DNA of 59,436 nucleotides from Gammaproteobacteria bacterium UBA2955. GTDB taxonomy: Bacteria > Pseudomonadota > Gammaproteobacteria > Pseudomonadales > Azotimanducaceae. Positions 1 to 59,436 of the stretch are shown one piece after another. A program made the position numbers and the translations under genes. Below the pieces are notes generated by a model that saw only the letters and a program-made list of their open reading frames with translations, had not been told where the DNA came from and searched no databases. The stretch is from contig DEBN01000015.1 of the NCBI GenBank assembly GCA_002348825.1, forward strand, positions 1 through 59,436, read 5' to 3'. Each line of letters opens with the position of its first letter. Position 1 is the stretch's first letter.

Positions 1-18
1 TTGGGATCTAATGGCCAC

Positions 19-2037
19 ATGTCAAAATTTTTGCCCTCTGCTGCGCTATTCGGGTTGCTGTGGTTTGTAGCTGGCTGCGGAGGCGGCAGCAGCACTGCGC
101 CTGCACCTGAGACACCTCGGCCCTCCGGAGGCAGTACCCCCACAGCGCTATTGACCAACGGCAAGACGCAGGCGCAGTTGCTAACGACCTTTCGCTCGGG
201 CTTTGCGCATGTTTTGGAGCACTCGAGTCAGACCGATGATACGGGGGTTGCCACCACAGCGAGCGCAGAAGACGCTAAAAGCGGATCCAACTCAAGTGGC
301 TTTTCGGTCACCTATACCGCTGAGAACTCCGTCGATGAATACGACGCGGTTAAATACGACGGTGAGTATCTGTTTATCGCGCCGTCTCGCAGTATGGACT
401 GTTGTATGTTGCTGCGAACCGGTGCAGATGTTGCCGCAGTCGCAACATCGCAGCCGCGGGGCAATGCTCCGCCACGCAGTATCAGAGTCCTGCGCACAAC
501 ACCTGTGGATGCGGGCGCGAGTTCTGTCGCAGCGATCCCGTTGGCTGATGGGGTCAGCGTTGAAGGTTTGTATCAGCAGCAAAACCGCCTTTTGGCGTTG
601 ACCGCCAGCCAGTGGTGGGGTGCTTTTGGTGATCAGCCGCTGGAGCACTGGCGGGATGAAACGACGGGATTGCAGCTTTACGATCTGACAGATCCCGCGA
701 ACCCCACTGAGCTTACTAAGGTGAGCATAGATGGCGCGTTGGTGACCAGCCGTAAGACGGCGGCCGGCGTGCATATTGTGTCGCGGTATTCGCCAAACAT
801 CGATGGATTGGTCTACGGCGCCTCCAGCGCTGAAGAAAAAGCTGACAATGAGGCACTGTTGGAGAGTTTGGATTGGGACAGTCTGTTGCCTCGCGTATTC
901 GAGAATGGCAATCCGATCGATCTTTTTAGCGCTGAGCGTTGCTTTTCGATTGACCCCGATCACCCGTTGGCGCCGGCCCAGCTGGGCTATCCCACCGTAA
1001 CCTCGATTATTACGGTAGATCCCCAAAGCGGTGCCGTAACGGACGGACTTTGTTACTTAGAGTATTCGGACGGAGCGTATTTTGCTGGGGATGCGTTATT
1101 TCTCACTCAGGTTGAGTATGACTTGGCGAGTGGCGATTACCGCACTTATGTCCATCGGTTTGATTTGGCGACTGCTTTGACCTACGCCGGTTCCGGGCGA
1201 GTTAACGGGGCCTTATTCCTGGGCGGGCAAAGCGATTTTCGCATTAGCGCGCGAGGCGAATATTTACGCATGGTCACGACTCAATATACCAACGACAGCG
1301 CTGATCGGTTGGATCATGTCGTGTACGTATTGCAGACCGATGGGGTAGATAAAAAACTCAACGTCGTCGGTCAAATTCCGAACGCTACCCGTACAGAGGA
1401 GATAGGCAAACCCAACGAGGATCTTTATGGGGTGCGGTTTGTCGGCAGCCGTGCTTACTTAGTGACGTTCGAACGTACCGATCCGCTCTATACGATTGAT
1501 CTGAGTGACCCCACCGATCCCTATATTGTGGGGGCTTTGGAGGTCACGGGGTTCAGCAATTTTCTGCATCCGGTTGGTGACGACTTACTGTTGGGTTTAG
1601 GGCAGTCAGAGGCTGGCGAGGTCAAGCTGGAGCTCTTCGACATCAGCGACTTCGACTCGCCGCGCAGCCAGGGCGTTTTGACTTTGGGGGGTGATCTCGA
1701 TTGGAGCTATAGCGTTGCCGAATATGATCGGCGTGCATTCAGCTATCTGGCCGGGGACTCGACCGACCGTTTCACCGTACCACTCTCTGGCTACGCCGCT
1801 TTGGGCGGCGAGTTGACCGAGCGTTTGCAATTGCTGGAAATTCGCGACAAAGGCCAGACCACCGCCGCGGCACTGGTGGATCGGGGGTATTTGTCTGTCA
1901 GGGATTTAGAGGCGGGCGAATACCCGGACAATCTCAGTCGTGGCGTGATTTCTGGCGACGCAGTTTACTTCATTAACGGCACCAATGTTTTCTCTGCGCT
2001 CTGGAACGATCCCTTCAATCAGTCTGGCCCGCATTAA
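19..2037 (+). CDS. Secreted beta-propeller domain lipoprotein
   Basis: The open frame runs from base 1, but the ATG at 19 gives the best signal peptide: a hydrophobic stretch ending in the lipobox V-A-G-C, with the lipidated Cys at residue 20, followed by a Gly/Ser/Pro-rich linker. From about residue 95 the protein resembles the 'beta propeller domain' family of secreted proteins (Pfam Beta_propel): the motif S-V-D-E-Y-D-A-V-K-Y-D-G, then repeated blocks of the type 'LYDLTDPANP' and 'IDLSDPTDP' that mark propeller blades. No catalytic site is recognised. It is probably an outer-membrane or periplasmic anchored protein with a binding or scaffolding role. The next gene begins about 95 bases downstream on the same strand but is functionally unrelated, so co-transcription is uncertain. 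The upstream sequence is outside the window, so the start cannot be checked against its ribosome binding site. Confidence 0.8.
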   Translation: MSKFLPSAALFGLLWFVAGCGGGSSTAPAPETPRPSGGSTPTALLTNGKTQAQLLTTFRSGFAHVLEHSSQTDDTGVATTASAEDAKSGSNSSGFSVTYTAENSVDEYDAVKYDGEYLFIAPSRSMDCCMLLRTGADVAAVATSQPRGNAPPRSIRVLRTTPVDAGASSVAAIPLADGVSVEGLYQQQNRLLALTASQWWGAFGDQPLEHWRDETTGLQLYDLTDPANPTELTKVSIDGALVTSRKTAAGVHIVSRYSPNIDGLVYGASSAEEKADNEALLESLDWDSLLPRVFENGNPIDLFSAERCFSIDPDHPLAPAQLGYPTVTSIITVDPQSGAVTDGLCYLEYSDGAYFAGDALFLTQVEYDLASGDYRTYVHRFDLATALTYAGSGRVNGALFLGGQSDFRISARGEYLRMVTTQYTNDSADRLDHVVYVLQTDGVDKKLNVVGQIPNATRTEEIGKPNEDLYGVRFVGSRAYLVTFERTDPLYTIDLSDPTDPYIVGALEVTGFSNFLHPVGDDLLLGLGQSEAGEVKLELFDISDFDSPRSQGVLTLGGDLDWSYSVAEYDRRAFSYLAGDSTDRFTVPLSGYAALGGELTERLQLLEIRDKGQTTAAALVDRGYLSVRDLEAGEYPDNLSRGVISGDAVYFINGTNVFSALWNDPFNQSGPH

Positions 2038-2132
2038 CCCCGCGTCCGAAAATGTTAGTATTTATGGATTAGGCATTGCGTGACGCGCCATCGTCATGCG
2101 GTGAATTAGTCAGACCATTAAGAGAGGTTTCT

Positions 2133-3941
2133 ATGACGGTGCAGGCATCGACCGATGAGCAGCTGGATTTTGATCCCGACGCCTTACGCGCGAAATACCG
2201 GGCGGAGCGTGATAAGCGCTTGCGTGCCGACGGTAACGAGCAGTATCAAGAAGTCACTGGCGATTTCTCACATTATATCGATGATCCATACGTAGAGCAG
2301 GGCTATAGCCGCGAGCCGCTGCAAGACGAGGTGGATTGTATCGTCGTCGGCGGCGGTTTCGGTGGTCTGCTGACCGGTGCGCGATTAACCGAGGCAGGTG
2401 TAAAGCGCGTGCGCATTATCGAAAAGGGCGGTGATTTTGGCGGCACCTGGTATTGGAACCGCTATCCGGGTGCTGCCTGCGACGTGGAATCGTATGTGTA
2501 TCTGCCGCTTTGTGAAGAGCTCAACTTTGTACCTAAAGAAAAATACACGCATGCGCCAGAGATCCTTGCCCACAGTCGCGCCATTGGCGAGAAATTTAAT
2601 CTCTATGAACATGCGTGCTTTCAAACCGAAGTCGAAGGCATGGAGTGGAATGAAGACAGCCAGCTCTGGACCGTATTCACCAATCGCGGCGACAAAATGC
2701 GCGCCCAATACGTGTGCATGGCCAATGGGCCTTTGAATCGTCCGAAACTACCGGGCATTGCCGGTATTTCTGAGTATCAGGGTCATACTTTCCACACCAG
2801 TCGCTGGGACTATGCGTATACCGGTGGTGGTCCTGAAGGCCAGTTAACCGGTTTGCGCGGTAAGCGTGTGGGGATCATCGGCACGGGTGCGACCGCGATA
2901 CAGTGTGTGCCTCATCTGGCAAAGGGTGCCGACGAGTTATTCGTATTTCAACGTACGCCGAGTTCCGTAGACGTACGCGCGAATAGACCGACGGACCCAG
3001 AGTGGGCGGCGAGTTTAGGGCCCGGCTGGCAACAGGCGCGTATGGATAATTTTATGACCTTGGTGTCAGGTGGATTCGCTGATGAGGATCTGGTGAACGA
3101 TGGCTGGACCGAGATAATCCGCAACCTCGGTTCGATGGTTAATTTTAAAGGCATGGGGCGTTTGTCGCCGGCTGAAATAGCACAAAAGATGGAGTTGGCG
3201 GACTTTCAGAAAATGGAGCAAATCCGCGCGCGTGCAGAGGCGCTTGTGGATGACCCAGACACTGCAGAATCGCTTAAACCTTACTACCGCCAATTTTGTA
3301 AGCGGCCGTGTTTCAACGACGAGTACCTACCTAGTTTTAATTTGCCTGGGGTGCATTTGATCGATACCGAGGGTCGCGGGGTCGAACGCTTTACCAAAAC
3401 CGGGCTGGTTGCCAATGGCCAAGAGTTCGAGTTGGATTGCGTAATTTTTGCGACGGGCTTTGAGGTGGGCACCGATTACACTCGCCGTTCGGGCTACGAC
3501 TTGATTGGACGCAATGGCCAGAGTCTCAAAGATAAGTGGGCCGAGGGTATTGCGACTTTGCACGGGATGCAGACGTCGGGCTTTCCTAACTGTTTTATCA
3601 TTTCGCAGGCTCAATCCGGTTTCACCGTAAGCTTCCCTCACGCCATGAATGAACAAGCAAAACACATTGCCTATATTGTTCAGCAGGTCACCCAGTCCAA
3701 TGCTCGAGTGGTTGAGGTTACCGAAGAGGCTGAGCAGGAGTGGGTTCAGGAGATCATCAAAATGTCGCGGTTGAGCGAAAGCTTTCAGGCTGAATGTACG
3801 CCGGGCTACTACAACAATGAGGGCAAACCCAACCCGAAGAGCGTGCAAAACGGCTCTTACGGCGCTGGACCAGTGAAGTTTTTTAAAGTGATCGAAGCGT
3901 GGCGAGAGGAGGGCACCCTGGCCGGATTGGAGTTGCGTTGA
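2133..3941 (+). CDS. Flavin-containing monooxygenase, Baeyer-Villiger type
   Basis: Predicted cytoplasmic NADPH- and FAD-dependent monooxygenase of about 602 residues that would insert oxygen next to a ketone, giving an ester or lactone. The sequence shows an FAD Rossmann motif VVGGGFGG near residue 72, the family block GGTWYWNRYPGAACD shortly after, the Baeyer-Villiger fingerprint as YQGHTFHTSRWDY, and a second Rossmann motif GIIGTGATAIQ for NADPH. The frame is open from 2076, but the ATG at 2133 is preceded by AGAGAGG at a good distance and is chosen. The length suits the roughly 600-residue steroid/cyclopentadecanone-type subgroup with an N-terminal extension. The substrate cannot be told from sequence; neighbours do not name a pathway. 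It ends convergently 3 bases before a methyltransferase gene on the other strand. Confidence 0.88.
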   Translation: MTVQASTDEQLDFDPDALRAKYRAERDKRLRADGNEQYQEVTGDFSHYIDDPYVEQGYSREPLQDEVDCIVVGGGFGGLLTGARLTEAGVKRVRIIEKGGDFGGTWYWNRYPGAACDVESYVYLPLCEELNFVPKEKYTHAPEILAHSRAIGEKFNLYEHACFQTEVEGMEWNEDSQLWTVFTNRGDKMRAQYVCMANGPLNRPKLPGIAGISEYQGHTFHTSRWDYAYTGGGPEGQLTGLRGKRVGIIGTGATAIQCVPHLAKGADELFVFQRTPSSVDVRANRPTDPEWAASLGPGWQQARMDNFMTLVSGGFADEDLVNDGWTEIIRNLGSMVNFKGMGRLSPAEIAQKMELADFQKMEQIRARAEALVDDPDTAESLKPYYRQFCKRPCFNDEYLPSFNLPGVHLIDTEGRGVERFTKTGLVANGQEFELDCVIFATGFEVGTDYTRRSGYDLIGRNGQSLKDKWAEGIATLHGMQTSGFPNCFIISQAQSGFTVSFPHAMNEQAKHIAYIVQQVTQSNARVVEVTEEAEQEWVQEIIKMSRLSESFQAECTPGYYNNEGKPNPKSVQNGSYGAGPVKFFKVIEAWREEGTLAGLELR

Positions 3942-3944
3942 GCG

Positions 3945-4766
3945 TTAGGCAGCCGTTGCGCTAACGATCCAAATAGCGGCGCCCAGTTGCACGCCGCTGG
4001 CACTCTGATGCGCGGCCAAGGCGCCGCGCGCTGCGTCCAGCGCCTCGGTGCGTGCGCTGTCCTCGAGTTCCGCCATAACCCGGGCCGCAGGACCCACGCG
4101 TGTTTGTAACTTGAGGGCGTCCTCTGCATTAGTGCCCACCTGCAATGTGGCGGTAAACGAGTCGAGCTGAATGTTGTTAAAGCCGCTATCGATAAGGATC
4201 GTGCGTACATAGTCGGCATCTGCGAAAGCAAAGGGGCCGGGATCGCGAGGGTCTGGAGGCGGCTGGGTGACGGGTAAAAACGGTGCAACCGCGCGGCCGG
4301 TTACCGACATCCATGGGTTCTCAGTCGGCGGTTGCCAGCAGACAAATACCAGTCGCCCACCAGCATTCAACAGGTTGTGGAGATTAGCGAATGCGTCGGT
4401 GGGATCGCTGAAGAACATTACCCCAAAGCGCGAGAAAATTAGATCGTAGGGTTGCGCGGCTGCGAAGTTGGCGGCATCGGCCAATATGAATTCCACCTCA
4501 CTAGAGCGCGCGCGCGCGCGTTCGATCATGGGACCAGAAATGTCCACGCCATGGACGATCGCGCCACGGGCGGCTAACGCGATACTGGTGTCGCCGCAAC
4601 CGCAGCCAACATCGAGTACGCGCTCGCCATGCTGCGCATTTGCGGCCCTGAGCCCGGCGTCGGACAAAGGCTTCAGCAACGTATCCAGTCGATCCTGCAG
4701 TTCCGCCCAAGTGTTGCCGGCCCGATCATTCCAGTAGTTAGCCTGATCCGTATTGTCTTGTGCCAT
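3945..4766 (-). CDS. Class I SAM-dependent methyltransferase
   Basis: A 273-residue soluble protein with the class I methyltransferase fold. Motif I is VLDVGCGCGDTS near residue 50, followed by the acidic end of strand 2 (VHGVDISGPM) and an FSRFGVMFF post-motif, the arrangement seen in UbiE/COQ5-like and Methyltransf_25/11 enzymes. The ATG at 4766 is the natural start. A run of alternating GC (about 4506-4520) encodes the RARAR stretch after motif II and is in frame. The acceptor substrate is not evident; small-molecule methylation is more likely than protein or nucleic acid. It lies convergent with the monooxygenase gene. The terminator at 4793-4818 separates it from the amidohydrolase gene upstream, so it probably has its own promoter or depends on read-through. 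Confidence 0.8.
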   Translation of the reverse strand: MAQDNTDQANYWNDRAGNTWAELQDRLDTLLKPLSDAGLRAANAQHGERVLDVGCGCGDTSIALAARGAIVHGVDISGPMIERARARSSEVEFILADAANFAAAQPYDLIFSRFGVMFFSDPTDAFANLHNLLNAGGRLVFVCWQPPTENPWMSVTGRAVAPFLPVTQPPPDPRDPGPFAFADADYVRTILIDSGFNNIQLDSFTATLQVGTNAEDALKLQTRVGPAARVMAELEDSARTEALDAARGALAAHQSASGVQLGAAIWIVSATAA

Positions 4767-4792
4767 ACGCCGCCATTACCGTTGAGAAGGGT

Positions 4793-4818
4793 AAAAAAAA
4801 GCCCCTGGGCGGGGCTTT
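4793..4818 (-). terminator. Rho-independent terminator after the amidohydrolase gene
   Basis: Read on the minus strand this is a perfect 8-bp stem, AAAGCCCC / GGGGCTTT, with a 5-base loop (GCCCA), followed by eight T residues. It starts 11 bases after the stop codon of the gene at 4829-6529, so it fits as that gene's intrinsic terminator. Confidence 0.9.
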
Positions 4819-4828
4819 AGTTTGCGCT

Positions 4829-6529
4829 TTAGCCGCGAATGAATTCGCGAATAACCTGCCCTGGCCGATTACCAGTATGAATGCCATTTTTGATAATAAC
4901 TTGGCCAGCAACGATGGTGGCGTCGTAGCCCTTACCCTTAACGATGAAGCGACCGCCCCCGTGCGGGAAATCGTTAACGTACTCTGGATGACAGCTCGAC
5001 AGATTTTCGTAATCAATAATGTTGATGTCTGCATGCCAGCCCTCTCGCAGCTCGCCACGCTCTTTTAGGCCAATAATCTCGGCGGACTTACCCGTTATTC
5101 GGTGTATCGCTTCCGGCAGCGTGTATACGCCTTGCTCTCGGGTCAACTCGCTGAGCAACACGGTTGGCGAATCCGTGTCGGTGAAGAAACCTACATGGGC
5201 ACCCGCGTCACCGAGCATAGGCACGACTTGGGGCAGTTGCATGTACTTCCATTGATTCTCTAGGTTGCCACCGAACATCCAGAAGTTGAAAAACTCTTTA
5301 CCTTCCGACGCCAGTAGCCTGTCCACGTAGATCTCTACAGGGTCTCGACCCTCCGCTTCCGCTAATTGCAGCAGGCTTTGTTTGCGGTCGAAATCCATAT
5401 TTGGAGTATCACCGCTGCCGAAGGGGTGCAGCATGTGTGCGAGATTTTTCATGTCTCCAGCTTCAATGCCTTCAGCGATCAGCTTGGCTCTCGATGCTTC
5501 ATTCCTCAGCACCTCGACGCGCGCTTCTATACTGGGTAGGGCCATAAGGTCCTTCCATGCCTTCGAGTTCCGAGTAAAAGGAGACAGTTGGGCCAAGCCG
5601 AAAAATGATCCAGATGGTCGGGTATGACAGATGCTCGCAAGGCGCTTACCGCCTTCGTTTTCGCGTTCAAAAAATTCACTCCACCGAGCAACACCGCCGT
5701 CACCCTCTGCGCCAGTGCCGCCTGAAAACAGCACCTGACAGCCTAGCTCCGTGCCGTCACGAAACATCTGTAGTTCAGTCTGATAGCGTGTTTGCATGTC
5801 GTTCGCGGATTGGAAGACCGCGCCTATGCCGCCACCGGCGATTACAGCCTCTTGTATTGCCTTGGTTTCTCGCAAATCGGCCCAAGTTCCGGGCGTACAG
5901 CGGCCATCCGGCACTGTGTGTAGTAGGAACCGTGAGGTTGAGAAGCCGACAGCGCCTTCCTCGAGAGACTGTTTCACCATCTGTGCAATATGCGACAGCT
6001 CTTTGTCTGACGCCTGCGCACCCTCATCCATGCTTCTATCACCCATTGCTTCATAGCGAACCGCTGAGTGACCTGCTAGACCAACTACGTTTAGCGCCGG
6101 TCTCAACGACTGAACTGAATCTAGGTACTCCCCGTATGTGGTCCAATCCCAGGGCAATCCATCCATGATCGCGTCTGCAGCGATGTCTTCCACTGACTCC
6201 ATTAGCTGGGCTAAATATTGGCGATTGTCCGGGCTACAAGGAGCGAAAGTAACGCCGCAGTTACCAATCATGGCAGTGGTAACCCCGTGATACGAACTTG
6301 AGCTCATCATTGGATCCCAACCGACCTGCGCGTCGAGGTGTGTATGCAGATCGATGAATCCAGGAGTAACTACTTTGCCGCCGGCATCAATAGTCTCGGC
6401 GGCCGTAGCTGAGCCGAGATCACCAATTCGGGCGATGCGACCATTGCTTATCGCGATGTCGGCGCGGATGGCGTCAGCGCCTGTTCCATCGATGATTTGA
6501 CCGCCGGAAATAATAAGATCGTATTCCAT
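4829..6529 (-). CDS. N-acyl-D-amino-acid deacylase family amidohydrolase
   Basis: A 566-residue metal-dependent amidohydrolase of the D-aminoacylase group (Amidohydro_3). It begins with the typical beta-sandwich segment (YDLIISGGQIIDGTG), then PGFIDLHTHLDAQ carrying the first metal-binding HxH, and GNCGV with the Cys used by D-aminoacylases in place of a carboxylated Lys. LGDAGAHVGFF near residue 450 carries the conserved catalytic Asp. These enzymes hydrolyse N-acyl-D-amino acids or related amides and cyclic ureides. Close relatives in marine bacteria are often only named 'amidohydrolase family protein', so the substrate is open. The ATG at 6529 is preceded by AGGGGAGC at proper distance. 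It stands alone as a transcription unit with an intrinsic terminator directly downstream. Confidence 0.85.
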   Translation of the reverse strand: MEYDLIISGGQIIDGTGADAIRADIAISNGRIARIGDLGSATAAETIDAGGKVVTPGFIDLHTHLDAQVGWDPMMSSSSYHGVTTAMIGNCGVTFAPCSPDNRQYLAQLMESVEDIAADAIMDGLPWDWTTYGEYLDSVQSLRPALNVVGLAGHSAVRYEAMGDRSMDEGAQASDKELSHIAQMVKQSLEEGAVGFSTSRFLLHTVPDGRCTPGTWADLRETKAIQEAVIAGGGIGAVFQSANDMQTRYQTELQMFRDGTELGCQVLFSGGTGAEGDGGVARWSEFFERENEGGKRLASICHTRPSGSFFGLAQLSPFTRNSKAWKDLMALPSIEARVEVLRNEASRAKLIAEGIEAGDMKNLAHMLHPFGSGDTPNMDFDRKQSLLQLAEAEGRDPVEIYVDRLLASEGKEFFNFWMFGGNLENQWKYMQLPQVVPMLGDAGAHVGFFTDTDSPTVLLSELTREQGVYTLPEAIHRITGKSAEIIGLKERGELREGWHADINIIDYENLSSCHPEYVNDFPHGGGRFIVKGKGYDATIVAGQVIIKNGIHTGNRPGQVIREFIRG

Positions 6530-6699
6530 TTTGCTCCCCTAAAACCGTTGCTTGAGATTTCCCTTCTTAGTCGATGTTTTAATCTGTCGTGTTAGCGTCG
6601 ATTCGTCAAGTTTTGGTGCGCGCCTGCGAATATTGCGAGGTTAACGCCAAGCTCGGATTTTGCGCTAGTCTGGCGTGGTGAGTAGGGGTGAATAGACTA

Positions 6700-7644
6700 A
6701 TGCAGGTATTGGGAGCATTGACTCCGGAGCGATTTTTAGCCGATTACTGGCAGCGGCGTCCGCTGCTTGTGCGGGGATCGCTGGCGGATTACTCGGCCCC
6801 CATCAGTGCCGACGAATTGGCTGGATTAGCGCTGGACGAGGACGTGGAATCGCGGCTGGTGATAACAGGCGATACCGCTCGACCGTGGCAACTGCGCTAT
6901 GGGCCGTTCGCCGCCGAGGATTTTACTCAACTGTCTGGTCGTGACTGGACGCTGCTGGTACAGGCGGTCGATCTTTGGTGCCCGGAGGTCGCAGAGCTAT
7001 ATACCTATTTTGATTTTTTACCGCGCTGGCGCACCGACGACATTATGGTCAGCTATGCAGCGCCAGGCGGAAGTGTTGGCCCACATTTTGATCAATACGA
7101 TGTCTTTTTAGTACAGGTCGAGGGCCACAGACGCTGGCGGATCGGTGAGGTCTGCGACGCGTCGACGCCGCTATTGGCGGGTACGGATTTGCAAATCATA
7201 GATCACTTCGAGGCCACCGAAGATTGGCTGCTGGGACCCGGCGATATGCTGTATTTGCCTCCCGGTGTCGCTCATTGGGGCGTTGCCGAAGACGCCTCTA
7301 TGACCTTTTCCATTGGGTTTCGCTCGCCCCTGTTGTCGGATATGTTGGCGGACTTGGCGGTAGAACTTTCCGCACAGGGGTTGGACCAGCATTATCGGGA
7401 TCCAAGGTTGGTACCGGCCATGGCAAACACTCGGATTGATCCGGCTTTTATAACGCACGCGAAGAATCAGTTGTTGAAGCTACTCGATGACGATGAATTA
7501 GTCGCAGACTGGTTTGCGCGCTTTATGACCGCACCGAAATATCCGGATTTGCTAAAGACGTCTGAAGAACGCCGCCAGGCTAATGTAATGGGCCGCGACT
7601 ACTCAAATGGCGAGCTGGTGGATCAGGAGCAAGGAGAGCTGTAA
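6700..7644 (+). CDS. roxA: RoxA/YcfD-type ribosomal protein uL16 arginine hydroxylase
   Basis: JmjC/cupin-fold 2-oxoglutarate- and Fe(II)-dependent oxygenase. In E. coli, RoxA (YcfD) hydroxylates an arginine of ribosomal protein uL16. The N terminus has the family pattern (F-L-A-D-Y-W-Q-R-R-P-L-L-V-R-G). The iron-binding HxD is at GPHFDQYD (about residues 129 and 131) and the distal His at LPPGVAHWG (about 192); a winged-helix-like C-terminal segment follows. The length of 314 residues is close to that of the family. A GTG at 6688 is in frame, but AGGGG ends exactly there, so the ATG at 6700 is the better start. The stop overlaps the start of the next gene by one base (TAATG), implying translational coupling with a transporter of unrelated function. 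Confidence 0.88.
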   Translation: MQVLGALTPERFLADYWQRRPLLVRGSLADYSAPISADELAGLALDEDVESRLVITGDTARPWQLRYGPFAAEDFTQLSGRDWTLLVQAVDLWCPEVAELYTYFDFLPRWRTDDIMVSYAAPGGSVGPHFDQYDVFLVQVEGHRRWRIGEVCDASTPLLAGTDLQIIDHFEATEDWLLGPGDMLYLPPGVAHWGVAEDASMTFSIGFRSPLLSDMLADLAVELSAQGLDQHYRDPRLVPAMANTRIDPAFITHAKNQLLKLLDDDELVADWFARFMTAPKYPDLLKTSEERRQANVMGRDYSNGELVDQEQGEL

Positions 7645-8576
7645 TGCCGAAAGCTGCGAAAATTAACCTCGCATGGGCCGGTGTGGCTGTCGCCCTGGCG
7701 GTGGGCGTGTATTTTCGAAATCCGGCCTATGCATTGCTGTTGGGGTTAGCGACGCGACTTATAACCGGCACAAACCCGCTGCACAGTGTCGCCAAATGGG
7801 GCAAGTTAAGCCTACAGACCGCCATAATTCTTCTCGGGTTTACTCTAGGCGTTGATCGGTTGATTGAGGTTTCAGCAGACTACGGACTGGTGATGACGGT
7901 ATTTGTGTTGGGCACTCTGGTTGCGGGTTTTGCCCTGGCGAAAGTACTGGCCAGCGAAACCAATGAAGCGACGCTGTTGAGCGGCGGCACCGCCATTTGC
8001 GGCGGTACCGCCATTGCGACTCTGGCGCCAATTATTCAGGCTAAACCGCAGCAGATTGGCATGGCTATGGCACTCGTGTTTTTGCTCAACGCAGTCGCCT
8101 TACTGACCTTTCCGTACATCGGCCATGCGTTGCAACTGAGTCAACAGGATTTTGGAGCTTGGGTGGCGTTGGCTATTCATGACACCAGTTCGGTAGTGGC
8201 AACAGCGGCTCTCTACGGCGATGAGGCCGCCATTGTTGCCACTACCATAAAGTTAGGGCGAACTTTGTGGCTGATTCCGCTGGCCTTTGTTGTGGCGCTG
8301 ATCTGTCGATCTGACGAAGCTAAATTGCGAGTGCCAGGGTTTGTGCTGTTGTTTGTCGCCGCAGCGATGATTGGATCTTTTTTACCCTTAAGCGAAGCGT
8401 TTGTTGGCGGGATCAGTGACGTCAGCAAGGTGTTACTGGTCGTTGCGCTAGGCATGATTGGACTGGAAATTGATCGCACCACCCTCAGCCAAATCTCTTT
8501 GCGCAGCGTTGGCTTGGGAGTGGGGTTGTGGCTGCTGGCGGCACCGACGGCATTGGCACTGGTGCTTTGGGTCTAA
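7644..8576 (+). CDS. YeiH/UPF0324 family membrane transporter (putative sulfate exporter type)
   Basis: A 310-residue inner-membrane protein with about nine or ten hydrophobic segments. The family-defining stretch is present: KLSLQTAIILLGFTLG, then a Gly-rich re-entrant-like segment LLSGGTAICGGTAIATLAP, and AIHDTSSVVATAALYG. This is the UPF0324 / Cons_hypoth698 family, annotated as putative sulfate exporters on limited evidence; a substrate has not been established for most members. The start overlaps the roxA stop by one base and is preceded by AAGGAGAG, so it is coupled to roxA. Expression would therefore follow that gene. What it exports here cannot be read from the sequence. Confidence 0.82.
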   Translation: MPKAAKINLAWAGVAVALAVGVYFRNPAYALLLGLATRLITGTNPLHSVAKWGKLSLQTAIILLGFTLGVDRLIEVSADYGLVMTVFVLGTLVAGFALAKVLASETNEATLLSGGTAICGGTAIATLAPIIQAKPQQIGMAMALVFLLNAVALLTFPYIGHALQLSQQDFGAWVALAIHDTSSVVATAALYGDEAAIVATTIKLGRTLWLIPLAFVVALICRSDEAKLRVPGFVLLFVAAAMIGSFLPLSEAFVGGISDVSKVLLVVALGMIGLEIDRTTLSQISLRSVGLGVGLWLLAAPTALALVLWV

Positions 8577-8611
8577 GCGGTCATGCCGCATCGACCGTGG
8601 CGGCCACGGGT

Positions 8612-9337
8612 TCACGACTCGCCGAGCTGAAACGTAATGCGCTGATATACGCCATGCACAGCCGTTGCGGTCCCGTTCACCACCCGAGGCTTAAACTTAA
8701 ATCGCTCGATCGCGTTTAACGCAGCCTGATTAAAGCCGGACGCCGGTTGTGCCTCCACCACGCGCGGGTTCATCACGCGACCGAGGTGGTCCACGCTAAA
8801 CGCCAATAACACCCAGCCCTCGATGCCGCGAGCTGCCATGCGCCGCGGGTACTCGGGTGCTACGGTTACGACCGGCAAGATGCCGCCATCGGCGATGCCA
8901 ACATCGGGACGTACCTTGGGAGGGGGCGGCGATATCGACACGCCCGGCGTCATGTGGGGGTCGGGTCCGATCGGGGCTCTAGGTGTTGCGGGGGGCGGCG
9001 CAATCTCTTCCGGAGGTTTGGGTGCCTCGGGTTTCACAGTGACCGGCGTGTCCTCCAGTAGCGGAACGAAGGTCAGTCGCGCCCCTAATGGCTGCTCGTC
9101 CAGTCGCGGCTGCTGATTATTGATCAGCGTCTGCATCAGTAAAAACAGCAGCGCGGTGATGACTATCCCGACGCTCAAAGGGGGTAAAAACCGCCGCGAC
9201 AAGGTTTGCAGATCAGTAGTCGTTGAGCCACGTGCAGCGAAGGTCTGGGCGCTCAACTGCGGTTGGCTGACGCGCACACGTGTAACCACGCGTGCAATAA
9301 AAGATGCGCAGGCGCTAGATCGCGGCATTGAACGCAT
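8612..9337 (-). CDS. TonB-like energy transducer
   Basis: A 241-residue protein with TonB architecture: a cytoplasmic N-terminal segment of about 50 residues, one transmembrane helix (about 52-72, PPLSVGIVITALLFLLM), a periplasmic Pro-rich linker (PKPPEEIAPPP and later SPPPPK), and a C-terminal TonB domain beginning at VAPEYPRRMAARGIEGWV and ending in ITFQL. Such proteins pass proton-motive force to TonB-dependent outer-membrane receptors. The cytoplasmic extension is longer than in classical TonB, where only a short tail precedes the helix. No exbB, exbD or receptor gene lies beside it. The ATG at 9337 has GGGAGAAGG just upstream, supporting the long N terminus. An inverted repeat lies directly upstream of that site. 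A specialised transducer for one receptor is possible. Confidence 0.82.
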   Translation of the reverse strand: MRSMPRSSACASFIARVVTRVRVSQPQLSAQTFAARGSTTTDLQTLSRRFLPPLSVGIVITALLFLLMQTLINNQQPRLDEQPLGARLTFVPLLEDTPVTVKPEAPKPPEEIAPPPATPRAPIGPDPHMTPGVSISPPPPKVRPDVGIADGGILPVVTVAPEYPRRMAARGIEGWVLLAFSVDHLGRVMNPRVVEAQPASGFNQAALNAIERFKFKPRVVNGTATAVHGVYQRITFQLGES

Positions 9338-9346
9338 AGCCTTCTC

Positions 9347-9371
9347 CCAAAGCGTTTGTCTAAAGCTTTGG
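9347..9371. repeat. Inverted repeat in the leader of the TonB-like gene
   Basis: A 7-bp perfect inverted repeat, CCAAAGC ... GCTTTGG, separated by 11 bases, starts about 10 bases upstream of the TonB-like start codon. It touches the GGGAG ribosome-binding sequence. It could be a small mRNA hairpin limiting initiation, or an operator half-site pair; a chance palindrome of this length is also possible. Confidence 0.35.
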
Positions 9372-9517
9372 ATTTATGCCCCTTTACAGGTTCTTACCGC
9401 TAATTTCTGCTAAACGGTTTTGTTTTGCCGACGGGCGGTAGCGTTGGCAAGCAATTCCCCGTAGCTGAGAGGTTAATGACCCGTCGCCTGAGCAACCGGT
9501 TGCCGGCACAGCGCGAC

Positions 9518-11251
9518 TCAGTCTGCGAAAATTTCCTTAAGTGTTGCCAGCGGCAGCTTCGGTCTGCGATCAAAGTACAGGAGCCCATTTATTTCCTGCT
9601 GCACGTCGCTGAGTTGGGTCCATACAAAGCCTTGCAGAGTTTCGCTCGACCTGATGCTCGCCATGATCTGACGGATTTCTTGTTCTAGTGCGACAACATC
9701 GGTGGGTAGATCGCCGTAGGCAAAGGCATTTTCGGTGGGATCGGCAGAGGCATAACCGACGCCGCCGCATTCGCTCAGCACCACTGGTAGACGACTGGGG
9801 TCGCTACCGGGCAGGGCGCCGGTTCTCGGCCTCTCGCCTTGGGTAACAGGTTGGCTCGGATCGGCGATCAGCAATGCCAAGCGTTCGTCTAAGGTGCGTT
9901 GTGCATCGTGGTACAGGTGCAGAGTCCAAAGGTCGCCACTGCTGTATTCCCAGCCGTCGTTGCCAATGACTGGTCGCGAGGTGTCTAGAGCCTTTGTGAG
10001 TTGCACCAGGCCATCCACGAACGCGCGTTGTTCCTGCCGTTGCTGGATGTGCCATACCCCCCAAGATTCGTTAAAGGGCACCCAGCCGATAACGCAGGGG
10101 TGACCTCGATCCCGGCGCACTAAGTCCAACCACTGGGTGCTGAGCGCCGTTACTAAATCGGTGGAAAATATCCTGCCCGAGGGCATTTCCGCCCACACCA
10201 GCAACCCTAGTTTGTCGGCCCAATACAGGTAGCGCGGGTCTTCAGCTTTCTGGTGTTTGCGCGCAAAATTGAAGCCCATGGCCTTGGTCAGTTCAATGTC
10301 CTGGCGTATCGCTTCATCGTCCACGGGGCTGTACCAGCCCTCTGGAAAATAACCTTGGTCCAGTATGCCGCGCAGATACAGTGGCTCGCCGTTTAGGCAG
10401 TGCTTGCCGTCGGCTATGGCGAGTTCGCGCAGCCCGGCGTAGCTCTCGACATGATCAATAATTTCGCCGCTTCGGTCGGCAACTGCAATTTCTAGGTCGT
10501 AGAGATGCGGGGATTCTGGTGACCACAGGATAGGATTTTCGATAGGCAGGGTGAGGCGAACCTCGCTTCGACCCTGGCCATCAGATTGGGCGGTGACGTG
10601 GGTCGTGCCATAGGTTTTTAGCGTTGCCCGTACTTGACCTACAAGCGTCTCACTGAGTTCACAGGTCAGATGCAGAGTCTGCTTACCCAATTCGTAGTAA
10701 CTGCCCATATTCAGCAAATGCACAGCATTTACGGGCTCCAACCAAACACTTTGCCAAATCCCGATGACTGAATCATAGTCGATGGGCCAGCGCGTGGTGC
10801 CTTCCTGTTTGCCACGGGGTTGCTGCCATGAATCTGAATCCGCCGCCCGCACCGTAATTTGGTTGTCGCCGGGTTTTAGATGGTCGCCGATGCTGATCTG
10901 TATGGGCGTATAGCCGCCACGATGCTGACCGACCTGTTGCCCATTGATATAAATCTGGGTGTCGTAGTCGCAGGCACCGATGTTTAGCACAATGTCGGTG
11001 CAATCCCAATCTGGGAGTTCAAAGGCGCGCTGGTACCACACTGTGGCGACATCGGGATCAATGGTCACTCCTGAGGCGGCACTGTTGGGACAAAAAGGCA
11101 CCATAATGGTGTGTGGCCAATCGGTGCGCTGCCACCAACGCTCGCGAATGCCGACATTGGCTTGATCCGGGGCAAACCCCCATGGCCCATTAAGGTTGAG
11201 CCAGCGGTCGCGCCTTAGCAACGGGCGAGGGTACTCGGGTCTGGGTGTCAT
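9518..11251 (-). CDS. Glycoside hydrolase family 2 protein
   Basis: A 577-residue enzyme with the three-part GH2 core. Residues about 1-170 form the sugar-binding jelly roll (LNLNGPWGFAPD, YDTQIYINGQQVG, GIWQSVWLE). An immunoglobulin-like middle domain follows. The TIM barrel begins near residue 285 (LNGEPLYLRGILDQGY). The acid/base Glu is in WVPFNESWG. The nucleophile Glu is probably in LSECGGVGYA near residue 510. The family includes beta-galactosidases, beta-mannosidases and beta-glucuronidases; the short length without extra C-terminal domains is typical of unassigned bacterial members. No signal peptide is seen, so the enzyme should act in the cytoplasm. No ribosome-binding sequence stands out before the ATG at 11251. 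It lies upstream of the TonB-like gene on the same strand, with a 180-base gap. Confidence 0.85.
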   Translation of the reverse strand: MTPRPEYPRPLLRRDRWLNLNGPWGFAPDQANVGIRERWWQRTDWPHTIMVPFCPNSAASGVTIDPDVATVWYQRAFELPDWDCTDIVLNIGACDYDTQIYINGQQVGQHRGGYTPIQISIGDHLKPGDNQITVRAADSDSWQQPRGKQEGTTRWPIDYDSVIGIWQSVWLEPVNAVHLLNMGSYYELGKQTLHLTCELSETLVGQVRATLKTYGTTHVTAQSDGQGRSEVRLTLPIENPILWSPESPHLYDLEIAVADRSGEIIDHVESYAGLRELAIADGKHCLNGEPLYLRGILDQGYFPEGWYSPVDDEAIRQDIELTKAMGFNFARKHQKAEDPRYLYWADKLGLLVWAEMPSGRIFSTDLVTALSTQWLDLVRRDRGHPCVIGWVPFNESWGVWHIQQRQEQRAFVDGLVQLTKALDTSRPVIGNDGWEYSSGDLWTLHLYHDAQRTLDERLALLIADPSQPVTQGERPRTGALPGSDPSRLPVVLSECGGVGYASADPTENAFAYGDLPTDVVALEQEIRQIMASIRSSETLQGFVWTQLSDVQQEINGLLYFDRRPKLPLATLKEIFAD

Positions 11252-11606
11252 GTTATCGATATTAATTTACTCAGCGCAAAAACGGCGGCGCAGCCCGTGC
11301 TTATTGCCTACCTTGGTTGTTATTCAATCTTAATTTTGCGGCGCACAAACAATGGCGGACGACTACACCAGCTTCTGAATCCCAAATTGCAGGCCACAGC
11401 GCGGTTGCAGTAGTCCGGTATTCATCAGATATGATTTTCCTGTCTTAAAACAGCAGCGTTAACGATGGTACATGAAAAAGGCTCTCGATTAAGTCATGTG
11501 CCGACCGCAGGGCCGTGGGTGTTCAAGGCTGGTTGCAAGATCACATTGCGCTGGCGAGAAGGCGCTGGATGGCATAATTTAAGGTGTGCAATATAGGAAC
11601 TGGCCC
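11252..11606. other. Gap between divergent GH2 and DUF1330 genes
   Basis: About 355 bases between two divergent genes must hold both promoters. The sequence AAGGAT is absent; the only clear signal is TAGGAAC just before the ATG at 11607. A 43-codon frame starting with ATG at 11466 has no convincing ribosome-binding site or recognisable product and is not called. No RNA gene or strong terminator is visible. Confidence 0.4.
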
Positions 11607-12029
11607 ATGGAAGTTGTAAATAAGCTATTGCCGAATAAGCAACAAATAGAGGGATTTTTGGCGCCCGGTTCCGAGGGCCCGATCTACATGGTGAATTTAC
11701 TGAAATTTAAGGCACAGGCGGAATACGAGGACGGTCGCGCTACGGATCTGACCGGCGAGGCGGCTTACGGGTTGTATGCTCAAGGGGTAGCGAAATTGCT
11801 CGAAGAGGTGGGTGGCACCATCGTTTTTTCTGCCGATGTTGAACGTTTGGTCTTAGGTGAGGTGGAGGAGCTCTGGGACAAAATAGCTATCGCTATGTAC
11901 CCGTCGAGGCAAGCTATGTTGCAGATGATGAGTTCGCCAGCGATGCAACAAATCGGCCAGCACCGCGCCGCAGGTCTCGCCGGTCAGTTAAATATCGAAA
12001 CCATAGGGGCCGCGGGCGATAAATTTTAA
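11607..12029 (+). CDS. DUF1330 domain protein
   Basis: A 140-residue soluble protein. The segment GPIYMVNLLKFK followed by YGLYAQGVAKLLEEVGGTIVFSADVERLVLG is the characteristic ferredoxin-like (dimeric alpha/beta barrel) pattern of DUF1330 proteins. Their biochemical role is not known; relatives sit near fatty-acid or aromatic metabolism genes. A GTG at 11586 is in frame, but the ATG at 11607 has TAGGAAC eight bases upstream and fits the family N terminus. It ends 23 bases before the convergent shikimate kinase gene. It stands alone. Confidence 0.75.
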   Translation: MEVVNKLLPNKQQIEGFLAPGSEGPIYMVNLLKFKAQAEYEDGRATDLTGEAAYGLYAQGVAKLLEEVGGTIVFSADVERLVLGEVEELWDKIAIAMYPSRQAMLQMMSSPAMQQIGQHRAAGLAGQLNIETIGAAGDKF

Positions 12030-12052
12030 GCGCGGTTCTAAGGCTTACTACG

Positions 12053-12547
12053 TCAGCGCGAAATTGCGCGGAGCACATCGGTTACGACGGCGTCGGTGTC
12101 TTGCTCGGCATCGATTGTTAAGTCGCTAAAACCGTCATACAGCGGTGTGCGCTCGATGGCGAGGGACTCTAAAGTAGCGTCTGCCGCAGCGGCGATGCCA
12201 CGGCTTTGAAAATCGCCAATACGTTGCTGCAAGGTCCGGGTTCGAGCGCGCAGGTACACTATTCGGCCGAGCTTGCGTAAGTGCGCCATGCTCTGTTCGG
12301 CGTAGACTGCGCTACCGCCAGTGGCGATCACCGTCTGCGTGCGTTGTAGCGACGTGATCACCTCGGCCTCGATTTTTCGCAGTGCCAGAAATCCGTCTTC
12401 GGCGATAATTTGCGGTAGCGTGCGTGCGCTTCTAACCTGAATCAGCAGGTCGGTGTCGACAAAGTCATATCCGAGTTTTTTAGCCAGCATCACGCCAACG
12501 GTGCTTTTGCCAGCTGCAGGCATGCCAATGAGAGCGATACAGTTCAT
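12053..12547 (-). CDS. aroK: Shikimate kinase
   Basis: A 164-residue P-loop kinase that phosphorylates shikimate in the chorismate pathway. The Walker A motif is GMPAAGKST at residues 8-16, the substrate-binding Asp is in DFVDTDLLI, the glycine-rich loop appears as TGGSAVY (usually GGG), and the lid-region pattern RTPLY matches the shikimate kinase R-x-x-x-Y. The position usually occupied by the FRxxE arginine reads LALRKIE, which keeps the Arg. The length is close to the family's 170. An upstream in-frame ATG at 12607 would add 20 residues unlike the family, so 12547 is preferred. There is no aroB neighbour, unlike the usual gammaproteobacterial aroK-aroB pair, so it may be a second or divergent copy (AroL-like or kinase of another small acid). 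Confidence 0.72.
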   Translation of the reverse strand: MNCIALIGMPAAGKSTVGVMLAKKLGYDFVDTDLLIQVRSARTLPQIIAEDGFLALRKIEAEVITSLQRTQTVIATGGSAVYAEQSMAHLRKLGRIVYLRARTRTLQQRIGDFQSRGIAAAADATLESLAIERTPLYDGFSDLTIDAEQDTDAVVTDVLRAISR

Positions 12548-12644
12548 GGTATTGAATGCCGAGTTATAGATATGAGCGGGTTTGTGATCACGCCTCGTGT
12601 GCCGCAAGCTATAGTCACAGTTCGTAAAACCTAGAGCCTAGCGA

Positions 12645-13271
12645 ATGACCAGAAAAATGAAACTGTACGATTTTCCCGGTGCACCGAATCCGCGGCGTGT
12701 GCGAGTCGTCGCTGCTGAGAAAAACATTGAACTGGACTATGTGACCGTGGATATGGGTAAGCGCGAGCATAAAACGCAGGAATTCATCCAAAAAAACCCC
12801 AGCGGTAAGATTCCGGTACTGGAGCTGGAAGACGGCACCTGCATTGGCGAATCCATCGCGATCTGTCGCTATCTCGAAGCGCTTTATCCTAGGCCGAATT
12901 TGTTTGGTGAAGATGCTCTGGAAACGGCACAGATCGAAATGGCTCATCGCCAGATCGAATTGGAATTGATGTCGCAGATTGGCACATCGTGGGTAAACGG
13001 CCCCGTCGTTGCCAAGATGGGGCTGGTTGAACCGATTGAGGCGGCGAAACAGCGCAGCGATGATCTTACCCGCGCCTATTACCGACGTATGAACATGGAG
13101 TTAGGGCGGCGTGATTATCTTGCGGGTGCTCGTTATACCATGGTGGACATCACGGCGGCGATAGCCGTTGACTTTGCCTCTGCCTTGGTTGGTTTGAAGC
13201 CCGATTCCGAGCTTGGAAATCTGTGGGCATGGCACGAGCGAGTAACGTCTAGGGCGGAGTTCGTCGCTTAG
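12645..13271 (+). CDS. Glutathione S-transferase family protein
   Basis: A 208-residue cytosolic GST. The N-terminal thioredoxin fold begins with KLYDFPGAPNPRRVRV; the glutathione-binding segment is KNPSGKIPVLELEDGTCIGESIAI, where the cis-Pro and the E-S pair contact glutathione. The C-terminal helical domain contains the N-capping pattern ARYTMVDITAA. The usual catalytic Ser or Cys at the first helix is replaced by Asn/Pro (APNPRR), common in bacterial GSTs that bind rather than catalyse classic conjugation. Two starts are possible, ATG 12645 and ATG 12657; neither has a strong ribosome-binding site, and the second matches the family start. The substrate is unknown. Confidence 0.8.
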   Translation: MTRKMKLYDFPGAPNPRRVRVVAAEKNIELDYVTVDMGKREHKTQEFIQKNPSGKIPVLELEDGTCIGESIAICRYLEALYPRPNLFGEDALETAQIEMAHRQIELELMSQIGTSWVNGPVVAKMGLVEPIEAAKQRSDDLTRAYYRRMNMELGRRDYLAGARYTMVDITAAIAVDFASALVGLKPDSELGNLWAWHERVTSRAEFVA

Positions 13272-13315
13272 TGCGTTGGGCGTGTGCCGCACCGGGTTGA
13301 TTTTTTCGGCAGCGG

Positions 13316-13519
13316 TTAGAAAACCATGTAGATCAGCAGTTGCAGGGCGATAAGCACGGTGGCCCACCAGCGAATATCCTGCCACTTCTGCGGTGACTCA
13401 ATATCTGCAGTGATCCTCTCCAAGGGGATCAACCAGACCAGCACGCCCAAACTGAAAAACAGCAACATTGAGACGTAGTTCCCCCACTCCGCGGGCAAGC
13501 TTTGAAGCCATGCAATCAC
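13316..13519 (-). CDS. Small two-helix membrane protein coupled to the sodium:solute symporter
   Basis: A 67-residue protein starting with GTG at 13519, inside the last codons of the symporter gene (GTGA overlap), with GCAGGAGC at ideal spacing upstream. It has two hydrophobic segments, SMLLFFSLGVLVWLIPL and the C-terminal WWATVLIALQLLIYMVF, separated by a charged loop (ERITADIESPQKWQD). The overlap implies translation coupled to the symporter, so a stoichiometric partner or stability factor is a reasonable inference. A longer frame extends upstream to 13627 through the symporter gene but has no supporting start signal. I do not recognise a named family; it differs in position from the known DUF4212 small subunits, which precede their symporters. 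Confidence 0.7.
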   Translation of the reverse strand: MIAWLQSLPAEWGNYVSMLLFFSLGVLVWLIPLERITADIESPQKWQDIRWWATVLIALQLLIYMVF

Positions 13520-14979
13520 AATGTGCTCCTGCGGGTAAACGGCCGGTAAGTCACAGTCGCCAACTGTTCTGTGGTTAGCCCTGGGGTAATAAAGCTCAGC
13601 GTCCACAGTGCCGTCATGGAATAGCAAAAGCTCAAGAACGCGATGTAATAAAAATTAATGTCGGTAAATTGCAAGACTGCAGCTAATGCGACACCGCTGA
13701 TTAACGTCCACAGGCCCGCCTTGGGCGTGGCCCGCTGTGATAAGGCACCCATCAACAGCAACGCGAGCATGGGTCCCTGGAACAGCGACAAGCCGGTTTG
13801 GATGAACACGAAGATGCCGCCGAGGTCGTTAATAAATGGTGCGATAGCCATGGCGGATACGAGTAACACTAATGAGATCCAGCGGCCTACCACCAGATCG
13901 CGGTCGGGGTCGTGTTTTTTGACCAAAACGTGGCGAATGTCTCGGGTCACCATCAATGAGGTAGCGTTGATGCTTGAATCCAATGAAGACTGCAGCGCCG
14001 CGATAACCGCGACAAACATCAGTCCGGATAGTCCCGGCGGCAACACGTTTTTGATGATCCATGGCAACGCTTTGTCGGTCGCATCAATGGGCGCGTTCAA
14101 CACCAGCGCGAGCAAGCCTGGAAAAATAATGAGTAAAGGTACAAAGGTTTTGGCGAAGGCGGCGAACATCATTGAGGCGCTGGCATCCCATTGGCTCTTA
14201 GCGCCGAGAGTGCGCTGCAGGATGGCTTGGCTGGCGATCCAGTAGGCGGGCGAGAGCACGATTCCAAGGCCCAGAATAACGCCGGGCCATGGCGACTGCG
14301 GATGATCGGCGGGTAAGTACACGGACAGGTGGTTCGGGTTGTCCTGGGTCAGCGCGGTGGCGAAATCAGTAAATCCACCCAATTCAGAGATGCCCAAGCC
14401 GACGATGATCAGGCCGCAGACAAACATAATGCTGACCTGTAGCGCGTCGGTGAACGCAACCGCCGCGAGTCCGCCACTGACAGAGTACAGCCCGACAACG
14501 GCACCCGATATAAGGATGCTCAGCCAGATCGGCCAACCAAGGTAGGTTTCCAGGACCAAAGCCAATGCCCACATGCCAACGCCCATGGCAAAGACCGCGA
14601 ATAAGCTAGTGATCAGGGCGGTCACCACACGCACAGATTGGTTGTAGCGCAAACCCAGATATTCGGGGATGGAATACACGCCGGCGCGCCAATACAAAGG
14701 AATAAAAATCAGCGACGCTATGATCATTGCCGGTATCGCGCCGATCCATTCGAAATTGGCTTGGGCAATACCGATGTTATAGGCATTGCCCGACGCACCT
14801 ACGTAGCTGTTGGTGTCGATATTAGAGCCAATGATAGAGAGGCCGATAACCCACCATGTCAGTGAGCGCCCGGCAAGGAAAAAGTCGCGCGCGCTCTTGA
14901 CTCGCCTTGCGACCCTGAGGCCTACAAATACGGTCAATACGACGTAGCCGAGGATGACTACGATGTCTAATGCGTGCAA
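13516..14979 (-). CDS. Sodium:solute symporter family (SSS) transporter
   Basis: A 487-residue inner-membrane protein with about 13 hydrophobic segments. SSS hallmarks: the early SARDFFLAGRSLTWWVIGLS, a sodium-site region IIGSNIDTNSYVGASGNAY, the VYSIPEYLGLRYN loop, and GLYSVSGGLAAVAFTDALQ in the fifth/sixth helices. It should import an organic solute with Na+; the subgroup resembles SGLT-type carriers for sugars or related compounds, but substrate choice is inference. Translation probably starts at TTG 14979, since AGGAGG sits six bases upstream and no ATG is placed better. The gene lies 74 bases after a 41-residue membrane-protein gene and overlaps the next small gene by four bases, suggesting one operon of membrane proteins. 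Confidence 0.88.
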   Translation of the reverse strand: MHALDIVVILGYVVLTVFVGLRVARRVKSARDFFLAGRSLTWWVIGLSIIGSNIDTNSYVGASGNAYNIGIAQANFEWIGAIPAMIIASLIFIPLYWRAGVYSIPEYLGLRYNQSVRVVTALITSLFAVFAMGVGMWALALVLETYLGWPIWLSILISGAVVGLYSVSGGLAAVAFTDALQVSIMFVCGLIIVGLGISELGGFTDFATALTQDNPNHLSVYLPADHPQSPWPGVILGLGIVLSPAYWIASQAILQRTLGAKSQWDASASMMFAAFAKTFVPLLIIFPGLLALVLNAPIDATDKALPWIIKNVLPPGLSGLMFVAVIAALQSSLDSSINATSLMVTRDIRHVLVKKHDPDRDLVVGRWISLVLLVSAMAIAPFINDLGGIFVFIQTGLSLFQGPMLALLLMGALSQRATPKAGLWTLISGVALAAVLQFTDINFYYIAFLSFCYSMTALWTLSFITPGLTTEQLATVTYRPFTRRSTL

Positions 14980-15053
14980 TACGCCCCTCCTGCAAATTCA
15001 GGGCACAGTATACCTACTTGTTATATTGCGCGTCGGAGGACCAATCAGGGCGG

Positions 15054-15179
15054 CTAGCCATAAGCCATTTCTAAAGTTTCAATGACCCAGCCCACTTGTA
15101 TGGACCAGAACCAAGTCAGACTGATGATGGTAGCTATGGCGAACCCGAGAGCTGCTTTTTCGAGGTTGTTTTTATTCAT
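15054..15179 (-). CDS. 41-residue single-helix membrane protein
   Basis: A small frame beginning ATG AAT AAA AAC at 15179 and ending TAG at 15054. The product starts with a polar, positively charged segment (MNKNNLEK), then one hydrophobic helix rich in aromatic residues (LGFAIATIISLTWFWSIQVG), then a short tail. AAGGG lies about ten bases before the ATG. It sits 16 bases after the four-helix protein gene and 74 bases before the symporter gene, all on the same strand, so it is most likely part of that operon. It resembles the small subunits that join multi-helix membrane complexes, but no family is recognised. Coding status rests on context, start signal and composition only. Confidence 0.55.
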   Translation of the reverse strand: MNKNNLEKAALGFAIATIISLTWFWSIQVGWVIETLEMAYG

Positions 15180-15195
15180 ATACCCATGCCCTTTT

Positions 15196-15672
15196 TTAGG
15201 AGAATCCGATCCAGCGACCCGAAGCGGCAACGGTGAACCAGATTAGGATAGACGTAATGGCGAGCATACGCAGCGTCGTCGGTTTAATGGTGGCGTGATC
15301 GAATTTGAGCAGCGGTCGTCGAATAGCGTAAACAAACACTACGCCAGCGGCCAAGCTCGCCATCTTGGCCCAGAACATGGTGTTGTAATAAAGCTTCAAT
15401 GCCACAGCAGAGCTCATAAAGATTCCACTGATCACAATTATCACGAGCGCGACATTAAACCACTTGTGGGTATTTTCGATTACCACCTCGGATGGAATGT
15501 CCCTCATTACAATATTTAGCAAGCGCAAATCCCCGACTAGAACCATGCCGCCGAGCATGGAAATGCCCAATAGATGGAACATTTGCACCACAGCGAAGAC
15601 GCCGCCGTAGGCCTTGGAAATATCGGCAAGCAGAGAGGTGTCTAACCAGTCAAAAAAGGGGTAAAGATCCAT
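15196..15672 (-). CDS. Four-helix membrane protein, paralogue of the upstream gene (DUF6644-like)
   Basis: A 158-residue inner-membrane protein with four predicted helices. Helix 1 ends in the motif FHLLGISMLGGMVLVGDLRLLN. Helix 2 starts after THKWFNVAL, helix 3 follows MFWAKMASLA, and helix 4 ends in ASGRWIGFS. The same order of motifs (His, GM, V-x-DLR-x-L, a final G-R) is in the neighbouring gene at 15699-16274, so the two arose by duplication. The ATG at 15672 is preceded by AAGGAACAG; the frame is open further upstream but only as a shadow of the neighbour. Conserved intramembrane His residues recall b-type cytochrome or CopD-like proteins, but haem or metal binding is only a hypothesis. 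The likely family is DUF6644, of unknown function. Confidence 0.7.
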   Translation of the reverse strand: MDLYPFFDWLDTSLLADISKAYGGVFAVVQMFHLLGISMLGGMVLVGDLRLLNIVMRDIPSEVVIENTHKWFNVALVIIVISGIFMSSAVALKLYYNTMFWAKMASLAAGVVFVYAIRRPLLKFDHATIKPTTLRMLAITSILIWFTVAASGRWIGFS

Positions 15673-15698
15673 GATCTGTTCCTTGTGCTTCGGCTGCG

Positions 15699-16274
15699 CT
15701 AGGGCAGAGCCGCCATTTCGTCGACACAACCAGCGGCCCAGTACATGAAATAGGGCAATTGTTTGTGGCAATCGAACCAATCGTAAGCAATCGTGCGGCC
15801 GGTAATGACGACCCCTGCCCATAAGGCTAAGGACAGTGCTGCGCCAATGCGAATGCGTTTGGGCGGCACTGGGTCCAGGTCCCAGGAGTCGCTGGATGCT
15901 TGCATTTTGGCGCGAAAAAGAAACGCATTAATGCCCGCTGCAATCAGCAAAACCACCTTGATGCGGAACCACAGACTCTGGGTAGTGCGCACTGGAATGG
16001 CGTAATACAGTAAGAATCCGGTGATCAGCATGACGACAAAGCCGATCATCATAGGCTTATCCAAACGTTGGGCGATGGTGGAGGCCGGCACGTTGGGAAA
16101 TATTGCACCCAGCATGCGCAGATCGATCACAAAAAGCATGCCCAAGAAAACCATGAGCGTGAGCACATGCGTGGTCTCGATCCACGAATAGAGATATATG
16201 GACTCGTGGATACTGGTGCTCCAGCTTTGGCTGTCGAGCCAGCGCGCCAACTTCAACAACAGTTCATTGAGCAT
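15699..16274 (-). CDS. Four-helix membrane protein (DUF6644-like), first gene of the cluster
   Basis: A 191-residue inner-membrane protein with four helices. The conserved block is IETTHVLTLMVFLGMLFVIDLRML; later segments are DKPMMIGFVVMLITGF, LWFRIKVVLL and GVVITGRTIAY. A second His lies in the N-terminal SIHESIYLY. It carries a polar cytoplasmic insert (SSDSWDLDPVPPKRIR) and a C-terminal extension with two Cys and one His (DCHK, AGCVDE) that its 158-residue paralogue downstream lacks. The ATG at 16274 follows AGAGGAATTC. It is separated from the paralogue by 26 bases, which suggests that they are co-translated and form a heteromeric complex. No known enzyme activity; DUF6644 is the likely family. 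Confidence 0.7.
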   Translation of the reverse strand: MLNELLLKLARWLDSQSWSTSIHESIYLYSWIETTHVLTLMVFLGMLFVIDLRMLGAIFPNVPASTIAQRLDKPMMIGFVVMLITGFLLYYAIPVRTTQSLWFRIKVVLLIAAGINAFLFRAKMQASSDSWDLDPVPPKRIRIGAALSLALWAGVVITGRTIAYDWFDCHKQLPYFMYWAAGCVDEMAALP

Positions 16275-16339
16275 GAATTCCTCTAGGCCCTAACCGAGCG
16301 AAATATCATACAAACTTGCTTTGGCCCCAGCCACTCCGG

Positions 16340-17242
16340 CTATTGCGTATTTTCCACAATATTGCGCAGCATGGACTCCTGAGCGCAAGTCATCAGCAGC
16401 TGGCCATCTTGGGTATAAATTTGGCCTTCGTTCATGCCGCGTCCGGCGGTGGCGGCAGTGCTGCGTTGATCGAAAATCATCCACTCGAAAGGATCTGCGT
16501 CTCGATGGAACCAAGCGCTTTGATCCAGGCTGGTGAGGCGATGGCTCTGGAACGGAATGCCGTGCGGGAGCACCGAGTTGAACATCAGCGGTCCATCGGA
16601 AAGATAGGCCATGAGGATTTGGCGCTCACGTAGAGTTAGTGTCTTATCAGACGGTGCCACCCGCATCCACAAGCGCAAGGCGGGCGGTTGCTTGCGATCG
16701 AATTCAAAAAATGATGGAGAAGCCCACTCCATCTGCACGCGTCCTGCTTGCACGACGGGGAAGGGGAACGGCGGCTCGCCCTTTGCTTCGCGAGCTGCAA
16801 TAACGGCTTGCGGGGACTCGAGAATCGGCGCTTTGGGTTGGTGTTCGTCGCCGGTTTCAGCGGTTTTGAACGACGCGATCATATGAAAAACTTTATGTTG
16901 GCCCTGCATGGCGGTGATGGCGCGGGTGTCGCCGTGGCGACCTTCGCGCAATCTAATGACTTCGTAGCGTAACGGCAGTGTTGGATCGCCCGCGCGCAAA
17001 AAGTAACCGTGGTAGGAGTGGGCCATTTTATGTTCGTCAACCGTGGCGAGGCCAGCGGCGAGTGCCTGACCAAGGAAGTGGCCGCCGTAGATCCCAACAG
17101 GGCCATAGGTTTCGGTTTTGGCCGTAAATACATCGGGTTCGTCCGTTGCGCTGACCCGCATCAGTTCGATTAGTGGTAGCCCGGCGTGGCTGCTCTCGGC
17201 TTGTTGCATGCCCGCGGCAGGCGTTGCGGAGGTCGTACTCAT
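16340..17242 (-). CDS. tesB: Acyl-CoA thioesterase II
   Basis: A 300-residue double hot-dog thioesterase that hydrolyses acyl-CoA to free acid and CoA. The N-terminal hot dog contains GGHFLGQALAAG and HSYHGYFLRAGDP; the C-terminal hot dog contains LTSLDQSAWFHR with the catalytic Asp, the Thr of STAATAGRG, and the Gln of TCAQESMLRN, matching the Asp-Thr-Gln set known from E. coli TesB. The length is close to E. coli TesB (286). It follows the SDR gene with two bases between the SDR stop and its ATG, so the two form an operon. This points to turnover of an acyl-CoA intermediate produced by neighbouring lipid or side-chain catabolism. Confidence 0.87.
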   Translation of the reverse strand: MSTTSATPAAGMQQAESSHAGLPLIELMRVSATDEPDVFTAKTETYGPVGIYGGHFLGQALAAGLATVDEHKMAHSYHGYFLRAGDPTLPLRYEVIRLREGRHGDTRAITAMQGQHKVFHMIASFKTAETGDEHQPKAPILESPQAVIAAREAKGEPPFPFPVVQAGRVQMEWASPSFFEFDRKQPPALRLWMRVAPSDKTLTLRERQILMAYLSDGPLMFNSVLPHGIPFQSHRLTSLDQSAWFHRDADPFEWMIFDQRSTAATAGRGMNEGQIYTQDGQLLMTCAQESMLRNIVENTQ

Positions 17243-17244
17243 CT

Positions 17245-18009
17245 TTAGCGCATGACTCCTGGCATACCGCCGTCAATGACCACGGTCTGGCCCGAAATCG
17301 ATCGACTGGTGACGAAGGTTAACGTTTGTTCGGCAATGTCATCGGCTTGACCGACCAAACCTAATACAGCCTGCCGGCGGGCTCCGGCCGCTACATTGTC
17401 GGGTAGACGCTGGGCCATACGGGTGTTTTCAACGAGCCCAGGAGCGATACAGTTTACCGCGACTTTCGGTGCCATGGCGACAGCGAGACAGCGGGTTAAA
17501 TGATTAAGGCCGGCTTTGCTGGAGGAATAAGCGATGCTGCTGCTGCCCGGGCTGATGCCGCCAGCCGACGAGATGTTCACGATATGCCCACCAACGCCCG
17601 CCTGTAGCAACTTAGCCCCAGCCCGCGCCAGCAGAAACGGGCCGCGCAGATTGGTTTCGAGCACGCGATCCCATAGTTCGGCGGTAAGCTCGTCGAGATT
17701 GGGGAACGGAATGCCGATATTCCAGGCGGCGTTGTTAACCAGTATATCCAGCTGCTGCCAATGCGCTTCGATGTCTTGCATCAGGGATTCAATCGCTGCC
17801 GGTTCCCGTTGGTCCAGTTGTCGGCAATGGCCTTGGCCGCCTGCTTGCTGGATATCGTGAACAACGGCCTCAGCACTGTCTTTGGCGCCAACATAGGTTA
17901 CGACGACCTCAGCCCCCGCTTGCGCAAGACGTCGCGCGATGGCAGCGCCGATATCGCCTGAACCGCCGGTGACCAGTGCTAGTTTATTTTTCAACGGTAA
18001 GTTCGCCAT
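17245..18009 (-). CDS. Short-chain dehydrogenase/reductase
   Basis: A 254-residue classical SDR using NAD(P)H. Cofactor motif TGGSGDIGAAIA near residue 15, NNAAW for the central strand, catalytic Ser in NISSAGG and the YxxxK pair in YSSSKAG; the C terminus ends VVIDGGMPGV. It probably reduces or oxidises a hydroxyl/keto group on an acyl chain or similar. The frame is open from a TTG at 18024, but the ATG at 18009 gives the usual N terminus and is chosen. It directly precedes tesB with a two-base gap, and is divergent from a CaiB/BaiF CoA-transferase gene 123 bases away, so all three may serve one acyl-CoA pathway. Confidence 0.85.
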   Translation of the reverse strand: MANLPLKNKLALVTGGSGDIGAAIARRLAQAGAEVVVTYVGAKDSAEAVVHDIQQAGGQGHCRQLDQREPAAIESLMQDIEAHWQQLDILVNNAAWNIGIPFPNLDELTAELWDRVLETNLRGPFLLARAGAKLLQAGVGGHIVNISSAGGISPGSSSIAYSSSKAGLNHLTRCLAVAMAPKVAVNCIAPGLVENTRMAQRLPDNVAAGARRQAVLGLVGQADDIAEQTLTFVTSRSISGQTVVIDGGMPGVMR

Positions 18010-18132
18010 TAGGTTTTCTCGCAATTAAAGCCGCGCATTCAAGCATGAAAGCGCCGCGGTCTGCCATGGCGTGTCGAAACGCCTCTCGGCTATGATCCGA
18101 AGTGTCAGAAATGTCGTAGCCAAGGATTGTCC

Positions 18133-19287
18133 ATGAGTCGCCCAGCGCCCTTAGCAGGAATTACCGTTATTGATTTGACCCAGGTGTTCGCCGGTCCCTA
18201 CTGTACCTATCAGCTGGCTTTGTTGGGCGCCAAGGTGATAAAAGTTGAGCCACCGGGCGGCGAATTAACCCGCTATGGCGGAGCGATCCCCGAGCTCTCG
18301 GCCGAGGGCTTAGGGCTCGCATATTGCACGCAAAATGCTGATAAAGATTGCGTCGAGATTGACCTCAAACGCCCCCAAGGAATTGCTCGGGTGCTCGATA
18401 TGGTTGCTGCCGCAGATATATTTGTGCAGAACTATCGACCGGGCGTAGCCCAGCGTTTAGGGTTAGGCGAGGCTGCGGTGCGTGGCGCGCAGCCAGATAT
18501 CATCTATTGTTCGATCTCTGCTTACGGTGGTGAGGGGCCGGTGGGCCATCGACCCGCTTATGATCATGTGGTGCAGGCCATGAGTGGGATTATGCAAACC
18601 ACCGGTACCGAACAAATGGGGCCGGTTAAGGTTGGCGCACCGTATATCGACTATGCCACCGGTTTGAACGCCGCTTTTGCAATTATGGCGGCGCTTCGAG
18701 AGCGCGATCGTACCGCCGAACCCCAGACTGTAGATGTGGCCATGCTCGATACGGCCTTAAATCTAATGGCCAATAATATGGTGACTACAGCGACCACGGG
18801 TGATGAGATTCCCAAGTTGGGTAACGAGGCTGCCAGTCGTGCCCCATCCTCCGGCTGCTTTGCGAGCAGCGACGGTGTGCTGATTATGTTGGCGGCCAAT
18901 AACGAACGTCAGTTCATGGATTTGTGCGCGGTGCTAGGTCATCCTGAATGGACCAAAGACGAGCGCTGGCAGCATCCGCGTCGGCGCGCTGATCATCAAG
19001 ATGCGTTAAGGCTCGAGATAGAAAGGGCGTTTTTGCAACGCAGCGCAGCCGAATGGGAGACATTGCTTGATCAGGTTGGCGTTCCAGCGAGCCGCGTGCG
19101 GTCTCTTGGCGAGGTGCTGGCAGAGGGCCAGCCCGAGGCACGCGATTTGTTGCGACAACTCCCTGTGGGAACTCAGGATACCGCGGTGAGCCTTCCCGCT
19201 ATTGGCTTTCGTTTGAATGGCGACAGTCTGCAGCCCACGCGGGCGCCGCATAAAAGCGGCTATGACAACCATAAGTATCTGAATTGA
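18133..19287 (+). CDS. CaiB/BaiF family CoA-transferase
   Basis: A 384-residue family III CoA-transferase, moving CoA between carboxylic acids (formyl-CoA:oxalate, carnitine, bile-acid types). The N-terminal block GITVIDLTQVFAGPYCTYQLALLGAKVIKVEPP is typical of the family, followed by DIFVQNYRPGV, the YDHVVQAMSGIM loop and VDVAMLDTALNLMAN, which carries the catalytic-region Asp residues. AAGGA is six bases before the ATG at 18133; an in-frame TTG at 18127 lies too close to it. Family III enzymes form interlocked dimers. The substrate is not determinable. It is divergent from the SDR/tesB pair. Confidence 0.88.
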   Translation: MSRPAPLAGITVIDLTQVFAGPYCTYQLALLGAKVIKVEPPGGELTRYGGAIPELSAEGLGLAYCTQNADKDCVEIDLKRPQGIARVLDMVAAADIFVQNYRPGVAQRLGLGEAAVRGAQPDIIYCSISAYGGEGPVGHRPAYDHVVQAMSGIMQTTGTEQMGPVKVGAPYIDYATGLNAAFAIMAALRERDRTAEPQTVDVAMLDTALNLMANNMVTTATTGDEIPKLGNEAASRAPSSGCFASSDGVLIMLAANNERQFMDLCAVLGHPEWTKDERWQHPRRRADHQDALRLEIERAFLQRSAAEWETLLDQVGVPASRVRSLGEVLAEGQPEARDLLRQLPVGTQDTAVSLPAIGFRLNGDSLQPTRAPHKSGYDNHKYLN

Positions 19288-19359
19288 CGGCTAAGCTATG
19301 GGCCCAGCGCGCCAGCTATGCACAGCCACAGAGGTGTTGTTTACGCCGCGTTGATCGGT

Positions 19360-19788
19360 TCAAGCATTAAACGGGGGGCGTTTGAGGCGTTGGTCTACGC
19401 TAAGGGGTGATTCACCTTGGTGAGCACCTAAAACTAAAAGGCCGGCCATGATGGCCAAGTTTTTTACGAAATTTTGGGTTTCGTGGGCCTGACTTAGGCC
19501 TTCGTAGACGTTCCAGAAATCGTGCATAACGATATTTATCGCCAAAATCATAAGCGCAAACATTAGGGCGGTGATGCGAACCTGAAAACCCACAATCAAA
19601 AACAAGCCACCGCCAATTTGCAGGATTAAGGTCACGATCAAGAAAAATGGCACGAACACCATGCCATGTTTTTCCATGTAAGCGGCATTGGCGCCAAAGC
19701 CCGTGACCTTAGTAATGCCTGGAATTAAAAAGTACAGGCCCAGTAAGCAGCGACCGGTGACGCCCACTGCTTGTTGGACTATCTCCAT
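19360..19788 (-). CDS. DoxX family membrane protein
   Basis: A 142-residue inner-membrane protein with four helices. RCLLGLYFLIPGITKVTGF is the DoxX signature; PFFLIVTLILQIGGGLFLIVGFQVR and LMFALMILAINIVMHDFW follow. DoxX relatives are linked to quinone-dependent oxidation or oxidative stress, but most bacterial copies are unassigned. It starts 23 bases after the fbpA stop codon, on the same strand, and may be transcribed with it from the iron-responsive promoter. A role in iron or redox homeostasis is thus suggested only by position. Confidence 0.8.
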   Translation of the reverse strand: MEIVQQAVGVTGRCLLGLYFLIPGITKVTGFGANAAYMEKHGMVFVPFFLIVTLILQIGGGLFLIVGFQVRITALMFALMILAINIVMHDFWNVYEGLSQAHETQNFVKNLAIMAGLLVLGAHQGESPLSVDQRLKRPPFNA

Positions 19789-19811
19789 CAGTCTGACAGC
19801 TAGACGTTATT

Positions 19812-20822
19812 CTAAAGCCAGCCCGCTCTATCGAAAATCTTCACGGCCTCAGCCTGACGTAGGCCCAGTACCGATGCCGAAACGGTATCTTCGTTAAAGG
19901 TTCCCAGCTCCGATATCGGTCCCGTAGCCTCGCCGACGATGGGGTACTCGTTGTTGCCTTCAGCGAACACGCGTTGTGCGAAGTCGCTCGTTAGGTACTC
20001 GAGAAAGCGCACCGCATTGGCTTTGTTCGGCGCGTATTTGGTGACGCCCGCGCCGCTAACGTTGATATGACTGCCGCGGCCGTCTTGATTTGGAAACAGC
20101 ACGCCGAGTTTCGCCGCGACATCGCGGTCGGCTGCTTTTTCGGATCCAAGTAGTCGGCCAAGGTAGTAGGTATTAGCTACTGTAACGCTGCATTCTCCTG
20201 CAGCTACGGCGCGTAATTGACCGGTGTCATTGCTTTGGGGTTGCCGCGCAAAATTTGCTACCACGCTGTTGGCCCAGTTCTGCGCCTTTTCAGCTCCGTT
20301 GGCCTCAATAATGGAAGCCAGCAACGACAAGTTATAAATGTTGCCGGAGCTGCGCATGCATATCTGACCTTTGAGATCGGCTCGCGCCAGATCCTCATAG
20401 CTTCTCAGTCCCGCGGGTAAACCCTTGGCTTTATTGTAGGCAATCACCCGTGCGCGTTTGGAAAGACCAAACCATAGACCGGAGGGATGGCGCAAATTGG
20501 CGGGCACGCGCTCGTTAACTGCAGGCGACTCGATAGCTTGGAAAATATCTTTCTCTGTCGCCCGCCAGAGTCGTCCGGCATCGACGGTGATCAATATATC
20601 TGCAGGGCTGAATTTGCCCTCATTGACGATGCGCTCGATCAGCGCATCGCTGCCACCTTCGATCAGATTGACCTTGATGCCTGTTTGTTCGGTAAATCGT
20701 TCGTAAAGGGCGATATCGGTGTCATAGTGGCGTGCGGAGTAAAGGTTTACCACCTCCTCAGCAACGCTGTTGTGCCCCCAGGTAAATAAAACGAGTAAAC
20801 ACATGAGTCGAGATAAGTTCAT
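19812..20822 (-). CDS. fbpA: Ferric iron ABC transporter, periplasmic binding protein
   Basis: A 336-residue periplasmic protein that binds Fe(III) and delivers it to the FbpB permease. A Sec signal peptide ends near AVAEE (residues about 18-22: NSVA/EE). The mature N terminus VVNLYSARHYDTD has the conserved Tyr and His, and TVANTYYLGRL contains the paired Tyr ligands known from FbpA/FutA/Idi-type proteins. NVSGAGVTKYAPN is the usual late motif. A Fur-box-like sequence lies 40 bases upstream. The ATPase gene is upstream on the same strand and the permease gene is divergent beyond it, an unusual arrangement for an fbpABC set. Confidence 0.88.
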   Translation of the reverse strand: MNLSRLMCLLVLFTWGHNSVAEEVVNLYSARHYDTDIALYERFTEQTGIKVNLIEGGSDALIERIVNEGKFSPADILITVDAGRLWRATEKDIFQAIESPAVNERVPANLRHPSGLWFGLSKRARVIAYNKAKGLPAGLRSYEDLARADLKGQICMRSSGNIYNLSLLASIIEANGAEKAQNWANSVVANFARQPQSNDTGQLRAVAAGECSVTVANTYYLGRLLGSEKAADRDVAAKLGVLFPNQDGRGSHINVSGAGVTKYAPNKANAVRFLEYLTSDFAQRVFAEGNNEYPIVGEATGPISELGTFNEDTVSASVLGLRQAEAVKIFDRAGWL

Positions 20823-20861
20823 TGGGACTGCCTTGATTGGTGATTGAAGAAGTTTAGTCTA

Positions 20862-20880
20862 AATGAGAATTATTACTATT
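20862..20880 (-). promoter_or_regulatory. Fur-box-like operator upstream of fbpA
   Basis: The 19-base AT-rich stretch AATGAGAATTATTACTATT sits 40 bases before the fbpA start, between fbpC and fbpA. Aligned with the core ATGATAATCATTATC of the E. coli Fur consensus, it agrees at 11 of 15 positions counted by eye. Its position suits repression of fbpA and doxX by Fur when iron is sufficient. Confidence 0.6.
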
Positions 20881-20900
20881 AAAGATTCGGCGATCGATGC

Positions 20901-21932
20901 TCAGGACAAGATCACGGCCTCAGCTGATGCGAAATTAACGCTAACGGCGTCGCCGATTTGTGCGTTAGGTTTTAGCGTGTTCGATAACTCCAGGTCTTGG
21001 TTTTCGGCGCTGACCAGCACCGTGTAGCGATCACCGAGGAAGCGAATGTCCTGCACGATACAGGGGCCGGCCTTGCTGAATGTCAGGCTGCTCCCGCGCA
21101 CACCAATCTGCAGCGCGGTGTTGTCTTCTACAGCGTGCGTTAATGCCAGCAGCCGCAAGGGCAGTTTGCCGAAAGCGGTGACGCAGTGGTTGCCTTCAAT
21201 ACGAGCTTTGAGGGGCTGCAAGTCGGCGACAGTAGCGGCCACGAATGGATGCTGGGGGCGCTTCCAGAGCTCCTCCGGAGTGCCAAACTGTACCAACTCT
21301 CCGTCTACCAATACCGCAATGCGATCAGCCATGGTCATGGCTTCAGCAGGATCATGGGTAACCATGAGCGTGGTTGTATTGGCGGCTTTCAAGCGTCGGC
21401 GGGCATCGTCTCTGAGGCTTTTACGTAACGGCGCGTCCGCACTTGCGAATGGCTCGTCGAGCAGCAGGACGTTGGGTTGTGTAGCTAATGCTCGAGCAAG
21501 TGCAACCCGCTGTTGCTGGCCGCCAGACAGAGTATGGGGAAAGCGGTCAGCGAGTGCGCTGATACCCACATTTGCCAACTGTAATGCTATTACGTGCTCT
21601 CGTTCCTTGCCTTGCATGTTGTTCAGACCGAAAGCCACGTTCTCGGCAACGGTCTGATGAGGGAATAACGCATGATCCTGAAACACTAGGCCAATAGAGC
21701 GTTGTTCTGGGGGCGGGTTTACCTGTGGGTCGGCGAGTAGCGCATCGTCCACTGTAAGGCGCCCGCGTTGAATGGGTTCAAGCCCAGCGATGATACGCAA
21801 TAACGTGCTTTTACCACTGCCCGATGGCCCTAGTACGCAAACAATTTCCCCGGTAGCGATTTCTAGATTGATATCTCGCAATACAGCGTGGTCACCAAAG
21901 TCATGACTTAAGTCGGTAAATCGAATGCTCAT
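20901..21932 (-). CDS. fbpC: Ferric iron ABC transporter, ATP-binding protein
   Basis: A 343-residue ABC ATPase that powers iron import. Walker A GPSGSGKST near residue 35, Q-loop FQDHALFPHQT, signature LSGGQQQR, Walker B VLLLDEP, and switch His in VTHDPAEAM. The last 110 residues form a TOBE-like regulatory domain (GVRGSSLTFS, RFLGDRYTVLV), as in FbpC/FutC. It begins 118 bases from the divergent fbpB gene and ends 78 bases before fbpA. No Fur-type site is evident in the fbpC-fbpB gap. Assignment to iron rather than thiamine or sulfate transport rests on its neighbours. Confidence 0.85.
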   Translation of the reverse strand: MSIRFTDLSHDFGDHAVLRDINLEIATGEIVCVLGPSGSGKSTLLRIIAGLEPIQRGRLTVDDALLADPQVNPPPEQRSIGLVFQDHALFPHQTVAENVAFGLNNMQGKEREHVIALQLANVGISALADRFPHTLSGGQQQRVALARALATQPNVLLLDEPFASADAPLRKSLRDDARRRLKAANTTTLMVTHDPAEAMTMADRIAVLVDGELVQFGTPEELWKRPQHPFVAATVADLQPLKARIEGNHCVTAFGKLPLRLLALTHAVEDNTALQIGVRGSSLTFSKAGPCIVQDIRFLGDRYTVLVSAENQDLELSNTLKPNAQIGDAVSVNFASAEAVILS

Positions 21933-22050
21933 GGGGTGCGCAGTGTAACTGGGCTACGGAAAAGTTACGATAAGCGCACTTTTGGAAGGCCAGCGCGGTG
22001 ACCGAAGACGCAATGAGTGGCATACAACCCAGCAACAAGGACCGCCAAAA

Positions 22051-23718
22051 TTGACCGCAGTAGACTCTCGGCCCACTTTAAGATCATCCGCTACCGGTTC
22101 TGGCTCGCTCGCCTGGACAATAGTGGCCGTGGTCGTTGCGACCCCTGTAGCGCTGCCGTTGTTAGTGGTTGTGGGCGCGCTGTTTTTTCCGACCACCGAC
22201 GTTTGGTCGCACCTCGCGGAAACCGTATTGCTGACCTATACGTTGAATACTTTAGGCCTAATGGCAATAGTCGGGGTGCTGGCCGTTGGCATGGGCGTGG
22301 GTGCCGCCTGGCTAACGGCACATTATCGGTTTCCGGGCAGTCGTTGGTTAAGCGTCGCTCTGATCTTACCTTTAGCGGCACCGGCCTATGTAGTGGGCTA
22401 TGTCTACGCCGATTTATTGGATGCCACCGGGCCGCTGCAGGTCACGCTGCGCGCCGCGGCAGACGTGCAACTGGGTAGTTACTATTTTCCCGCGATTCGG
22501 TCTTTGGGCGGAGCGGGCATTGTAATGGCTTTGGTTTTGTATCCCTATGTTTATTTGTTAGCTAAAACGAGTTTCCAAAATCAAGCGGCCGTTTTGTATG
22601 AAAGTGCTCGCGTGCTGGGAGCAGGGCGGTCGCAAGTATTTTGGCGTGTGGCTCTGCCCGTTGCGCGGCCGGCGATTATCGGCGGCATGGCCTTGGTCAT
22701 GATGGAGACCATCGCCGACTATGGCGTTGCAGAGCATTTCGGGGTGCCCACGTTGACCACTGGAATTTTTCGGACCTGGTATGCCATGGGTGAACACGAC
22801 GCGGCACTAAAGCTGGCCGGCTGCTTATTTTTATTGGTTGCGCTGTTGGTGGTGTTTGAACAGTCTGCGCGACGGGGTGAGCGTTTTAATCCGTTGTCGC
22901 GCAATGTGGCGGCGGAGAAAATGGCCCTCAACGGCGTTTCAGGCCTGTTGGCGGCAGGGTTTTGTTTGCTTCCGGTGCTCGGAGGGTTTGTTATTCCTGT
23001 CGGCAGTCTGCTGTTGCAGGCGCTGCAACAGGGTGACCCAATGCTTGGCCGCGGCTTTTATGTTTTTGGTCTTAATAGTGTTGCTGTCGCGGTTGTTGCG
23101 GCGGGTGCATGCGCGATAGCGGCCGTTTTTTTGAATTACGCCGAAAGGCTGGGCGGTGACCGTTGGCTGAATTTGGGAGTGCGTGTTGCCACCTTAGGTT
23201 ATGCGCTTCCCGGTATGGTGCTGGCGGTAGGGATGTTGCTGCCACTGACGCTTTTAGATCGAAGCCTGGCGCAATTTCTTACGGACAATTTAAATCGGCC
23301 GGTTGGGTTATTGCTGACGGGATCGGTATTTGCGTTGGTGCTGGTTTACGTCGCGCGGTTTCTGACCGTGGCCTATAACGGCACACAATCCGCCATGATC
23401 CAATTACATCCGCAGTTAGATGCAGTTGCTCGAACTCTCGGCGCCGGGCCGGCCGGGGTGCTGCGGCGGGTGCACATTCCATTACTGCGGCCCGCCGTGC
23501 TCAGCGGTTTGCTGCTGGTGTTTATAGACGTGATGAAGGAACTGCCCGCGACGTTGATTTTGCGGCCGTTTAACTTCGAAACCCTTGCCACTCGTGTGTA
23601 TCGTCTTGCCTCGGATGAACGCTTGAGCGAAGCCTCCACCGCGGCCTTGATTATAGTCGCGCTGGGGATGGTGCCGACGGTATGGCTGCTGATTTTGGAG
23701 CAGCGACGCAGTAAATAG
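22051..23718 (+). CDS. fbpB: Ferric iron ABC transporter, fused permease
   Basis: A 555-residue inner-membrane protein with two fused permease halves, about twelve helices in total. Each half carries an EAA loop that docks with the ATPase: ESARVLGAGRSQVFWRVALP near residue 183 and AVARTLGAGPAGVLRRVHIP near 457. This doubled layout is the rule for FbpB/FutB iron permeases. The frame is open from TTG 21982, but TTG 22051 has AAGGA nine bases upstream, and no ATG is in frame before the first helix. It is divergent from fbpC, so ATPase and permease may be controlled from a shared 118-base region, unlike fbpA. Confidence 0.86.
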   Translation: MTAVDSRPTLRSSATGSGSLAWTIVAVVVATPVALPLLVVVGALFFPTTDVWSHLAETVLLTYTLNTLGLMAIVGVLAVGMGVGAAWLTAHYRFPGSRWLSVALILPLAAPAYVVGYVYADLLDATGPLQVTLRAAADVQLGSYYFPAIRSLGGAGIVMALVLYPYVYLLAKTSFQNQAAVLYESARVLGAGRSQVFWRVALPVARPAIIGGMALVMMETIADYGVAEHFGVPTLTTGIFRTWYAMGEHDAALKLAGCLFLLVALLVVFEQSARRGERFNPLSRNVAAEKMALNGVSGLLAAGFCLLPVLGGFVIPVGSLLLQALQQGDPMLGRGFYVFGLNSVAVAVVAAGACAIAAVFLNYAERLGGDRWLNLGVRVATLGYALPGMVLAVGMLLPLTLLDRSLAQFLTDNLNRPVGLLLTGSVFALVLVYVARFLTVAYNGTQSAMIQLHPQLDAVARTLGAGPAGVLRRVHIPLLRPAVLSGLLLVFIDVMKELPATLILRPFNFETLATRVYRLASDERLSEASTAALIIVALGMVPTVWLLILEQRRSK

Positions 23719-23767
23719 GCGCTCTGACCTGCCGGCCAGTTGGGTTGGACTAAGTTTTGTCCATGTT

Positions 23768-24259
23768 TTGAAGAGCGTCGCTGTGGGGACTCAGGTTTTC
23801 TCTATTGACCATAGCCTCGCGAGTGATACGGTTCGTCACCTAAAAGTTGACAGGCCTCTTTGCATGTTTGGCGAAAAGGGCCGCGTAGCGAATGAATTTT
23901 GTTACCGGCATCGTCATTTTGACGGCATCACCTACAGTTTAGACGAGATCCATATTGCCAACGGGCAGATTACAGTGGGTAGTGGCTACGAATGGCGAAG
24001 TTGGCTTAATGTCTTTCAAGGTCCTCTGGTGTTCCTAGGGGTATGGCCCGTAGGGCTTCCACACCCGCAGTATAAGTACGGTAGACCTTGGACATTGGAC
24101 GCAAGCATGGTGCTCAGTGTGCTGCTGCGGCACGATGTCGACGGCGCTTTGAGCAATTCACAGATAGTCGACATATATCGTGATCTACTCGATATAAAGA
24201 GAGTGCCTCTGCGAGGCTTTTTTATAGCCGGTGCAAGGGTTCGCTTACTCTTCCACTAA
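23768..24259 (+). CDS. Orphan hypothetical protein
   Basis: A 163-codon frame in the 540-base stretch between fbpB and the DUF2256 gene. No family is recognised. The translation has protein-like composition, for example FCYRHRHFDGITYSLDEIHIANGQ and SGYEWRSWLNVFQGPLVFLG, but no signal peptide or clear membrane helix. Start codons are poor: TTG 23768, GTG 23783 or ATG 23864, none with a convincing ribosome-binding site. The local base composition looks more AT-rich than the neighbours, as in a laterally acquired or decaying gene. An intrinsic terminator lies inside its 3' part (24205-24223), which argues that either the frame is not translated to its end or the region yields a different transcript. 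Low confidence. Confidence 0.35.
   Translation: MKSVAVGTQVFSIDHSLASDTVRHLKVDRPLCMFGEKGRVANEFCYRHRHFDGITYSLDEIHIANGQITVGSGYEWRSWLNVFQGPLVFLGVWPVGLPHPQYKYGRPWTLDASMVLSVLLRHDVDGALSNSQIVDIYRDLLDIKRVPLRGFFIAGARVRLLFH
24205..24223 (+). terminator. Intrinsic terminator inside or after the orphan ORF
   Basis: GCCTC-TGC-GAGGC forms a 5-bp stem with a 3-base loop, followed by six T residues on the plus strand. It lies 37 bases upstream of the DUF2256 start codon and could terminate the fbpB transcript or a transcript of the orphan region, insulating the repair genes. Confidence 0.6.
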
Positions 24260-24445
24260 ATGCGCAAAGCCGCGCACCTAGGCTGGACATTCAAGACTGT
24301 GCGAAAGTCGCATCTACCGCAAAAAACATGTAAGACCTGTGGTCTGACGTTCGCTTGGCGCAAAAAGTGGGCGCGCGACTGGGCCGCTGTAACGTACTGC
24401 TCCGAGCGTTGCCGCCGCAATAAAAAATTGGCTCCCGATGCCTGA
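24260..24445 (+). CDS. DUF2256 zinc-ribbon protein
   Basis: A 61-residue basic protein. The core [20 protein letters not shown] followed by [19 protein letters not shown] is the DUF2256 signature, with four Cys in C-x2-C and C-x3-C pairs likely to bind one zinc. Its function is unknown, but in many genomes it neighbours photolyase-related proteins, as it does here two genes away. ATG 24260 is used; a GTG further in (before RKSHLP) is possible. Its TGA overlaps the nei start by eight bases, so the genes are translationally coupled. It may bind DNA or act as a partner of the repair enzymes. Confidence 0.85.
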
Positions 24446-25292
24446 GGGTCCCGAGATCCGTCGCGCGGCGATGCGCATCGATAAAATACTTCGCGGGCGC
24501 GAAGCCGAGGTTGTGCAATTCGGTCAGCCACAGTTGCGGCGCTTTGAGCCGATTCTCAGTGGCCAGCAGGTCGAGTGGGTCAGCAGCCGCGGCAAAGCAC
24601 TGCTCACACGCTTTGCCAATGATTTAACGCTCTATAGTCATAACCAACTTTATGGCCGCTGGTACGTCGTGCGACGCGACAAACTACCGCGCACCCAGCG
24701 CACATTAAGAGTTGCGATTCATACGGCGACCCATAGTGCGCTACTGTACAGTGCCTCCGACATCGAAGTGCTTACGCCAGAGGCACTGCCGGTGCAAAAA
24801 TATCTCGCCAGATTAGGTCCCGATGCGCTAGACGAGGACGTGCACTGGCGCGACATATTGGCATTGCTGGCGGCGCCGCAGTTCCAACGTCGCACCCTCG
24901 CGGCGCTACTCCTCGATCAGGGGTTCGTCGCTGGAATTGGGAATTACTTGCGCTCTGAGATCCTTTATGCAGCCAGAGTTAGTCCATTTGACAGGCCCCG
25001 TGATTTGTCCCGTGGGCAATTGGGTCGGCTAGCTCGGGCCACTCTAGAACTCACTCGTTTGTCTTTAGCCACGGCGGGAATTACGAATAAACCTGCGCGA
25101 GTGGCGCGCGCGCGCCGCGCCGGTTTATCCAGACGCCACTATCGGTTTGCTATTTTCGATCGTCAGAACGAACCTTGTTTTACCTGCCATGATCCGATTG
25201 AAAGGGTCGAGGTCAGCGGACGCAGAATTTACTTGTGCAGAAATTGCCAGCCAGCAGCGCGCAGCAATAGCCAGCGCGAGGGCGTATCTTGA
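24438..25292 (+). CDS. nei: Endonuclease VIII-type DNA glycosylase
   Basis: A 284-residue Fpg/Nei-family glycosylase/AP lyase that removes oxidised pyrimidines. The N terminus [11 protein letters not shown] provides the catalytic Pro2 and Glu3. The helix-two-turn-helix segment contains [18 protein letters not shown]. The C-terminal zinc finger is [16 protein letters not shown] followed by CRNCQ. The MPEGPEIRR start is Nei rather than MutM type (MPELPEVET). Length is near E. coli Nei (263). It overlaps DUF2256 by eight bases and the photolyase-related gene by four (TTGA), so three repair-linked proteins are likely made together. Confidence 0.9.
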
Positions 25293-26803
25293 GCAGATCG
25301 GTCAAATCTCTGTTGATACTGGGCAACCAATTGGTGCCTATTCATCGGCTGCAAGAGTCCTTGCCTGATGCAGGTAAAAACTTTTCAGTCTTTATGGCGG
25401 AGGATCTGGAATTCTGTCGCCATTACCAATACCACCAACAAAAACTGGTATTGATATTGGCGGCTATGCGTCACTACGCAGATGAATTGCGAGCGGCCGG
25501 ATTCACCGTTCAGTACCAAAGGCTTGAGCAAACCGCCGAGTCGTTTGAAACGCGCCTCCACCGTCAACTGCACGATGCAAACAGCGCGGAGTTATGGCAC
25601 TTGGAAATCGAGAGTAAACCGCTACAGGCGCGGGTGAAGGCTCTTTGCGATGCGGCGGGTGTACAGCGTTGTGAACTCGAGTCGCCGATGTTTATAACCA
25701 GCCGCGCAGCGTTTACAGACTTTGCTGGCCAAACCAAATCGCTGTTAATGGCGCGTTTTTATAAACAACAGCGTCAAAACTTGGGGATCTTGGTCGACGC
25801 TCAGGGTCAGCCCCAAGGCGGGCAGTGGAGCTTTGATGCAGAAAACCGTAAAAAGCTGCCCCGCGATGTAGTGCCCCCCGAATTGCCTCAGGCTCATGCC
25901 AACGGTCACCTAACAGACGTAGTGCCCTTGGTGGCAAAGCTATTTGCCGATCACCCTGGTAGTGCCCACGATTTCTGGTGGCCCAGTACGCGTGCCGGTG
26001 CGCTGGCATGGTTGCATGATTTTTTGCAGCGGCGCTTGGCGCGATTTGGGCCGTATGAGGACGCCATAAGCCTGCGCACGGACACCCTGTTTCATAGCGC
26101 CCTTAGCCCGCTTATGAATATTGGTTTGCTTACGCCCGATGAGGTGGTCGCCGCAGCGTTGCAGCAGGCTCAAAAATCAGACACCCCGCTGGCGAGTTTG
26201 GAGGGGTTCGTCCGCCAAATAGTGGGCTGGCGCGAATTTATTCGCGGGATTTATCAAAACTACAGCGAGCGCCAGCAGAGTACCAATTTTTGGGGTCATG
26301 AGCGGCAGTTGACTAAAAGTTGGTATACCGGCGAAACGGGTATTGTGCCGTTGGACCACGCGATACAGACCGCGACGCGACTAGGGTGGAATCACCACAT
26401 CCCGCGGCTGATGGTGGTCTCGAATCTAATGCTGTTGTGCGAAATTAGGCCAACGGCGGCCCATCGCTGGTTTATGGAAATGTACGTTGATGCCAGTCCA
26501 TGGGTTATGGGTCCTAATGTTTACGGCATGGGGTTGTTCAGTGATGGAGGTATTTTCGCCACCAAGCCCTACATCTGCGGCTCTAATTACCTATTAAAAA
26601 TGAGCGACTACAAACGTGGCGACTGGTGCGATGTCGTGGACGGTTTGTATTGGCGCTTCATCGACAAGCATCGCGACTTTTTTCAGAGTAATCCGCGTCT
26701 GGCGCTGATGCCGAAGGCTCTGGACAAGCTAAAGCCCGAACGCCGGCAACTCATCTTTACCGCTGCAGAAACTTTTCTTAAAGCCCATACAGGTAGAGCA
26801 TAG
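25289..26803 (+). CDS. Cryptochrome/photolyase-related flavoprotein (COG3046 type)
   Basis: A 504-residue protein of the photolyase-related family, whose studied members bind FAD and repair (6-4) photoproducts or sense light (iron-sulfur bacterial cryptochromes and photolyases). The N-terminal alpha/beta domain begins KSLLILGNQLVP; the helical FAD domain contains VGWREFIRGIYQ, NHHIPRLMVVSN and the hallmark MYVDASPWVMGPNVYGMG. Cys residues in LLCEIRP, PYICGSNY and GDWCDV are candidates for part of a 4Fe-4S cluster; I count only three near the C terminus, so cluster formation is uncertain. TTG at 25289 overlaps the nei stop and has GAGGG upstream. It ends the DUF2256-nei operon. Confidence 0.85.
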   Translation: MSRSVKSLLILGNQLVPIHRLQESLPDAGKNFSVFMAEDLEFCRHYQYHQQKLVLILAAMRHYADELRAAGFTVQYQRLEQTAESFETRLHRQLHDANSAELWHLEIESKPLQARVKALCDAAGVQRCELESPMFITSRAAFTDFAGQTKSLLMARFYKQQRQNLGILVDAQGQPQGGQWSFDAENRKKLPRDVVPPELPQAHANGHLTDVVPLVAKLFADHPGSAHDFWWPSTRAGALAWLHDFLQRRLARFGPYEDAISLRTDTLFHSALSPLMNIGLLTPDEVVAAALQQAQKSDTPLASLEGFVRQIVGWREFIRGIYQNYSERQQSTNFWGHERQLTKSWYTGETGIVPLDHAIQTATRLGWNHHIPRLMVVSNLMLLCEIRPTAAHRWFMEMYVDASPWVMGPNVYGMGLFSDGGIFATKPYICGSNYLLKMSDYKRGDWCDVVDGLYWRFIDKHRDFFQSNPRLALMPKALDKLKPERRQLIFTAAETFLKAHTGRA

Positions 26804-26880
26804 CGGCGCGATTGCCAGTCTCGGTGGCGGTTTCTCGGCGTATCTGTTGCATACTATGCAATCCAAACTAAGCCGCCATC

Positions 26881-28263
26881 ATGACCGCCAAGACCTTCTC
26901 TGAACTCGCGTTGAAACCGCAATTGCTAGCCCGCCTAGAGTCTATGCAGTTCACTACCATGACCTCGGTACAGGCCTTGAGTTTGCCTGCGTTGATGGCC
27001 GGCAAAGATGTGGTTGTCCAAGCCAGTACCGGCAGCGGTAAGACCGCGGCGTTTGCTTTGGCTTGTCTGCAGCGTCTTGATTCAGCAGCCTTTCATGTAC
27101 AAAGCTTGGTGTTGTGCCCGACGCGAGAGTTAGCCGAACAAGTCGCTCAGAGCGTACGTGAGTTGGCGAAAAATTTGCCCAACACCAAAGTATTAGCGCT
27201 TTGTGGTGGTGTGCCCTTGGGGCCGCAAATAGGGTCGCTTCAGCACAGCGCACATTTTATTGTGGGCACGCCGGGTCGCGTATTGAAGCATCTGCAAAAA
27301 GGTACGCTACATCTGCACGGACTAGAAGTGGTCGTGTTCGACGAGGCCGATCGAATGCTGGATATGGGGTTTGCCGACGAGATCGAAGCGATCTTTCGTT
27401 ATTTGCCGCAACCACGGCAAACCTTGCTCTTTTCCGCGACCTTCCCCGACGGGGTGCAAGATCTTGCGCAAGATTTGCGCGCCGACGCTGTGTATGTTGA
27501 CGTGACTGCCGATGAAATGGCGCCGCGTATCACTCAGCAGTGGTGTGGAATCGACGCCCGAGAACGAGATGACGTATTGGTCAGTCTGCTTGCGCACTTT
27601 GGTGGGCAACGCAATCTGGTGTTTTGCAACACCAAGATTGAATGTGCTGAGGTCAGTGCTCGACTGTGCCGAGAGGGATTGATGGCCGTAACGCTGCATG
27701 GCGACCTCGAACAGCAGCTGCGAACTCGCACCTTAGTGCGTTTTGCTAATGGCAGTGCGAATGTGTTGGTGGCTTCGGATGTTGCTGCGCGAGGCCTGGA
27801 CATCGACGCGGTCGACGTGGTGTTCAACCACTCGTTGCCGGGTCAACCAGAAGTGTATGTGCACCGTATCGGCCGTACCGGGCGCGGAGGCGAAGTCGGT
27901 AGAGCCATTAGTCTCGTCGCAGATCGCGATATGAACCGCCTCCACGACATCGAAGCGTTCATTGATCAGGGTCCTATGTCGGTTTTGCAGCAGCCCGATC
28001 AATCGCCTACAGGCCCGGTGCCCGAACCCAAATACACAACCTTGGAAATTAATGGCGGGCGGCGTCACAAGCTTCGTCCGGGTGACATTCTTGGTGCTTT
28101 GACTGCGCATTCCGCAATCACCGGTGCCGTGGTTGGAAAGATTGATCTGTTCGATCAATCGACCTTTGTGGCGGTTCACACATCCTTGGCAGCAGAGGCG
28201 CTGCGGCAACTGAATCAGCATAAAGTCAAAGGGCGCGTGTTGCGTGCCCGCAGGGCAATTTAG
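26881..28263 (+). CDS. dbpA: DEAD-box RNA helicase DbpA
   Basis: A 460-residue ATP-dependent RNA helicase. In E. coli, DbpA is activated by hairpin 92 of 23S rRNA and assists large-subunit assembly. Motifs in order: Q motif near the start, Walker A ASTGSGKT, PTRELAEQ, GTPGR, DEAD in VFDEADRM, SAT, and HRIGRTGR. The C-terminal 75 residues (YTTLEINGGRRHKLRPGDILGAL onward) form the RNA-recognition domain specific to DbpA, which separates it from RhlE and SrmB types. The ATG at 26881 gives the standard N terminus (F-S-E-L). It ends 18 bases before the convergent rhlE-type gene. Confidence 0.92.
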   Translation: MTAKTFSELALKPQLLARLESMQFTTMTSVQALSLPALMAGKDVVVQASTGSGKTAAFALACLQRLDSAAFHVQSLVLCPTRELAEQVAQSVRELAKNLPNTKVLALCGGVPLGPQIGSLQHSAHFIVGTPGRVLKHLQKGTLHLHGLEVVVFDEADRMLDMGFADEIEAIFRYLPQPRQTLLFSATFPDGVQDLAQDLRADAVYVDVTADEMAPRITQQWCGIDARERDDVLVSLLAHFGGQRNLVFCNTKIECAEVSARLCREGLMAVTLHGDLEQQLRTRTLVRFANGSANVLVASDVAARGLDIDAVDVVFNHSLPGQPEVYVHRIGRTGRGGEVGRAISLVADRDMNRLHDIEAFIDQGPMSVLQQPDQSPTGPVPEPKYTTLEINGGRRHKLRPGDILGALTAHSAITGAVVGKIDLFDQSTFVAVHTSLAAEALRQLNQHKVKGRVLRARRAI

Positions 28264-28275
28264 CGTGCCGTTCGA

Positions 28276-28295
28276 GGACGGTTAAGCCACCGTCC
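28276..28295. terminator. Possible bidirectional hairpin between convergent helicase genes
   Basis: GGACGGT-TAAGCC-ACCGTCC forms a perfect 7-bp stem with a 6-base loop at the meeting point of dbpA and the rhlE-type gene, overlapping the latter's stop codon. There is no T tract on either side, so intrinsic termination is doubtful; it may act as an mRNA 3'-end stabiliser. Confidence 0.35.
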
Positions 28296-29838
28296 GTCGG
28301 CGACGCCGGGGCGGTTGTTGTCCGCCTTGATTATCATCGTCGCTGGGTGGCTGATTTCGAGCGTTGCCGCCTCCTGCATTGTATTTCGGCGTCTTTGGAT
28401 TGGGGTTGTCGCGACCCTTGTTTGTGCGTCTCCGGCGCTTTTTTGCCGTTGGCTGCTGAGCAGAGTCTCGCGTCGCAACGCGCATCGACGTGGAAGGGCC
28501 TGAATTATCGTTGTGCTCGTTGCCCGATTTTGTCTGCTGATGCTGTTGTGCCTGAGTCGTCCGGCTGTTGGTCCTTCTCTTGTTAGTGGAGCTCTTCCGG
28601 CCGCCCGTTCCGGTCCTGCGTTTTTGGGCTTGGTTGTCTCTGCTCGGCCGCGTAGCTTTGTCTTTCGCTGGCGCGATCGCGGCGTTGCTGCGATCTATTT
28701 TGGGGAGTTCCAGTTCTAAGGGTTTTAGGCTGCGTCTGATAAGCCGCTCGATATTGCGTAGGCGACTTTTTTCTGCCGGATCAATCAGTGCCCAGGCGAC
28801 CCCTGTCGCCCCAGCACGCCCGGTGCGGCCGATACGATGCACGTAGCTCTCGGGTTCATGGGGCAGCTCGTAATTGATCACATGAGATACGGCGTCGATA
28901 TCGATACCGCGTGCCGCGATATCTGTAGCCACCAATATCCACGCGTCGCCATGTTTGAAATTCTGCAGCGCGCGCTGTCGCGCTGCCTGAGTTTTGTTGC
29001 CGTGTATGACTTCAGCGACAAATCCGGAGCTATTGAGTTGTCGGCAGACTTTATTCGCGCCGTGCTTGGTGCGGGTAAATATAATCGCCCGTTGCATTTG
29101 CGCGTCGCGCAGCAAGGCTTCCAGCGCTATGCGCTTCTGTGCGTTACCGACCATGATGGCGTATTGCTCGATCTTAGCGACGGTAATCTCTTTGGGCGAC
29201 ACATCGATACGCGCCGGGTGATCGAGTACCTCGTTGGCAAATCGTACGATGTCTTTGGGCATGGTGGCGGAAAACAGCAATGATTGACGCTGTTTGGGCA
29301 TTGCATTGACGATTTTGCGAACGTCTGGAATAAAGCCCATATCGAGCAGCCGGTCGCATTCGTCGAGTATCAGAAACGTTGTTTCATCCAAAGTTATATG
29401 GCCCTGATTCATAAGGTCTAACAGGCGACCCGGTGCCGCGATCAATACGTCCACGCCAGCGCGTAGTTTCTTCACCTGCGGGTTTTGGTTTACACCGCCG
29501 ATCACGCAGGCCAGATATAAATTAGAGCCGGCACATAAGTTGCCCAGTTCCGCATGAATCTGCAGGGCCAGCTCGCGGGTCGGGGCTAGGACTAGTGAGC
29601 GCGGGCAACGCGGCGTAGCCCGACCTTTCTTCAGCGCGGTTAGATGTTGTAGCAGTGGCAGGCCGAAGGCGGCGGTTTTGCCGGTGCCGGTTTGCGCAAT
29701 AGCCAGCACGTCCTCGCCAGCCAGAACCTTGGGAATGGCTGCGGACTGAATCTCGCTAGGTTGTTTGAAGCCAAGTTTGGCAACAGTTCGACAAAAGCTG
29801 GTGTGCAGACCTAGGTCCGCGAATGGGTTATCTGACAT
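28282..29838 (-). CDS. rhlE: DEAD-box RNA helicase, RhlE type
   Basis: A 518-residue ATP-dependent RNA helicase. FADLGLHTSFCRTVAKLGF is the Q-motif region; Walker A is AQTGTGKT, then PTRELALQ, DECD in place of DEAD (LILDECDRL), SAT, and HRIGRTGRAG. Residues from about 385 onward form a basic, low-complexity tail rich in Lys, Arg, Thr, Gln and Asn, ending RRRRR, as in RhlE proteins, where the tail binds RNA. RhlE takes part in ribosome maturation and RNA turnover in the cold. The DECD variant of motif II is worth noting. The 295-base upstream region may carry a structured leader. Confidence 0.88.
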   Translation of the reverse strand: MSDNPFADLGLHTSFCRTVAKLGFKQPSEIQSAAIPKVLAGEDVLAIAQTGTGKTAAFGLPLLQHLTALKKGRATPRCPRSLVLAPTRELALQIHAELGNLCAGSNLYLACVIGGVNQNPQVKKLRAGVDVLIAAPGRLLDLMNQGHITLDETTFLILDECDRLLDMGFIPDVRKIVNAMPKQRQSLLFSATMPKDIVRFANEVLDHPARIDVSPKEITVAKIEQYAIMVGNAQKRIALEALLRDAQMQRAIIFTRTKHGANKVCRQLNSSGFVAEVIHGNKTQAARQRALQNFKHGDAWILVATDIAARGIDIDAVSHVINYELPHEPESYVHRIGRTGRAGATGVAWALIDPAEKSRLRNIERLIRRSLKPLELELPKIDRSNAAIAPAKDKATRPSRDNQAQKRRTGTGGRKSSTNKRRTNSRTTQAQQHQQTKSGNEHNDNSGPSTSMRVATRDSAQQPTAKKRRRRTNKGRDNPNPKTPKYNAGGGNARNQPPSDDDNQGGQQPPRRRRRTVA

Positions 29839-30133
29839 TTAATTGTCCGGGTAAGCGAACGCTCGCACCGTGCTGAGTTAGCGACAGCATTTGGGGTGGG
29901 GTTGGCTTTGTTTACGTTGCTTACCCGCGTTGTCAGCGGGTCAGATAAGCAGGGCTAGCGCCCAAGGCGCGCACACTGGGACTTGGTCGCTGTGATGTCA
30001 AGCAAAAGCTCAAGGGAGATAAAATCATAGGTGGCGCGCTGGCTCTCACATCTGTGGATGCGTTCCAAGCGGGCAACAGGTATGGCAGGCTTGCGCACTT
30101 GCTAAAAGCTGTAAATACGATTGGGAGTGATTT
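29839..30133. other. Intergenic region with inverted repeats between divergent rhlE and acylase genes
   Basis: The region holds the promoters of two divergent genes. GGGTAAGC (29849-29856) and its exact complement GCTTACCC (29929-29936) could close a long leader structure on the rhlE mRNA, and CCCGC...GCGGG (29934-29950) a smaller hairpin. GGGAG precedes the acylase ATG. No reading frame or known RNA family is recognised. Confidence 0.35.
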
Positions 30134-32278
30134 ATGAGTTCGCTAGTTCGGTTTAGTTTTTTCGTGGCAGCGGTATGGATTGTTAGCGGCTGCCAGAGCA
30201 GCAACTTCGATGCCGAGCGTTACGCGGAGCTCAATCAGCGCTACGACGTGGTGATTCGGCGCGACGTGCGCGGCGTGCCCCATGTTCTGGGCGCCACCGA
30301 CCCCGACACCGCTTTCGGTTTTGCCTATGCACAGGCTGAAGACAATTGGCAGCTGATTGAGGACGCGATGCCGTTTTATCGCGGCAACAGTGCGGTTTTT
30401 TCGGGTATGGACGGCGCAATTACGGATTATTTGGTCAAGTGGTTGGGACTGTGGGAGACGCTTGAAGAGAACTACCGATGGGACCTCAGCCCGGACACCA
30501 GAGCTTATGTCGAAGCCTATGCAGACGGCTTAAATTTCTATGCGGCGACTCATCCCGACCGCGTGGATGAGCGCAAGTTACCTGTAACCGCTCAGGATGT
30601 TGTTGCCGGTTTTATGCTGCGGCATTTGATGTTTTATGGGTTCGAAGGCGTTGTTCGAGAAGTCAACAAAGCCGAGCGTCAGCGCCAGATCAGTCGACCC
30701 GGGGATGCGAGTGCTCAGGCTGTCGATCCTACAGGGGTCGAGATTGGCGGTCTGCCCATTGGTTCCAATGCATTTGCGATTGCGCCGCACTTCTCGGAAG
30801 AAGGCGCGACAAGGCTTGCGATCAATTCTCATCAACCGACCACGGGGCCCGTAGCTTGGTATGAGGCGCATATCCAAAGCCAAACAGGTTTGAATGTTAT
30901 GGGCGGGCTGTTTCCTGGTAGTCCTTCAATAAGTGTCGGATTTACCGAAAATATTGCTTGGGGGGCGACCGTTAATCAGCCTGATTTGGTCGACGTGTTC
31001 GTTTTAGAGATCAATCCGGAAAATGAGTACCAATACCGTTTGGACGGTGCATGGCGTGATTTGGAGCGTCGCGAGGTGGACATAGAGTTGACCTTGTGGG
31101 GATTTTTGCCGTGGACGGTAAGTCGCGAGATTTTGGCGTCCGAACATGGGCCGGTATTGCGCACAGATCACGGCACTTATGCGATTCGTTACGCAGGGAT
31201 GGGTGAGTTGCGGCAGGTCGAGCAGTGGTATCGGATGAACCAAGCCAGAAATTTTGAAGAATGGCGGGAAGCCATGGCCATGATGTCGTTCGCGAGCTTT
31301 AACTTCGCGTATGCCGATAAAGACGGCAACATTATGTTTTTGCACAACTCGCTGACCCCAAGGCGCGACCCCCGCTACGATTGGCGGCAATACTTGCCCG
31401 GCGATGATTCGGCACTGATCTGGAAAGAAAACCTGAGTTTTTCCCAATTGCCGCAGGTGGTTAACCCCAAATCAGGGTACGTACACAGCGCCAACCAAAC
31501 GCCGTTTAATGTCACCGCGCCCGCGGACAATCCGCGGCTTGAAGATTACGCGCCGGGCCACGGCTTTCAGATGGATATGACCAACAGAGCTCAGCGCGGG
31601 CTGGAACTGTTTGCCGAATTAGGGCCGATTTCCGAGGCCGAATTCTCGGCGATTAAGCACGATAAATATTACTCGCCCAACGCCCCATATGCCTCTTACC
31701 TGCTACAGATAGCCGCGGCGCAATTTACCGATCCGCAATTAGTCGAAGCTCAAGTCCTGCTGGCAAGTTGGGACTTAGGTACGGACCTCGAAAATAACGC
31801 CGCAGCACTAGGTACCTGCGTGTTTTTGGCCGCGGAACGGGACGATCAGCGAGCCACGCACAGCGAGCAGCAGATTGCCGAACTGCTAGGCGGCTGTGTC
31901 GACAAGCTTATGGTGGCTAAAGGACGTATTGATCCGCCATGGGGTGAGGTCAACCGGCATGTGCGGGGCGAACTGAATCTGCCGGTTGCCGGTGGGCCGG
32001 ACATTTTACGAGCGATCTATGGCCGTGGTATCGAAGACAATGGATTCCTCACCAATGTCGCGGGCGACGGGCTTTACTACCTAGTTTCGTGGGCGGCCGA
32101 CGGCACCCAAAAGGTCGAAGGGGTGCACCAATTTGGTAGCGCTACCTTGGATACCACGTCGCCGCACTATGGTGATCAAGCTGAGGATTACGCCAAAGAA
32201 ATCATGCACGATCCGTTATTTGAGGCGGCGCGACTACAGGCCAATTTGCAACGTGTTTACGCCCCTGGTGAAGAATAG
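30134..32278 (+). CDS. Penicillin acylase family (peptidase S45) lipoprotein
   Basis: A 714-residue Ntn-hydrolase precursor expected to cut itself into two chains and hydrolyse an amide such as an acyl-homoserine lactone, N-acyl amino acid or beta-lactam side chain. Residues 1-20 are a lipoprotein signal (VSG-Cys20). The autocatalytic site is PIG-Ser211 followed by NAFAI, the usual G-S-N-A pattern of the beta chain N terminus. Further family motifs are NSHQPTTGP, PGSPSISVGFTENIAWG and HSANQTPFN. The length fits the family. Lipid anchoring is less common than plain secretion in well-studied members. The next gene starts 3 bases after the stop, so it is co-transcribed with a thioredoxin-fold protein. 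Confidence 0.86.
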   Translation: MSSLVRFSFFVAAVWIVSGCQSSNFDAERYAELNQRYDVVIRRDVRGVPHVLGATDPDTAFGFAYAQAEDNWQLIEDAMPFYRGNSAVFSGMDGAITDYLVKWLGLWETLEENYRWDLSPDTRAYVEAYADGLNFYAATHPDRVDERKLPVTAQDVVAGFMLRHLMFYGFEGVVREVNKAERQRQISRPGDASAQAVDPTGVEIGGLPIGSNAFAIAPHFSEEGATRLAINSHQPTTGPVAWYEAHIQSQTGLNVMGGLFPGSPSISVGFTENIAWGATVNQPDLVDVFVLEINPENEYQYRLDGAWRDLERREVDIELTLWGFLPWTVSREILASEHGPVLRTDHGTYAIRYAGMGELRQVEQWYRMNQARNFEEWREAMAMMSFASFNFAYADKDGNIMFLHNSLTPRRDPRYDWRQYLPGDDSALIWKENLSFSQLPQVVNPKSGYVHSANQTPFNVTAPADNPRLEDYAPGHGFQMDMTNRAQRGLELFAELGPISEAEFSAIKHDKYYSPNAPYASYLLQIAAAQFTDPQLVEAQVLLASWDLGTDLENNAAALGTCVFLAAERDDQRATHSEQQIAELLGGCVDKLMVAKGRIDPPWGEVNRHVRGELNLPVAGGPDILRAIYGRGIEDNGFLTNVAGDGLYYLVSWAADGTQKVEGVHQFGSATLDTTSPHYGDQAEDYAKEIMHDPLFEAARLQANLQRVYAPGEE

Positions 32279-32280
32279 TC

Positions 32281-33612
32281 ATGCAGCCTCTACATTCTCC
32301 AGCCCCGCTAATCGTCTATCTCGACTTTAAGAGTCCCTATGCCTACCTCGCGGTAGAGCCGACCCGCAAGATGCTGGCGCAAAGCGGTGCTGTGGCGGAT
32401 TGGCGTCCGTTTGTGCTCGATATTCCAAGTTATTTGGGCTCGGCAAAGCTTGGCAAAAGTGGCGAGGTTAAAGAGCAAAATCGCAGCACCGAACAGTGGT
32501 CGGGCGTTAAGTACGCCTATTTTGACTGTCGTCGCTACGCGAATTTGCGGGGGCTCACCGTGCGCGGCACGGTAAAGATCTGGGATACCGACTTGCCGGC
32601 CATTGGTATGTTCTGGCTGAAGCAACAAGAAAGCTTAGTTCAACAGTGTCGGCCGGACAGTCTGCTTAGTCGATACATCGACGCGATCTATGAGCCTTTT
32701 TGGAAGCGCGAGTTGGATGTCGAGCAGGTAGATGTCATCGAAGGAGTGCTGAAAGGAATCGGTGCGGATGTGAACGGTTTCCGAGATTACGCGTTAGGAC
32801 CAGGTCGAGAGTTCAATGCCGAGTTTCAAAGTGCGGCCTTCACAGCGGGCGTTTACGGTGTGCCGACCTATATCGTAACCGACGCGGATGGCTCGTCGAT
32901 ACAACGCTATTTTGGACGTGAGCATCTGCCTCGGGTTGCCTGGCAGCTGGCGGGCGCGCGGGGTCAAGCACCGGATGTCGCTTATGAGGGTGCTGCAGGT
33001 GCGCAGCGCCTTGAGTCTGCGACCAAGCGATTCGTGGTGTGCGTCGACTTTAAAAGCCCCGCAGCCTATCTGGCGGTGCAGCCTACCATGGACATGGCTG
33101 ACGACATCGGCGCCCAATTGGACTGGCAGGTTATTGCGACCCCGGCGCTTCGCGAGCCCACCGAGCCGGGCCCTAACCCCGATCGAGGCGCCGAGCATAA
33201 GTTCACTCGCGGGCGATATCTCGCCGATGATTTGCAACGCTATGCACCACATGCACTGGTCGATTTGTATGACACCCGGCGTAGCGATTTTGCCGCTATA
33301 GGATTGCTCTGGGTCACAGATCAGCACGCCGATGCCAACGCCTATGTGCGCGCGGTATTTGCGCGCTATTGGCGCCACCATGAGGGTATCGACTCGGTAA
33401 CAGATATCGCAGAGGTGCTGGCGGGGTTGGATATTGAGGTGGCCGGATTTATGGCGTTCGCAGCAGGCCAAGGAAAAGCGCGGGCGGTGGCGATGCGCGA
33501 GGGTCTCGCTGCCCAAGGCGTAACTACTAGCCCAACCTACCTGTTGGGGGCAGAGCCGTTTCAGGGGCGTCAGCATTTACCGCTGTTGCGCAGTCTTATT
33601 GATGTCGATTAG
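32281..33612 (+). CDS. Tandem-duplicated DsbA/HCCA-isomerase-like protein
   Basis: A 443-residue cytoplasmic protein made of two copies of the DsbA-like domain used by 2-hydroxychromene-2-carboxylate isomerases and kappa-class GSTs. Copy 1 starts YLDFKSPYAYLAVEPT (about residues 13-28) and has its cis-Pro loop at YGVPTYIV. Copy 2 starts VDFKSPAAYLAVQPT (about 258-272) and has TSPTYLL. The catalytic-position Ser of the family is kept in both (K-S-P). Both copies end with a [Y/F]-x-G-R-[E/Q]-H-L-P segment. There is no signal peptide. A single-domain member has about 200 residues, so this is an internal duplication with divergence. It follows the acylase gene by 2 bases. Activity on a glutathione conjugate or a ring isomerisation is possible but unproven. 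Confidence 0.8.
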   Translation: MQPLHSPAPLIVYLDFKSPYAYLAVEPTRKMLAQSGAVADWRPFVLDIPSYLGSAKLGKSGEVKEQNRSTEQWSGVKYAYFDCRRYANLRGLTVRGTVKIWDTDLPAIGMFWLKQQESLVQQCRPDSLLSRYIDAIYEPFWKRELDVEQVDVIEGVLKGIGADVNGFRDYALGPGREFNAEFQSAAFTAGVYGVPTYIVTDADGSSIQRYFGREHLPRVAWQLAGARGQAPDVAYEGAAGAQRLESATKRFVVCVDFKSPAAYLAVQPTMDMADDIGAQLDWQVIATPALREPTEPGPNPDRGAEHKFTRGRYLADDLQRYAPHALVDLYDTRRSDFAAIGLLWVTDQHADANAYVRAVFARYWRHHEGIDSVTDIAEVLAGLDIEVAGFMAFAAGQGKARAVAMREGLAAQGVTTSPTYLLGAEPFQGRQHLPLLRSLIDVD

Positions 33613-33857
33613 GCGCGCTTTTCAACTTACGACCAAAATGACCAATTAATGGTTGAAACGCGTCAGCGAATCCGAATATTCACTGCGGCAGGTCATTAAA
33701 GCCCCACAATTCATACGCTTATCGATTAATAACAGTTGGCATGATTGCTGGTTGGAGAATCTTTAGAGCGCCAAAGAAGCTCTTTCGACGTGGAATTCCC
33801 AGCGGGTGAAAGAATAGGTGATGCATGAAAAATAGGCTCTTAACTCATTCCTCCATT

Positions 33858-33887
33858 ACCTATCCCGACCTCTCTTGACCTATCCCG
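33858..33887. repeat. Direct repeat (20-bp period) at the start of the GIN-domain gene
   Basis: ACCTATCCCG occurs at 33858-33867 and again at 33878-33887. An ATG at 33825, with AGG six bases upstream, reads MKNRLLTHSSITYP and then meets TGA at 33876-33878. Removing one 20-base unit joins this frame to PALVLMIALSTSAPAFA and gives a complete, positively charged Sec signal peptide. The repeat therefore looks like a slippage duplication that broke the gene. Confidence 0.65.
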
Positions 33888-34720
33888 CTCTGGTGCTGAT
33901 GATTGCTTTATCCACGTCTGCGCCAGCCTTCGCAAAAATCTTTGTGTATGAGTTGGGTTCGGCGACCGATGTAGCAGTGAGCGCGGGTATCGAACTGGAT
34001 CTTCGTTGTGGTGCAGGCAACGAATTGCGGATCGAAGCGGAATCGGAGGACGCGTTTGAATTTGACAATCGCGCAGGTCGTTTCGAATTGTCTCGAGGCG
34101 GTACTTGGTTGTCACCATGGTCACAGTCGTCCGGACCAGTTGCAGCGCGCGCAGTGGTGCCCTCACTGCCGAAATCTTTCGAGGTCTCCTCGGTTGCTGT
34201 CGTTCGTCTTGCGCACTGCGTTAGTAGTGGAGCGGATTTAGCCGCAGAGCTAGGTTCGGGAAGTCGTTTGCAAATGGAGGATCTTAACGGCGCTTTCCGA
34301 CGTATGAGCGTCGACGTTTTATCGGGGTCCAAATTTAGCCTAGATGCTCGCGTTGTTCTCGAGCAGGCAGATCTCACAGTATCGTCGGGCGGATTGCTGC
34401 ACATAGGCGACGCGGCCGTTGTAAAAGAAACCACGGTACAAATATCTTCCGGTGCTGTTGCTGAGTTGTGCGGCGCGAACGGTGTTGTGTCCGGCGCAGT
34501 TTCCAGTGGCGGGCGTCTAGATATCGGCGCACAGACGCAGGCTCAGGAGCTTGAGTTGAGTTCGGGGGGGACCGCTCGGGCTGACTGCTGGTCAATAAAG
34601 ATTAAGGCTGTGCCGCTGCGGCTGCCGCCCCCGCTATATTGCTGCAAAGGCAAAGAAGTTATAAGCCGGCTGCAGCCGCAACAGTCACAGCCGGCAGGGA
34701 CGGTTAAGACTCGCTTTTGA
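33875..34720 (+). CDS. GIN-domain (DUF2807) secreted protein, start probably disrupted
   Basis: The frame encodes a signal-peptide core (ALVLMIALSTSAPAFA) and then a repetitive beta-helix region of the putative auto-transporter adhesin / GIN-domain family, with repeated segments such as TVSSGGLLHIGDA, QISSGAVAELCG and VSSGGRLDIGAQ. The family is exported; its role is unknown. The only in-frame start before the signal core is TTG 33875, with no ribosome-binding site and no positive charge at the N terminus. The well-placed ATG at 33825 is out of frame because of a 20-bp duplication, so the gene may be a recent pseudogene or phase-variable. The last 50 residues, after a run of seven G, do not look like the family. 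It overlaps the convergent yghU gene by 17 bases. Confidence 0.6.
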   Translation: MTYPALVLMIALSTSAPAFAKIFVYELGSATDVAVSAGIELDLRCGAGNELRIEAESEDAFEFDNRAGRFELSRGGTWLSPWSQSSGPVAARAVVPSLPKSFEVSSVAVVRLAHCVSSGADLAAELGSGSRLQMEDLNGAFRRMSVDVLSGSKFSLDARVVLEQADLTVSSGGLLHIGDAAVVKETTVQISSGAVAELCGANGVVSGAVSSGGRLDIGAQTQAQELELSSGGTARADCWSIKIKAVPLRLPPPLYCCKGKEVISRLQPQQSQPAGTVKTRF

Positions 34721-35561
34721 TCTCAAAGTCCTTGGCGCTATGTCGTTCCACAACCTGAGTCTCCTCTGGCCCCCAAGGTCGGTTAACCCTGCGACCGCGG
34801 TCGACCGCAGGCCGCGTCTCGATCTCATTGGCCCAACGATTAACGTGGGTATAGCTTGCCGCGTCGAGAAATTCGCCGGAACCGTAGAGCTTGCCTTGCG
34901 CCAGTGCACCGTACCAAGGGTAATTCGCCATATCGGCAATGGTGTATTCGTCACCGCATAAGAATTGGCGTTCGCTCAGGCATCTATCGAGGACATCAAG
35001 CTGGCGTTTTACCTCCATCGCATAGCGGTCTATGCAGTATTCGATTTTCATTGGTGCGTAGGCGTAAAAGTGACCAAAGCCGCCGCCCAGATAGGGCGCG
35101 CTGCCCATCTGCCAGAACAACCACGACATGCATTCCGCGCGGGCGCTTGGTTCTGTGGGTAGAAAGTGGCCGAACTTTTCGGCAAGGTAAACCAAGATTG
35201 CGCCCGATTCGAAAATCCGCGTATGGGGCGTGGTGCTGCGATCTAACAGCGCAGGAATTTTGGAGTTGGGGTTGATCTCCACAAAACCGCTGCTGAACTG
35301 TTGGCCCTCGCCGATATTTATCGTGTAGGCGTCGTACTCGGCGGCCTCGATCCCTAACTCTAGTAGTTCTTCAAGCAAGACTGTGACCTTGACGCCATTG
35401 GGTGTGGCGAGTGAGTGCAACTGCAGATCGTGCTCACCGGCGGGTAGCGCCTTCTCGTGTGTGGCCCCTGCCACCGGTCGGTTGATGTTGGCAAATCGTC
35501 CGCCGCTGTCTTTTTTCCATTCCCAAACTGTGGGCGGGGTGTAGGTGTCTTGTTCGGCCAT
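34704..35561 (-). CDS. yghU: Glutathione-dependent disulfide-bond oxidoreductase, YghU type
   Basis: A 285-residue GST-superfamily protein. The N-terminal extension TYTPPTVWEWKK and FANINRPVAGATHEK is diagnostic of YghU, which reduces disulfides with glutathione. The thioredoxin fold follows (LHSLATPNGVKVTVLLEEL), then NPNSKIPALLD and FESGAILVYLAEKFG for glutathione contacts, and the helical domain with GDEYTIADMANYPW. Length agrees with E. coli YghU (288). The ATG at 35561 is the family start. It is convergent with the GIN-domain gene and is probably a single-gene unit. Confidence 0.88.
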   Translation of the reverse strand: MAEQDTYTPPTVWEWKKDSGGRFANINRPVAGATHEKALPAGEHDLQLHSLATPNGVKVTVLLEELLELGIEAAEYDAYTINIGEGQQFSSGFVEINPNSKIPALLDRSTTPHTRIFESGAILVYLAEKFGHFLPTEPSARAECMSWLFWQMGSAPYLGGGFGHFYAYAPMKIEYCIDRYAMEVKRQLDVLDRCLSERQFLCGDEYTIADMANYPWYGALAQGKLYGSGEFLDAASYTHVNRWANEIETRPAVDRGRRVNRPWGPEETQVVERHSAKDFEIKSES

Positions 35562-35778
35562 GGGTCTTCCTTGCCTAGTTGATGTCTCGGTCAGTGCTCA
35601 ATCATGGTCATTTACGGCCTACCTTGTCCAGCGTCACAGGTGCTTTTAACACCGGCTGCGCACCAAGAGTGCGCCCGTAGGGTAGACACCATTCTAGGAA
35701 TTTTCCGCTGAAGCGCTGACAATGGCCGCTACAAAACAAAACAGATGTGGGTCGCGCTGCGCGCCGGCGAATATAGTT

Positions 35779-36726
35779 ATGTCTAACCTGTATATCGAAA
35801 CCCCTACGCTGCTGTCCGAGCCGTTGTCCGATCGCCTCGGTAAGCCGGTTTGGCTGAAGCTTGAAAACCTGCAGCCTTCCGGGTCTTTTAAGCTCCGCGG
35901 TATTGCGCTGTTGTGTCAGCACGAAGTGGCGCGCGGCGCGCGTGCGTTGGTGTCGTCATCTGGCGGTAATGCAGGCATCGCCGTCGCCTACGTCGGGCGT
36001 AAATTGTCTATACCGGTGCGTGTGGTAGTACCCGAGAGCACCACCGAAGTAGCGCGCAATTTAGTGCGTGCCCAGGGTGCAGAGCTGCACGTTCACGGCG
36101 CGTCTTGGTATGAGGCCGATGTGTATGCGCGACAATCGCTCGTCGCCCATGAGGCATACATTCACCCCTTCGATCACCCCTTACTTTGGCAGGGGCACAG
36201 CACCATGATGGACGAAGTCGCGGGCGACGGCATCAAGCCTGGTGCGGTGGCGCTGTCCGTCGGTGGTGGCGGGCTGCTGTGTGGCGTAGTGGCAGGCCTG
36301 CAGCGGCTGGGCTGGTCTGACGTACCCATACTGGCCATGGAGACATCTGGCGCCGAGTCTTTTGCAGCTGCATTGGCAGCAGGCGAAGTCGTGCGGCTGC
36401 CGGCGATTACTAGTGTAGCTTCCTCTTTGGGCGCGCGGCAGGTTTGCGATCAGGCGCTCCTGAGTGCGCAGCGACACGCGGTTACGAGTCAGGTAATCAG
36501 TGATGCGGCGGCTTTGCGCGCATGCGTAACGCTGCTGAATCATCATCAGCTCTTGGTCGAACCCGCCTGTGGTGCCGCCATCGCCGCGGTCACCGAGTCA
36601 TCCGCGTACTTACAGGATGCTGAGTCGGTTTTGGTTATCGTGTGTGGGGGTGTGACGACGACGTCTGGGCGACTGCACGAGCTCCTGCAGCATTTTGAGG
36701 TGCGGCCCGACGGGGCCTTGGATTGA
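35779..36726 (+). CDS. PLP-dependent serine/threonine dehydratase
   Basis: A 315-residue fold-type II PLP enzyme that deaminates L-serine and/or L-threonine to the 2-oxo acid. The PLP Lys is in SGSFKLRG (near residue 39), the phosphate-binding loop is SSSGGNAGIA, and the glycine loop is VGGGGLL. The short length and LYIETPTLLSEPLSDRLGKPVWLKLENLQPSG-type opening are closer to eukaryotic-like L-serine dehydratases than to IlvA, as there is no regulatory ACT domain. An in-frame ATG at 35722 adds 19 residues without a ribosome-binding site, so 35779 is chosen. It stands alone, with 238 bases before the next gene. Confidence 0.82.
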   Translation: MSNLYIETPTLLSEPLSDRLGKPVWLKLENLQPSGSFKLRGIALLCQHEVARGARALVSSSGGNAGIAVAYVGRKLSIPVRVVVPESTTEVARNLVRAQGAELHVHGASWYEADVYARQSLVAHEAYIHPFDHPLLWQGHSTMMDEVAGDGIKPGAVALSVGGGGLLCGVVAGLQRLGWSDVPILAMETSGAESFAAALAAGEVVRLPAITSVASSLGARQVCDQALLSAQRHAVTSQVISDAAALRACVTLLNHHQLLVEPACGAAIAAVTESSAYLQDAESVLVIVCGGVTTTSGRLHELLQHFEVRPDGALD

Positions 36727-36964
36727 TTATGCACAGCCTCGGTGCTCTGAGTGATGGCTAAATCCTATCGCGTGATCGCGAAATTTTGTTGCTGCCATCC
36801 TAGGAATTGGTAGGGTAATTCGGTTACGGTATCCGGGCTCACCGTCGCCTAAAAGGTCAGCTTGGCCCTTATTGGTGCATGCCGTTGTCGCATGAGAGGG
36901 GTTTAGGCGGCGTTAACCAAGCGACACCTAACGATCTACAATTCACTAACGAATAGGTTTTTTG

Positions 36965-37942
36965 ATGAAAACACGTATTACTGAGCTCTTTGGCATTGAA
37001 CACCCCATTATTCAGGGCGGCATGCACTACGTCGGTTTGGCCGAAATGGCCGCCGCGGTATCGAACGCTGGGGGTCTTGGCATTATCACCGGGCTTACTC
37101 AAGGCACACCGGAAAAACTCGCCAATGAGATAGCGCGTTGCCGCGACATGACCGACAAGCCGTTCGGAGTGAATCTCACGTTTCTGCCTTCTATGACACC
37201 GCCTGACTATCCGGGCTTGGTGCAGGCTATTGTCGACAGTGGCGTCAAAGTTGTTGAGACCGCGGGCAACAACCCTGCAAAGTGGTTGCCGCAACTGCAG
37301 GATGCCGGTATCAAAGTTATTCATAAGTGCACGAGCGTGCGCCATTCGCTGAAAGCTCAGGACATTGGTTGCGATGCGGTCTCGGTAGACGGCTTTGAAT
37401 GTGGCGGCCATCCCGGTGAAGACGATATTCCAAACTTCATCCTCTTGCCTCGTGCTGCAGACGAATTAGAGATCCCCTTCGTCGCGTCGGGTGGTATGGC
37501 GGATGCACGCTCTTTAGTCGCGTCCTTGGCCATGGGTGCCGAGGGAATGAATATGGGCACGCGCTTTATTGCGACCAAGGAAGCACCGGTGCACGAAAAC
37601 GTAAAACAGGCGATTCTTGCCGCCTCCGAACTCGATACGCGCCTGGTTATGCGTCCATTGCGCAACACCGAAAGAGTACTGACCAATGAAGCGGTAGAAC
37701 GCATGCTGGAAAAAGAAAAAACCATAGGCTCAGACTTGAAATTTGAGGACATCGCAGAAGAGGTAGCAGGCGTGTATCCGAAAATCATGCAAGACGGCAC
37801 CATGGAAGCAGGGGCTTGGTCCTGCGGGATGGTTGCAGGCCTGGTTTATGATATTCCCACCGTGCAGGGATTGGTTGATCGCATTATGAGCGAGGCCGAT
37901 GCCCTGATTTCCCAGCGCCTAGCACAGTTCTCGGCCGCTTAA
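36965..37942 (+). CDS. Nitronate monooxygenase family protein
   Basis: A 325-residue FMN-binding TIM barrel of the nitronate monooxygenase / 2-nitropropane dioxygenase family, oxidising nitronates or, in related proteins, acting on enoyl substrates. Motifs: [20 protein letters not shown] at the first strands, [12 protein letters not shown] near residue 145, and [13 protein letters not shown] for the FMN phosphate. The frame opens with TTG 36962, and the ATG at 36965 immediately follows; AGG lies about nine bases upstream. The thiolase gene starts 32 bases after its stop, so the pair is an operon. Such NMO-thiolase pairs are frequent in acyl-CoA-degrading bacteria, which suggests the enzyme handles an acyl-chain intermediate rather than a nitro compound. 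Confidence 0.85.
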
Positions 37943-37974
37943 TCCAGTACATAACAACAAACGGGGAAAACCTT

Positions 37975-39171
37975 ATGCGCGAAGCTGTCATTGTTTCCAC
38001 TGCTCGAACGCCCATCGGCAAGGCGTACCGCGGCGCCTTTAACAACACGCTAGGTCAAAGCCTAGGCGCACATGCGATCAAGCACGCGGTGCAGCGCGCT
38101 GGCGTAGACGCGGCCGAGGTCGAAGACGTCATAATGGGCGCCGCGTTGCAGATGGGCAGCAGTGCCTTTAACACCGCACGTCAATGTCTACTTGAAGCCG
38201 GCTTGCCGGATACGGTGCCGGGTCAAAGTATTGATCGCCAATGCTCGTCTGGGATGATGGCCATCGGTATTGCAGCGAAGCAGATTATTTCTGACGGTAT
38301 GGATGTTGCGATTGGAGGTGGTGTTGAATCGATTTCCACCAATCAGACCGGCGACATGTTTACCACGCCGAGTCCCTGGCTCATGCAAAATCAGCCGGGT
38401 CTGTACATGGCGATGTTAGAAACGGCCGAGGTCGTCGGCGAGCGTTATGGCGTCAGTCGAGAAGACCAGGACCGGTATGCAGCCCAGTCCCAAGCGCGCA
38501 CCGCGGCAGCTCAGCAGGCCGGAGCATTCGATGACGAAATCGTGGCATTGCCGTCGGTAATGAAGCTGATGAATAAAGAAACCGGTGAGGTCAATGAAAT
38601 CGAGATGGCCCTCGATAAAGACGAGGGTAATCGACCGGGCACAACCTATGAAAGCTTGGCCGGGCTGCAACCGGTTTTCAGCGGCGGGCAAGTGATTCAG
38701 GAGGGTAAGCACGTTACTGCGGGCAACGCCTCGCAGCTTTCTGATGGTGCCTCGGCGTGCGTGCTCATGGAAGCTAAATTGGCTGAGCAAAGGGGTTTGC
38801 AGCCTCTGGGCGCCTATCGTGGTATGGCCGTAGCGGGTACCCAAGCGGACGAAATGGGCATTGGGCCTGTGTTCGCAATTCCAAAATTGCTTGAAAAAAA
38901 CGGCCTCGGCATGGACGACATCGGTTTGTGGGAACTCAACGAGGCCTTTGCGGTGCAGGTGGTTTATTGCCGCGACAAGTTGGGCATCCCAAATGAATTG
39001 CTTAACGTCAACGGCGGTGCGATTTCTGTGGGCCACCCGTACGGCATGTCGGGATCGCGTATGGTCGCCCACGCGCTGATCGAGGGGAAACGCCGCGGTG
39101 CGAAGTATGTGGTCTCTACCATGTGTATTGGCGGCGGTATGGGTGCTGCGGGGCTGTTTGAAGTCCTTTAA
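37975..39171 (+). CDS. Acetyl-CoA C-acyltransferase (thiolase)
   Basis: A 398-residue thiolase that cleaves 3-oxoacyl-CoA with CoA, or condenses acyl-CoA units. The nucleophilic Cys is in DRQCSSGMM (near residue 88), the catalytic His in [10 protein letters not shown], and the second Cys in [20 protein letters not shown] is the usual NEAF motif. The length is standard for the tetrameric degradative class. GGGGAAAACC precedes the ATG. It is downstream of the nitronate monooxygenase gene in the same unit. The exact chain length or pathway (beta-oxidation, steroid side chain, aromatic) is not evident. Confidence 0.9.
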
Positions 39172-39195
39172 AACGCCGCGCCCACATCTCTAAGA

Positions 39196-39218
39196 CTGCT
39201 GGGCCGATGGCCCAGCAG
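39196..39218. terminator. Strong hairpin between convergent thiolase and NIPSNAP genes
   Basis: CTGCTGGGCC-GAT-GGCCCAGCAG is a perfect 10-bp stem with a 3-base loop in the 58-base gap between convergent genes. No T tract follows on either strand. It is likely a bidirectional pause or transcript-end stabiliser. Confidence 0.5.
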
Positions 39219-39229
39219 CGAGGGTGCGC

Positions 39230-39664
39230 TCAGCGGGCAGGCATGGGTGAATAATCCGTTGGCAGCATGAAGGTGCGTTCGATGTTTTCGACTAAGCGTC
39301 CGTCGGCTATAGAGTTTGCGTATACAGCTTGCCAAGTCGGGTCATTACCAAACGCCTGCCAAGCCGTTGCAGCCTCGAGTTCGCTGGGGTGGGCCACCAA
39401 ATAGATCAGCGTATTTGGTTTATTCAACGGTTTCCAATAGCCGATATTGATAATTCCGTGTTTTTCAAACAACGCCATGGTGTGATTGCTGAAACGCTGC
39501 TCTAACGCGTCGAGCTTGCCGGGGTGGCTGGTGTAGGTGCGCAATTCGTAAACAAGTCCACGGTCTTGTGGCTTGGACATTTGCCCGTGATTGTCTGCGC
39601 GTGCACTAAACGTTGCGACTAAGAGTGCTAGCGAGCAGATGACTGGATAGTAAGTTTTCAGCAT
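39230..39664 (-). CDS. Secreted NIPSNAP family protein
   Basis: A 144-residue exported protein. Residues 1-23 form a Sec signal (LKTYYPVICSLALLVATFSARA). The mature part has the NIPSNAP ferredoxin-like domain: VYELRTYTSHPGKLDALEQRF, then KHGIINIGYWKPLN and LIYLVAHPS. NIPSNAP domains have no established enzymatic role. An in-frame ATG at 39691 would add nine residues before the signal; the ATG at 39664 has AGGAAC upstream and is preferred. Periplasmic NIPSNAP proteins are common in marine gammaproteobacteria and are sometimes linked to xenobiotic or lipid catabolism. Confidence 0.82.
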   Translation of the reverse strand: MLKTYYPVICSLALLVATFSARADNHGQMSKPQDRGLVYELRTYTSHPGKLDALEQRFSNHTMALFEKHGIINIGYWKPLNKPNTLIYLVAHPSELEAATAWQAFGNDPTWQAVYANSIADGRLVENIERTFMLPTDYSPMPAR

Positions 39665-39809
39665 AAGTTCCTCATATCTTGCCTCGAGCATAGTAGTTGG
39701 TTTTTGCGGTTTCCGGCAAATCTTGTCCTCTGCGAGTTGGCATTGCGGTGGAATTGCGCGAAGCTAGGAGTCTCGGAAAACTATGGCCTGTAGAGATTAG
39801 GGAGGATCT

Positions 39810-40868
39810 ATGCATCTGAATTGTTTGAGCCGTATTTTAGTAAGCGCCTGTTTGATGAGCGTTGCGCCCGCAGCCCTAAGCGAAATTCAACGTACCGCTA
39901 GCGGTCACCCCGACCTGACCGGGACCTATGACAGCGGCACGCTGACGCCTGAAGAGCGTCCTGCGGCCTTTGGTGATAAACAGTTTATGAGTCGCGAAGA
40001 GGCCGACATGTTGCTTAAGGCGCATCCGTTTACTCAAAATGATGCGAACGAAGTGAGCGACCCTAATCGCGGTGCACCGCAAGCGGGCGGGGACGGCCAG
40101 CAAGCTTATGGCGCTGGAGGTGTTGGCGGTTACAACTCGTTTTGGGTGGAGCCCGGCAGTGGCGTTTCCGAGGTCAATGGCAAAATTAGAACGTCGATTG
40201 TCTATGATCCACCGAATGGCCGTAGACCGCCCATGACCCCCGAAGGGATAAAAAAAATCCGCGACAATTTCAGTTCGTTCTCTTATCAGAATGACGGCAC
40301 GGCGTCGTGGTTAAAATCCGATGGCCCGGGACCCTTTGATGGTCCAGAGAGTGTCGCGTTGGCGGAACGCTGCCTGCTGGGTTTCAGTGCAGGCCCGCCG
40401 AGCATGCCGGGTCTCTACAACAATTTTAAACGTATTGTTCAAACCGATGATCATGTAATGATTTTGCTGGAGATGGTGCATGACGCGCGCGTCATTCGTC
40501 TAAACGGCCAACATGGCCCAAGCACTAATAGAAAATGGCTCGGTGACTCGGTCGGTCGCTGGGACGGCGACACCCTCGTTGTTGAGACCATCAATTTTAA
40601 AGAAAAAACCGGTCTCTATGGCGGCGACGAAAATTTACATCTAACCGAGCGCTTTACCAAGCTGGCGAATGGCAATCTGTTGTATAACTTTACGGTAGAC
40701 GACCCAACCGCTTGGACAAAGCCCTGGAGCGGCGAATACGTCTGGAAGTCCAGTACCGGCAAGGTCTACGAATACGCCTGCCACGAGGGCAACTACGCCA
40801 TGGGCAATATTTTGCGCGGCGCGCGACTGCTCGAACGCGAAGCGCTGGCTGCCCAGGCACAGAACTGA
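39810..40868 (+). CDS. Secreted protein of an uncharacterised family
   Basis: A 352-residue exported protein with a Sec signal peptide (residues 1-24, ending PAALS) and a mature part beginning RTASGHPDLTGTYD. It belongs to a widespread but unnamed family of periplasmic proteins in marine and soil proteobacteria and acidobacteria, identified here by the late block: LAERCLLGFSAGPP, YNNFKRIVQTDDHV, LLEMVHDARVIRLNG, then LGDSVGRWDGDTLVVET and LTERFTK. The function is not known. GGGAGGATCT precedes the ATG. It is the first gene of a seven-kilobase plus-strand block and lies 27 bases before the Eis-like acetyltransferase gene. Possibly a periplasmic binding or hydrolytic factor for the compound handled by the block. 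Confidence 0.7.
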   Translation: MHLNCLSRILVSACLMSVAPAALSEIQRTASGHPDLTGTYDSGTLTPEERPAAFGDKQFMSREEADMLLKAHPFTQNDANEVSDPNRGAPQAGGDGQQAYGAGGVGGYNSFWVEPGSGVSEVNGKIRTSIVYDPPNGRRPPMTPEGIKKIRDNFSSFSYQNDGTASWLKSDGPGPFDGPESVALAERCLLGFSAGPPSMPGLYNNFKRIVQTDDHVMILLEMVHDARVIRLNGQHGPSTNRKWLGDSVGRWDGDTLVVETINFKEKTGLYGGDENLHLTERFTKLANGNLLYNFTVDDPTAWTKPWSGEYVWKSSTGKVYEYACHEGNYAMGNILRGARLLEREALAAQAQN

Positions 40869-40895
40869 ATAGCCAATGCTGATTTAAGGCAGTTC

Positions 40896-42131
40896 ATGGG
40901 TATTGAAATCCGATCGGCTACGGCCCAGGAGATGGGTCAACTGGGGTTGATGGGGGCTTATTCTTATGGCGGCGCCTTTGGTGATGGTTCGGACAATCTT
41001 GTAGCCACGGGTACTCGCCCGGAATGGACGTTATGTGCCTTCGATACCGAGCGGCGTCAAGCAGATGGCCAGCCGACAATGGTGACGTCGTATAGTGCGT
41101 TTCCGTTTACCACCCGAGTCAACGGTCGCGCCGTTGCATTGGCTGGCATATCTACCGTGGGCACTCGGCCCGAATATCGACGGCAGGGTTTAGTACGTAA
41201 GATTATTACCCAGGCATTTTCAGCGCAGTACGGACGTGGGCAATGTCTGGCGGGTTTGTGGGCCTCTCAAGCCGCCATCTATCAACGTTACGGTTTTGCG
41301 GCATCAGGCGGATTGCGCGAGTATGCAGTCGACACCGCCGACATTCATTTGCATGCGAACTTCGCAGCGCGGCCCGTTCTGCGGTTCGATGGCGTTGAGG
41401 TGCTGGATGCTCTGCGTGACGTCTATAAGCGGTTTATTGCCGAGCGGACGGGTTATCTTCATCGCAGTAAAAGCTTATGGTTGAACAATGTGTTTGCGCC
41501 GCCGGCGGAGGATGGGCCGGTTTACGTGGCTTTGGCTGGCACCCTCGAGGCCCCGACGGGATATCTGGTCTATACCTTACGCGCGCGTCGTGTGGCTCAC
41601 CGCGCGCGCGCCCAAGAGATTAGAGTGCGCGATTTCGCCTGGTTAGATCTGCCATCTTATGGCTCGCTGTGGCATTACCTAGGGCGTCATGATTTGGTTG
41701 GAAGAGTGGTTTGGAGTACTGCGCCGGTAGACGATCCCGCGGCAGATTTGTTTGTCGAGCCGCGCCTGCTGCACGCCCACGATATGGAAGGCACATGGTG
41801 GCGGGTGGTGGACATAAAGACCGCGCTTGCCCAGCGCGGCTACGAGGTCGAACGATCAGTGGTGTTGAGCATTAATGACGATGACCTAGCGCCTTGGAAT
41901 AACGGCCGCTGGCATGTTGAAGTGGGGCCGGACGGTGCCCAGGTGCGTTCGACTAATGCCGCTGCCGACATTGAACTTTCGGTGCGTGCGTTAAGCAGTC
42001 TGTACAGCGGTAACCGCGATGCGCGGCAACTGGCGAATGCGGGTTTGCTTGTGGGCAGCCGCAAAACGGTGACCGATTTGGATCAAATGATGCGTACTCG
42101 ATATGCGCCGCATTGTCCTGATCATTACTGA
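40896..42131 (+). CDS. Eis-like GNAT N-acetyltransferase
   Basis: A 411-residue protein with the three-part Eis architecture: an N-terminal GNAT domain with the acetyl-CoA loop VGTRPEYRRQGLVRKI (about residue 92), a second GNAT-like domain, and a C-terminal sterol-carrier-like domain (PDGAQVRSTNAAADIELSVRALSSL), ending near a terminal Tyr. Eis proteins acetylate amines, including aminoglycosides and protein lysines; environmental members have unknown substrates. AAGG stands seven bases before the ATG. It precedes the CoA-transferase pair by 26 bases. A sterol-carrier-like domain next to CoA-transferases could mean a hydrophobic substrate, which is speculation. Confidence 0.82.
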   Translation: MGIEIRSATAQEMGQLGLMGAYSYGGAFGDGSDNLVATGTRPEWTLCAFDTERRQADGQPTMVTSYSAFPFTTRVNGRAVALAGISTVGTRPEYRRQGLVRKIITQAFSAQYGRGQCLAGLWASQAAIYQRYGFAASGGLREYAVDTADIHLHANFAARPVLRFDGVEVLDALRDVYKRFIAERTGYLHRSKSLWLNNVFAPPAEDGPVYVALAGTLEAPTGYLVYTLRARRVAHRARAQEIRVRDFAWLDLPSYGSLWHYLGRHDLVGRVVWSTAPVDDPAADLFVEPRLLHAHDMEGTWWRVVDIKTALAQRGYEVERSVVLSINDDDLAPWNNGRWHVEVGPDGAQVRSTNAAADIELSVRALSSLYSGNRDARQLANAGLLVGSRKTVTDLDQMMRTRYAPHCPDHY

Positions 42132-42157
42132 TTGTTAAATCTGCAGGCGTGTCGGCA

Positions 42158-43183
42158 ATGGATCGAATATTGGAAATCGGTGGCTACAGTGCAGGCTTCT
42201 GCGGACGCCTATTTGCGCAAGCGGGCCATCAAGTCACCCGGGTAGAGTCACCCCAACCGCCTGCCTGGGCAAGCCAACAAGCGATGTCGTTGTTCTTGCA
42301 TCCAGGGAAGCGACGCGTGCATGCGGATGCTGCACCTCTTGATGAACTCGCTGCTGCCGCAGACATCGTCGTTATCGAAGCGGCGACAGCGGACGCGGCT
42401 CTGGCATTGGGCTTTGAGCATTGGTCTACGCCTGTCAAAGTCGTCATTACGCCGTTCGGTTTGACCGGGCCTAAGCGCAATTGGCATGCGACCCCGAGCA
42501 CGCTGCTGGCCATGGGCGGCTACAGCCAAATCATCGGCGATGCAGGGCGAGCACCGCTTTCCTTGCCCGGGCATTATGTTGAGTTTCAGGGTGCGCAATT
42601 TGCCTATAGCGCTGCGAATGGTTGTCGTTTTGCGGGCGCGTCGAATGTCGTCGATATAAGTCTTTACGAGTGCCTACTGACCCTCAGTCAATTTACGACG
42701 GTAATGTGGAGCTGCGCCAACCGCATCCGTTCGCGGCATGGTTCGGACTTCTATTGGGTGGTGCCGAGCAATCTCTTCGCTTGTGCGGATGGCTGGGTGT
42801 ATATCAATACGGTGCCAACGTTCTGGGACGCCATGACCACGTTCCTGCAGCTGCCGGAGCTGATTATAGATGCTCGATTTACAGACAACGATTTGCGTAT
42901 GCAGCATAGAGACGCGCTGCATGAACTCATTGCGCAGGCGCTAGCCACTGTAAGCAAGGCTGAAATCCGCGAGCGGGCGATTGCCGCACGTATTCCTGCC
43001 GGTGTTGTGCTGACCTTCGATGAGGTGCTGGAGGACGAGCACTTGGGCGAGCGCAATTTCTGGCAGTCGATCGAAGACACCGACGGCCGGCATTATCGTG
43101 CGCCGTCGTTAGGCTTCTGTATCGACGGTAGAGCGCGTGCACCCATGACGCTGCAAAAAGTTGCGCCGGAAAGATCCGTATGA
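42158..43183 (+). CDS. CaiB/BaiF CoA-transferase family protein, divergent subunit
   Basis: A 341-residue family III CoA-transferase homologue, shorter and more divergent than usual. The opening ILEIGGYSAGFCGRLFAQAGHQVTRVE matches the first CoA-binding segment but lacks the usual DLT-x-x-x-AGP motif. PFGLTGPKRNWHATPSTLLAMGGYSQI and VVDISLYECLLTLS are recognisable; the last carries Glu where many active members have Asp. A GTG at 42149 is in frame, but GCAGG fits the ATG at 42158 better. The stop overlaps the next CoA-transferase start by four bases (ATGA), so the pair is probably a heteromeric enzyme like BbsEF, with this subunit perhaps less active. Confidence 0.82.
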   Translation: MDRILEIGGYSAGFCGRLFAQAGHQVTRVESPQPPAWASQQAMSLFLHPGKRRVHADAAPLDELAAAADIVVIEAATADAALALGFEHWSTPVKVVITPFGLTGPKRNWHATPSTLLAMGGYSQIIGDAGRAPLSLPGHYVEFQGAQFAYSAANGCRFAGASNVVDISLYECLLTLSQFTTVMWSCANRIRSRHGSDFYWVVPSNLFACADGWVYINTVPTFWDAMTTFLQLPELIIDARFTDNDLRMQHRDALHELIAQALATVSKAEIRERAIAARIPAGVVLTFDEVLEDEHLGERNFWQSIEDTDGRHYRAPSLGFCIDGRARAPMTLQKVAPERSV

Positions 43184-44427
43184 GCTCGGTCAAGGGGCCC
43201 CTCAACGGCGTTCGAATATTGGACCTGACTCATGTCTGGGCAGGCCCTCTGGCTACGCGCATTCTTAGTGATTTAGGTGCCGAGGTGGTAAAGATAGAGC
43301 GCGCACTCGGACGCGGACCCACCGTTGCAACTATTGAGCCCATTGCCGGTTGGATTGGCGGCGAGCCAGGTGCAGAGCCTTGGAACAATAACGCTGCGTT
43401 TGTGAAACTTGCGCGTAACGCCAAAAGTGTGAGCCTCGATTTAAAGCAAAAACAAGGCCGAGAGGTATTCCTGCAACTGGTCGCTGTCGCCGATGTGGTG
43501 ATCGAGAACTTTAGCGCTCGAGCGATGCCCTCGATGGATCTAGGGTATGCCGACTTGCGCGCCCACAACCCGAAACTTATCTACGTCACAATGCCTGGTT
43601 ACGGAACATCTGGTCCGTATAAAGACTGGGTGGCGTTTGGCCCCACAGTAGAGCCGATGACCGGGTTGGGCCAGATGCTTGGTTACAGCGATGCGGAGCC
43701 GCGTAACAGTGCGATGGCGTTAATCGATCCTATCGGTGGGACTACAGCGGTCACGGCATTGCTCACCGCTCTGCGTGATCGACAGCAAACGGGCACGGGT
43801 TGTTATGTTGAATTGTCGCTGCACGAATGTGGTGTCGCTTTTAACGGGCCGTGGCTGATCGAGCGGCAACTCGGCGGTGAACTTGGCCGGCACGGCAATG
43901 CCCATCCGGAAATGGCGCCCCATGGCATGTACCGGTGTCGGTCACGGGGTTTGCATGACGATGCCGATTGGGTGGCAATAGCTTGCCAAGATCAGCAGGC
44001 CTGGAGGGGGTTGGTCACCATACTCGGCGCAGAGTTGGACCCTGCATGGGAGCGGCGCGAGCGCGCTGCACGGGCGGAATTTATCGATGTCGCGCTAGCG
44101 GATTGGGCTTTGCGTTTGGATAAAGATGCGGCCGCCGAAGCCTTGCAAGCGGTGGGAGTTGCCGCCGGACCGGTGGCTACAGCACCCGATATGCTCGCAG
44201 AAAACCATGCCCAAGCGCGGCAATTTTTCGTGCCGTACGAACGCTACGCGACGCCGATTCCAGGCAACCCGATTCGGATGTCGGGGCTGTCTCATGATGA
44301 TTGGAGCCAGTGTCCTGCCTTGGGTGCGCACAGCCAAAGCGTTCTGCAGCAGTGGCTCGGAATGTCGGTACAACACACCCAGCAACTGCTCGATGCAAGG
44401 GTTATCGCAGAGCGCCCGCCGGATTGA
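43180..44427 (+). CDS. CaiB/BaiF CoA-transferase
   Basis: A 415-residue family III CoA-transferase with a complete N-terminal motif (GVRILDLTHVWAGPLATRILSDLGAEVVKIE), DVVIENFSARAM, the MPGYGTSGPYKDW loop, and TGCYVELSLHECGVAF. Like its overlapping partner upstream, it has Glu in the L-x-E-C position. ATGA overlap implies coupled translation and a fixed ratio. Together the two would activate a carboxylic acid by CoA transfer from succinyl-CoA or another donor. A serine hydrolase gene follows 88 bases downstream. Confidence 0.87.
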   Translation: MSSVKGPLNGVRILDLTHVWAGPLATRILSDLGAEVVKIERALGRGPTVATIEPIAGWIGGEPGAEPWNNNAAFVKLARNAKSVSLDLKQKQGREVFLQLVAVADVVIENFSARAMPSMDLGYADLRAHNPKLIYVTMPGYGTSGPYKDWVAFGPTVEPMTGLGQMLGYSDAEPRNSAMALIDPIGGTTAVTALLTALRDRQQTGTGCYVELSLHECGVAFNGPWLIERQLGGELGRHGNAHPEMAPHGMYRCRSRGLHDDADWVAIACQDQQAWRGLVTILGAELDPAWERRERAARAEFIDVALADWALRLDKDAAAEALQAVGVAAGPVATAPDMLAENHAQARQFFVPYERYATPIPGNPIRMSGLSHDDWSQCPALGAHSQSVLQQWLGMSVQHTQQLLDARVIAERPPD

Positions 44428-44515
44428 TTTTCGTGTCACCACACATTTACGCTCGACTCGGTTTAGTATTCCCCAAGCTATATTTTTTCAGAGCGAAGAA
44501 CCGGAGGAGTCCCCA

Positions 44516-45793
44516 ATGCTCGAGCGTGTAAACCCCTCTCGACTTGGATTGTCTGAAGACCGATTGCAGCGCGTCAGCGACTGGCTAGAGCAGCAAATCA
44601 GCAGCCAGCGTTTAGCTGGTGCCAGTGTATTGATCGGCCGGCGAGGCGACATAGGCTATGTCCGCACCGCCGGTATGGCGGATATAGAACGCGCGAAACC
44701 CTTTCGCGAAGACACCATAGTGCGCATCTTTTCGATGACCAAACCGATCACCTCGGTGGCGGCGATGATGCTCTATGAGCAAGGCTGCTTTCAGCTCGAT
44801 GAGCCGGTGGCCAAGTACTTGCCGGAATTTGCCCGCACTCAGGTGTGGAAAGGCGGTGATCATGCGCTGAGCGAGGTTGAGCCGCAAAGCTCGCCCATGT
44901 TGATTAAGCATTTATTTACGCATACCTCTGGGCTCACCTATGGGTTTATGCATACCAACGTCGTGGATGCGGAGTATCGAGCTCGAGATTTAGAGTTTCG
45001 GGGTAAGGCCGCTACGCTTGCTCAGTGGGTAGAGGAACTTGCCGCTGTGCCGCTTATTTGTCAGCCGGGCAGTCAATGGAACTACAGCGTAGCGATTGAT
45101 GTTTTGGGTCGTTTGGTTGAAGTCTGGTCGGGTCAGGGGCTTGCGGAATTTTTTCAGGAACGCATATTCGCGCCATTAGGGATGAGCGATACCGCGTTTG
45201 CAGTGGCGGCGGAAAACCAGTCGCGTTTTGCAGCCTTATACTCGCCGTTGAGCGGTGGCGACATGCGTTCGGTGGGCAAGAAAAGTGCGCCCACCGCAGA
45301 GCAACCTAGAGGTGGTTTGAAGCAGATGGAGTCATCGGCGCAGAGCGAGTATTTCAGCGAGCCTACGTTATGTTCTGGCGGTGGTGGTCTCACTGGTACG
45401 CTGGGCGATTACGCGAAGTTTTGTCAGATGCTTCTGAATGGCGGTGAGCTCGATGGCGAACGCCTGTTGAGTCCCACCACGGTGAACTACATGCGCATAA
45501 ATCAATTGCCAGAAGGCCGCGATATGGCCGCCATGGGGCAACCGGTTTGGAGCGAAACCAGTTATGACGGGATAGGCTTTGGTTTGGGGTTTGCGGTAGT
45601 CATAGATCCACCGAAGGCATCGATCATAACGTCGAAAGGCGAGCATCATTGGGGCGGTGCGGCCAGTACATTTTTCTGGATCGACCCAACAGAAGATTTG
45701 TTTGTTGTGTTCTTAACCCAGCTGATGCCCTCGTCGACCTATCCGATCCGGCGTGAGCTGCGCACGCGGGTATACCAAGCTATCGTGGAATAA
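44516..45793 (+). CDS. Serine hydrolase of the class C beta-lactamase / EstB fold
   Basis: A 425-residue serine hydrolase. The nucleophile motif S-x-x-K is FSMTKPITS (near residue 75), the Tyr motif is WNYSVAIDV, and HHWGGAAST stands where the KTG box of beta-lactamases lies. LIKHLFTHTSGLTYG is a family hallmark. No signal peptide, so the enzyme is probably a cytoplasmic carboxylesterase (EstB or lovastatin-esterase-like) rather than a secreted lactamase. The frame is open from 44126 through the CoA-transferase gene, but GGAGGAG directly before the ATG at 44516 fixes the start. It is followed after 6 bases by another hydrolase gene, so two ester-cleaving enzymes are adjacent. Confidence 0.87.
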   Translation: MLERVNPSRLGLSEDRLQRVSDWLEQQISSQRLAGASVLIGRRGDIGYVRTAGMADIERAKPFREDTIVRIFSMTKPITSVAAMMLYEQGCFQLDEPVAKYLPEFARTQVWKGGDHALSEVEPQSSPMLIKHLFTHTSGLTYGFMHTNVVDAEYRARDLEFRGKAATLAQWVEELAAVPLICQPGSQWNYSVAIDVLGRLVEVWSGQGLAEFFQERIFAPLGMSDTAFAVAAENQSRFAALYSPLSGGDMRSVGKKSAPTAEQPRGGLKQMESSAQSEYFSEPTLCSGGGGLTGTLGDYAKFCQMLLNGGELDGERLLSPTTVNYMRINQLPEGRDMAAMGQPVWSETSYDGIGFGLGFAVVIDPPKASIITSKGEHHWGGAASTFFWIDPTEDLFVVFLTQLMPSSTYPIRRELRTRVYQAIVE

Positions 45794-45799
45794 CGCCGG

Positions 45800-46756
45800 T
45801 TGGATATCAAAACGTTTCAGCAGCATGGACTGCATCAGGCTTGGGATGACCTGCACCCACAAGATTATCAGGTCAATGGGCGTTCTAACGCGGAGATCTT
45901 ACAGGTTCTAGACACCGCAGGTGATGCTCAATACCACCCATGTGCCGAGGCCTATGTGCGCGAGGGCGTGCTGCCGGGCAACGTCATGAGCTTTAAAGAT
46001 TGGGATCAAAGTTCAGTTTTTCCAGATACCCGACGAGACATTTGGGTGTATGTACCCAGCGGCTTGGTTTCCGCAGCGTCGCTTAATCTGATGGTTTTCA
46101 ATGACGGTGGGGGCTATTTAGGGCGGAACGGAGCGGTTCGCGCCACCACGGTTCTGGCCAATCTTATCCATGCGGGCGAATTGGCGCCAACGCTAGGCAT
46201 ATTTATAACGCCGGGGTTGCCGCCGAATGTTGAACGGCCGCGACCGGGGCAGCGGTCGGATCCCTTAGCGCAGCGGCAGCGGAGTCTCGAGTATGACAGC
46301 TGCGACGACCGGTATCTGCAGTTCCTGGTGGACGAAATACTGCCGTTCGTGGCCCGCGAGCTGGATGTTCGTGTTACGGGTGACCCCACTCGGCGGATGA
46401 TTTGCGGCATTTCTAGTGGCGGCGCGTGTGCATTTACCGCCGCCTGGCATGGGCCGGAGCACTTTGGCAACGTCGTCAGTCATTGTGGTTCATTCACGAA
46501 TATCCGCGGTGCCCATAACTATCCGTACTTGATTCGCAGTACTCCGCGCAAGGCGATCAAAGTGTTCCTGCAAAGCGGTGAATTAGACGCAGATATAGTC
46601 ACGGGCAGTTGGGCGCTGGCTAATCAGCAGATGGCCGCCGCGCTGAGGTTTGCTGGCTACTCCTGCCGATTCGAGTTTGGGACTGGTGGGCACAACTTGC
46701 GTCAGGGTGGAGCCTTGTTTGCAGATACCCTGCGGTGGCTATACGCAACCGGGTGA
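45800..46756 (+). CDS. Alpha/beta-hydrolase esterase, enterochelin-esterase-like
   Basis: A 318-residue alpha/beta hydrolase of the esterase D / Fes-type family (PF00756). RDIWVYVPSG and LNLMVFNDGGGYLG form the core strands with the oxyanion region; the nucleophile elbow is MICGISSGGACAF (G-I-S-S-G), and the catalytic His is probably in GTGGHNLRQGG near the end. No signal peptide. TTG 45800 is used, as no ATG or GTG is available before the fold. It starts 6 bases after the serine hydrolase and ends the plus-strand block. It likely cleaves an ester of the compound handled by the block; siderophore hydrolysis is possible but there is no siderophore gene nearby. Confidence 0.8.
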   Translation: MDIKTFQQHGLHQAWDDLHPQDYQVNGRSNAEILQVLDTAGDAQYHPCAEAYVREGVLPGNVMSFKDWDQSSVFPDTRRDIWVYVPSGLVSAASLNLMVFNDGGGYLGRNGAVRATTVLANLIHAGELAPTLGIFITPGLPPNVERPRPGQRSDPLAQRQRSLEYDSCDDRYLQFLVDEILPFVARELDVRVTGDPTRRMICGISSGGACAFTAAWHGPEHFGNVVSHCGSFTNIRGAHNYPYLIRSTPRKAIKVFLQSGELDADIVTGSWALANQQMAAALRFAGYSCRFEFGTGGHNLRQGGALFADTLRWLYATG

Positions 46757-46864
46757 CCTGTTAGTCTTTGGTTGACGATTTTAGGGCGGCTGCCCTCGGT
46801 AGCTTAGTGTGCGACGGCCCTTGACGGGCGCATTTCCGAGTCGCTTAGCAACAGCGGCAAGGCG

Positions 46865-47272
46865 TTAATTCGGCAGCAATTGATCGAGCAGATTACGGAT
46901 AACCTTACGCTGCTTTTTTGGCAGCCGAAAAAATTTCCGCGCAACGGCGATGGTCTCTTTGTCAAAGTGCTCTTGATCCTCGTTATAACGTCCTTTGGGT
47001 TCCGCAACACCAACAAAATCATTGGGTTTTAGTGAGTTTTTCGGTCCCGAGAAAGGGTTGGATCGGCCATTAACCAGCCACTCCAAAGGCACCCCGAGAA
47101 CCGCCGCCAGAGCGTTTAAGTTGGCTGTGCTGGGGAGTGTTACGCCCTGTTCCCAGTGGCCGATCGCACCGCGGGTGACCCGCAGTCGTTCGCCTAAAAC
47201 CGCTTGGGTAAGGCCGCGCGATTGACGAGCTTTCCTGATGCGGGCAGAAATGACAGACGGAGACGATGGCAT
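46865..47272 (-). CDS. XRE-type helix-turn-helix transcriptional regulator
   Basis: A 135-residue DNA-binding protein. The helix-turn-helix spans about residues 8-62: ARIRKARQSRGLTQAVLGERLRVTRGAIGHWEQG and then NLNALAAVLGVPLEWLV, the Cro/CI pattern. The C-terminal part (KETIAVARKFFRLPKKQRKVIRNLLDQL) is helical and basic. The frame opens at 47353, but the ATG at 47272 gives the standard start. A near-palindrome at 47275-47293 covers its translation start region and may be its own operator. It is divergent from an enoyl-CoA hydratase gene and convergent with the esterase gene; either is a possible target. Confidence 0.82.
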   Translation of the reverse strand: MPSSPSVISARIRKARQSRGLTQAVLGERLRVTRGAIGHWEQGVTLPSTANLNALAAVLGVPLEWLVNGRSNPFSGPKNSLKPNDFVGVAEPKGRYNEDQEHFDKETIAVARKFFRLPKKQRKVIRNLLDQLLPN

Positions 47273-47274
47273 AT

Positions 47275-47293
47275 ACCAAAGGTTAGCCTTGGT
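47275..47293. promoter_or_regulatory. Dyad-symmetric site, possible operator of the XRE regulator
   Basis: ACCAAAGGTTAGCCTTGGT reads nearly the same on both strands (ACCAAGGCTAACCTTTGGT; 14 of 19 positions agree by eye). It begins two bases upstream of the regulator start codon, a position suited to autoregulation. Confidence 0.45.
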
Positions 47294-47428
47294 GAGGCGG
47301 TATGAATATGATAAAATTGAAATCATAAAATAAGGTATCAATACTATCTTCATGATTTGATCGGCTGCGCGCTACTGTTTAGTCGATTTTTGTTGGTGCC
47401 GGCTGCTGTTGTTGACGGTATCGGCGGC

Positions 47429-47478
47429 AGGTCCGTATGCGATTCCCACCACTTAATTGCATGCGGACCTGTTTTTTT
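47429..47478 (+). terminator. Intrinsic terminator in the leader of the enoyl-CoA hydratase gene
   Basis: AGGTCCGTATGC (47429-47440) pairs with GCATGCGGACCT (47459-47470) as a 12-bp stem with one G-T pair and an 18-base loop, followed by G and seven T residues on the plus strand. It lies 88 bases before the ATG at 47567 and after an AT-rich region, with no plus-strand gene to end. It therefore looks like an attenuator or the end of a short RNA. Confidence 0.75.
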
Positions 47479-47566
47479 GGCTGTCTTACCGGCGTTGTGC
47501 TGTCTTTGGTCGTTATCTATTCTTGAGTTAAACCCGCGTACAATAGCGGTGTTGGAGGAGAGCTCT

Positions 47567-48316
47567 ATGATTTCAGTTACGGATAACGACGCTGTACGTA
47601 GTCTGCTGTTGGATCGGCCCGAGGCGCTCAATGCGTTTAATAACGCGATGTTTGATGGCCTGACCGACGCATTATTGACTGCTGCGGATGATGATTCGGT
47701 AAAAGTGGTGATTATTAGTGGCGCTGGACGCGCGTTCAGCGCGGGTTTGGATTTAGCCTCGAACGGTGATGACAAACCGAAGCATGGTTTTCCCGGTCTT
47801 TTTGAAGCCTTCCTAGAATTCCCCAAGCCTATACTGCTTGCCATTAATGGTTTGGGGGTTGGCTTCGGCTGTACTGTTTGTGGGCTTGTGGATTTGGTTT
47901 TTATGGCCGAGAGCGCGCGTTTGCGTTGTCCGTTCTCAGCGCTAGGGTTAACTGCTGAAGCGGCAAGTACGGTTACCTTTCCGGCGCTACTCGGCCACCA
48001 AGCCGCTACTTGGGCGCTGATGAGCTCCGAATGGTTAGACGCGGACACCTGCCAGCGTATGGGTTTAGCGTTTCGCGTAGTTGCCGATGACGAATTGCTG
48101 CAGGTAACCCAGCGGCACGCTGAGATTTTGGCGGCGCAGCCGCTGGCATCGCTGATGACAACTAAAGAATTACTCATGGCGCCGCGGCGCGATGCATTGC
48201 GTGAGGCAGACGAAATTGAAGGGGCTGCAATGGCCAGTCTTAGCGGAGGCGCTGCCAACCTGGAGGCCATTGCCGCGTTTAAGCAGAAGCGCCCGGCGGA
48301 TTTCACTGAGCTCTAG
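47567..48316 (+). CDS. Enoyl-CoA hydratase/isomerase family protein
   Basis: A 249-residue crotonase-fold protein acting on enoyl-CoA. The first oxyanion-hole segment is SGAGRAFSAGLDL (near residue 55) and the second NGLGVGFGCTV; LGLTAEAASTVTFP holds a Glu at the position used by isomerase-type members. GGAGGAG precedes the ATG at 47567. The frame is open upstream to 47357 but that part is leader sequence with a terminator. Its N terminus is short, starting almost directly with the core fold (DNDAVRSLLLDRPEALNAF). It is divergent from the XRE regulator, which may control it, and convergent with a GST gene. Confidence 0.87.
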   Translation: MISVTDNDAVRSLLLDRPEALNAFNNAMFDGLTDALLTAADDDSVKVVIISGAGRAFSAGLDLASNGDDKPKHGFPGLFEAFLEFPKPILLAINGLGVGFGCTVCGLVDLVFMAESARLRCPFSALGLTAEAASTVTFPALLGHQAATWALMSSEWLDADTCQRMGLAFRVVADDELLQVTQRHAEILAAQPLASLMTTKELLMAPRRDALREADEIEGAAMASLSGGAANLEAIAAFKQKRPADFTEL

Positions 48317-48331
48317 TTTTTGGCGAGTCGG

Positions 48332-49060
48332 TCAAAGATCGCTTTTTAATTTCGCATTATCGGCAATGCTCGACCCGCTTTGTCGGTATTGCGCCTTGCG
48401 CGCTTCACTCCATTGATCGATTTCGTCTTTCGGGACGCCGTAAGATATGCCGCGCTCGACTCCGGGACGCGCGCGGACGCGCTGAACCCATTCGACCACG
48501 CAGGGGTGCGTGGTGATATCGACCTTGCTCCACTTCCACCCCCTAACCCATGGGTACAGTGCAATATCGGCAATGGTGAAGTTTGCTCCGCAGACCCATG
48601 GCTGATCGCCCAATTGTCTCGCGAGCACCGCCATAAGCCGCAGCGCCTCTTTGTTGAAGCGCTCTAGTGGATGCTGTTTATGCAGCTCTGGAACATCGTC
48701 CATATATCGGGTGTAGCTTAATTTGTTGCCGAAATTTGGCCCAACATTGGCCGCCTGCCAGTACACCCAAGGCAGCACATCCCAGCGCGCCGCCCCTGTC
48801 GGCAGCATCGTGGTTGGGTACTTCTCGGCCAAATATTGCAGGATTGCGCAGCTCTCCATAACGTTGCGTTGACCGTCGATTAACACTGGAATCTTTTGGT
48901 TCAGATTGTGCTGTGTGAATTCCGCTGAAAATTGCTCGCCTTTGGCTAAGTTGATGGTTGTTACCTCGATCTCTGGCAGGCTCACTCCGGCTTCTTTCAG
49001 TTCCTCCAGCATGATGCTGACTTTCCAGCCATTAGGTGTTGCGGCGGTCCACAGTTTCAT
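48332..49060 (-). CDS. Glutathione S-transferase, YfcG-like
   Basis: A 242-residue cytosolic GST of the Nu/YfcG-like group. KLWTAATPNGWKVSIMLEEL has the TPNG motif of this group, whose members reduce disulfides with glutathione. Then HNLNQKIPVLID and ESCAILQYLAEKYP for glutathione binding, and GANFTIADIALYPW in the helical domain. The ATG at 49060 has the expected family start. It is convergent with the enoyl-CoA hydratase gene, with 15 bases between stops. The 263 bases upstream hold no recognisable gene. Confidence 0.83.
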   Translation of the reverse strand: MKLWTAATPNGWKVSIMLEELKEAGVSLPEIEVTTINLAKGEQFSAEFTQHNLNQKIPVLIDGQRNVMESCAILQYLAEKYPTTMLPTGAARWDVLPWVYWQAANVGPNFGNKLSYTRYMDDVPELHKQHPLERFNKEALRLMAVLARQLGDQPWVCGANFTIADIALYPWVRGWKWSKVDITTHPCVVEWVQRVRARPGVERGISYGVPKDEIDQWSEARKAQYRQSGSSIADNAKLKSDL

Positions 49061-49323
49061 CGGCCTCTCCCTTGCTATTTTTTAAACCGTTAACATTCGC
49101 CGCTGCTCAAGTGGCAGCAATCCGAAAAGCATGACGAATTGAAAAAAGTTCGCCTAAGAGTACAGAAGAATAAGCGTTCGCGGGACAGCAAAACGATGGG
49201 AATTTTGCCGGTCAAGGTTGCGGCTAGTGGCCTGTAAGCCCTGAGAACGGTTCGTATCCCATTTCAGCGGGAGTTTTGGTACCACTACTGCTGGCGCCGA
49301 GCGGTTATCCGCGGCGTTGTGTG

Positions 49324-49644
49324 TTACCAGACTTGGCGCGCGGCAATGCGTCGCGCGGCCTCAAAGGTTCGCGTGCGCAAGTGCATCAGCCTAGCGTTTA
49401 AGTTCTGATATTTTAACGGTTCGCCGTTTTCGTAACGTTTGCCGATGATTAAATCCGAGAAGGTATCCATCCCGCCGAAGCATCCGAGAATCAAGGTCGC
49501 TCCTGCGAGTTCGTGGGCGTTAACTTTCGGCAACGCGCGCTCAAGCATGAACTTCCAATATTTTTCGTCGGCTTCATCCAGCAGGCCTATGAGTTCGCGG
49601 CTGGCTTGAGCGAGTTCACTGAATTGTTCGCTGAGGGTGTTGAT
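49324..49644 (-). CDS. Small DUF6966-like protein without an ordinary start codon
   Basis: The conserved-looking product continues well upstream of the first ATG (49548): the frame reads INTLSEQFSELAQASREL, then LLDEADEKYWKFMLERAL, LGCFGGMDTFSDLIIG and a basic C terminus, which resembles DUF6966 proteins over its whole length. The nearest stop upstream is TAA at 49654-49656. No ATG, GTG or TTG lies between it and 49548. TAAGGA is followed after six bases by ATC at 49644, so an AUC start is the simplest reading; a start at 49548 would remove a third of the protein. The gene is divergent from an aldolase gene. Function unknown. Confidence 0.6.
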   Translation of the reverse strand: MNTLSEQFSELAQASRELIGLLDEADEKYWKFMLERALPKVNAHELAGATLILGCFGGMDTFSDLIIGKRYENGEPLKYQNLNARLMHLRTRTFEAARRIAARQVW

Positions 49645-49745
49645 CGATTTTCCTTACTGGTTTGCGATAAGCGGAGAAACGCCGCTCACGAATATCTAAT
49701 GAACATATGGTTAAATGTCCGAACGGGTAAATTTTAAGGACTGAT

Positions 49746-50537
49746 ATGAGGGAGAACAAGGCACTAAGCGCTTGGCGCGCAAACGAGCAGACCATTGGAT
49801 GTTGGCTCAGCCTGGCCAATACCTACTCGGCGGAGGTTCTGGCCGGACTCGGTTTTGATTGGGTATGCGTCGATATGCAGCACGGACTCATCGACTATAC
49901 GGATCTTGTCACTATGTTGCCGGCCATTTCCACTTCGGAGGCCACGCCCATCGTGCGGGTGCCATGGAATGAGCCTTACGAGATAATGAAAGTGCTGGAT
50001 GCGGGAGCCTATGGGGTTATTGTGCCTATGGTTAACAATCGTGAAGAGGCGCAGCAAGCGGTTATGTCCTGCCGGTATCCACCCGACGGGTTCCGTTCCT
50101 TTGGTCCTATTCGTGGTGCGCTCTATGGGGGGCGTGGTTACGCGACGGAGGCAAACAGCCAAATCGCGTGCATAGCGATGATCGAAACCGCAGAAGGCCG
50201 CGAAAAGGCGGAAGAAATCATTACTACGCCTGGTTTGGATGGCGTATACATCGGTCCGGCGGACTTAGCGTTGTCGATGGGGTTACCGGCCATGGGCGAT
50301 CAACCGCAGCCAGAGCATCTAGAGGAAGTGCAGCGCCTACTCGGGCTGTGTAAAAAACATGGTGTGGCGGCCGGTATTCATACGGGCGGGATCGAGTACA
50401 CGCAAAAATACTTGGAGTTGGGATTTAACTTTATAACCCTTGGCAGTGACTCTGGTCATATGACGAAGAATGCGGCTAAAGAGCTGGCCGCGGCGCGCGG
50501 TGGCCAGGAAAAGCGACGCGAGAGTACTGGATACTGA
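49746..50537 (+). CDS. HpcH/HpaI family aldolase
   Basis: A 263-residue class II metal-dependent aldolase of the HpaI (4-hydroxy-2-oxoheptanedioate aldolase) family, which splits 2-oxo-4-hydroxy acids to pyruvate and an aldehyde. The base His is in DMQHGLIDY (near residue 45), the Arg in IVRVPW, the metal ligands Glu in MIETAEGREK and Asp in IGPADLALSMG. AAGGA lies before the ATG at 49746. Length matches the family. The natural substrate is uncertain, as family members are broad. It precedes a metallopeptidase gene by 50 bases. Confidence 0.87.
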   Translation: MRENKALSAWRANEQTIGCWLSLANTYSAEVLAGLGFDWVCVDMQHGLIDYTDLVTMLPAISTSEATPIVRVPWNEPYEIMKVLDAGAYGVIVPMVNNREEAQQAVMSCRYPPDGFRSFGPIRGALYGGRGYATEANSQIACIAMIETAEGREKAEEIITTPGLDGVYIGPADLALSMGLPAMGDQPQPEHLEEVQRLLGLCKKHGVAAGIHTGGIEYTQKYLELGFNFITLGSDSGHMTKNAAKELAAARGGQEKRRESTGY

Positions 50538-50587
50538 GATTTCAAAATATGGTTCGCGGACTGTGCGGATATTAGTGGGTTAGGCAG

Positions 50588-51265
50588 TTGATCTGGTTAT
50601 TGGTACTTGTGCTGGGGTTGGTCTTTGGGCCTAACCTCTGGGTACGTTGGGTGATGAAACGCTATGCTGATAATCTGCCGAGCATGCCCGGCACCGGCGG
50701 TGAATTGGCACAGCACTTGATACAGCAATTCGATCTCGACGGAGTTGAGGTGGAAGTAACAGAGATCGGTGATCACTATGATCCGGCGCAGCGAAAAGTG
50801 CGTCTCAAGGAAGAAAACTATCGAGGCCGCTCGTTGACCGCTGTAGCGATTGCCGCGCATGAGGTTGGACACGCGATTCAGCATGATCGCGGCGACAAAC
50901 GTTTGATCGCGCGGACGGCCCTTGCTCAATTTGCTGACCGTGCTGGTCGCGTCAGCGCAGCAGCGATTTGGCTGGCGCCCATCATTGGTTTGTTGACAAG
51001 GCACCCGGTACCGGTTTCGGTAATGGTCAGCCTTGGGTTGGCGGGCTTGCTTGGGCGTATGCTCTTACATATGGTCACGCTGCCGCTGGAATGGGATGCA
51101 AGCTTTGGCAAGGCGCTGCCGATATTGACCGCCGGCCGCTATCTTCCGGCCAGCGAGCAAACCGCGGTGGTGCGGATATTGCGAGCGGCTGCTCTGACCT
51201 ATGTGGCGGCGGCGTTGGCGGACGTTCTTAATTTGGCGCGCTGGGCGGTGTTGCTGAGGCGCTGA
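50588..51265 (+). CDS. YugP-type zinc metallopeptidase, membrane-bound
   Basis: A 225-residue membrane protease of the YugP family (PF04298). An N-terminal helix (IWLLVLVLGLVFGPNLWV) is followed by a soluble part with ALIAAHEVGHAIQH-type zinc motif (HEVGHAIQH near residue 97), and two or three C-terminal helices. The Glu of HExxH is catalytic in such enzymes. Its substrates and role are unknown, although quality control of membrane proteins is suspected. TTG at 50588 is used; no ATG lies before the first helix. Length is normal for the family. Confidence 0.83.
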   Translation: MIWLLVLVLGLVFGPNLWVRWVMKRYADNLPSMPGTGGELAQHLIQQFDLDGVEVEVTEIGDHYDPAQRKVRLKEENYRGRSLTAVAIAAHEVGHAIQHDRGDKRLIARTALAQFADRAGRVSAAAIWLAPIIGLLTRHPVPVSVMVSLGLAGLLGRMLLHMVTLPLEWDASFGKALPILTAGRYLPASEQTAVVRILRAAALTYVAAALADVLNLARWAVLLRR

Positions 51266-51398
51266 GACGCTCAATGATGCGCTTGATAGTGCTCGTTGGG
51301 CGTGATTTTCATACCGCTCGTCGGGAATCAAGTGGCTTTCCTGGGTCTTTGGTTAGATTACTTCGCTGTTTTTACTGAATTTTATGGTTAGGACTCGA

Positions 51399-52169
51399 AT
51401 GCGAATAGTCAGTTGGAACGTTAATGGCCTTCGCGCCTGCGCCAAAAAAGGCTTTCTGCAGGTCCTGCAGCGAAAAAAAATCGACGTCATGGCACTGCAG
51501 GAGGTTCGCGCGTATCCGGAACAGCTCCCAGACAAAGTGCGCAGTCCGAGAGACTGGCTAAGCTATTTCGCCCCCGCCACTCGTCCCGGTTATAGCGGTG
51601 TAGCCATATACAGCCGCATTAAGCCCACACGCGTAGAGTGTGGCTTAGGTGAGTCCCGATTCGACGAAGAAGGACGGTTTTTGCTCGCGCAGTTCAGTCG
51701 AATGTCGATCGCCAGCGTTTATTTTCCCAAAGGTAGCGGCAAAGACCGTGATAACAGCCGAGTGCCTTACAAAATGGACTTTTACCGCGCCGTATTTGAC
51801 CGGATTCAACATCAGCGCAAGCTCGGGCCAGTATTTGTGACCGGTGATTTCAACACGGCGCACCATGTAATCGACATCGCTAGGCCAAAGTCTAATTTAA
51901 AGGCGAGTGGCTTTCTGCCAGAGGAGCGGCAGGAGCTCACGCGCTGGGAAGACGCGGGGTGGGTGGATACTTTCCGCCACAGACATCCCGAAGAGGCAGG
52001 GCATTATACTTGGTGGCGGCAATTTGGCGGTGCACGTCAGCACAACGTAGGATGGCGCATCGACTATGTATTCGCATCAAAGACAGCGAATCATCGGGTC
52101 AAGAATGCCTTTATTTGGCGCAAAACCATGGGTTCAGATCACTGTCCAGTGGGCGTAGACTTAATCTAA
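51399..52169 (+). CDS. xthA: Exodeoxyribonuclease III
   Basis: A 256-residue AP endonuclease/3'-exonuclease of the ExoIII/ExoA family, repairing abasic sites and blocked 3' ends. RIVSWNVNGLRAC starts the fold; the metal-binding Glu is in MALQEVRAY, and TGDFNTAH, RIDYVFAS and MGSDHCPVGV hold the other catalytic Asp, Asn and His. Two ATGs are in frame; the ATG at 51399 follows TTAGGA at good spacing, while 51384 has no such site. It is followed by a carotenoid oxygenase gene after 46 bases. Confidence 0.9.
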   Translation: MRIVSWNVNGLRACAKKGFLQVLQRKKIDVMALQEVRAYPEQLPDKVRSPRDWLSYFAPATRPGYSGVAIYSRIKPTRVECGLGESRFDEEGRFLLAQFSRMSIASVYFPKGSGKDRDNSRVPYKMDFYRAVFDRIQHQRKLGPVFVTGDFNTAHHVIDIARPKSNLKASGFLPEERQELTRWEDAGWVDTFRHRHPEEAGHYTWWRQFGGARQHNVGWRIDYVFASKTANHRVKNAFIWRKTMGSDHCPVGVDLI

Positions 52170-52215
52170 AGCGCTTCTACTGGGCGCCTCCAAACGTGCA
52201 CGCAGGAGTGGCGAT

Positions 52216-53625
52216 ATGGCCCTACCGTTCCCCAATCACCCCAATCTCCGTGGTGGCTTTGCGCCCATTCAGATGGAGTGTGAAGTCCATGATTTGGTGG
52301 TTGTCGGTGATGTGCCAAAGGATCTGAATGGCAGTTTTTATCGAAATGGGCCAAACCCACAATTCGCGCCGCGCGGCTTTTACCATTGGTTTGCGGGCGA
52401 TGGCATGGTGCACGCGTTTCATATCGAGGACGGGCGCGTAAGCTATAAAAATCGTTGGGCTCGGACGCAAAAATGGTTGCTCGAGCGGGACGCCGGCCGC
52501 GCGTTATTTAATCCGTTCGATCCGGTGCAACAGGACCCAAGCGTTGCCGGATTAGAAACCGACGGAGTTGCTAACACCAACATCATCTGGCACGGCGGTA
52601 AGCTGCTGGCGCTGGAGGAGGGTCACGCGCCTTTCGAACTGGACCCGTTGTCGTTGGAATCCTTGGGTGCTTATGACTACGGCGGGAAGCTCAAAGGGCC
52701 GATGACCGCGCATCCGAAAATTGATCACACAACGGGCGAAATGCTTTTTTTCGGATACAACGCGGATGGCAGCATATCGGCGCACATGACTTTTAATGTC
52801 GTTGATGAAGATGGGCGGCTCGTGCGCAGTGAATCTTTTCAAGCCCCATACGCTGCGATGGTCCACGACTTTATGATCACTGAGGACTATGTGTTGTTCC
52901 CCATCATGCCGTTGACTGGATCATTACAACGCGCCTTTTCCGGAGGTCCGGTATATGCCTGGGAGCCGGAAAAAGCCACGTACATCGGTGTGATGCCCCG
53001 GCGTGGCAGCGTTGCCGATATACGGTGGTTCATAGGGGACCCGTGTTATGTCTTTCATCCAATGAATGCGCATAATCATGGTAATAAGATCATTTGCGAT
53101 GTTTGTGAATATCCTCAGGCACCGCTGTTTCCTCTAGCCGACGGTTCGCCAGGCGACCCGAAACAGGCGCTTGCTAACTTGGTCCGTTGGACGTTTGATT
53201 TGGAGGCGGCCACGGATGACTTCAGTAGCGAACAGCTGCACGATCTGGTTTGCGAATTTCCACGACTGGACGAGCGCCGTACAGGCCTAAGCTATCGATA
53301 TGGTTATTTTGCCGCTGACTCCAAGCCTGTGAATAGAGTTGGCGGTTTTAATCAAATAGCCTGTGTCGATCATTGCACCGGCAGCGTGGCAACCTATGAT
53401 GTGGGCGCGGGTCGCGCGGTCAGTGAGCCGATTTTTGTGCCTAAGTCGGAGTCGGCAGCGGAAGGTGAGGGATATGTCCTAGCCTATGTTTTCGATGCCA
53501 ATAGGCGAGCTAGTGATCTAGTGATACTCGACGCCCAGAACATCAGCGCCGGCCCGCTCGCAAACGCTTATCTAGATCATCGAGTGCCCTTCGGGTTTCA
53601 TGGTAACTGGCGGCAGGCACAGTGA
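52216..53625 (+). CDS. Carotenoid cleavage oxygenase family protein
   Basis: A 469-residue Fe(II) dioxygenase of the RPE65/carotenoid oxygenase family, which cleaves C=C bonds in carotenoids, apocarotenoids or lignin stilbenes. The seven-blade propeller is indicated by LNGSFYRNGPNPQF at the N terminus, and the four iron-binding His by MTAHPKID, AAMVHDFM, HPMNAHNHG and the C-terminal PFGFHGNW. GCAGGAG precedes the ATG. No signal peptide. The sequence resembles bacterial lignostilbene dioxygenases as much as carotenoid enzymes, so the substrate is open. It converges with modC, 13 bases away. Confidence 0.88.
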   Translation: MALPFPNHPNLRGGFAPIQMECEVHDLVVVGDVPKDLNGSFYRNGPNPQFAPRGFYHWFAGDGMVHAFHIEDGRVSYKNRWARTQKWLLERDAGRALFNPFDPVQQDPSVAGLETDGVANTNIIWHGGKLLALEEGHAPFELDPLSLESLGAYDYGGKLKGPMTAHPKIDHTTGEMLFFGYNADGSISAHMTFNVVDEDGRLVRSESFQAPYAAMVHDFMITEDYVLFPIMPLTGSLQRAFSGGPVYAWEPEKATYIGVMPRRGSVADIRWFIGDPCYVFHPMNAHNHGNKIICDVCEYPQAPLFPLADGSPGDPKQALANLVRWTFDLEAATDDFSSEQLHDLVCEFPRLDERRTGLSYRYGYFAADSKPVNRVGGFNQIACVDHCTGSVATYDVGAGRAVSEPIFVPKSESAAEGEGYVLAYVFDANRRASDLVILDAQNISAGPLANAYLDHRVPFGFHGNWRQAQ

Positions 53626-53638
53626 TAGGGGGCGGCGC

Positions 53639-54688
53639 TTAACCCAAGGCGACACTCTTTATCAGCGCAAATACGGGCGCACCTATGCGTAGCGACAACG
53701 CCTCGCTCGCGTGTCGGGTTATTTGGGCGAATAGCAATTGATCGGCCACTCTGATCGCAACTCGAACGCGATTTTCTGCTTCCGCATGCATAGATTCTAC
53801 GACCCCAGGTAAGCTATTACGGATACTGAGTCCGTGAGTTTGCTTAGTGGCTATGACTACGTCCCGGGCGGCGAGGAACAGGCGCATTCGCTGGCCGACG
53901 GCTAAGTGACTTTGCAAGGGCACGAATAATGTGTGGCCGGCCAAGTCTAGGTGGGTAAGTGAGTGGGCACGATCGTGACTGCTTATCGCGGCTTCGATTA
54001 CTGCGCCCGTCGTCGTAATCGTCGTTTGGTCGAGTTTTTGGATGGCGGCGACGGTGCTGTCCTGGTCGATCACCCTACCGGACGCCATAACGATCATGTA
54101 GTCGCAAAGTCGAGCGACCTCGTCGATGTCATGGCTGACATACAGGGTCGGTAGGTTGAAATGCGTGGTCAACCTAGATAGGTAGCCCAAAATCTCCCGC
54201 TTGCTGGATTGGTCGAGACCGTTTAGCGGCTCGTCCATCATCAGCAGCTCGGGTTGACTCAATAGCGTACGAGCGATGGCCACGCGTTTAGCCTCGCCAC
54301 CCGACAAACCGGTCACAGATCGCGGCAGCAATGTTCGCAGGCTCAGAGTGTCGATGACTTCTTCATAGCTGATGCTGCCTGCGGACGCACGCGCAACCGC
54401 GAAGTTCAGGTTTCCCGCCACATCCAGATGAGGGAACAATCGATTGTCCTGAAACACCAGTCCAGTTGCACGCTCGTGGGCGGGAAGAGTCATAGGTGTC
54501 GCTTGCCAGCACTGATCTTTGAAGCGAATCTGCCCTTGTGCCGGCGTCAGGCCGGCGAGTGCTTTGAGTAGCGTAGTTTTGCCGCAGCCGCTGGGTCCAA
54601 AGACGGCATAAACTCCGGTGTTGTTCAGGGTGATATTAACGTCGAGCTGAAAATCACCGAGGCGCTGCTGTAGGGTGGCTTCGAGCAT
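53639..54688 (-). CDS. modC: Molybdate ABC transporter, ATP-binding protein
   Basis: A 349-residue ABC ATPase for molybdate import. Walker A GPSGCGKTT (near residue 32), FQDNRLFPHLDV at the Q loop, signature LSGGEAKR, Walker B LLMMDEPLNGLD, switch VSHDIDEV. The C-terminal 65 residues contain a mop/TOBE domain (SIRNSLPGVVESM onward) that binds oxyanions, a ModC feature. Start at 54688 (ATG) overlaps the modB stop by one base (TGATG); the frame is open to 54736. It is the last gene of the modBC pair. Confidence 0.88.
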   Translation of the reverse strand: MLEATLQQRLGDFQLDVNITLNNTGVYAVFGPSGCGKTTLLKALAGLTPAQGQIRFKDQCWQATPMTLPAHERATGLVFQDNRLFPHLDVAGNLNFAVARASAGSISYEEVIDTLSLRTLLPRSVTGLSGGEAKRVAIARTLLSQPELLMMDEPLNGLDQSSKREILGYLSRLTTHFNLPTLYVSHDIDEVARLCDYMIVMASGRVIDQDSTVAAIQKLDQTTITTTGAVIEAAISSHDRAHSLTHLDLAGHTLFVPLQSHLAVGQRMRLFLAARDVVIATKQTHGLSIRNSLPGVVESMHAEAENRVRVAIRVADQLLFAQITRHASEALSLRIGAPVFALIKSVALG

Positions 54689-55359
54689 CAGTTTAATCGC
54701 AGCACTGAACGACCGTTGGCTACATACACCGTACACAGCGATGCGAAAGCGAGTACCAGCAATCCGCCAGACAATATGTGTGCCTGGGTATAGTTGAGGG
54801 TCTCTACTTGCTCGTAAATGGCAATAGAGATCACTCTGGTTTCTCCGGGAATATTGCCGCCGACCATAAGTACGATTCCGAATTCACCGATTGTATGCGC
54901 AAAGGTTAGGACACAGGCTGTAACAAAGCCACGCTTGCTCAACGGCAGCACGAGGTTGCGAAAGGTGTCACCGGGTGTCGCGCCAAGAGTGGCTGCGGCT
55001 TCGCGCAGGCGCACATCTACGGCTGCGAAAGCATTGACCAAGGGTTGCACCATAAACGGCAAGGAGTACAGCATCGAAGCCAGCACTAGCCCGGAAAACG
55101 AAAAGGCCAGTGTGGAGCCGGTTAATGTGAACCAGAAGTCGCCCAAGGGGTTATTTGGGCTGAACAAAAGCAGCAGGTAAAAGCCTATGACCGTAGGCGG
55201 CAACACCAATGGCATGGAGGTAATCGCTTCGACAATAGGACGGGCGCGGCTGCGACTATGCGCTAGCCACCAAGCCAGGGGCGTGCCGAGCAGCAGCAGC
55301 AATAGCGTGGTGGTGGCTGCCAGTTGCAGGGTTAGCCAGACAGCAGTGAGCTCAGTCAA
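54688..55359 (-). CDS. modB: Molybdate ABC transporter, permease
   Basis: A 223-residue inner-membrane permease with about five helices. The EAA loop is REAAATLGATPGDTFRNLVLP (near residue 120), and TFAHTIGEFGIVLMVGGNIPG is the ModB signature. It pairs with ModC at a one-base overlap. The apparent start is TTG 55359 with only a weak ribosome-binding context. No modA, the periplasmic binding protein, precedes it; instead a REP-like hairpin and a methyltransferase-lipoprotein gene lie upstream. modA must be elsewhere or lost. Confidence 0.87.
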   Translation of the reverse strand: MTELTAVWLTLQLAATTTLLLLLLGTPLAWWLAHSRSRARPIVEAITSMPLVLPPTVIGFYLLLLFSPNNPLGDFWFTLTGSTLAFSFSGLVLASMLYSLPFMVQPLVNAFAAVDVRLREAAATLGATPGDTFRNLVLPLSKRGFVTACVLTFAHTIGEFGIVLMVGGNIPGETRVISIAIYEQVETLNYTQAHILSGGLLVLAFASLCTVYVANGRSVLRLN

Positions 55360-55424
55360 TTTTCTGTGTCGCTATGCGGGTGCGTGGAATCTGACGTCGG
55401 TTTGCGGCGCTTCAAGGGCTGGTC

Positions 55425-55457
55425 AAATCTGGGGACAGACGCTCCGCCCCCAGATTT
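55425..55457. repeat. REP-like hairpin (RAYT-type motif) upstream of modB
   Basis: AAATCTGGGG and CCCCAGATTT form a perfect 10-bp inverted repeat around a 13-base loop containing ACAGAC. The string TCTGGGGACAGAC resembles repetitive extragenic palindromes mobilised by REP-associated tyrosine transposases in gammaproteobacteria. A solitary copy; no transposase is in the window. Confidence 0.55.
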
Positions 55458-55463
55458 AGGGCG

Positions 55464-56393
55464 TTAAACCGCAGGCTTTACGAACTTGAGGGTCATGCGG
55501 TTGGACTCGCCGATAGCCTGCATGGCGGCAGCTTTTTCCTCGTCGTCCTTACTGCCTGAGAGTGTAGGCGGCAAGCGCCAAACCACATCATCTGCACCAG
55601 GGACGTCGAGCGGATTGGCATTAATGTCACTTGCAGCGACGAATTCAAATCCAGCGGCTTGCATTTTTTCGATAACGAACGCCTGCTTCAGATAACCTTT
55701 AGAGCCGTTAGCCCAATTATCATCTGCGTCACTTGGGGCTGCATGCTGAACAATGCCGACAATTCCACCGGGCTTGAGCACGTCGAACGCGTCTTGTAGG
55801 GCGCTGTTCAAGTAGCCGTGTTGGTCTTCGAATCTCGCTAGGTTATGCAAGGCGCGAATCAGCAAAACGGCGTCGGCGGTGCCTTTTTGCTGCTCTGCAA
55901 GATCACCTAAGACGAAAGCCGATACGTTGGCGGTGTCACCCTCGACCCATGTTTTCGCCGTCTCTGGCCAGTCTGTAGCCCAAGTCGCAACCTTTGCCAT
56001 ACGATCGTCGCTGTAGCCAAACAACTTATACATTCCCGAGGGGTAGTTGGCGCCAATGAGCTCACCATCGCTGCCGAGAAACGGCATCAACAGCTTGCTG
56101 TACCAGCCGCCTCCCGGCAGCGCTTCAACCACGGTCATGCCGGGTTTGATACCAAAAAATTCCAGTGTTTGCGCAGGGTTGCGGTAGGTGTATCGGGCGA
56201 TCACGTCCGCTGGCTGCGCGGCAAGTATGCCGGCGAGATCGGAGGGTGTAGCCTGCACTGTTGCGCTCGTAGCACTGACCTCTGCCATATCTTCCGTAGT
56301 GGCGGCGCTGTTGCTTTGGCTGCTGTTGTCGCAAGCGACTAGGCCTATGGCGGCGGCGATGCCGATGATTAAAAAGGTGACCGACTTGTTCAT
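55464..56393 (-). CDS. Lipoprotein with a class I SAM-methyltransferase-like domain
   Basis: A 309-residue protein with a lipoprotein signal (residues 1-21, ending GLVA-Cys) and a Ser/Thr/Ala-rich linker. The domain resembles the predicted methyltransferases of COG4798: RYTYRNPAQTLEFFGIKPGMTVVEALPGGGWYSKLL (motif I variant with EALPGGG), then ELIGANYPSG, and AVLLIRALHNLARF, with LKPGGIVGIVQHA for the later motif. Export is odd because SAM is cytoplasmic, so the protein may bind another ligand or work on something other than methylation. ATG 56393 is the family start. It ends 104 bases from modB on the same strand; the REP-like hairpin lies between. Confidence 0.8.
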   Translation of the reverse strand: MNKSVTFLIIGIAAAIGLVACDNSSQSNSAATTEDMAEVSATSATVQATPSDLAGILAAQPADVIARYTYRNPAQTLEFFGIKPGMTVVEALPGGGWYSKLLMPFLGSDGELIGANYPSGMYKLFGYSDDRMAKVATWATDWPETAKTWVEGDTANVSAFVLGDLAEQQKGTADAVLLIRALHNLARFEDQHGYLNSALQDAFDVLKPGGIVGIVQHAAPSDADDNWANGSKGYLKQAFVIEKMQAAGFEFVAASDINANPLDVPGADDVVWRLPPTLSGSKDDEEKAAAMQAIGESNRMTLKFVKPAV

Positions 56394-56517
56394 GATTTTA
56401 CCTCTCAGTTGAAGGAGACCGCATTCGGGAAACTGCTAGTGACAAATAGGATACTCCGTCTGCCTTTGAATACTAGGTCGCGACGTTGCGCGCCGATAGG
56501 CTTAAGTGATCACCACG

Positions 56518-57837
56518 CTATGCGGTCTGTTCGATGGCTTCAGCAACTGTGGCGGCCATACTTCGAATGTGTTCTGGTTGCGCGACAAAAGGCGGTGCGA
56601 ACTGCAATGTGTCGCCGCCCCAGCGGACATACAATCCTTTTTCCCAGCAACGTATACCTACTTCAAAGGGTCGAACAATCGGGTCGCCCTCTCTCGGTGC
56701 CAGTTGCAGCGCGCCGGCCAGACCGAAATTGCGAATATCAGTAATATGCTTGTTGCCTTTAAGGGCGTGAAGCGAGTCCTCAAGCACGGGTGCTAAAGCG
56801 TTTGAGCGATTCACCATATCGTCGTTTTCTAATACGTCCAATGCAGCTAATGCTGCCGCGCACGCTACCGGGTGCGCCGAATACGTGTAACCGTGGGGTA
56901 ATTCGATCAGATGCTCAGCCTGCTCTACGTCCATGAAGGCGTCGTACAGCGTGCTGGAACTGATCACCGCGCCCATCGGTATGGCGCCATTGGTTAGCCC
57001 TTTGGCGACGTTCAGGATATCCGGGGTAACTCCGAAGGTTTGCGCCGCAAAAGTAGCCCCCATGCGAGCAAAGCCGGTGATCACTTCATCAAAGATCAGC
57101 AAAATATTGTGTTGGTCGCAGATCTGCCGCAGTCGTTGCAGATAGTTTTTGGGGGGTACGATAACGCCCGCTGAACCGGAAACAGGTTCGACGATCACCG
57201 CAGCGATATTTGACGCGTCGTGCAGGAGGATCAGTTGTTCAAGGTGGTTCGCGAGTTCCTCGCCGTGCTCGGCTTGCCCACGAGTGAACGCGTATTCAGG
57301 TTGCAGGGTGTGAGGCAGGTGGTCCGCATCGCCTAATTGACCAAACAGTTTTCGATTGGCACCAATGCCGCCAAGGCTGGTGCCTGCGAAGTTGACACCG
57401 TGATAGCCCTTGATGCGACCGATGAAACGAGTCTTACTCGGTTGTCCCTGAATGCGCCAGTAAGCGCGGGCTAATTTTAAGGCCGTGTCGGCGCATTCAG
57501 AACCTGAATTGGTAAACAGCACATGATTAAGATGGCCGGGAGCGAGGTCGCTCAATCGCTCGGCCAAACGCGTTGCTCCAGGGTGGGTGTATTGAAAAGC
57601 AGGGGCGTAATCCAACGTAGCAAGTTGATGGCTAACGGCTTCAGCGATTTCTTTGCGATTATGGCCGTAGCCGCTGCACCACAATCCAGATAGTGAGTCA
57701 AAGATTTCGCGATTGTCTTGACTGATGTAATGGCAGTCTCGGGCCTCTACGACCACGCGAGGGTCTTTATGAAACTGTCGATTGGCAGTGAACGGCAACC
57801 AATGTGCAGTGCTGGAACTGAGGTTTTCGCCGGGCAT
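56518..57837 (-). CDS. Class III omega-aminotransferase
   Basis: A 439-residue PLP-dependent aminotransferase (beta-alanine:pyruvate or omega-amino acid type). The opening HWLPFTANRQFHKDPRVVV and GLWCSGYGHNRKEI are typical of this subgroup. Phosphate and ring contacts: TNSGSECADTA near residue 110, FDEVITGFARMG with Asp250, and the Schiff-base Lys279 in VAKGLTNGAIPMG. The substrate amine is probably an omega-amino acid or a polyamine, with pyruvate as acceptor. The ATG at 57837 gives the normal N terminus. It lies 45 bases after the GST gene on the same strand. Confidence 0.88.
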   Translation of the reverse strand: MPGENLSSSTAHWLPFTANRQFHKDPRVVVEARDCHYISQDNREIFDSLSGLWCSGYGHNRKEIAEAVSHQLATLDYAPAFQYTHPGATRLAERLSDLAPGHLNHVLFTNSGSECADTALKLARAYWRIQGQPSKTRFIGRIKGYHGVNFAGTSLGGIGANRKLFGQLGDADHLPHTLQPEYAFTRGQAEHGEELANHLEQLILLHDASNIAAVIVEPVSGSAGVIVPPKNYLQRLRQICDQHNILLIFDEVITGFARMGATFAAQTFGVTPDILNVAKGLTNGAIPMGAVISSSTLYDAFMDVEQAEHLIELPHGYTYSAHPVACAAALAALDVLENDDMVNRSNALAPVLEDSLHALKGNKHITDIRNFGLAGALQLAPREGDPIVRPFEVGIRCWEKGLYVRWGGDTLQFAPPFVAQPEHIRSMAATVAEAIEQTA

Positions 57838-57882
57838 AGTGCCTCCTAAGTCGATTGCCGGATGATAACCCGCTAGGACGTT

Positions 57883-58506
57883 TTAGCCAGCATCAGCGAA
57901 CGCATTTTGGTACGCTGGCCGTTGTTGCAATCTGTCCCAATAGGCTGCAACGGCCACCGGCATAGGCTCGGGCAGATACTTTGTTGCCAGCAGCAGGGTA
58001 TAGCCGAGCATAATGTCTGCTGCGGTGAAGGCTTCGCCGGCGATGTAGTCTTGTTGGCTGAGGATGTCATTCACCGCCGACAAGCACAGTCTGGCGCGAT
58101 TGCGCATCTCCTCGAGCGCTTCTTCGCGTGTGTGCTCGCCCGGGAACTCGCGCAGGTGATTAACGATTTCGCCCAACGGCCGAGCGAATGTCGCTTCGGC
58201 GAACCACCCCCACTGCAGATACAAAGCCTGCTCTTTAGTGCCAGATCGAGGTTGTAGCCGACCCTCACCGTAGCGGTCGAGCAGGTATTGCACCATCGCA
58301 CCGGATTCAAACATGGCGAGTTCAGGAACCGCGCTGTCGATCATAACGGGCACTTTGCCTACTGGATTCATACGTCGCCATTCAGGGCTGCTGCGGTAAC
58401 TGGCGCTGAAATCAACGTCGATTACTCGGTAATCGATACCTAATTCGGCACATACCCATATGGGCCTGACCCCGCGAGTTCCCGGTACATGGTAGATTTC
58501 GATCAT
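57883..58506 (-). CDS. Glutathione S-transferase
   Basis: A 207-residue cytosolic GST. IEIYHVPGTRGVRPIWVCAEL starts the thioredoxin fold, MNPVGKVPVMID and FESGAMVQYLLDRYG provide the glutathione site, and AGEAFTAADIMLGYTL the helical domain. AGGGC lies before the ATG at 58506. It starts 96 bases from a divergent enoyl-CoA hydratase gene and precedes the aminotransferase gene in the same direction, so the two may be co-transcribed. Substrate unknown. Confidence 0.85.
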   Translation of the reverse strand: MIEIYHVPGTRGVRPIWVCAELGIDYRVIDVDFSASYRSSPEWRRMNPVGKVPVMIDSAVPELAMFESGAMVQYLLDRYGEGRLQPRSGTKEQALYLQWGWFAEATFARPLGEIVNHLREFPGEHTREEALEEMRNRARLCLSAVNDILSQQDYIAGEAFTAADIMLGYTLLLATKYLPEPMPVAVAAYWDRLQQRPAYQNAFADAG

Positions 58507-58602
58507 AATGCCCTCCAGCAGTGGTGAGATTTTAACTGTAGGCGCATAATTTATAGCGCCAGGACCGATGACACTATAAAAAGTAAGCGAGTAGGAGGGA
58601 GA

Positions 58603-59337
58603 ATGAACGGCGAACTAATAAACCTAGAGCGAGCGGGTGACGTTTTCACGTTAACCATGAATGCCGGCGAAAACCGTTGGAACACCACGTTTGTTCGTGC
58701 GTTTGCTACTGCGTTAGACGAAGTGGAGGCCTCTAGCGGCCCGGCGGCCCTCGTGACCACATCTGCGTCTGAAAAGTTTTTTTCTAACGGTCTGGATCTA
58801 GACTGGGTGCAGGACCCTGACGCGCATCCCGAAGCCGGAGATCGGCAGGTGTTCGGCAGTGAGTTCATGGCTTTGATGGGACGAATCATGACGTTGCCGG
58901 TACCAACAGTGTGTGCGGTAAACGGACATGCCTTTGGCGCAGGCTTTATGTCGGCACTTTGCCATGATGTACGTATGATGCGTGCCGATCGCGGATTTTT
59001 ATGCGCGAACGAAATGCAATTGGGCATGCGTATACCGCAACCCGAGCTCGCGCTGTTTCGCCATAAGATGCCGCTCAACGTATTCTTCGAAACCGTTCAG
59101 TTGGCCAAGCGTTGGGCTGCCCCTGCGGCTCTCGACGCCGGCATTGTGCAGCAAATTATGGACATGGACGAATTGCTGGCGGCTGCTCAAGCGAAAGCAG
59201 CGGAACTCGCGCCACTGGGTGCAAATCGTGAGAATTACGGTGGGCAAAAGGAAATCCTGTACGGTGAAAACGCGGCTATAAATGGCGTTCATGGGCCCGC
59301 CTACATGCTAAGGAATTCAGCTCAGTTCGGTCACTAG
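58603..59337 (+). CDS. Enoyl-CoA hydratase/isomerase family protein
   Basis: A 244-residue crotonase-fold protein. The first oxyanion segment is SASEKFFSNGLDLDWV (near residue 60) and the second NGHAFGAGFMSAL; CANEMQLGMRIPQPE has a Glu in the region used by enoyl-CoA isomerases, so a 3,2-trans-enoyl-CoA isomerase (ECI/PECI-like) role is plausible. GGAGGGAG precedes the ATG at 58603. It is divergent from the GST gene; the 96-base gap contains a short GGCGC...GCGCC dyad at 58541-58560 near a TATAAA-like hexamer. The remaining 99 bases to the window end show no gene. Confidence 0.85.
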   Translation: MNGELINLERAGDVFTLTMNAGENRWNTTFVRAFATALDEVEASSGPAALVTTSASEKFFSNGLDLDWVQDPDAHPEAGDRQVFGSEFMALMGRIMTLPVPTVCAVNGHAFGAGFMSALCHDVRMMRADRGFLCANEMQLGMRIPQPELALFRHKMPLNVFFETVQLAKRWAAPAALDAGIVQQIMDMDELLAAAQAKAAELAPLGANRENYGGQKEILYGENAAINGVHGPAYMLRNSAQFGH

Positions 59338-59436
59338 GCCGGCGCGGGCCATGCACGTGGTGACAAGGCCGGGTGTCTAAGAGCACCATGCCTACCGCGA
59401 TTTTTCAGATCCCAGCGTAGCTCCGGAGCGATGGTT

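Follow-up and report, generated by a model that had tools for sequence, protein, structure and literature searches.

A paper cited by PMC11662147 (its reference 23) calls HemJ (UPF0093, PF03653) a b-type haem protein in its title. For cytochrome bd, passages of PMC8324918 and PMC8951039 describe CydA as built from a pair of four-helix bundles and one further helix, a His of CydA being bound to haem d, and the small single-helix subunit (CydX/CydS) as crucial for bd assembly. A further family of membrane proteins, DUF6644 (PF20349), is listed by Pfam as of unknown function, and our search of the open-licence literature, with subscription papers and preprints outside its scope, returned no paper on DUF6644 by name or accession.

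Here we describe a minus-strand locus in the window, by which we mean the whole stretch of 59,436 nucleotides analysed from the marine Gammaproteobacteria bacterium UBA2955, where two DUF6644 genes (p1 and p2) and the gene of a 41-residue protein (p3) are followed by a symporter gene (p4) and another small gene (p5; Table 1). The strongest new statements are, jointly, that DUF6644 proteins appear to act in A/B pairs, here together with a microprotein, and that profile comparison places them in a probable HemJ-like superfamily.

Table 1. Features of the locus, in positions of the window
Feature	Position	Strand	Basis
p1: DUF6644 A-type subunit, 191 aa, four TM helices and C-terminal tail	15699..16274	minus	PF20349, conservation, AF2
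p2: DUF6644 B-type subunit, 158 aa, four TM helices	15196..15672	minus	PF20349, conservation, AF2
p3: 41-aa microprotein, one hydrophobic stretch	15054..15179	minus	conservation, codon pattern, protein clusters
Intermodule gap, 74 bases: -10-like TATACT (~15012-15007) and GGAGG preceding the symporter start	14980..15053	minus	by eye, alignment
p4: SSS (SSF) symporter, SGLT-like, 487 aa, TTG start	13516..14979	minus	PF00474, solved relatives
p5: symporter partner, 67 aa, GTG start	13316..13519	minus	synteny, codon pattern

When the coordinates were rechecked, the five open reading frames, their lengths and their spacing (26, 16, 74 and -4 bases from p1 through to p5) all agreed with the original description. 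p5 overlaps the p4 stop by 4 bases and shows two hydrophobic stretches by eye. Neither p3 nor p5 gave a Pfam or NCBIfam match at E up to 1; both were found again in other genomes, and in comparison to the closest five loci p3 differed at 15–25 third and 2–3 second codon positions and p5 at 27–31 third and 4–7 second positions. Because these changes concentrate at third codon positions, both look like genuine genes.

Two separable gene modules

A scan for p2 across a collection of genome contigs, comprising one genome for each of 84,980 species, recovered 42 loci. p1 lay directly upstream of p2 in all 42 and p3 directly downstream in 40, the contig ending inside p2 at the remaining two, and the two paralogues and the 41-residue protein are one inherited unit, which is the supported part of the original interpretation. 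p3 mostly carries WFW..Q and a C-terminal AYG, and its profile matched 106 protein clusters, all of them lacking Pfam domains. It was present in every one of the 13 congeners whose p2-type gene is not cut and in all four loci of family f44; loci L219 and L220, where p2 identity is 33 and 28%, were without p3, and L218 was cut. At other DUF6644 loci p3 was absent within 400 bases in 7 of 7 searched (eight were examined, and L085, where the stretch after the first gene had been searched, was left out), and three of these seven also encode a Cys-tailed A-type protein. At L057, another DUF6644 locus, an unrelated hydrophobic open reading frame of 64 aa was seen. Twenty proteins neighbouring the triplet were scanned, of which 16 matched various families and four matched none, with no common functional theme among them.

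The symporter behaves differently from this triplet, and the genes of the locus were found to separate in related genomes, the outcome by which the original proposal was to be judged wrong. In a survey of 20 genomes of the genus (the genome itself, G039 and G522–G539; several assemblies are incomplete) the symporter lay directly behind the triplet in only six, the five-gene order being found in congeners G523, G525, G534, G536 and G539. Triplet and symporter shared a contig at a distance of 3.7–7 kb in four genomes, and the DUF6644 genes and symporter were on different contigs in seven, including G531 and G535, whose DUF6644 genes are divergent copies without p3. The symporter occurred without a DUF6644 match in two genomes (G532, 91% complete; G533, 68% complete) and DUF6644 without a symporter match in one (G530, 92% complete). 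Among the 42 p2 loci the symporter was directly after p3 in six, farther downstream in five and truncated in two where the stretch ends, while 29 had no p4 match in the available stretch, several contigs ending soon after the triplet; the five-gene order is shared by L010–L014 and L017. DUF6644 matches, those in the genome itself included, were found in 15 of the 145 order genomes and in 29 of the 398 phylum genomes. Orthologues of p4 at E below 1e-100 were found in two of the 145 order genomes, both from the window's genus. The locus is therefore two separable modules, p1-p2-p3 and the symporter with p5.

Assignment of the fourth gene to the SSS symporters stood, p4 matching SSF (PF00474) with 207 bits over profile positions 1–406 of 406. 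Of the solved structures, those closest to p4 are 2xq2/3dh4 of a bacterial sodium/glucose cotransporter, which we take to be the Vibrio protein and to which residues 4–452 of 487 can be aligned, followed by SGLT1/2. p4 has in common with these relatives the ASYEW/ANFEW Glu, a Tyr-Trp pair, a core Lys and a core Gln, residues that presumably bind sugar in vSGLT; by similarity to sodium/glucose cotransporters, p4 may be a sodium-coupled sugar transporter. p5 directly followed the symporter gene in all 19 loci that include the symporter 3' end, a count that excludes L252, a contig-edge 5' fragment, and the divergent symporters L253–L257, and symporter and p5 look like a second, separate module. 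Most of the 74-base gap separating the modules varies between loci, but TATACT is kept before the ribosome-binding site in six of seven aligned loci and replaced by TATGCT in L012. Because a sigma-70 consensus scan of positions 13000–16500 gave no full promoter match, the conserved TATACT is taken as only a hint of a promoter belonging to the symporter itself.

Paired DUF6644 units and their conserved core

Paralogy of p1 and p2 was confirmed by several comparisons. Both exceeded the PF20349 cut-off of 27 bits (p1, 46.4; p2, 209.6) and were the only DUF6644 matches in the genome, p1 and p2 cross-matched by tblastn in related loci at approximately 20–29% identity, and profiles of their orthologues aligned with an hhalign E of 4.5e-17. 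Single-chain AF2 models had pLDDT values of 88.0 for p1 and 93.6 for p2.

An alignment of 171 DUF6644 rows, reduced from 245 units, showed His 33, Gly 83, Lys 103 (in TM3), Gly 152 and Arg 153 of p2 numbering in 171 of 171 and Arg 50, the DLR Arg, in 168. From the motif set by which the two proteins were first related, the His, the DLR Arg and the final G-R consequently belong to the family core; the Met of its 'GM' is not general. The invariant His proved real across relatives, corresponding to H36 in p1 and H33 in p2. Orthologues of p1, 40 of the 42 loci being taken in by one conservation count, have invariant H36, R53, G86, K106 and G159-R160, and after the last helix Y164, D165, W166, D168, C169, G182 and C183 are invariant, two of which (C169 and C183) are Cys residues of the C-terminal tail. 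In p2 orthologues H33, R50, G83, K103 and G152 are invariant and R153 is nearly so.

Tandem DUF6644 gene pairs occur in many proteobacteria beyond the triplet, and at locus L066 the pair is open as a single frame. A protein search with this fusion returned at least 84 relatives among the best 7999 candidates; among the matches listed, all 74 relatives of at least 300 residues contained two DUF6644 units (73 as two stretches and one as three), and the His was invariant in each half (74 of 74 and 74 of 74). In a tree of the 171 units p1 grouped with the C halves of fusions and p2 with the N halves, and this A/B split had a support of 0.82 or 0.95 depending on which side of the midpoint root is read. 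The order of units is B-A in the fusions and A-B, as separate genes, in the p1-p2-p3 clade; L080 and L081 have a B-type gene first and an A-type gene second, and at L061 both copies fall on the A side. The simplest reading would be one ancient A/B duplication that was kept as a heterodimer and sometimes fused. Taken together, the p1/p2 linkage, the fused two-unit relatives and the tree placement argue that p1 and p2 probably form an obligate heterodimer.

Charge distribution gave an indication of topology. Lys and Arg are concentrated in the loop joining helix 3 to helix 4 (5.7 in p1 and 4.0 in p2) with acidic residues at the N termini, and p3 has Lys/Arg at its N end and acids at its C end, a pattern that points to an N-out/C-out topology of p1 and p2 and to N-in/C-out in p3; loop 2 of p1, with 3.0 Lys/Arg, is a poorer fit. 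Such a topology would turn the His, the TM3 Lys, the final Arg, the Cys tail and the AYG end of p3 towards the periplasm.

Profile comparison with HemJ and cytochrome bd

Comparison of 49 diverse HemJ sequences with the DUF6644 profile gave an hhalign E of 2e-5 and a score of 38.2, in comparison to 13.1 and 11.1 for reversed controls, and with match columns only the score was 38.7 against 20.4 for the best of 100 block-shuffled profiles. The match was weak with a smaller HemJ set and became clear only with the more diverse one. It spans three helices, and the DUF6644 His, Arg, Gly and Lys align to HemJ residues present in 49 of 49 sequences. The C-terminal R..NE.P found in 48–49 of the 49 HemJ sequences is not among the conserved columns of the 171-row DUF6644 alignment, and the PF03653 cut-off of 34.2 bits was not reached, p1 scoring 18.3 bits and p2 having no match at E up to 1.

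CydA gave a lower score of 29.8 against the DUF6644 profile (reversed controls, 20.7 and 21.6), and 28.9 with match columns only, where the best of 100 shuffles reached 23.7. The signal lay in its N-terminal part (26.4 against 20.6 for the best of 100 shuffles; hhalign E 0.0014), a weak match over helices 1–2 only that co-aligns the haem-d His of CydA with the DUF6644 His; the remainder of CydA scored 23.4 against 24.4 in shuffles. CydB gave no signal, the CydB alignment being a poor test as it includes at least one seemingly wrong-frame sequence, and neither p1 nor p2 matched PF01654 of CydA at E up to 1. DUF2214 (PF09980), represented by only seven sequences, scored 28.3 with match columns only, against a best of 22.7 in 100 shuffles. 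The controls SSF, ABC and Bax1-I stayed within their shuffles (ABC with three and Bax1-I with two sequences only). A sequence search of solved structures with the p2 profile returned nothing at E up to 1, and Foldseek gave no significant match for p1 or p2, the neighbours of the p1 fold, none of them significant, including designed haem bundles and cytochrome b561/b6f.

A possible haem-binding complex and its alternatives

These results can be interpreted, tentatively and at somewhat less than even confidence, as p1-p2-p3 being a HemJ-like haem-b heterodimer with a CydX-like helper and a redox role. The triplet would form a single complex in the membrane, in which two HemJ-like four-helix bundles, the products of an ancient duplication, pair as an A-B heterodimer and single-helix p3 stabilises or caps it. 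The invariant His of the first long helix would most likely ligate haem b axially, close to the periplasmic side, with H36 of p1 and H33 of p2 either sharing one haem or each bundle holding its own, and the invariant Arg and Lys residues may be placed around the propionates or a substrate. The Cys pair in the p1 tail would probably form a periplasmic disulphide over the site, and the complex may connect the quinone pool by electron transfer with a donor that is either lipid-soluble or periplasmic.

Alternatively, the triplet may be a cofactor-free membrane device for binding or transport, in which the His/Arg/Lys clusters bind an anionic or lipid ligand and p3 has a regulatory part. The Arg/Lys set is invariant in both units and no redox partner gene stays beside the triplet among the scanned neighbours, as would suit such a device, but HemJ is the family that the profile matches, its His aligning with that of DUF6644, and the p1 fold neighbours are in part haem proteins. 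We regard this alternative as rather unlikely. A closer relation to cytochrome bd would make the triplet a split, minimal haem enzyme on the bd scaffold, with the 4+4+1 helices that CydA has in one chain distributed over separate genes, p3 being the ninth helix or the CydX equivalent, and would link a HemJ-type four-helix haem protein to that scaffold. We consider this idea improbable.

Replacement of HemJ by the DUF6644 pair as a second protoporphyrinogen oxidase would fit the HemJ kinship and the lack of a PF03653 match in the genome itself; this genome is approximately 91% complete, however, and its HemJ may therefore simply be missing. Among congeners G522–G539 (n = 18) HemJ was found in 17 and DUF6644 in 16, and two have HemJ with no DUF6644 match. 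Replacement is very unlikely, and is rejected because the two occur together in 15 of these 18. The single complex of all five products first proposed, in which the His pair would be coupled to sodium-driven uptake, is the least probable of all. The tight spacing in the window and the recurrence of the same gene order in the loci and congeners listed above favour it, but 14 of the 20 genus genomes, some incompletely assembled, showed no symporter behind the triplet, two congeners have a symporter and no DUF6644 match, and across the order the symporter orthologues are scarcer than DUF6644. The symporter is separable and has a partner of its own in p5. This complex is not supported, and is rejected on gene order within the genus.

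On the preferred reading, that of a HemJ-like haem-b heterodimer, DUF6644 gains a probable biological unit, the A-B heterodimer, joined in one group by an unannotated 41-aa subunit, as well as a probable superfamily and a testable chemistry, namely haem b on one invariant His per subunit. If true, marine gammaproteobacteria would have a haem-membrane complex that is new, and one that may mark a stage in how the cytochrome bd bundle arose.

In comparison to known systems, p1 and p2 have in common the His, Arg, Lys and G-R core of the DUF6644 family, and their group differs from other DUF6644 loci in having the p3 microprotein plus a Cys-tailed A subunit, the latter being found also at three of the seven other loci. 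DUF2214, itself of unknown function, matches the DUF6644 profile above all shuffles, and several fusions are labelled by both Pfam families. p4 differs from SSS/SGLT symporters in its downstream 67-aa partner, which has no Pfam or NCBIfam match. DUF6644 proteins resemble HemJ in the His, Arg, Gly and Lys that co-align across the first three helices; unlike HemJ, their subunits are paired, lack a conserved R..NE.P, fall below the PF03653 cut-off and are present beside HemJ itself in most congeners. With cytochrome bd the triplet may have in common a predicted bundle fold, a His close to where the first long helix begins and a small single-helix accessory protein, whereas p1 and p2 have no CydA Pfam match and their similarity to CydA is weak and confined to two helices.

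Triplet duplication and neighbouring genes

The whole cassette of two DUF6644 genes and the microprotein gene (p1-p2-p3) has been duplicated within one genome, where it forms a tandem pair of triplets (L047:3626-6686). At 10 loci the triplet was followed by a conserved ORF of ~117 aa (L016:6780-7133 and nine others), which gave no Pfam match in the one copy scanned and was itself mostly followed by dTDP-sugar-type genes. The B-type proteins at two other DUF6644 loci were enlarged to ~297-306 aa and had additional hydrophobic segments.

Enlarged B-type DUF6644 genes
Locus	Positions	Strand	Partner
L082	1339-2232		Cys-tailed A-type
L084	1309-2229	minus	Cys-tailed A-type

Symporter orthologues with an in-frame TGA

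Orthologues of the SSS symporter (p4) in three congeners (L242 in G524, L244 in G533 and L250 in G532) each contained one in-frame TGA, reflecting either gene decay or sequence errors. Two of these three genomes (G533 and G532) were also the two congeners that lacked a DUF6644 match.

HemJ in the genus

A whole-genome search of G000, the source of the window, returned no match to HemJ, the haem protoporphyrinogen oxidase family that DUF6644 profiles resemble, in comparison to 17 of the 18 congeners searched in which it was present. This absence is probably an assembly gap, as G000 is ~91% complete. Second, divergent UPF0093 (HemJ-like) paralogues were found in two members of the genus (L134 in G529 and L135 in G527).
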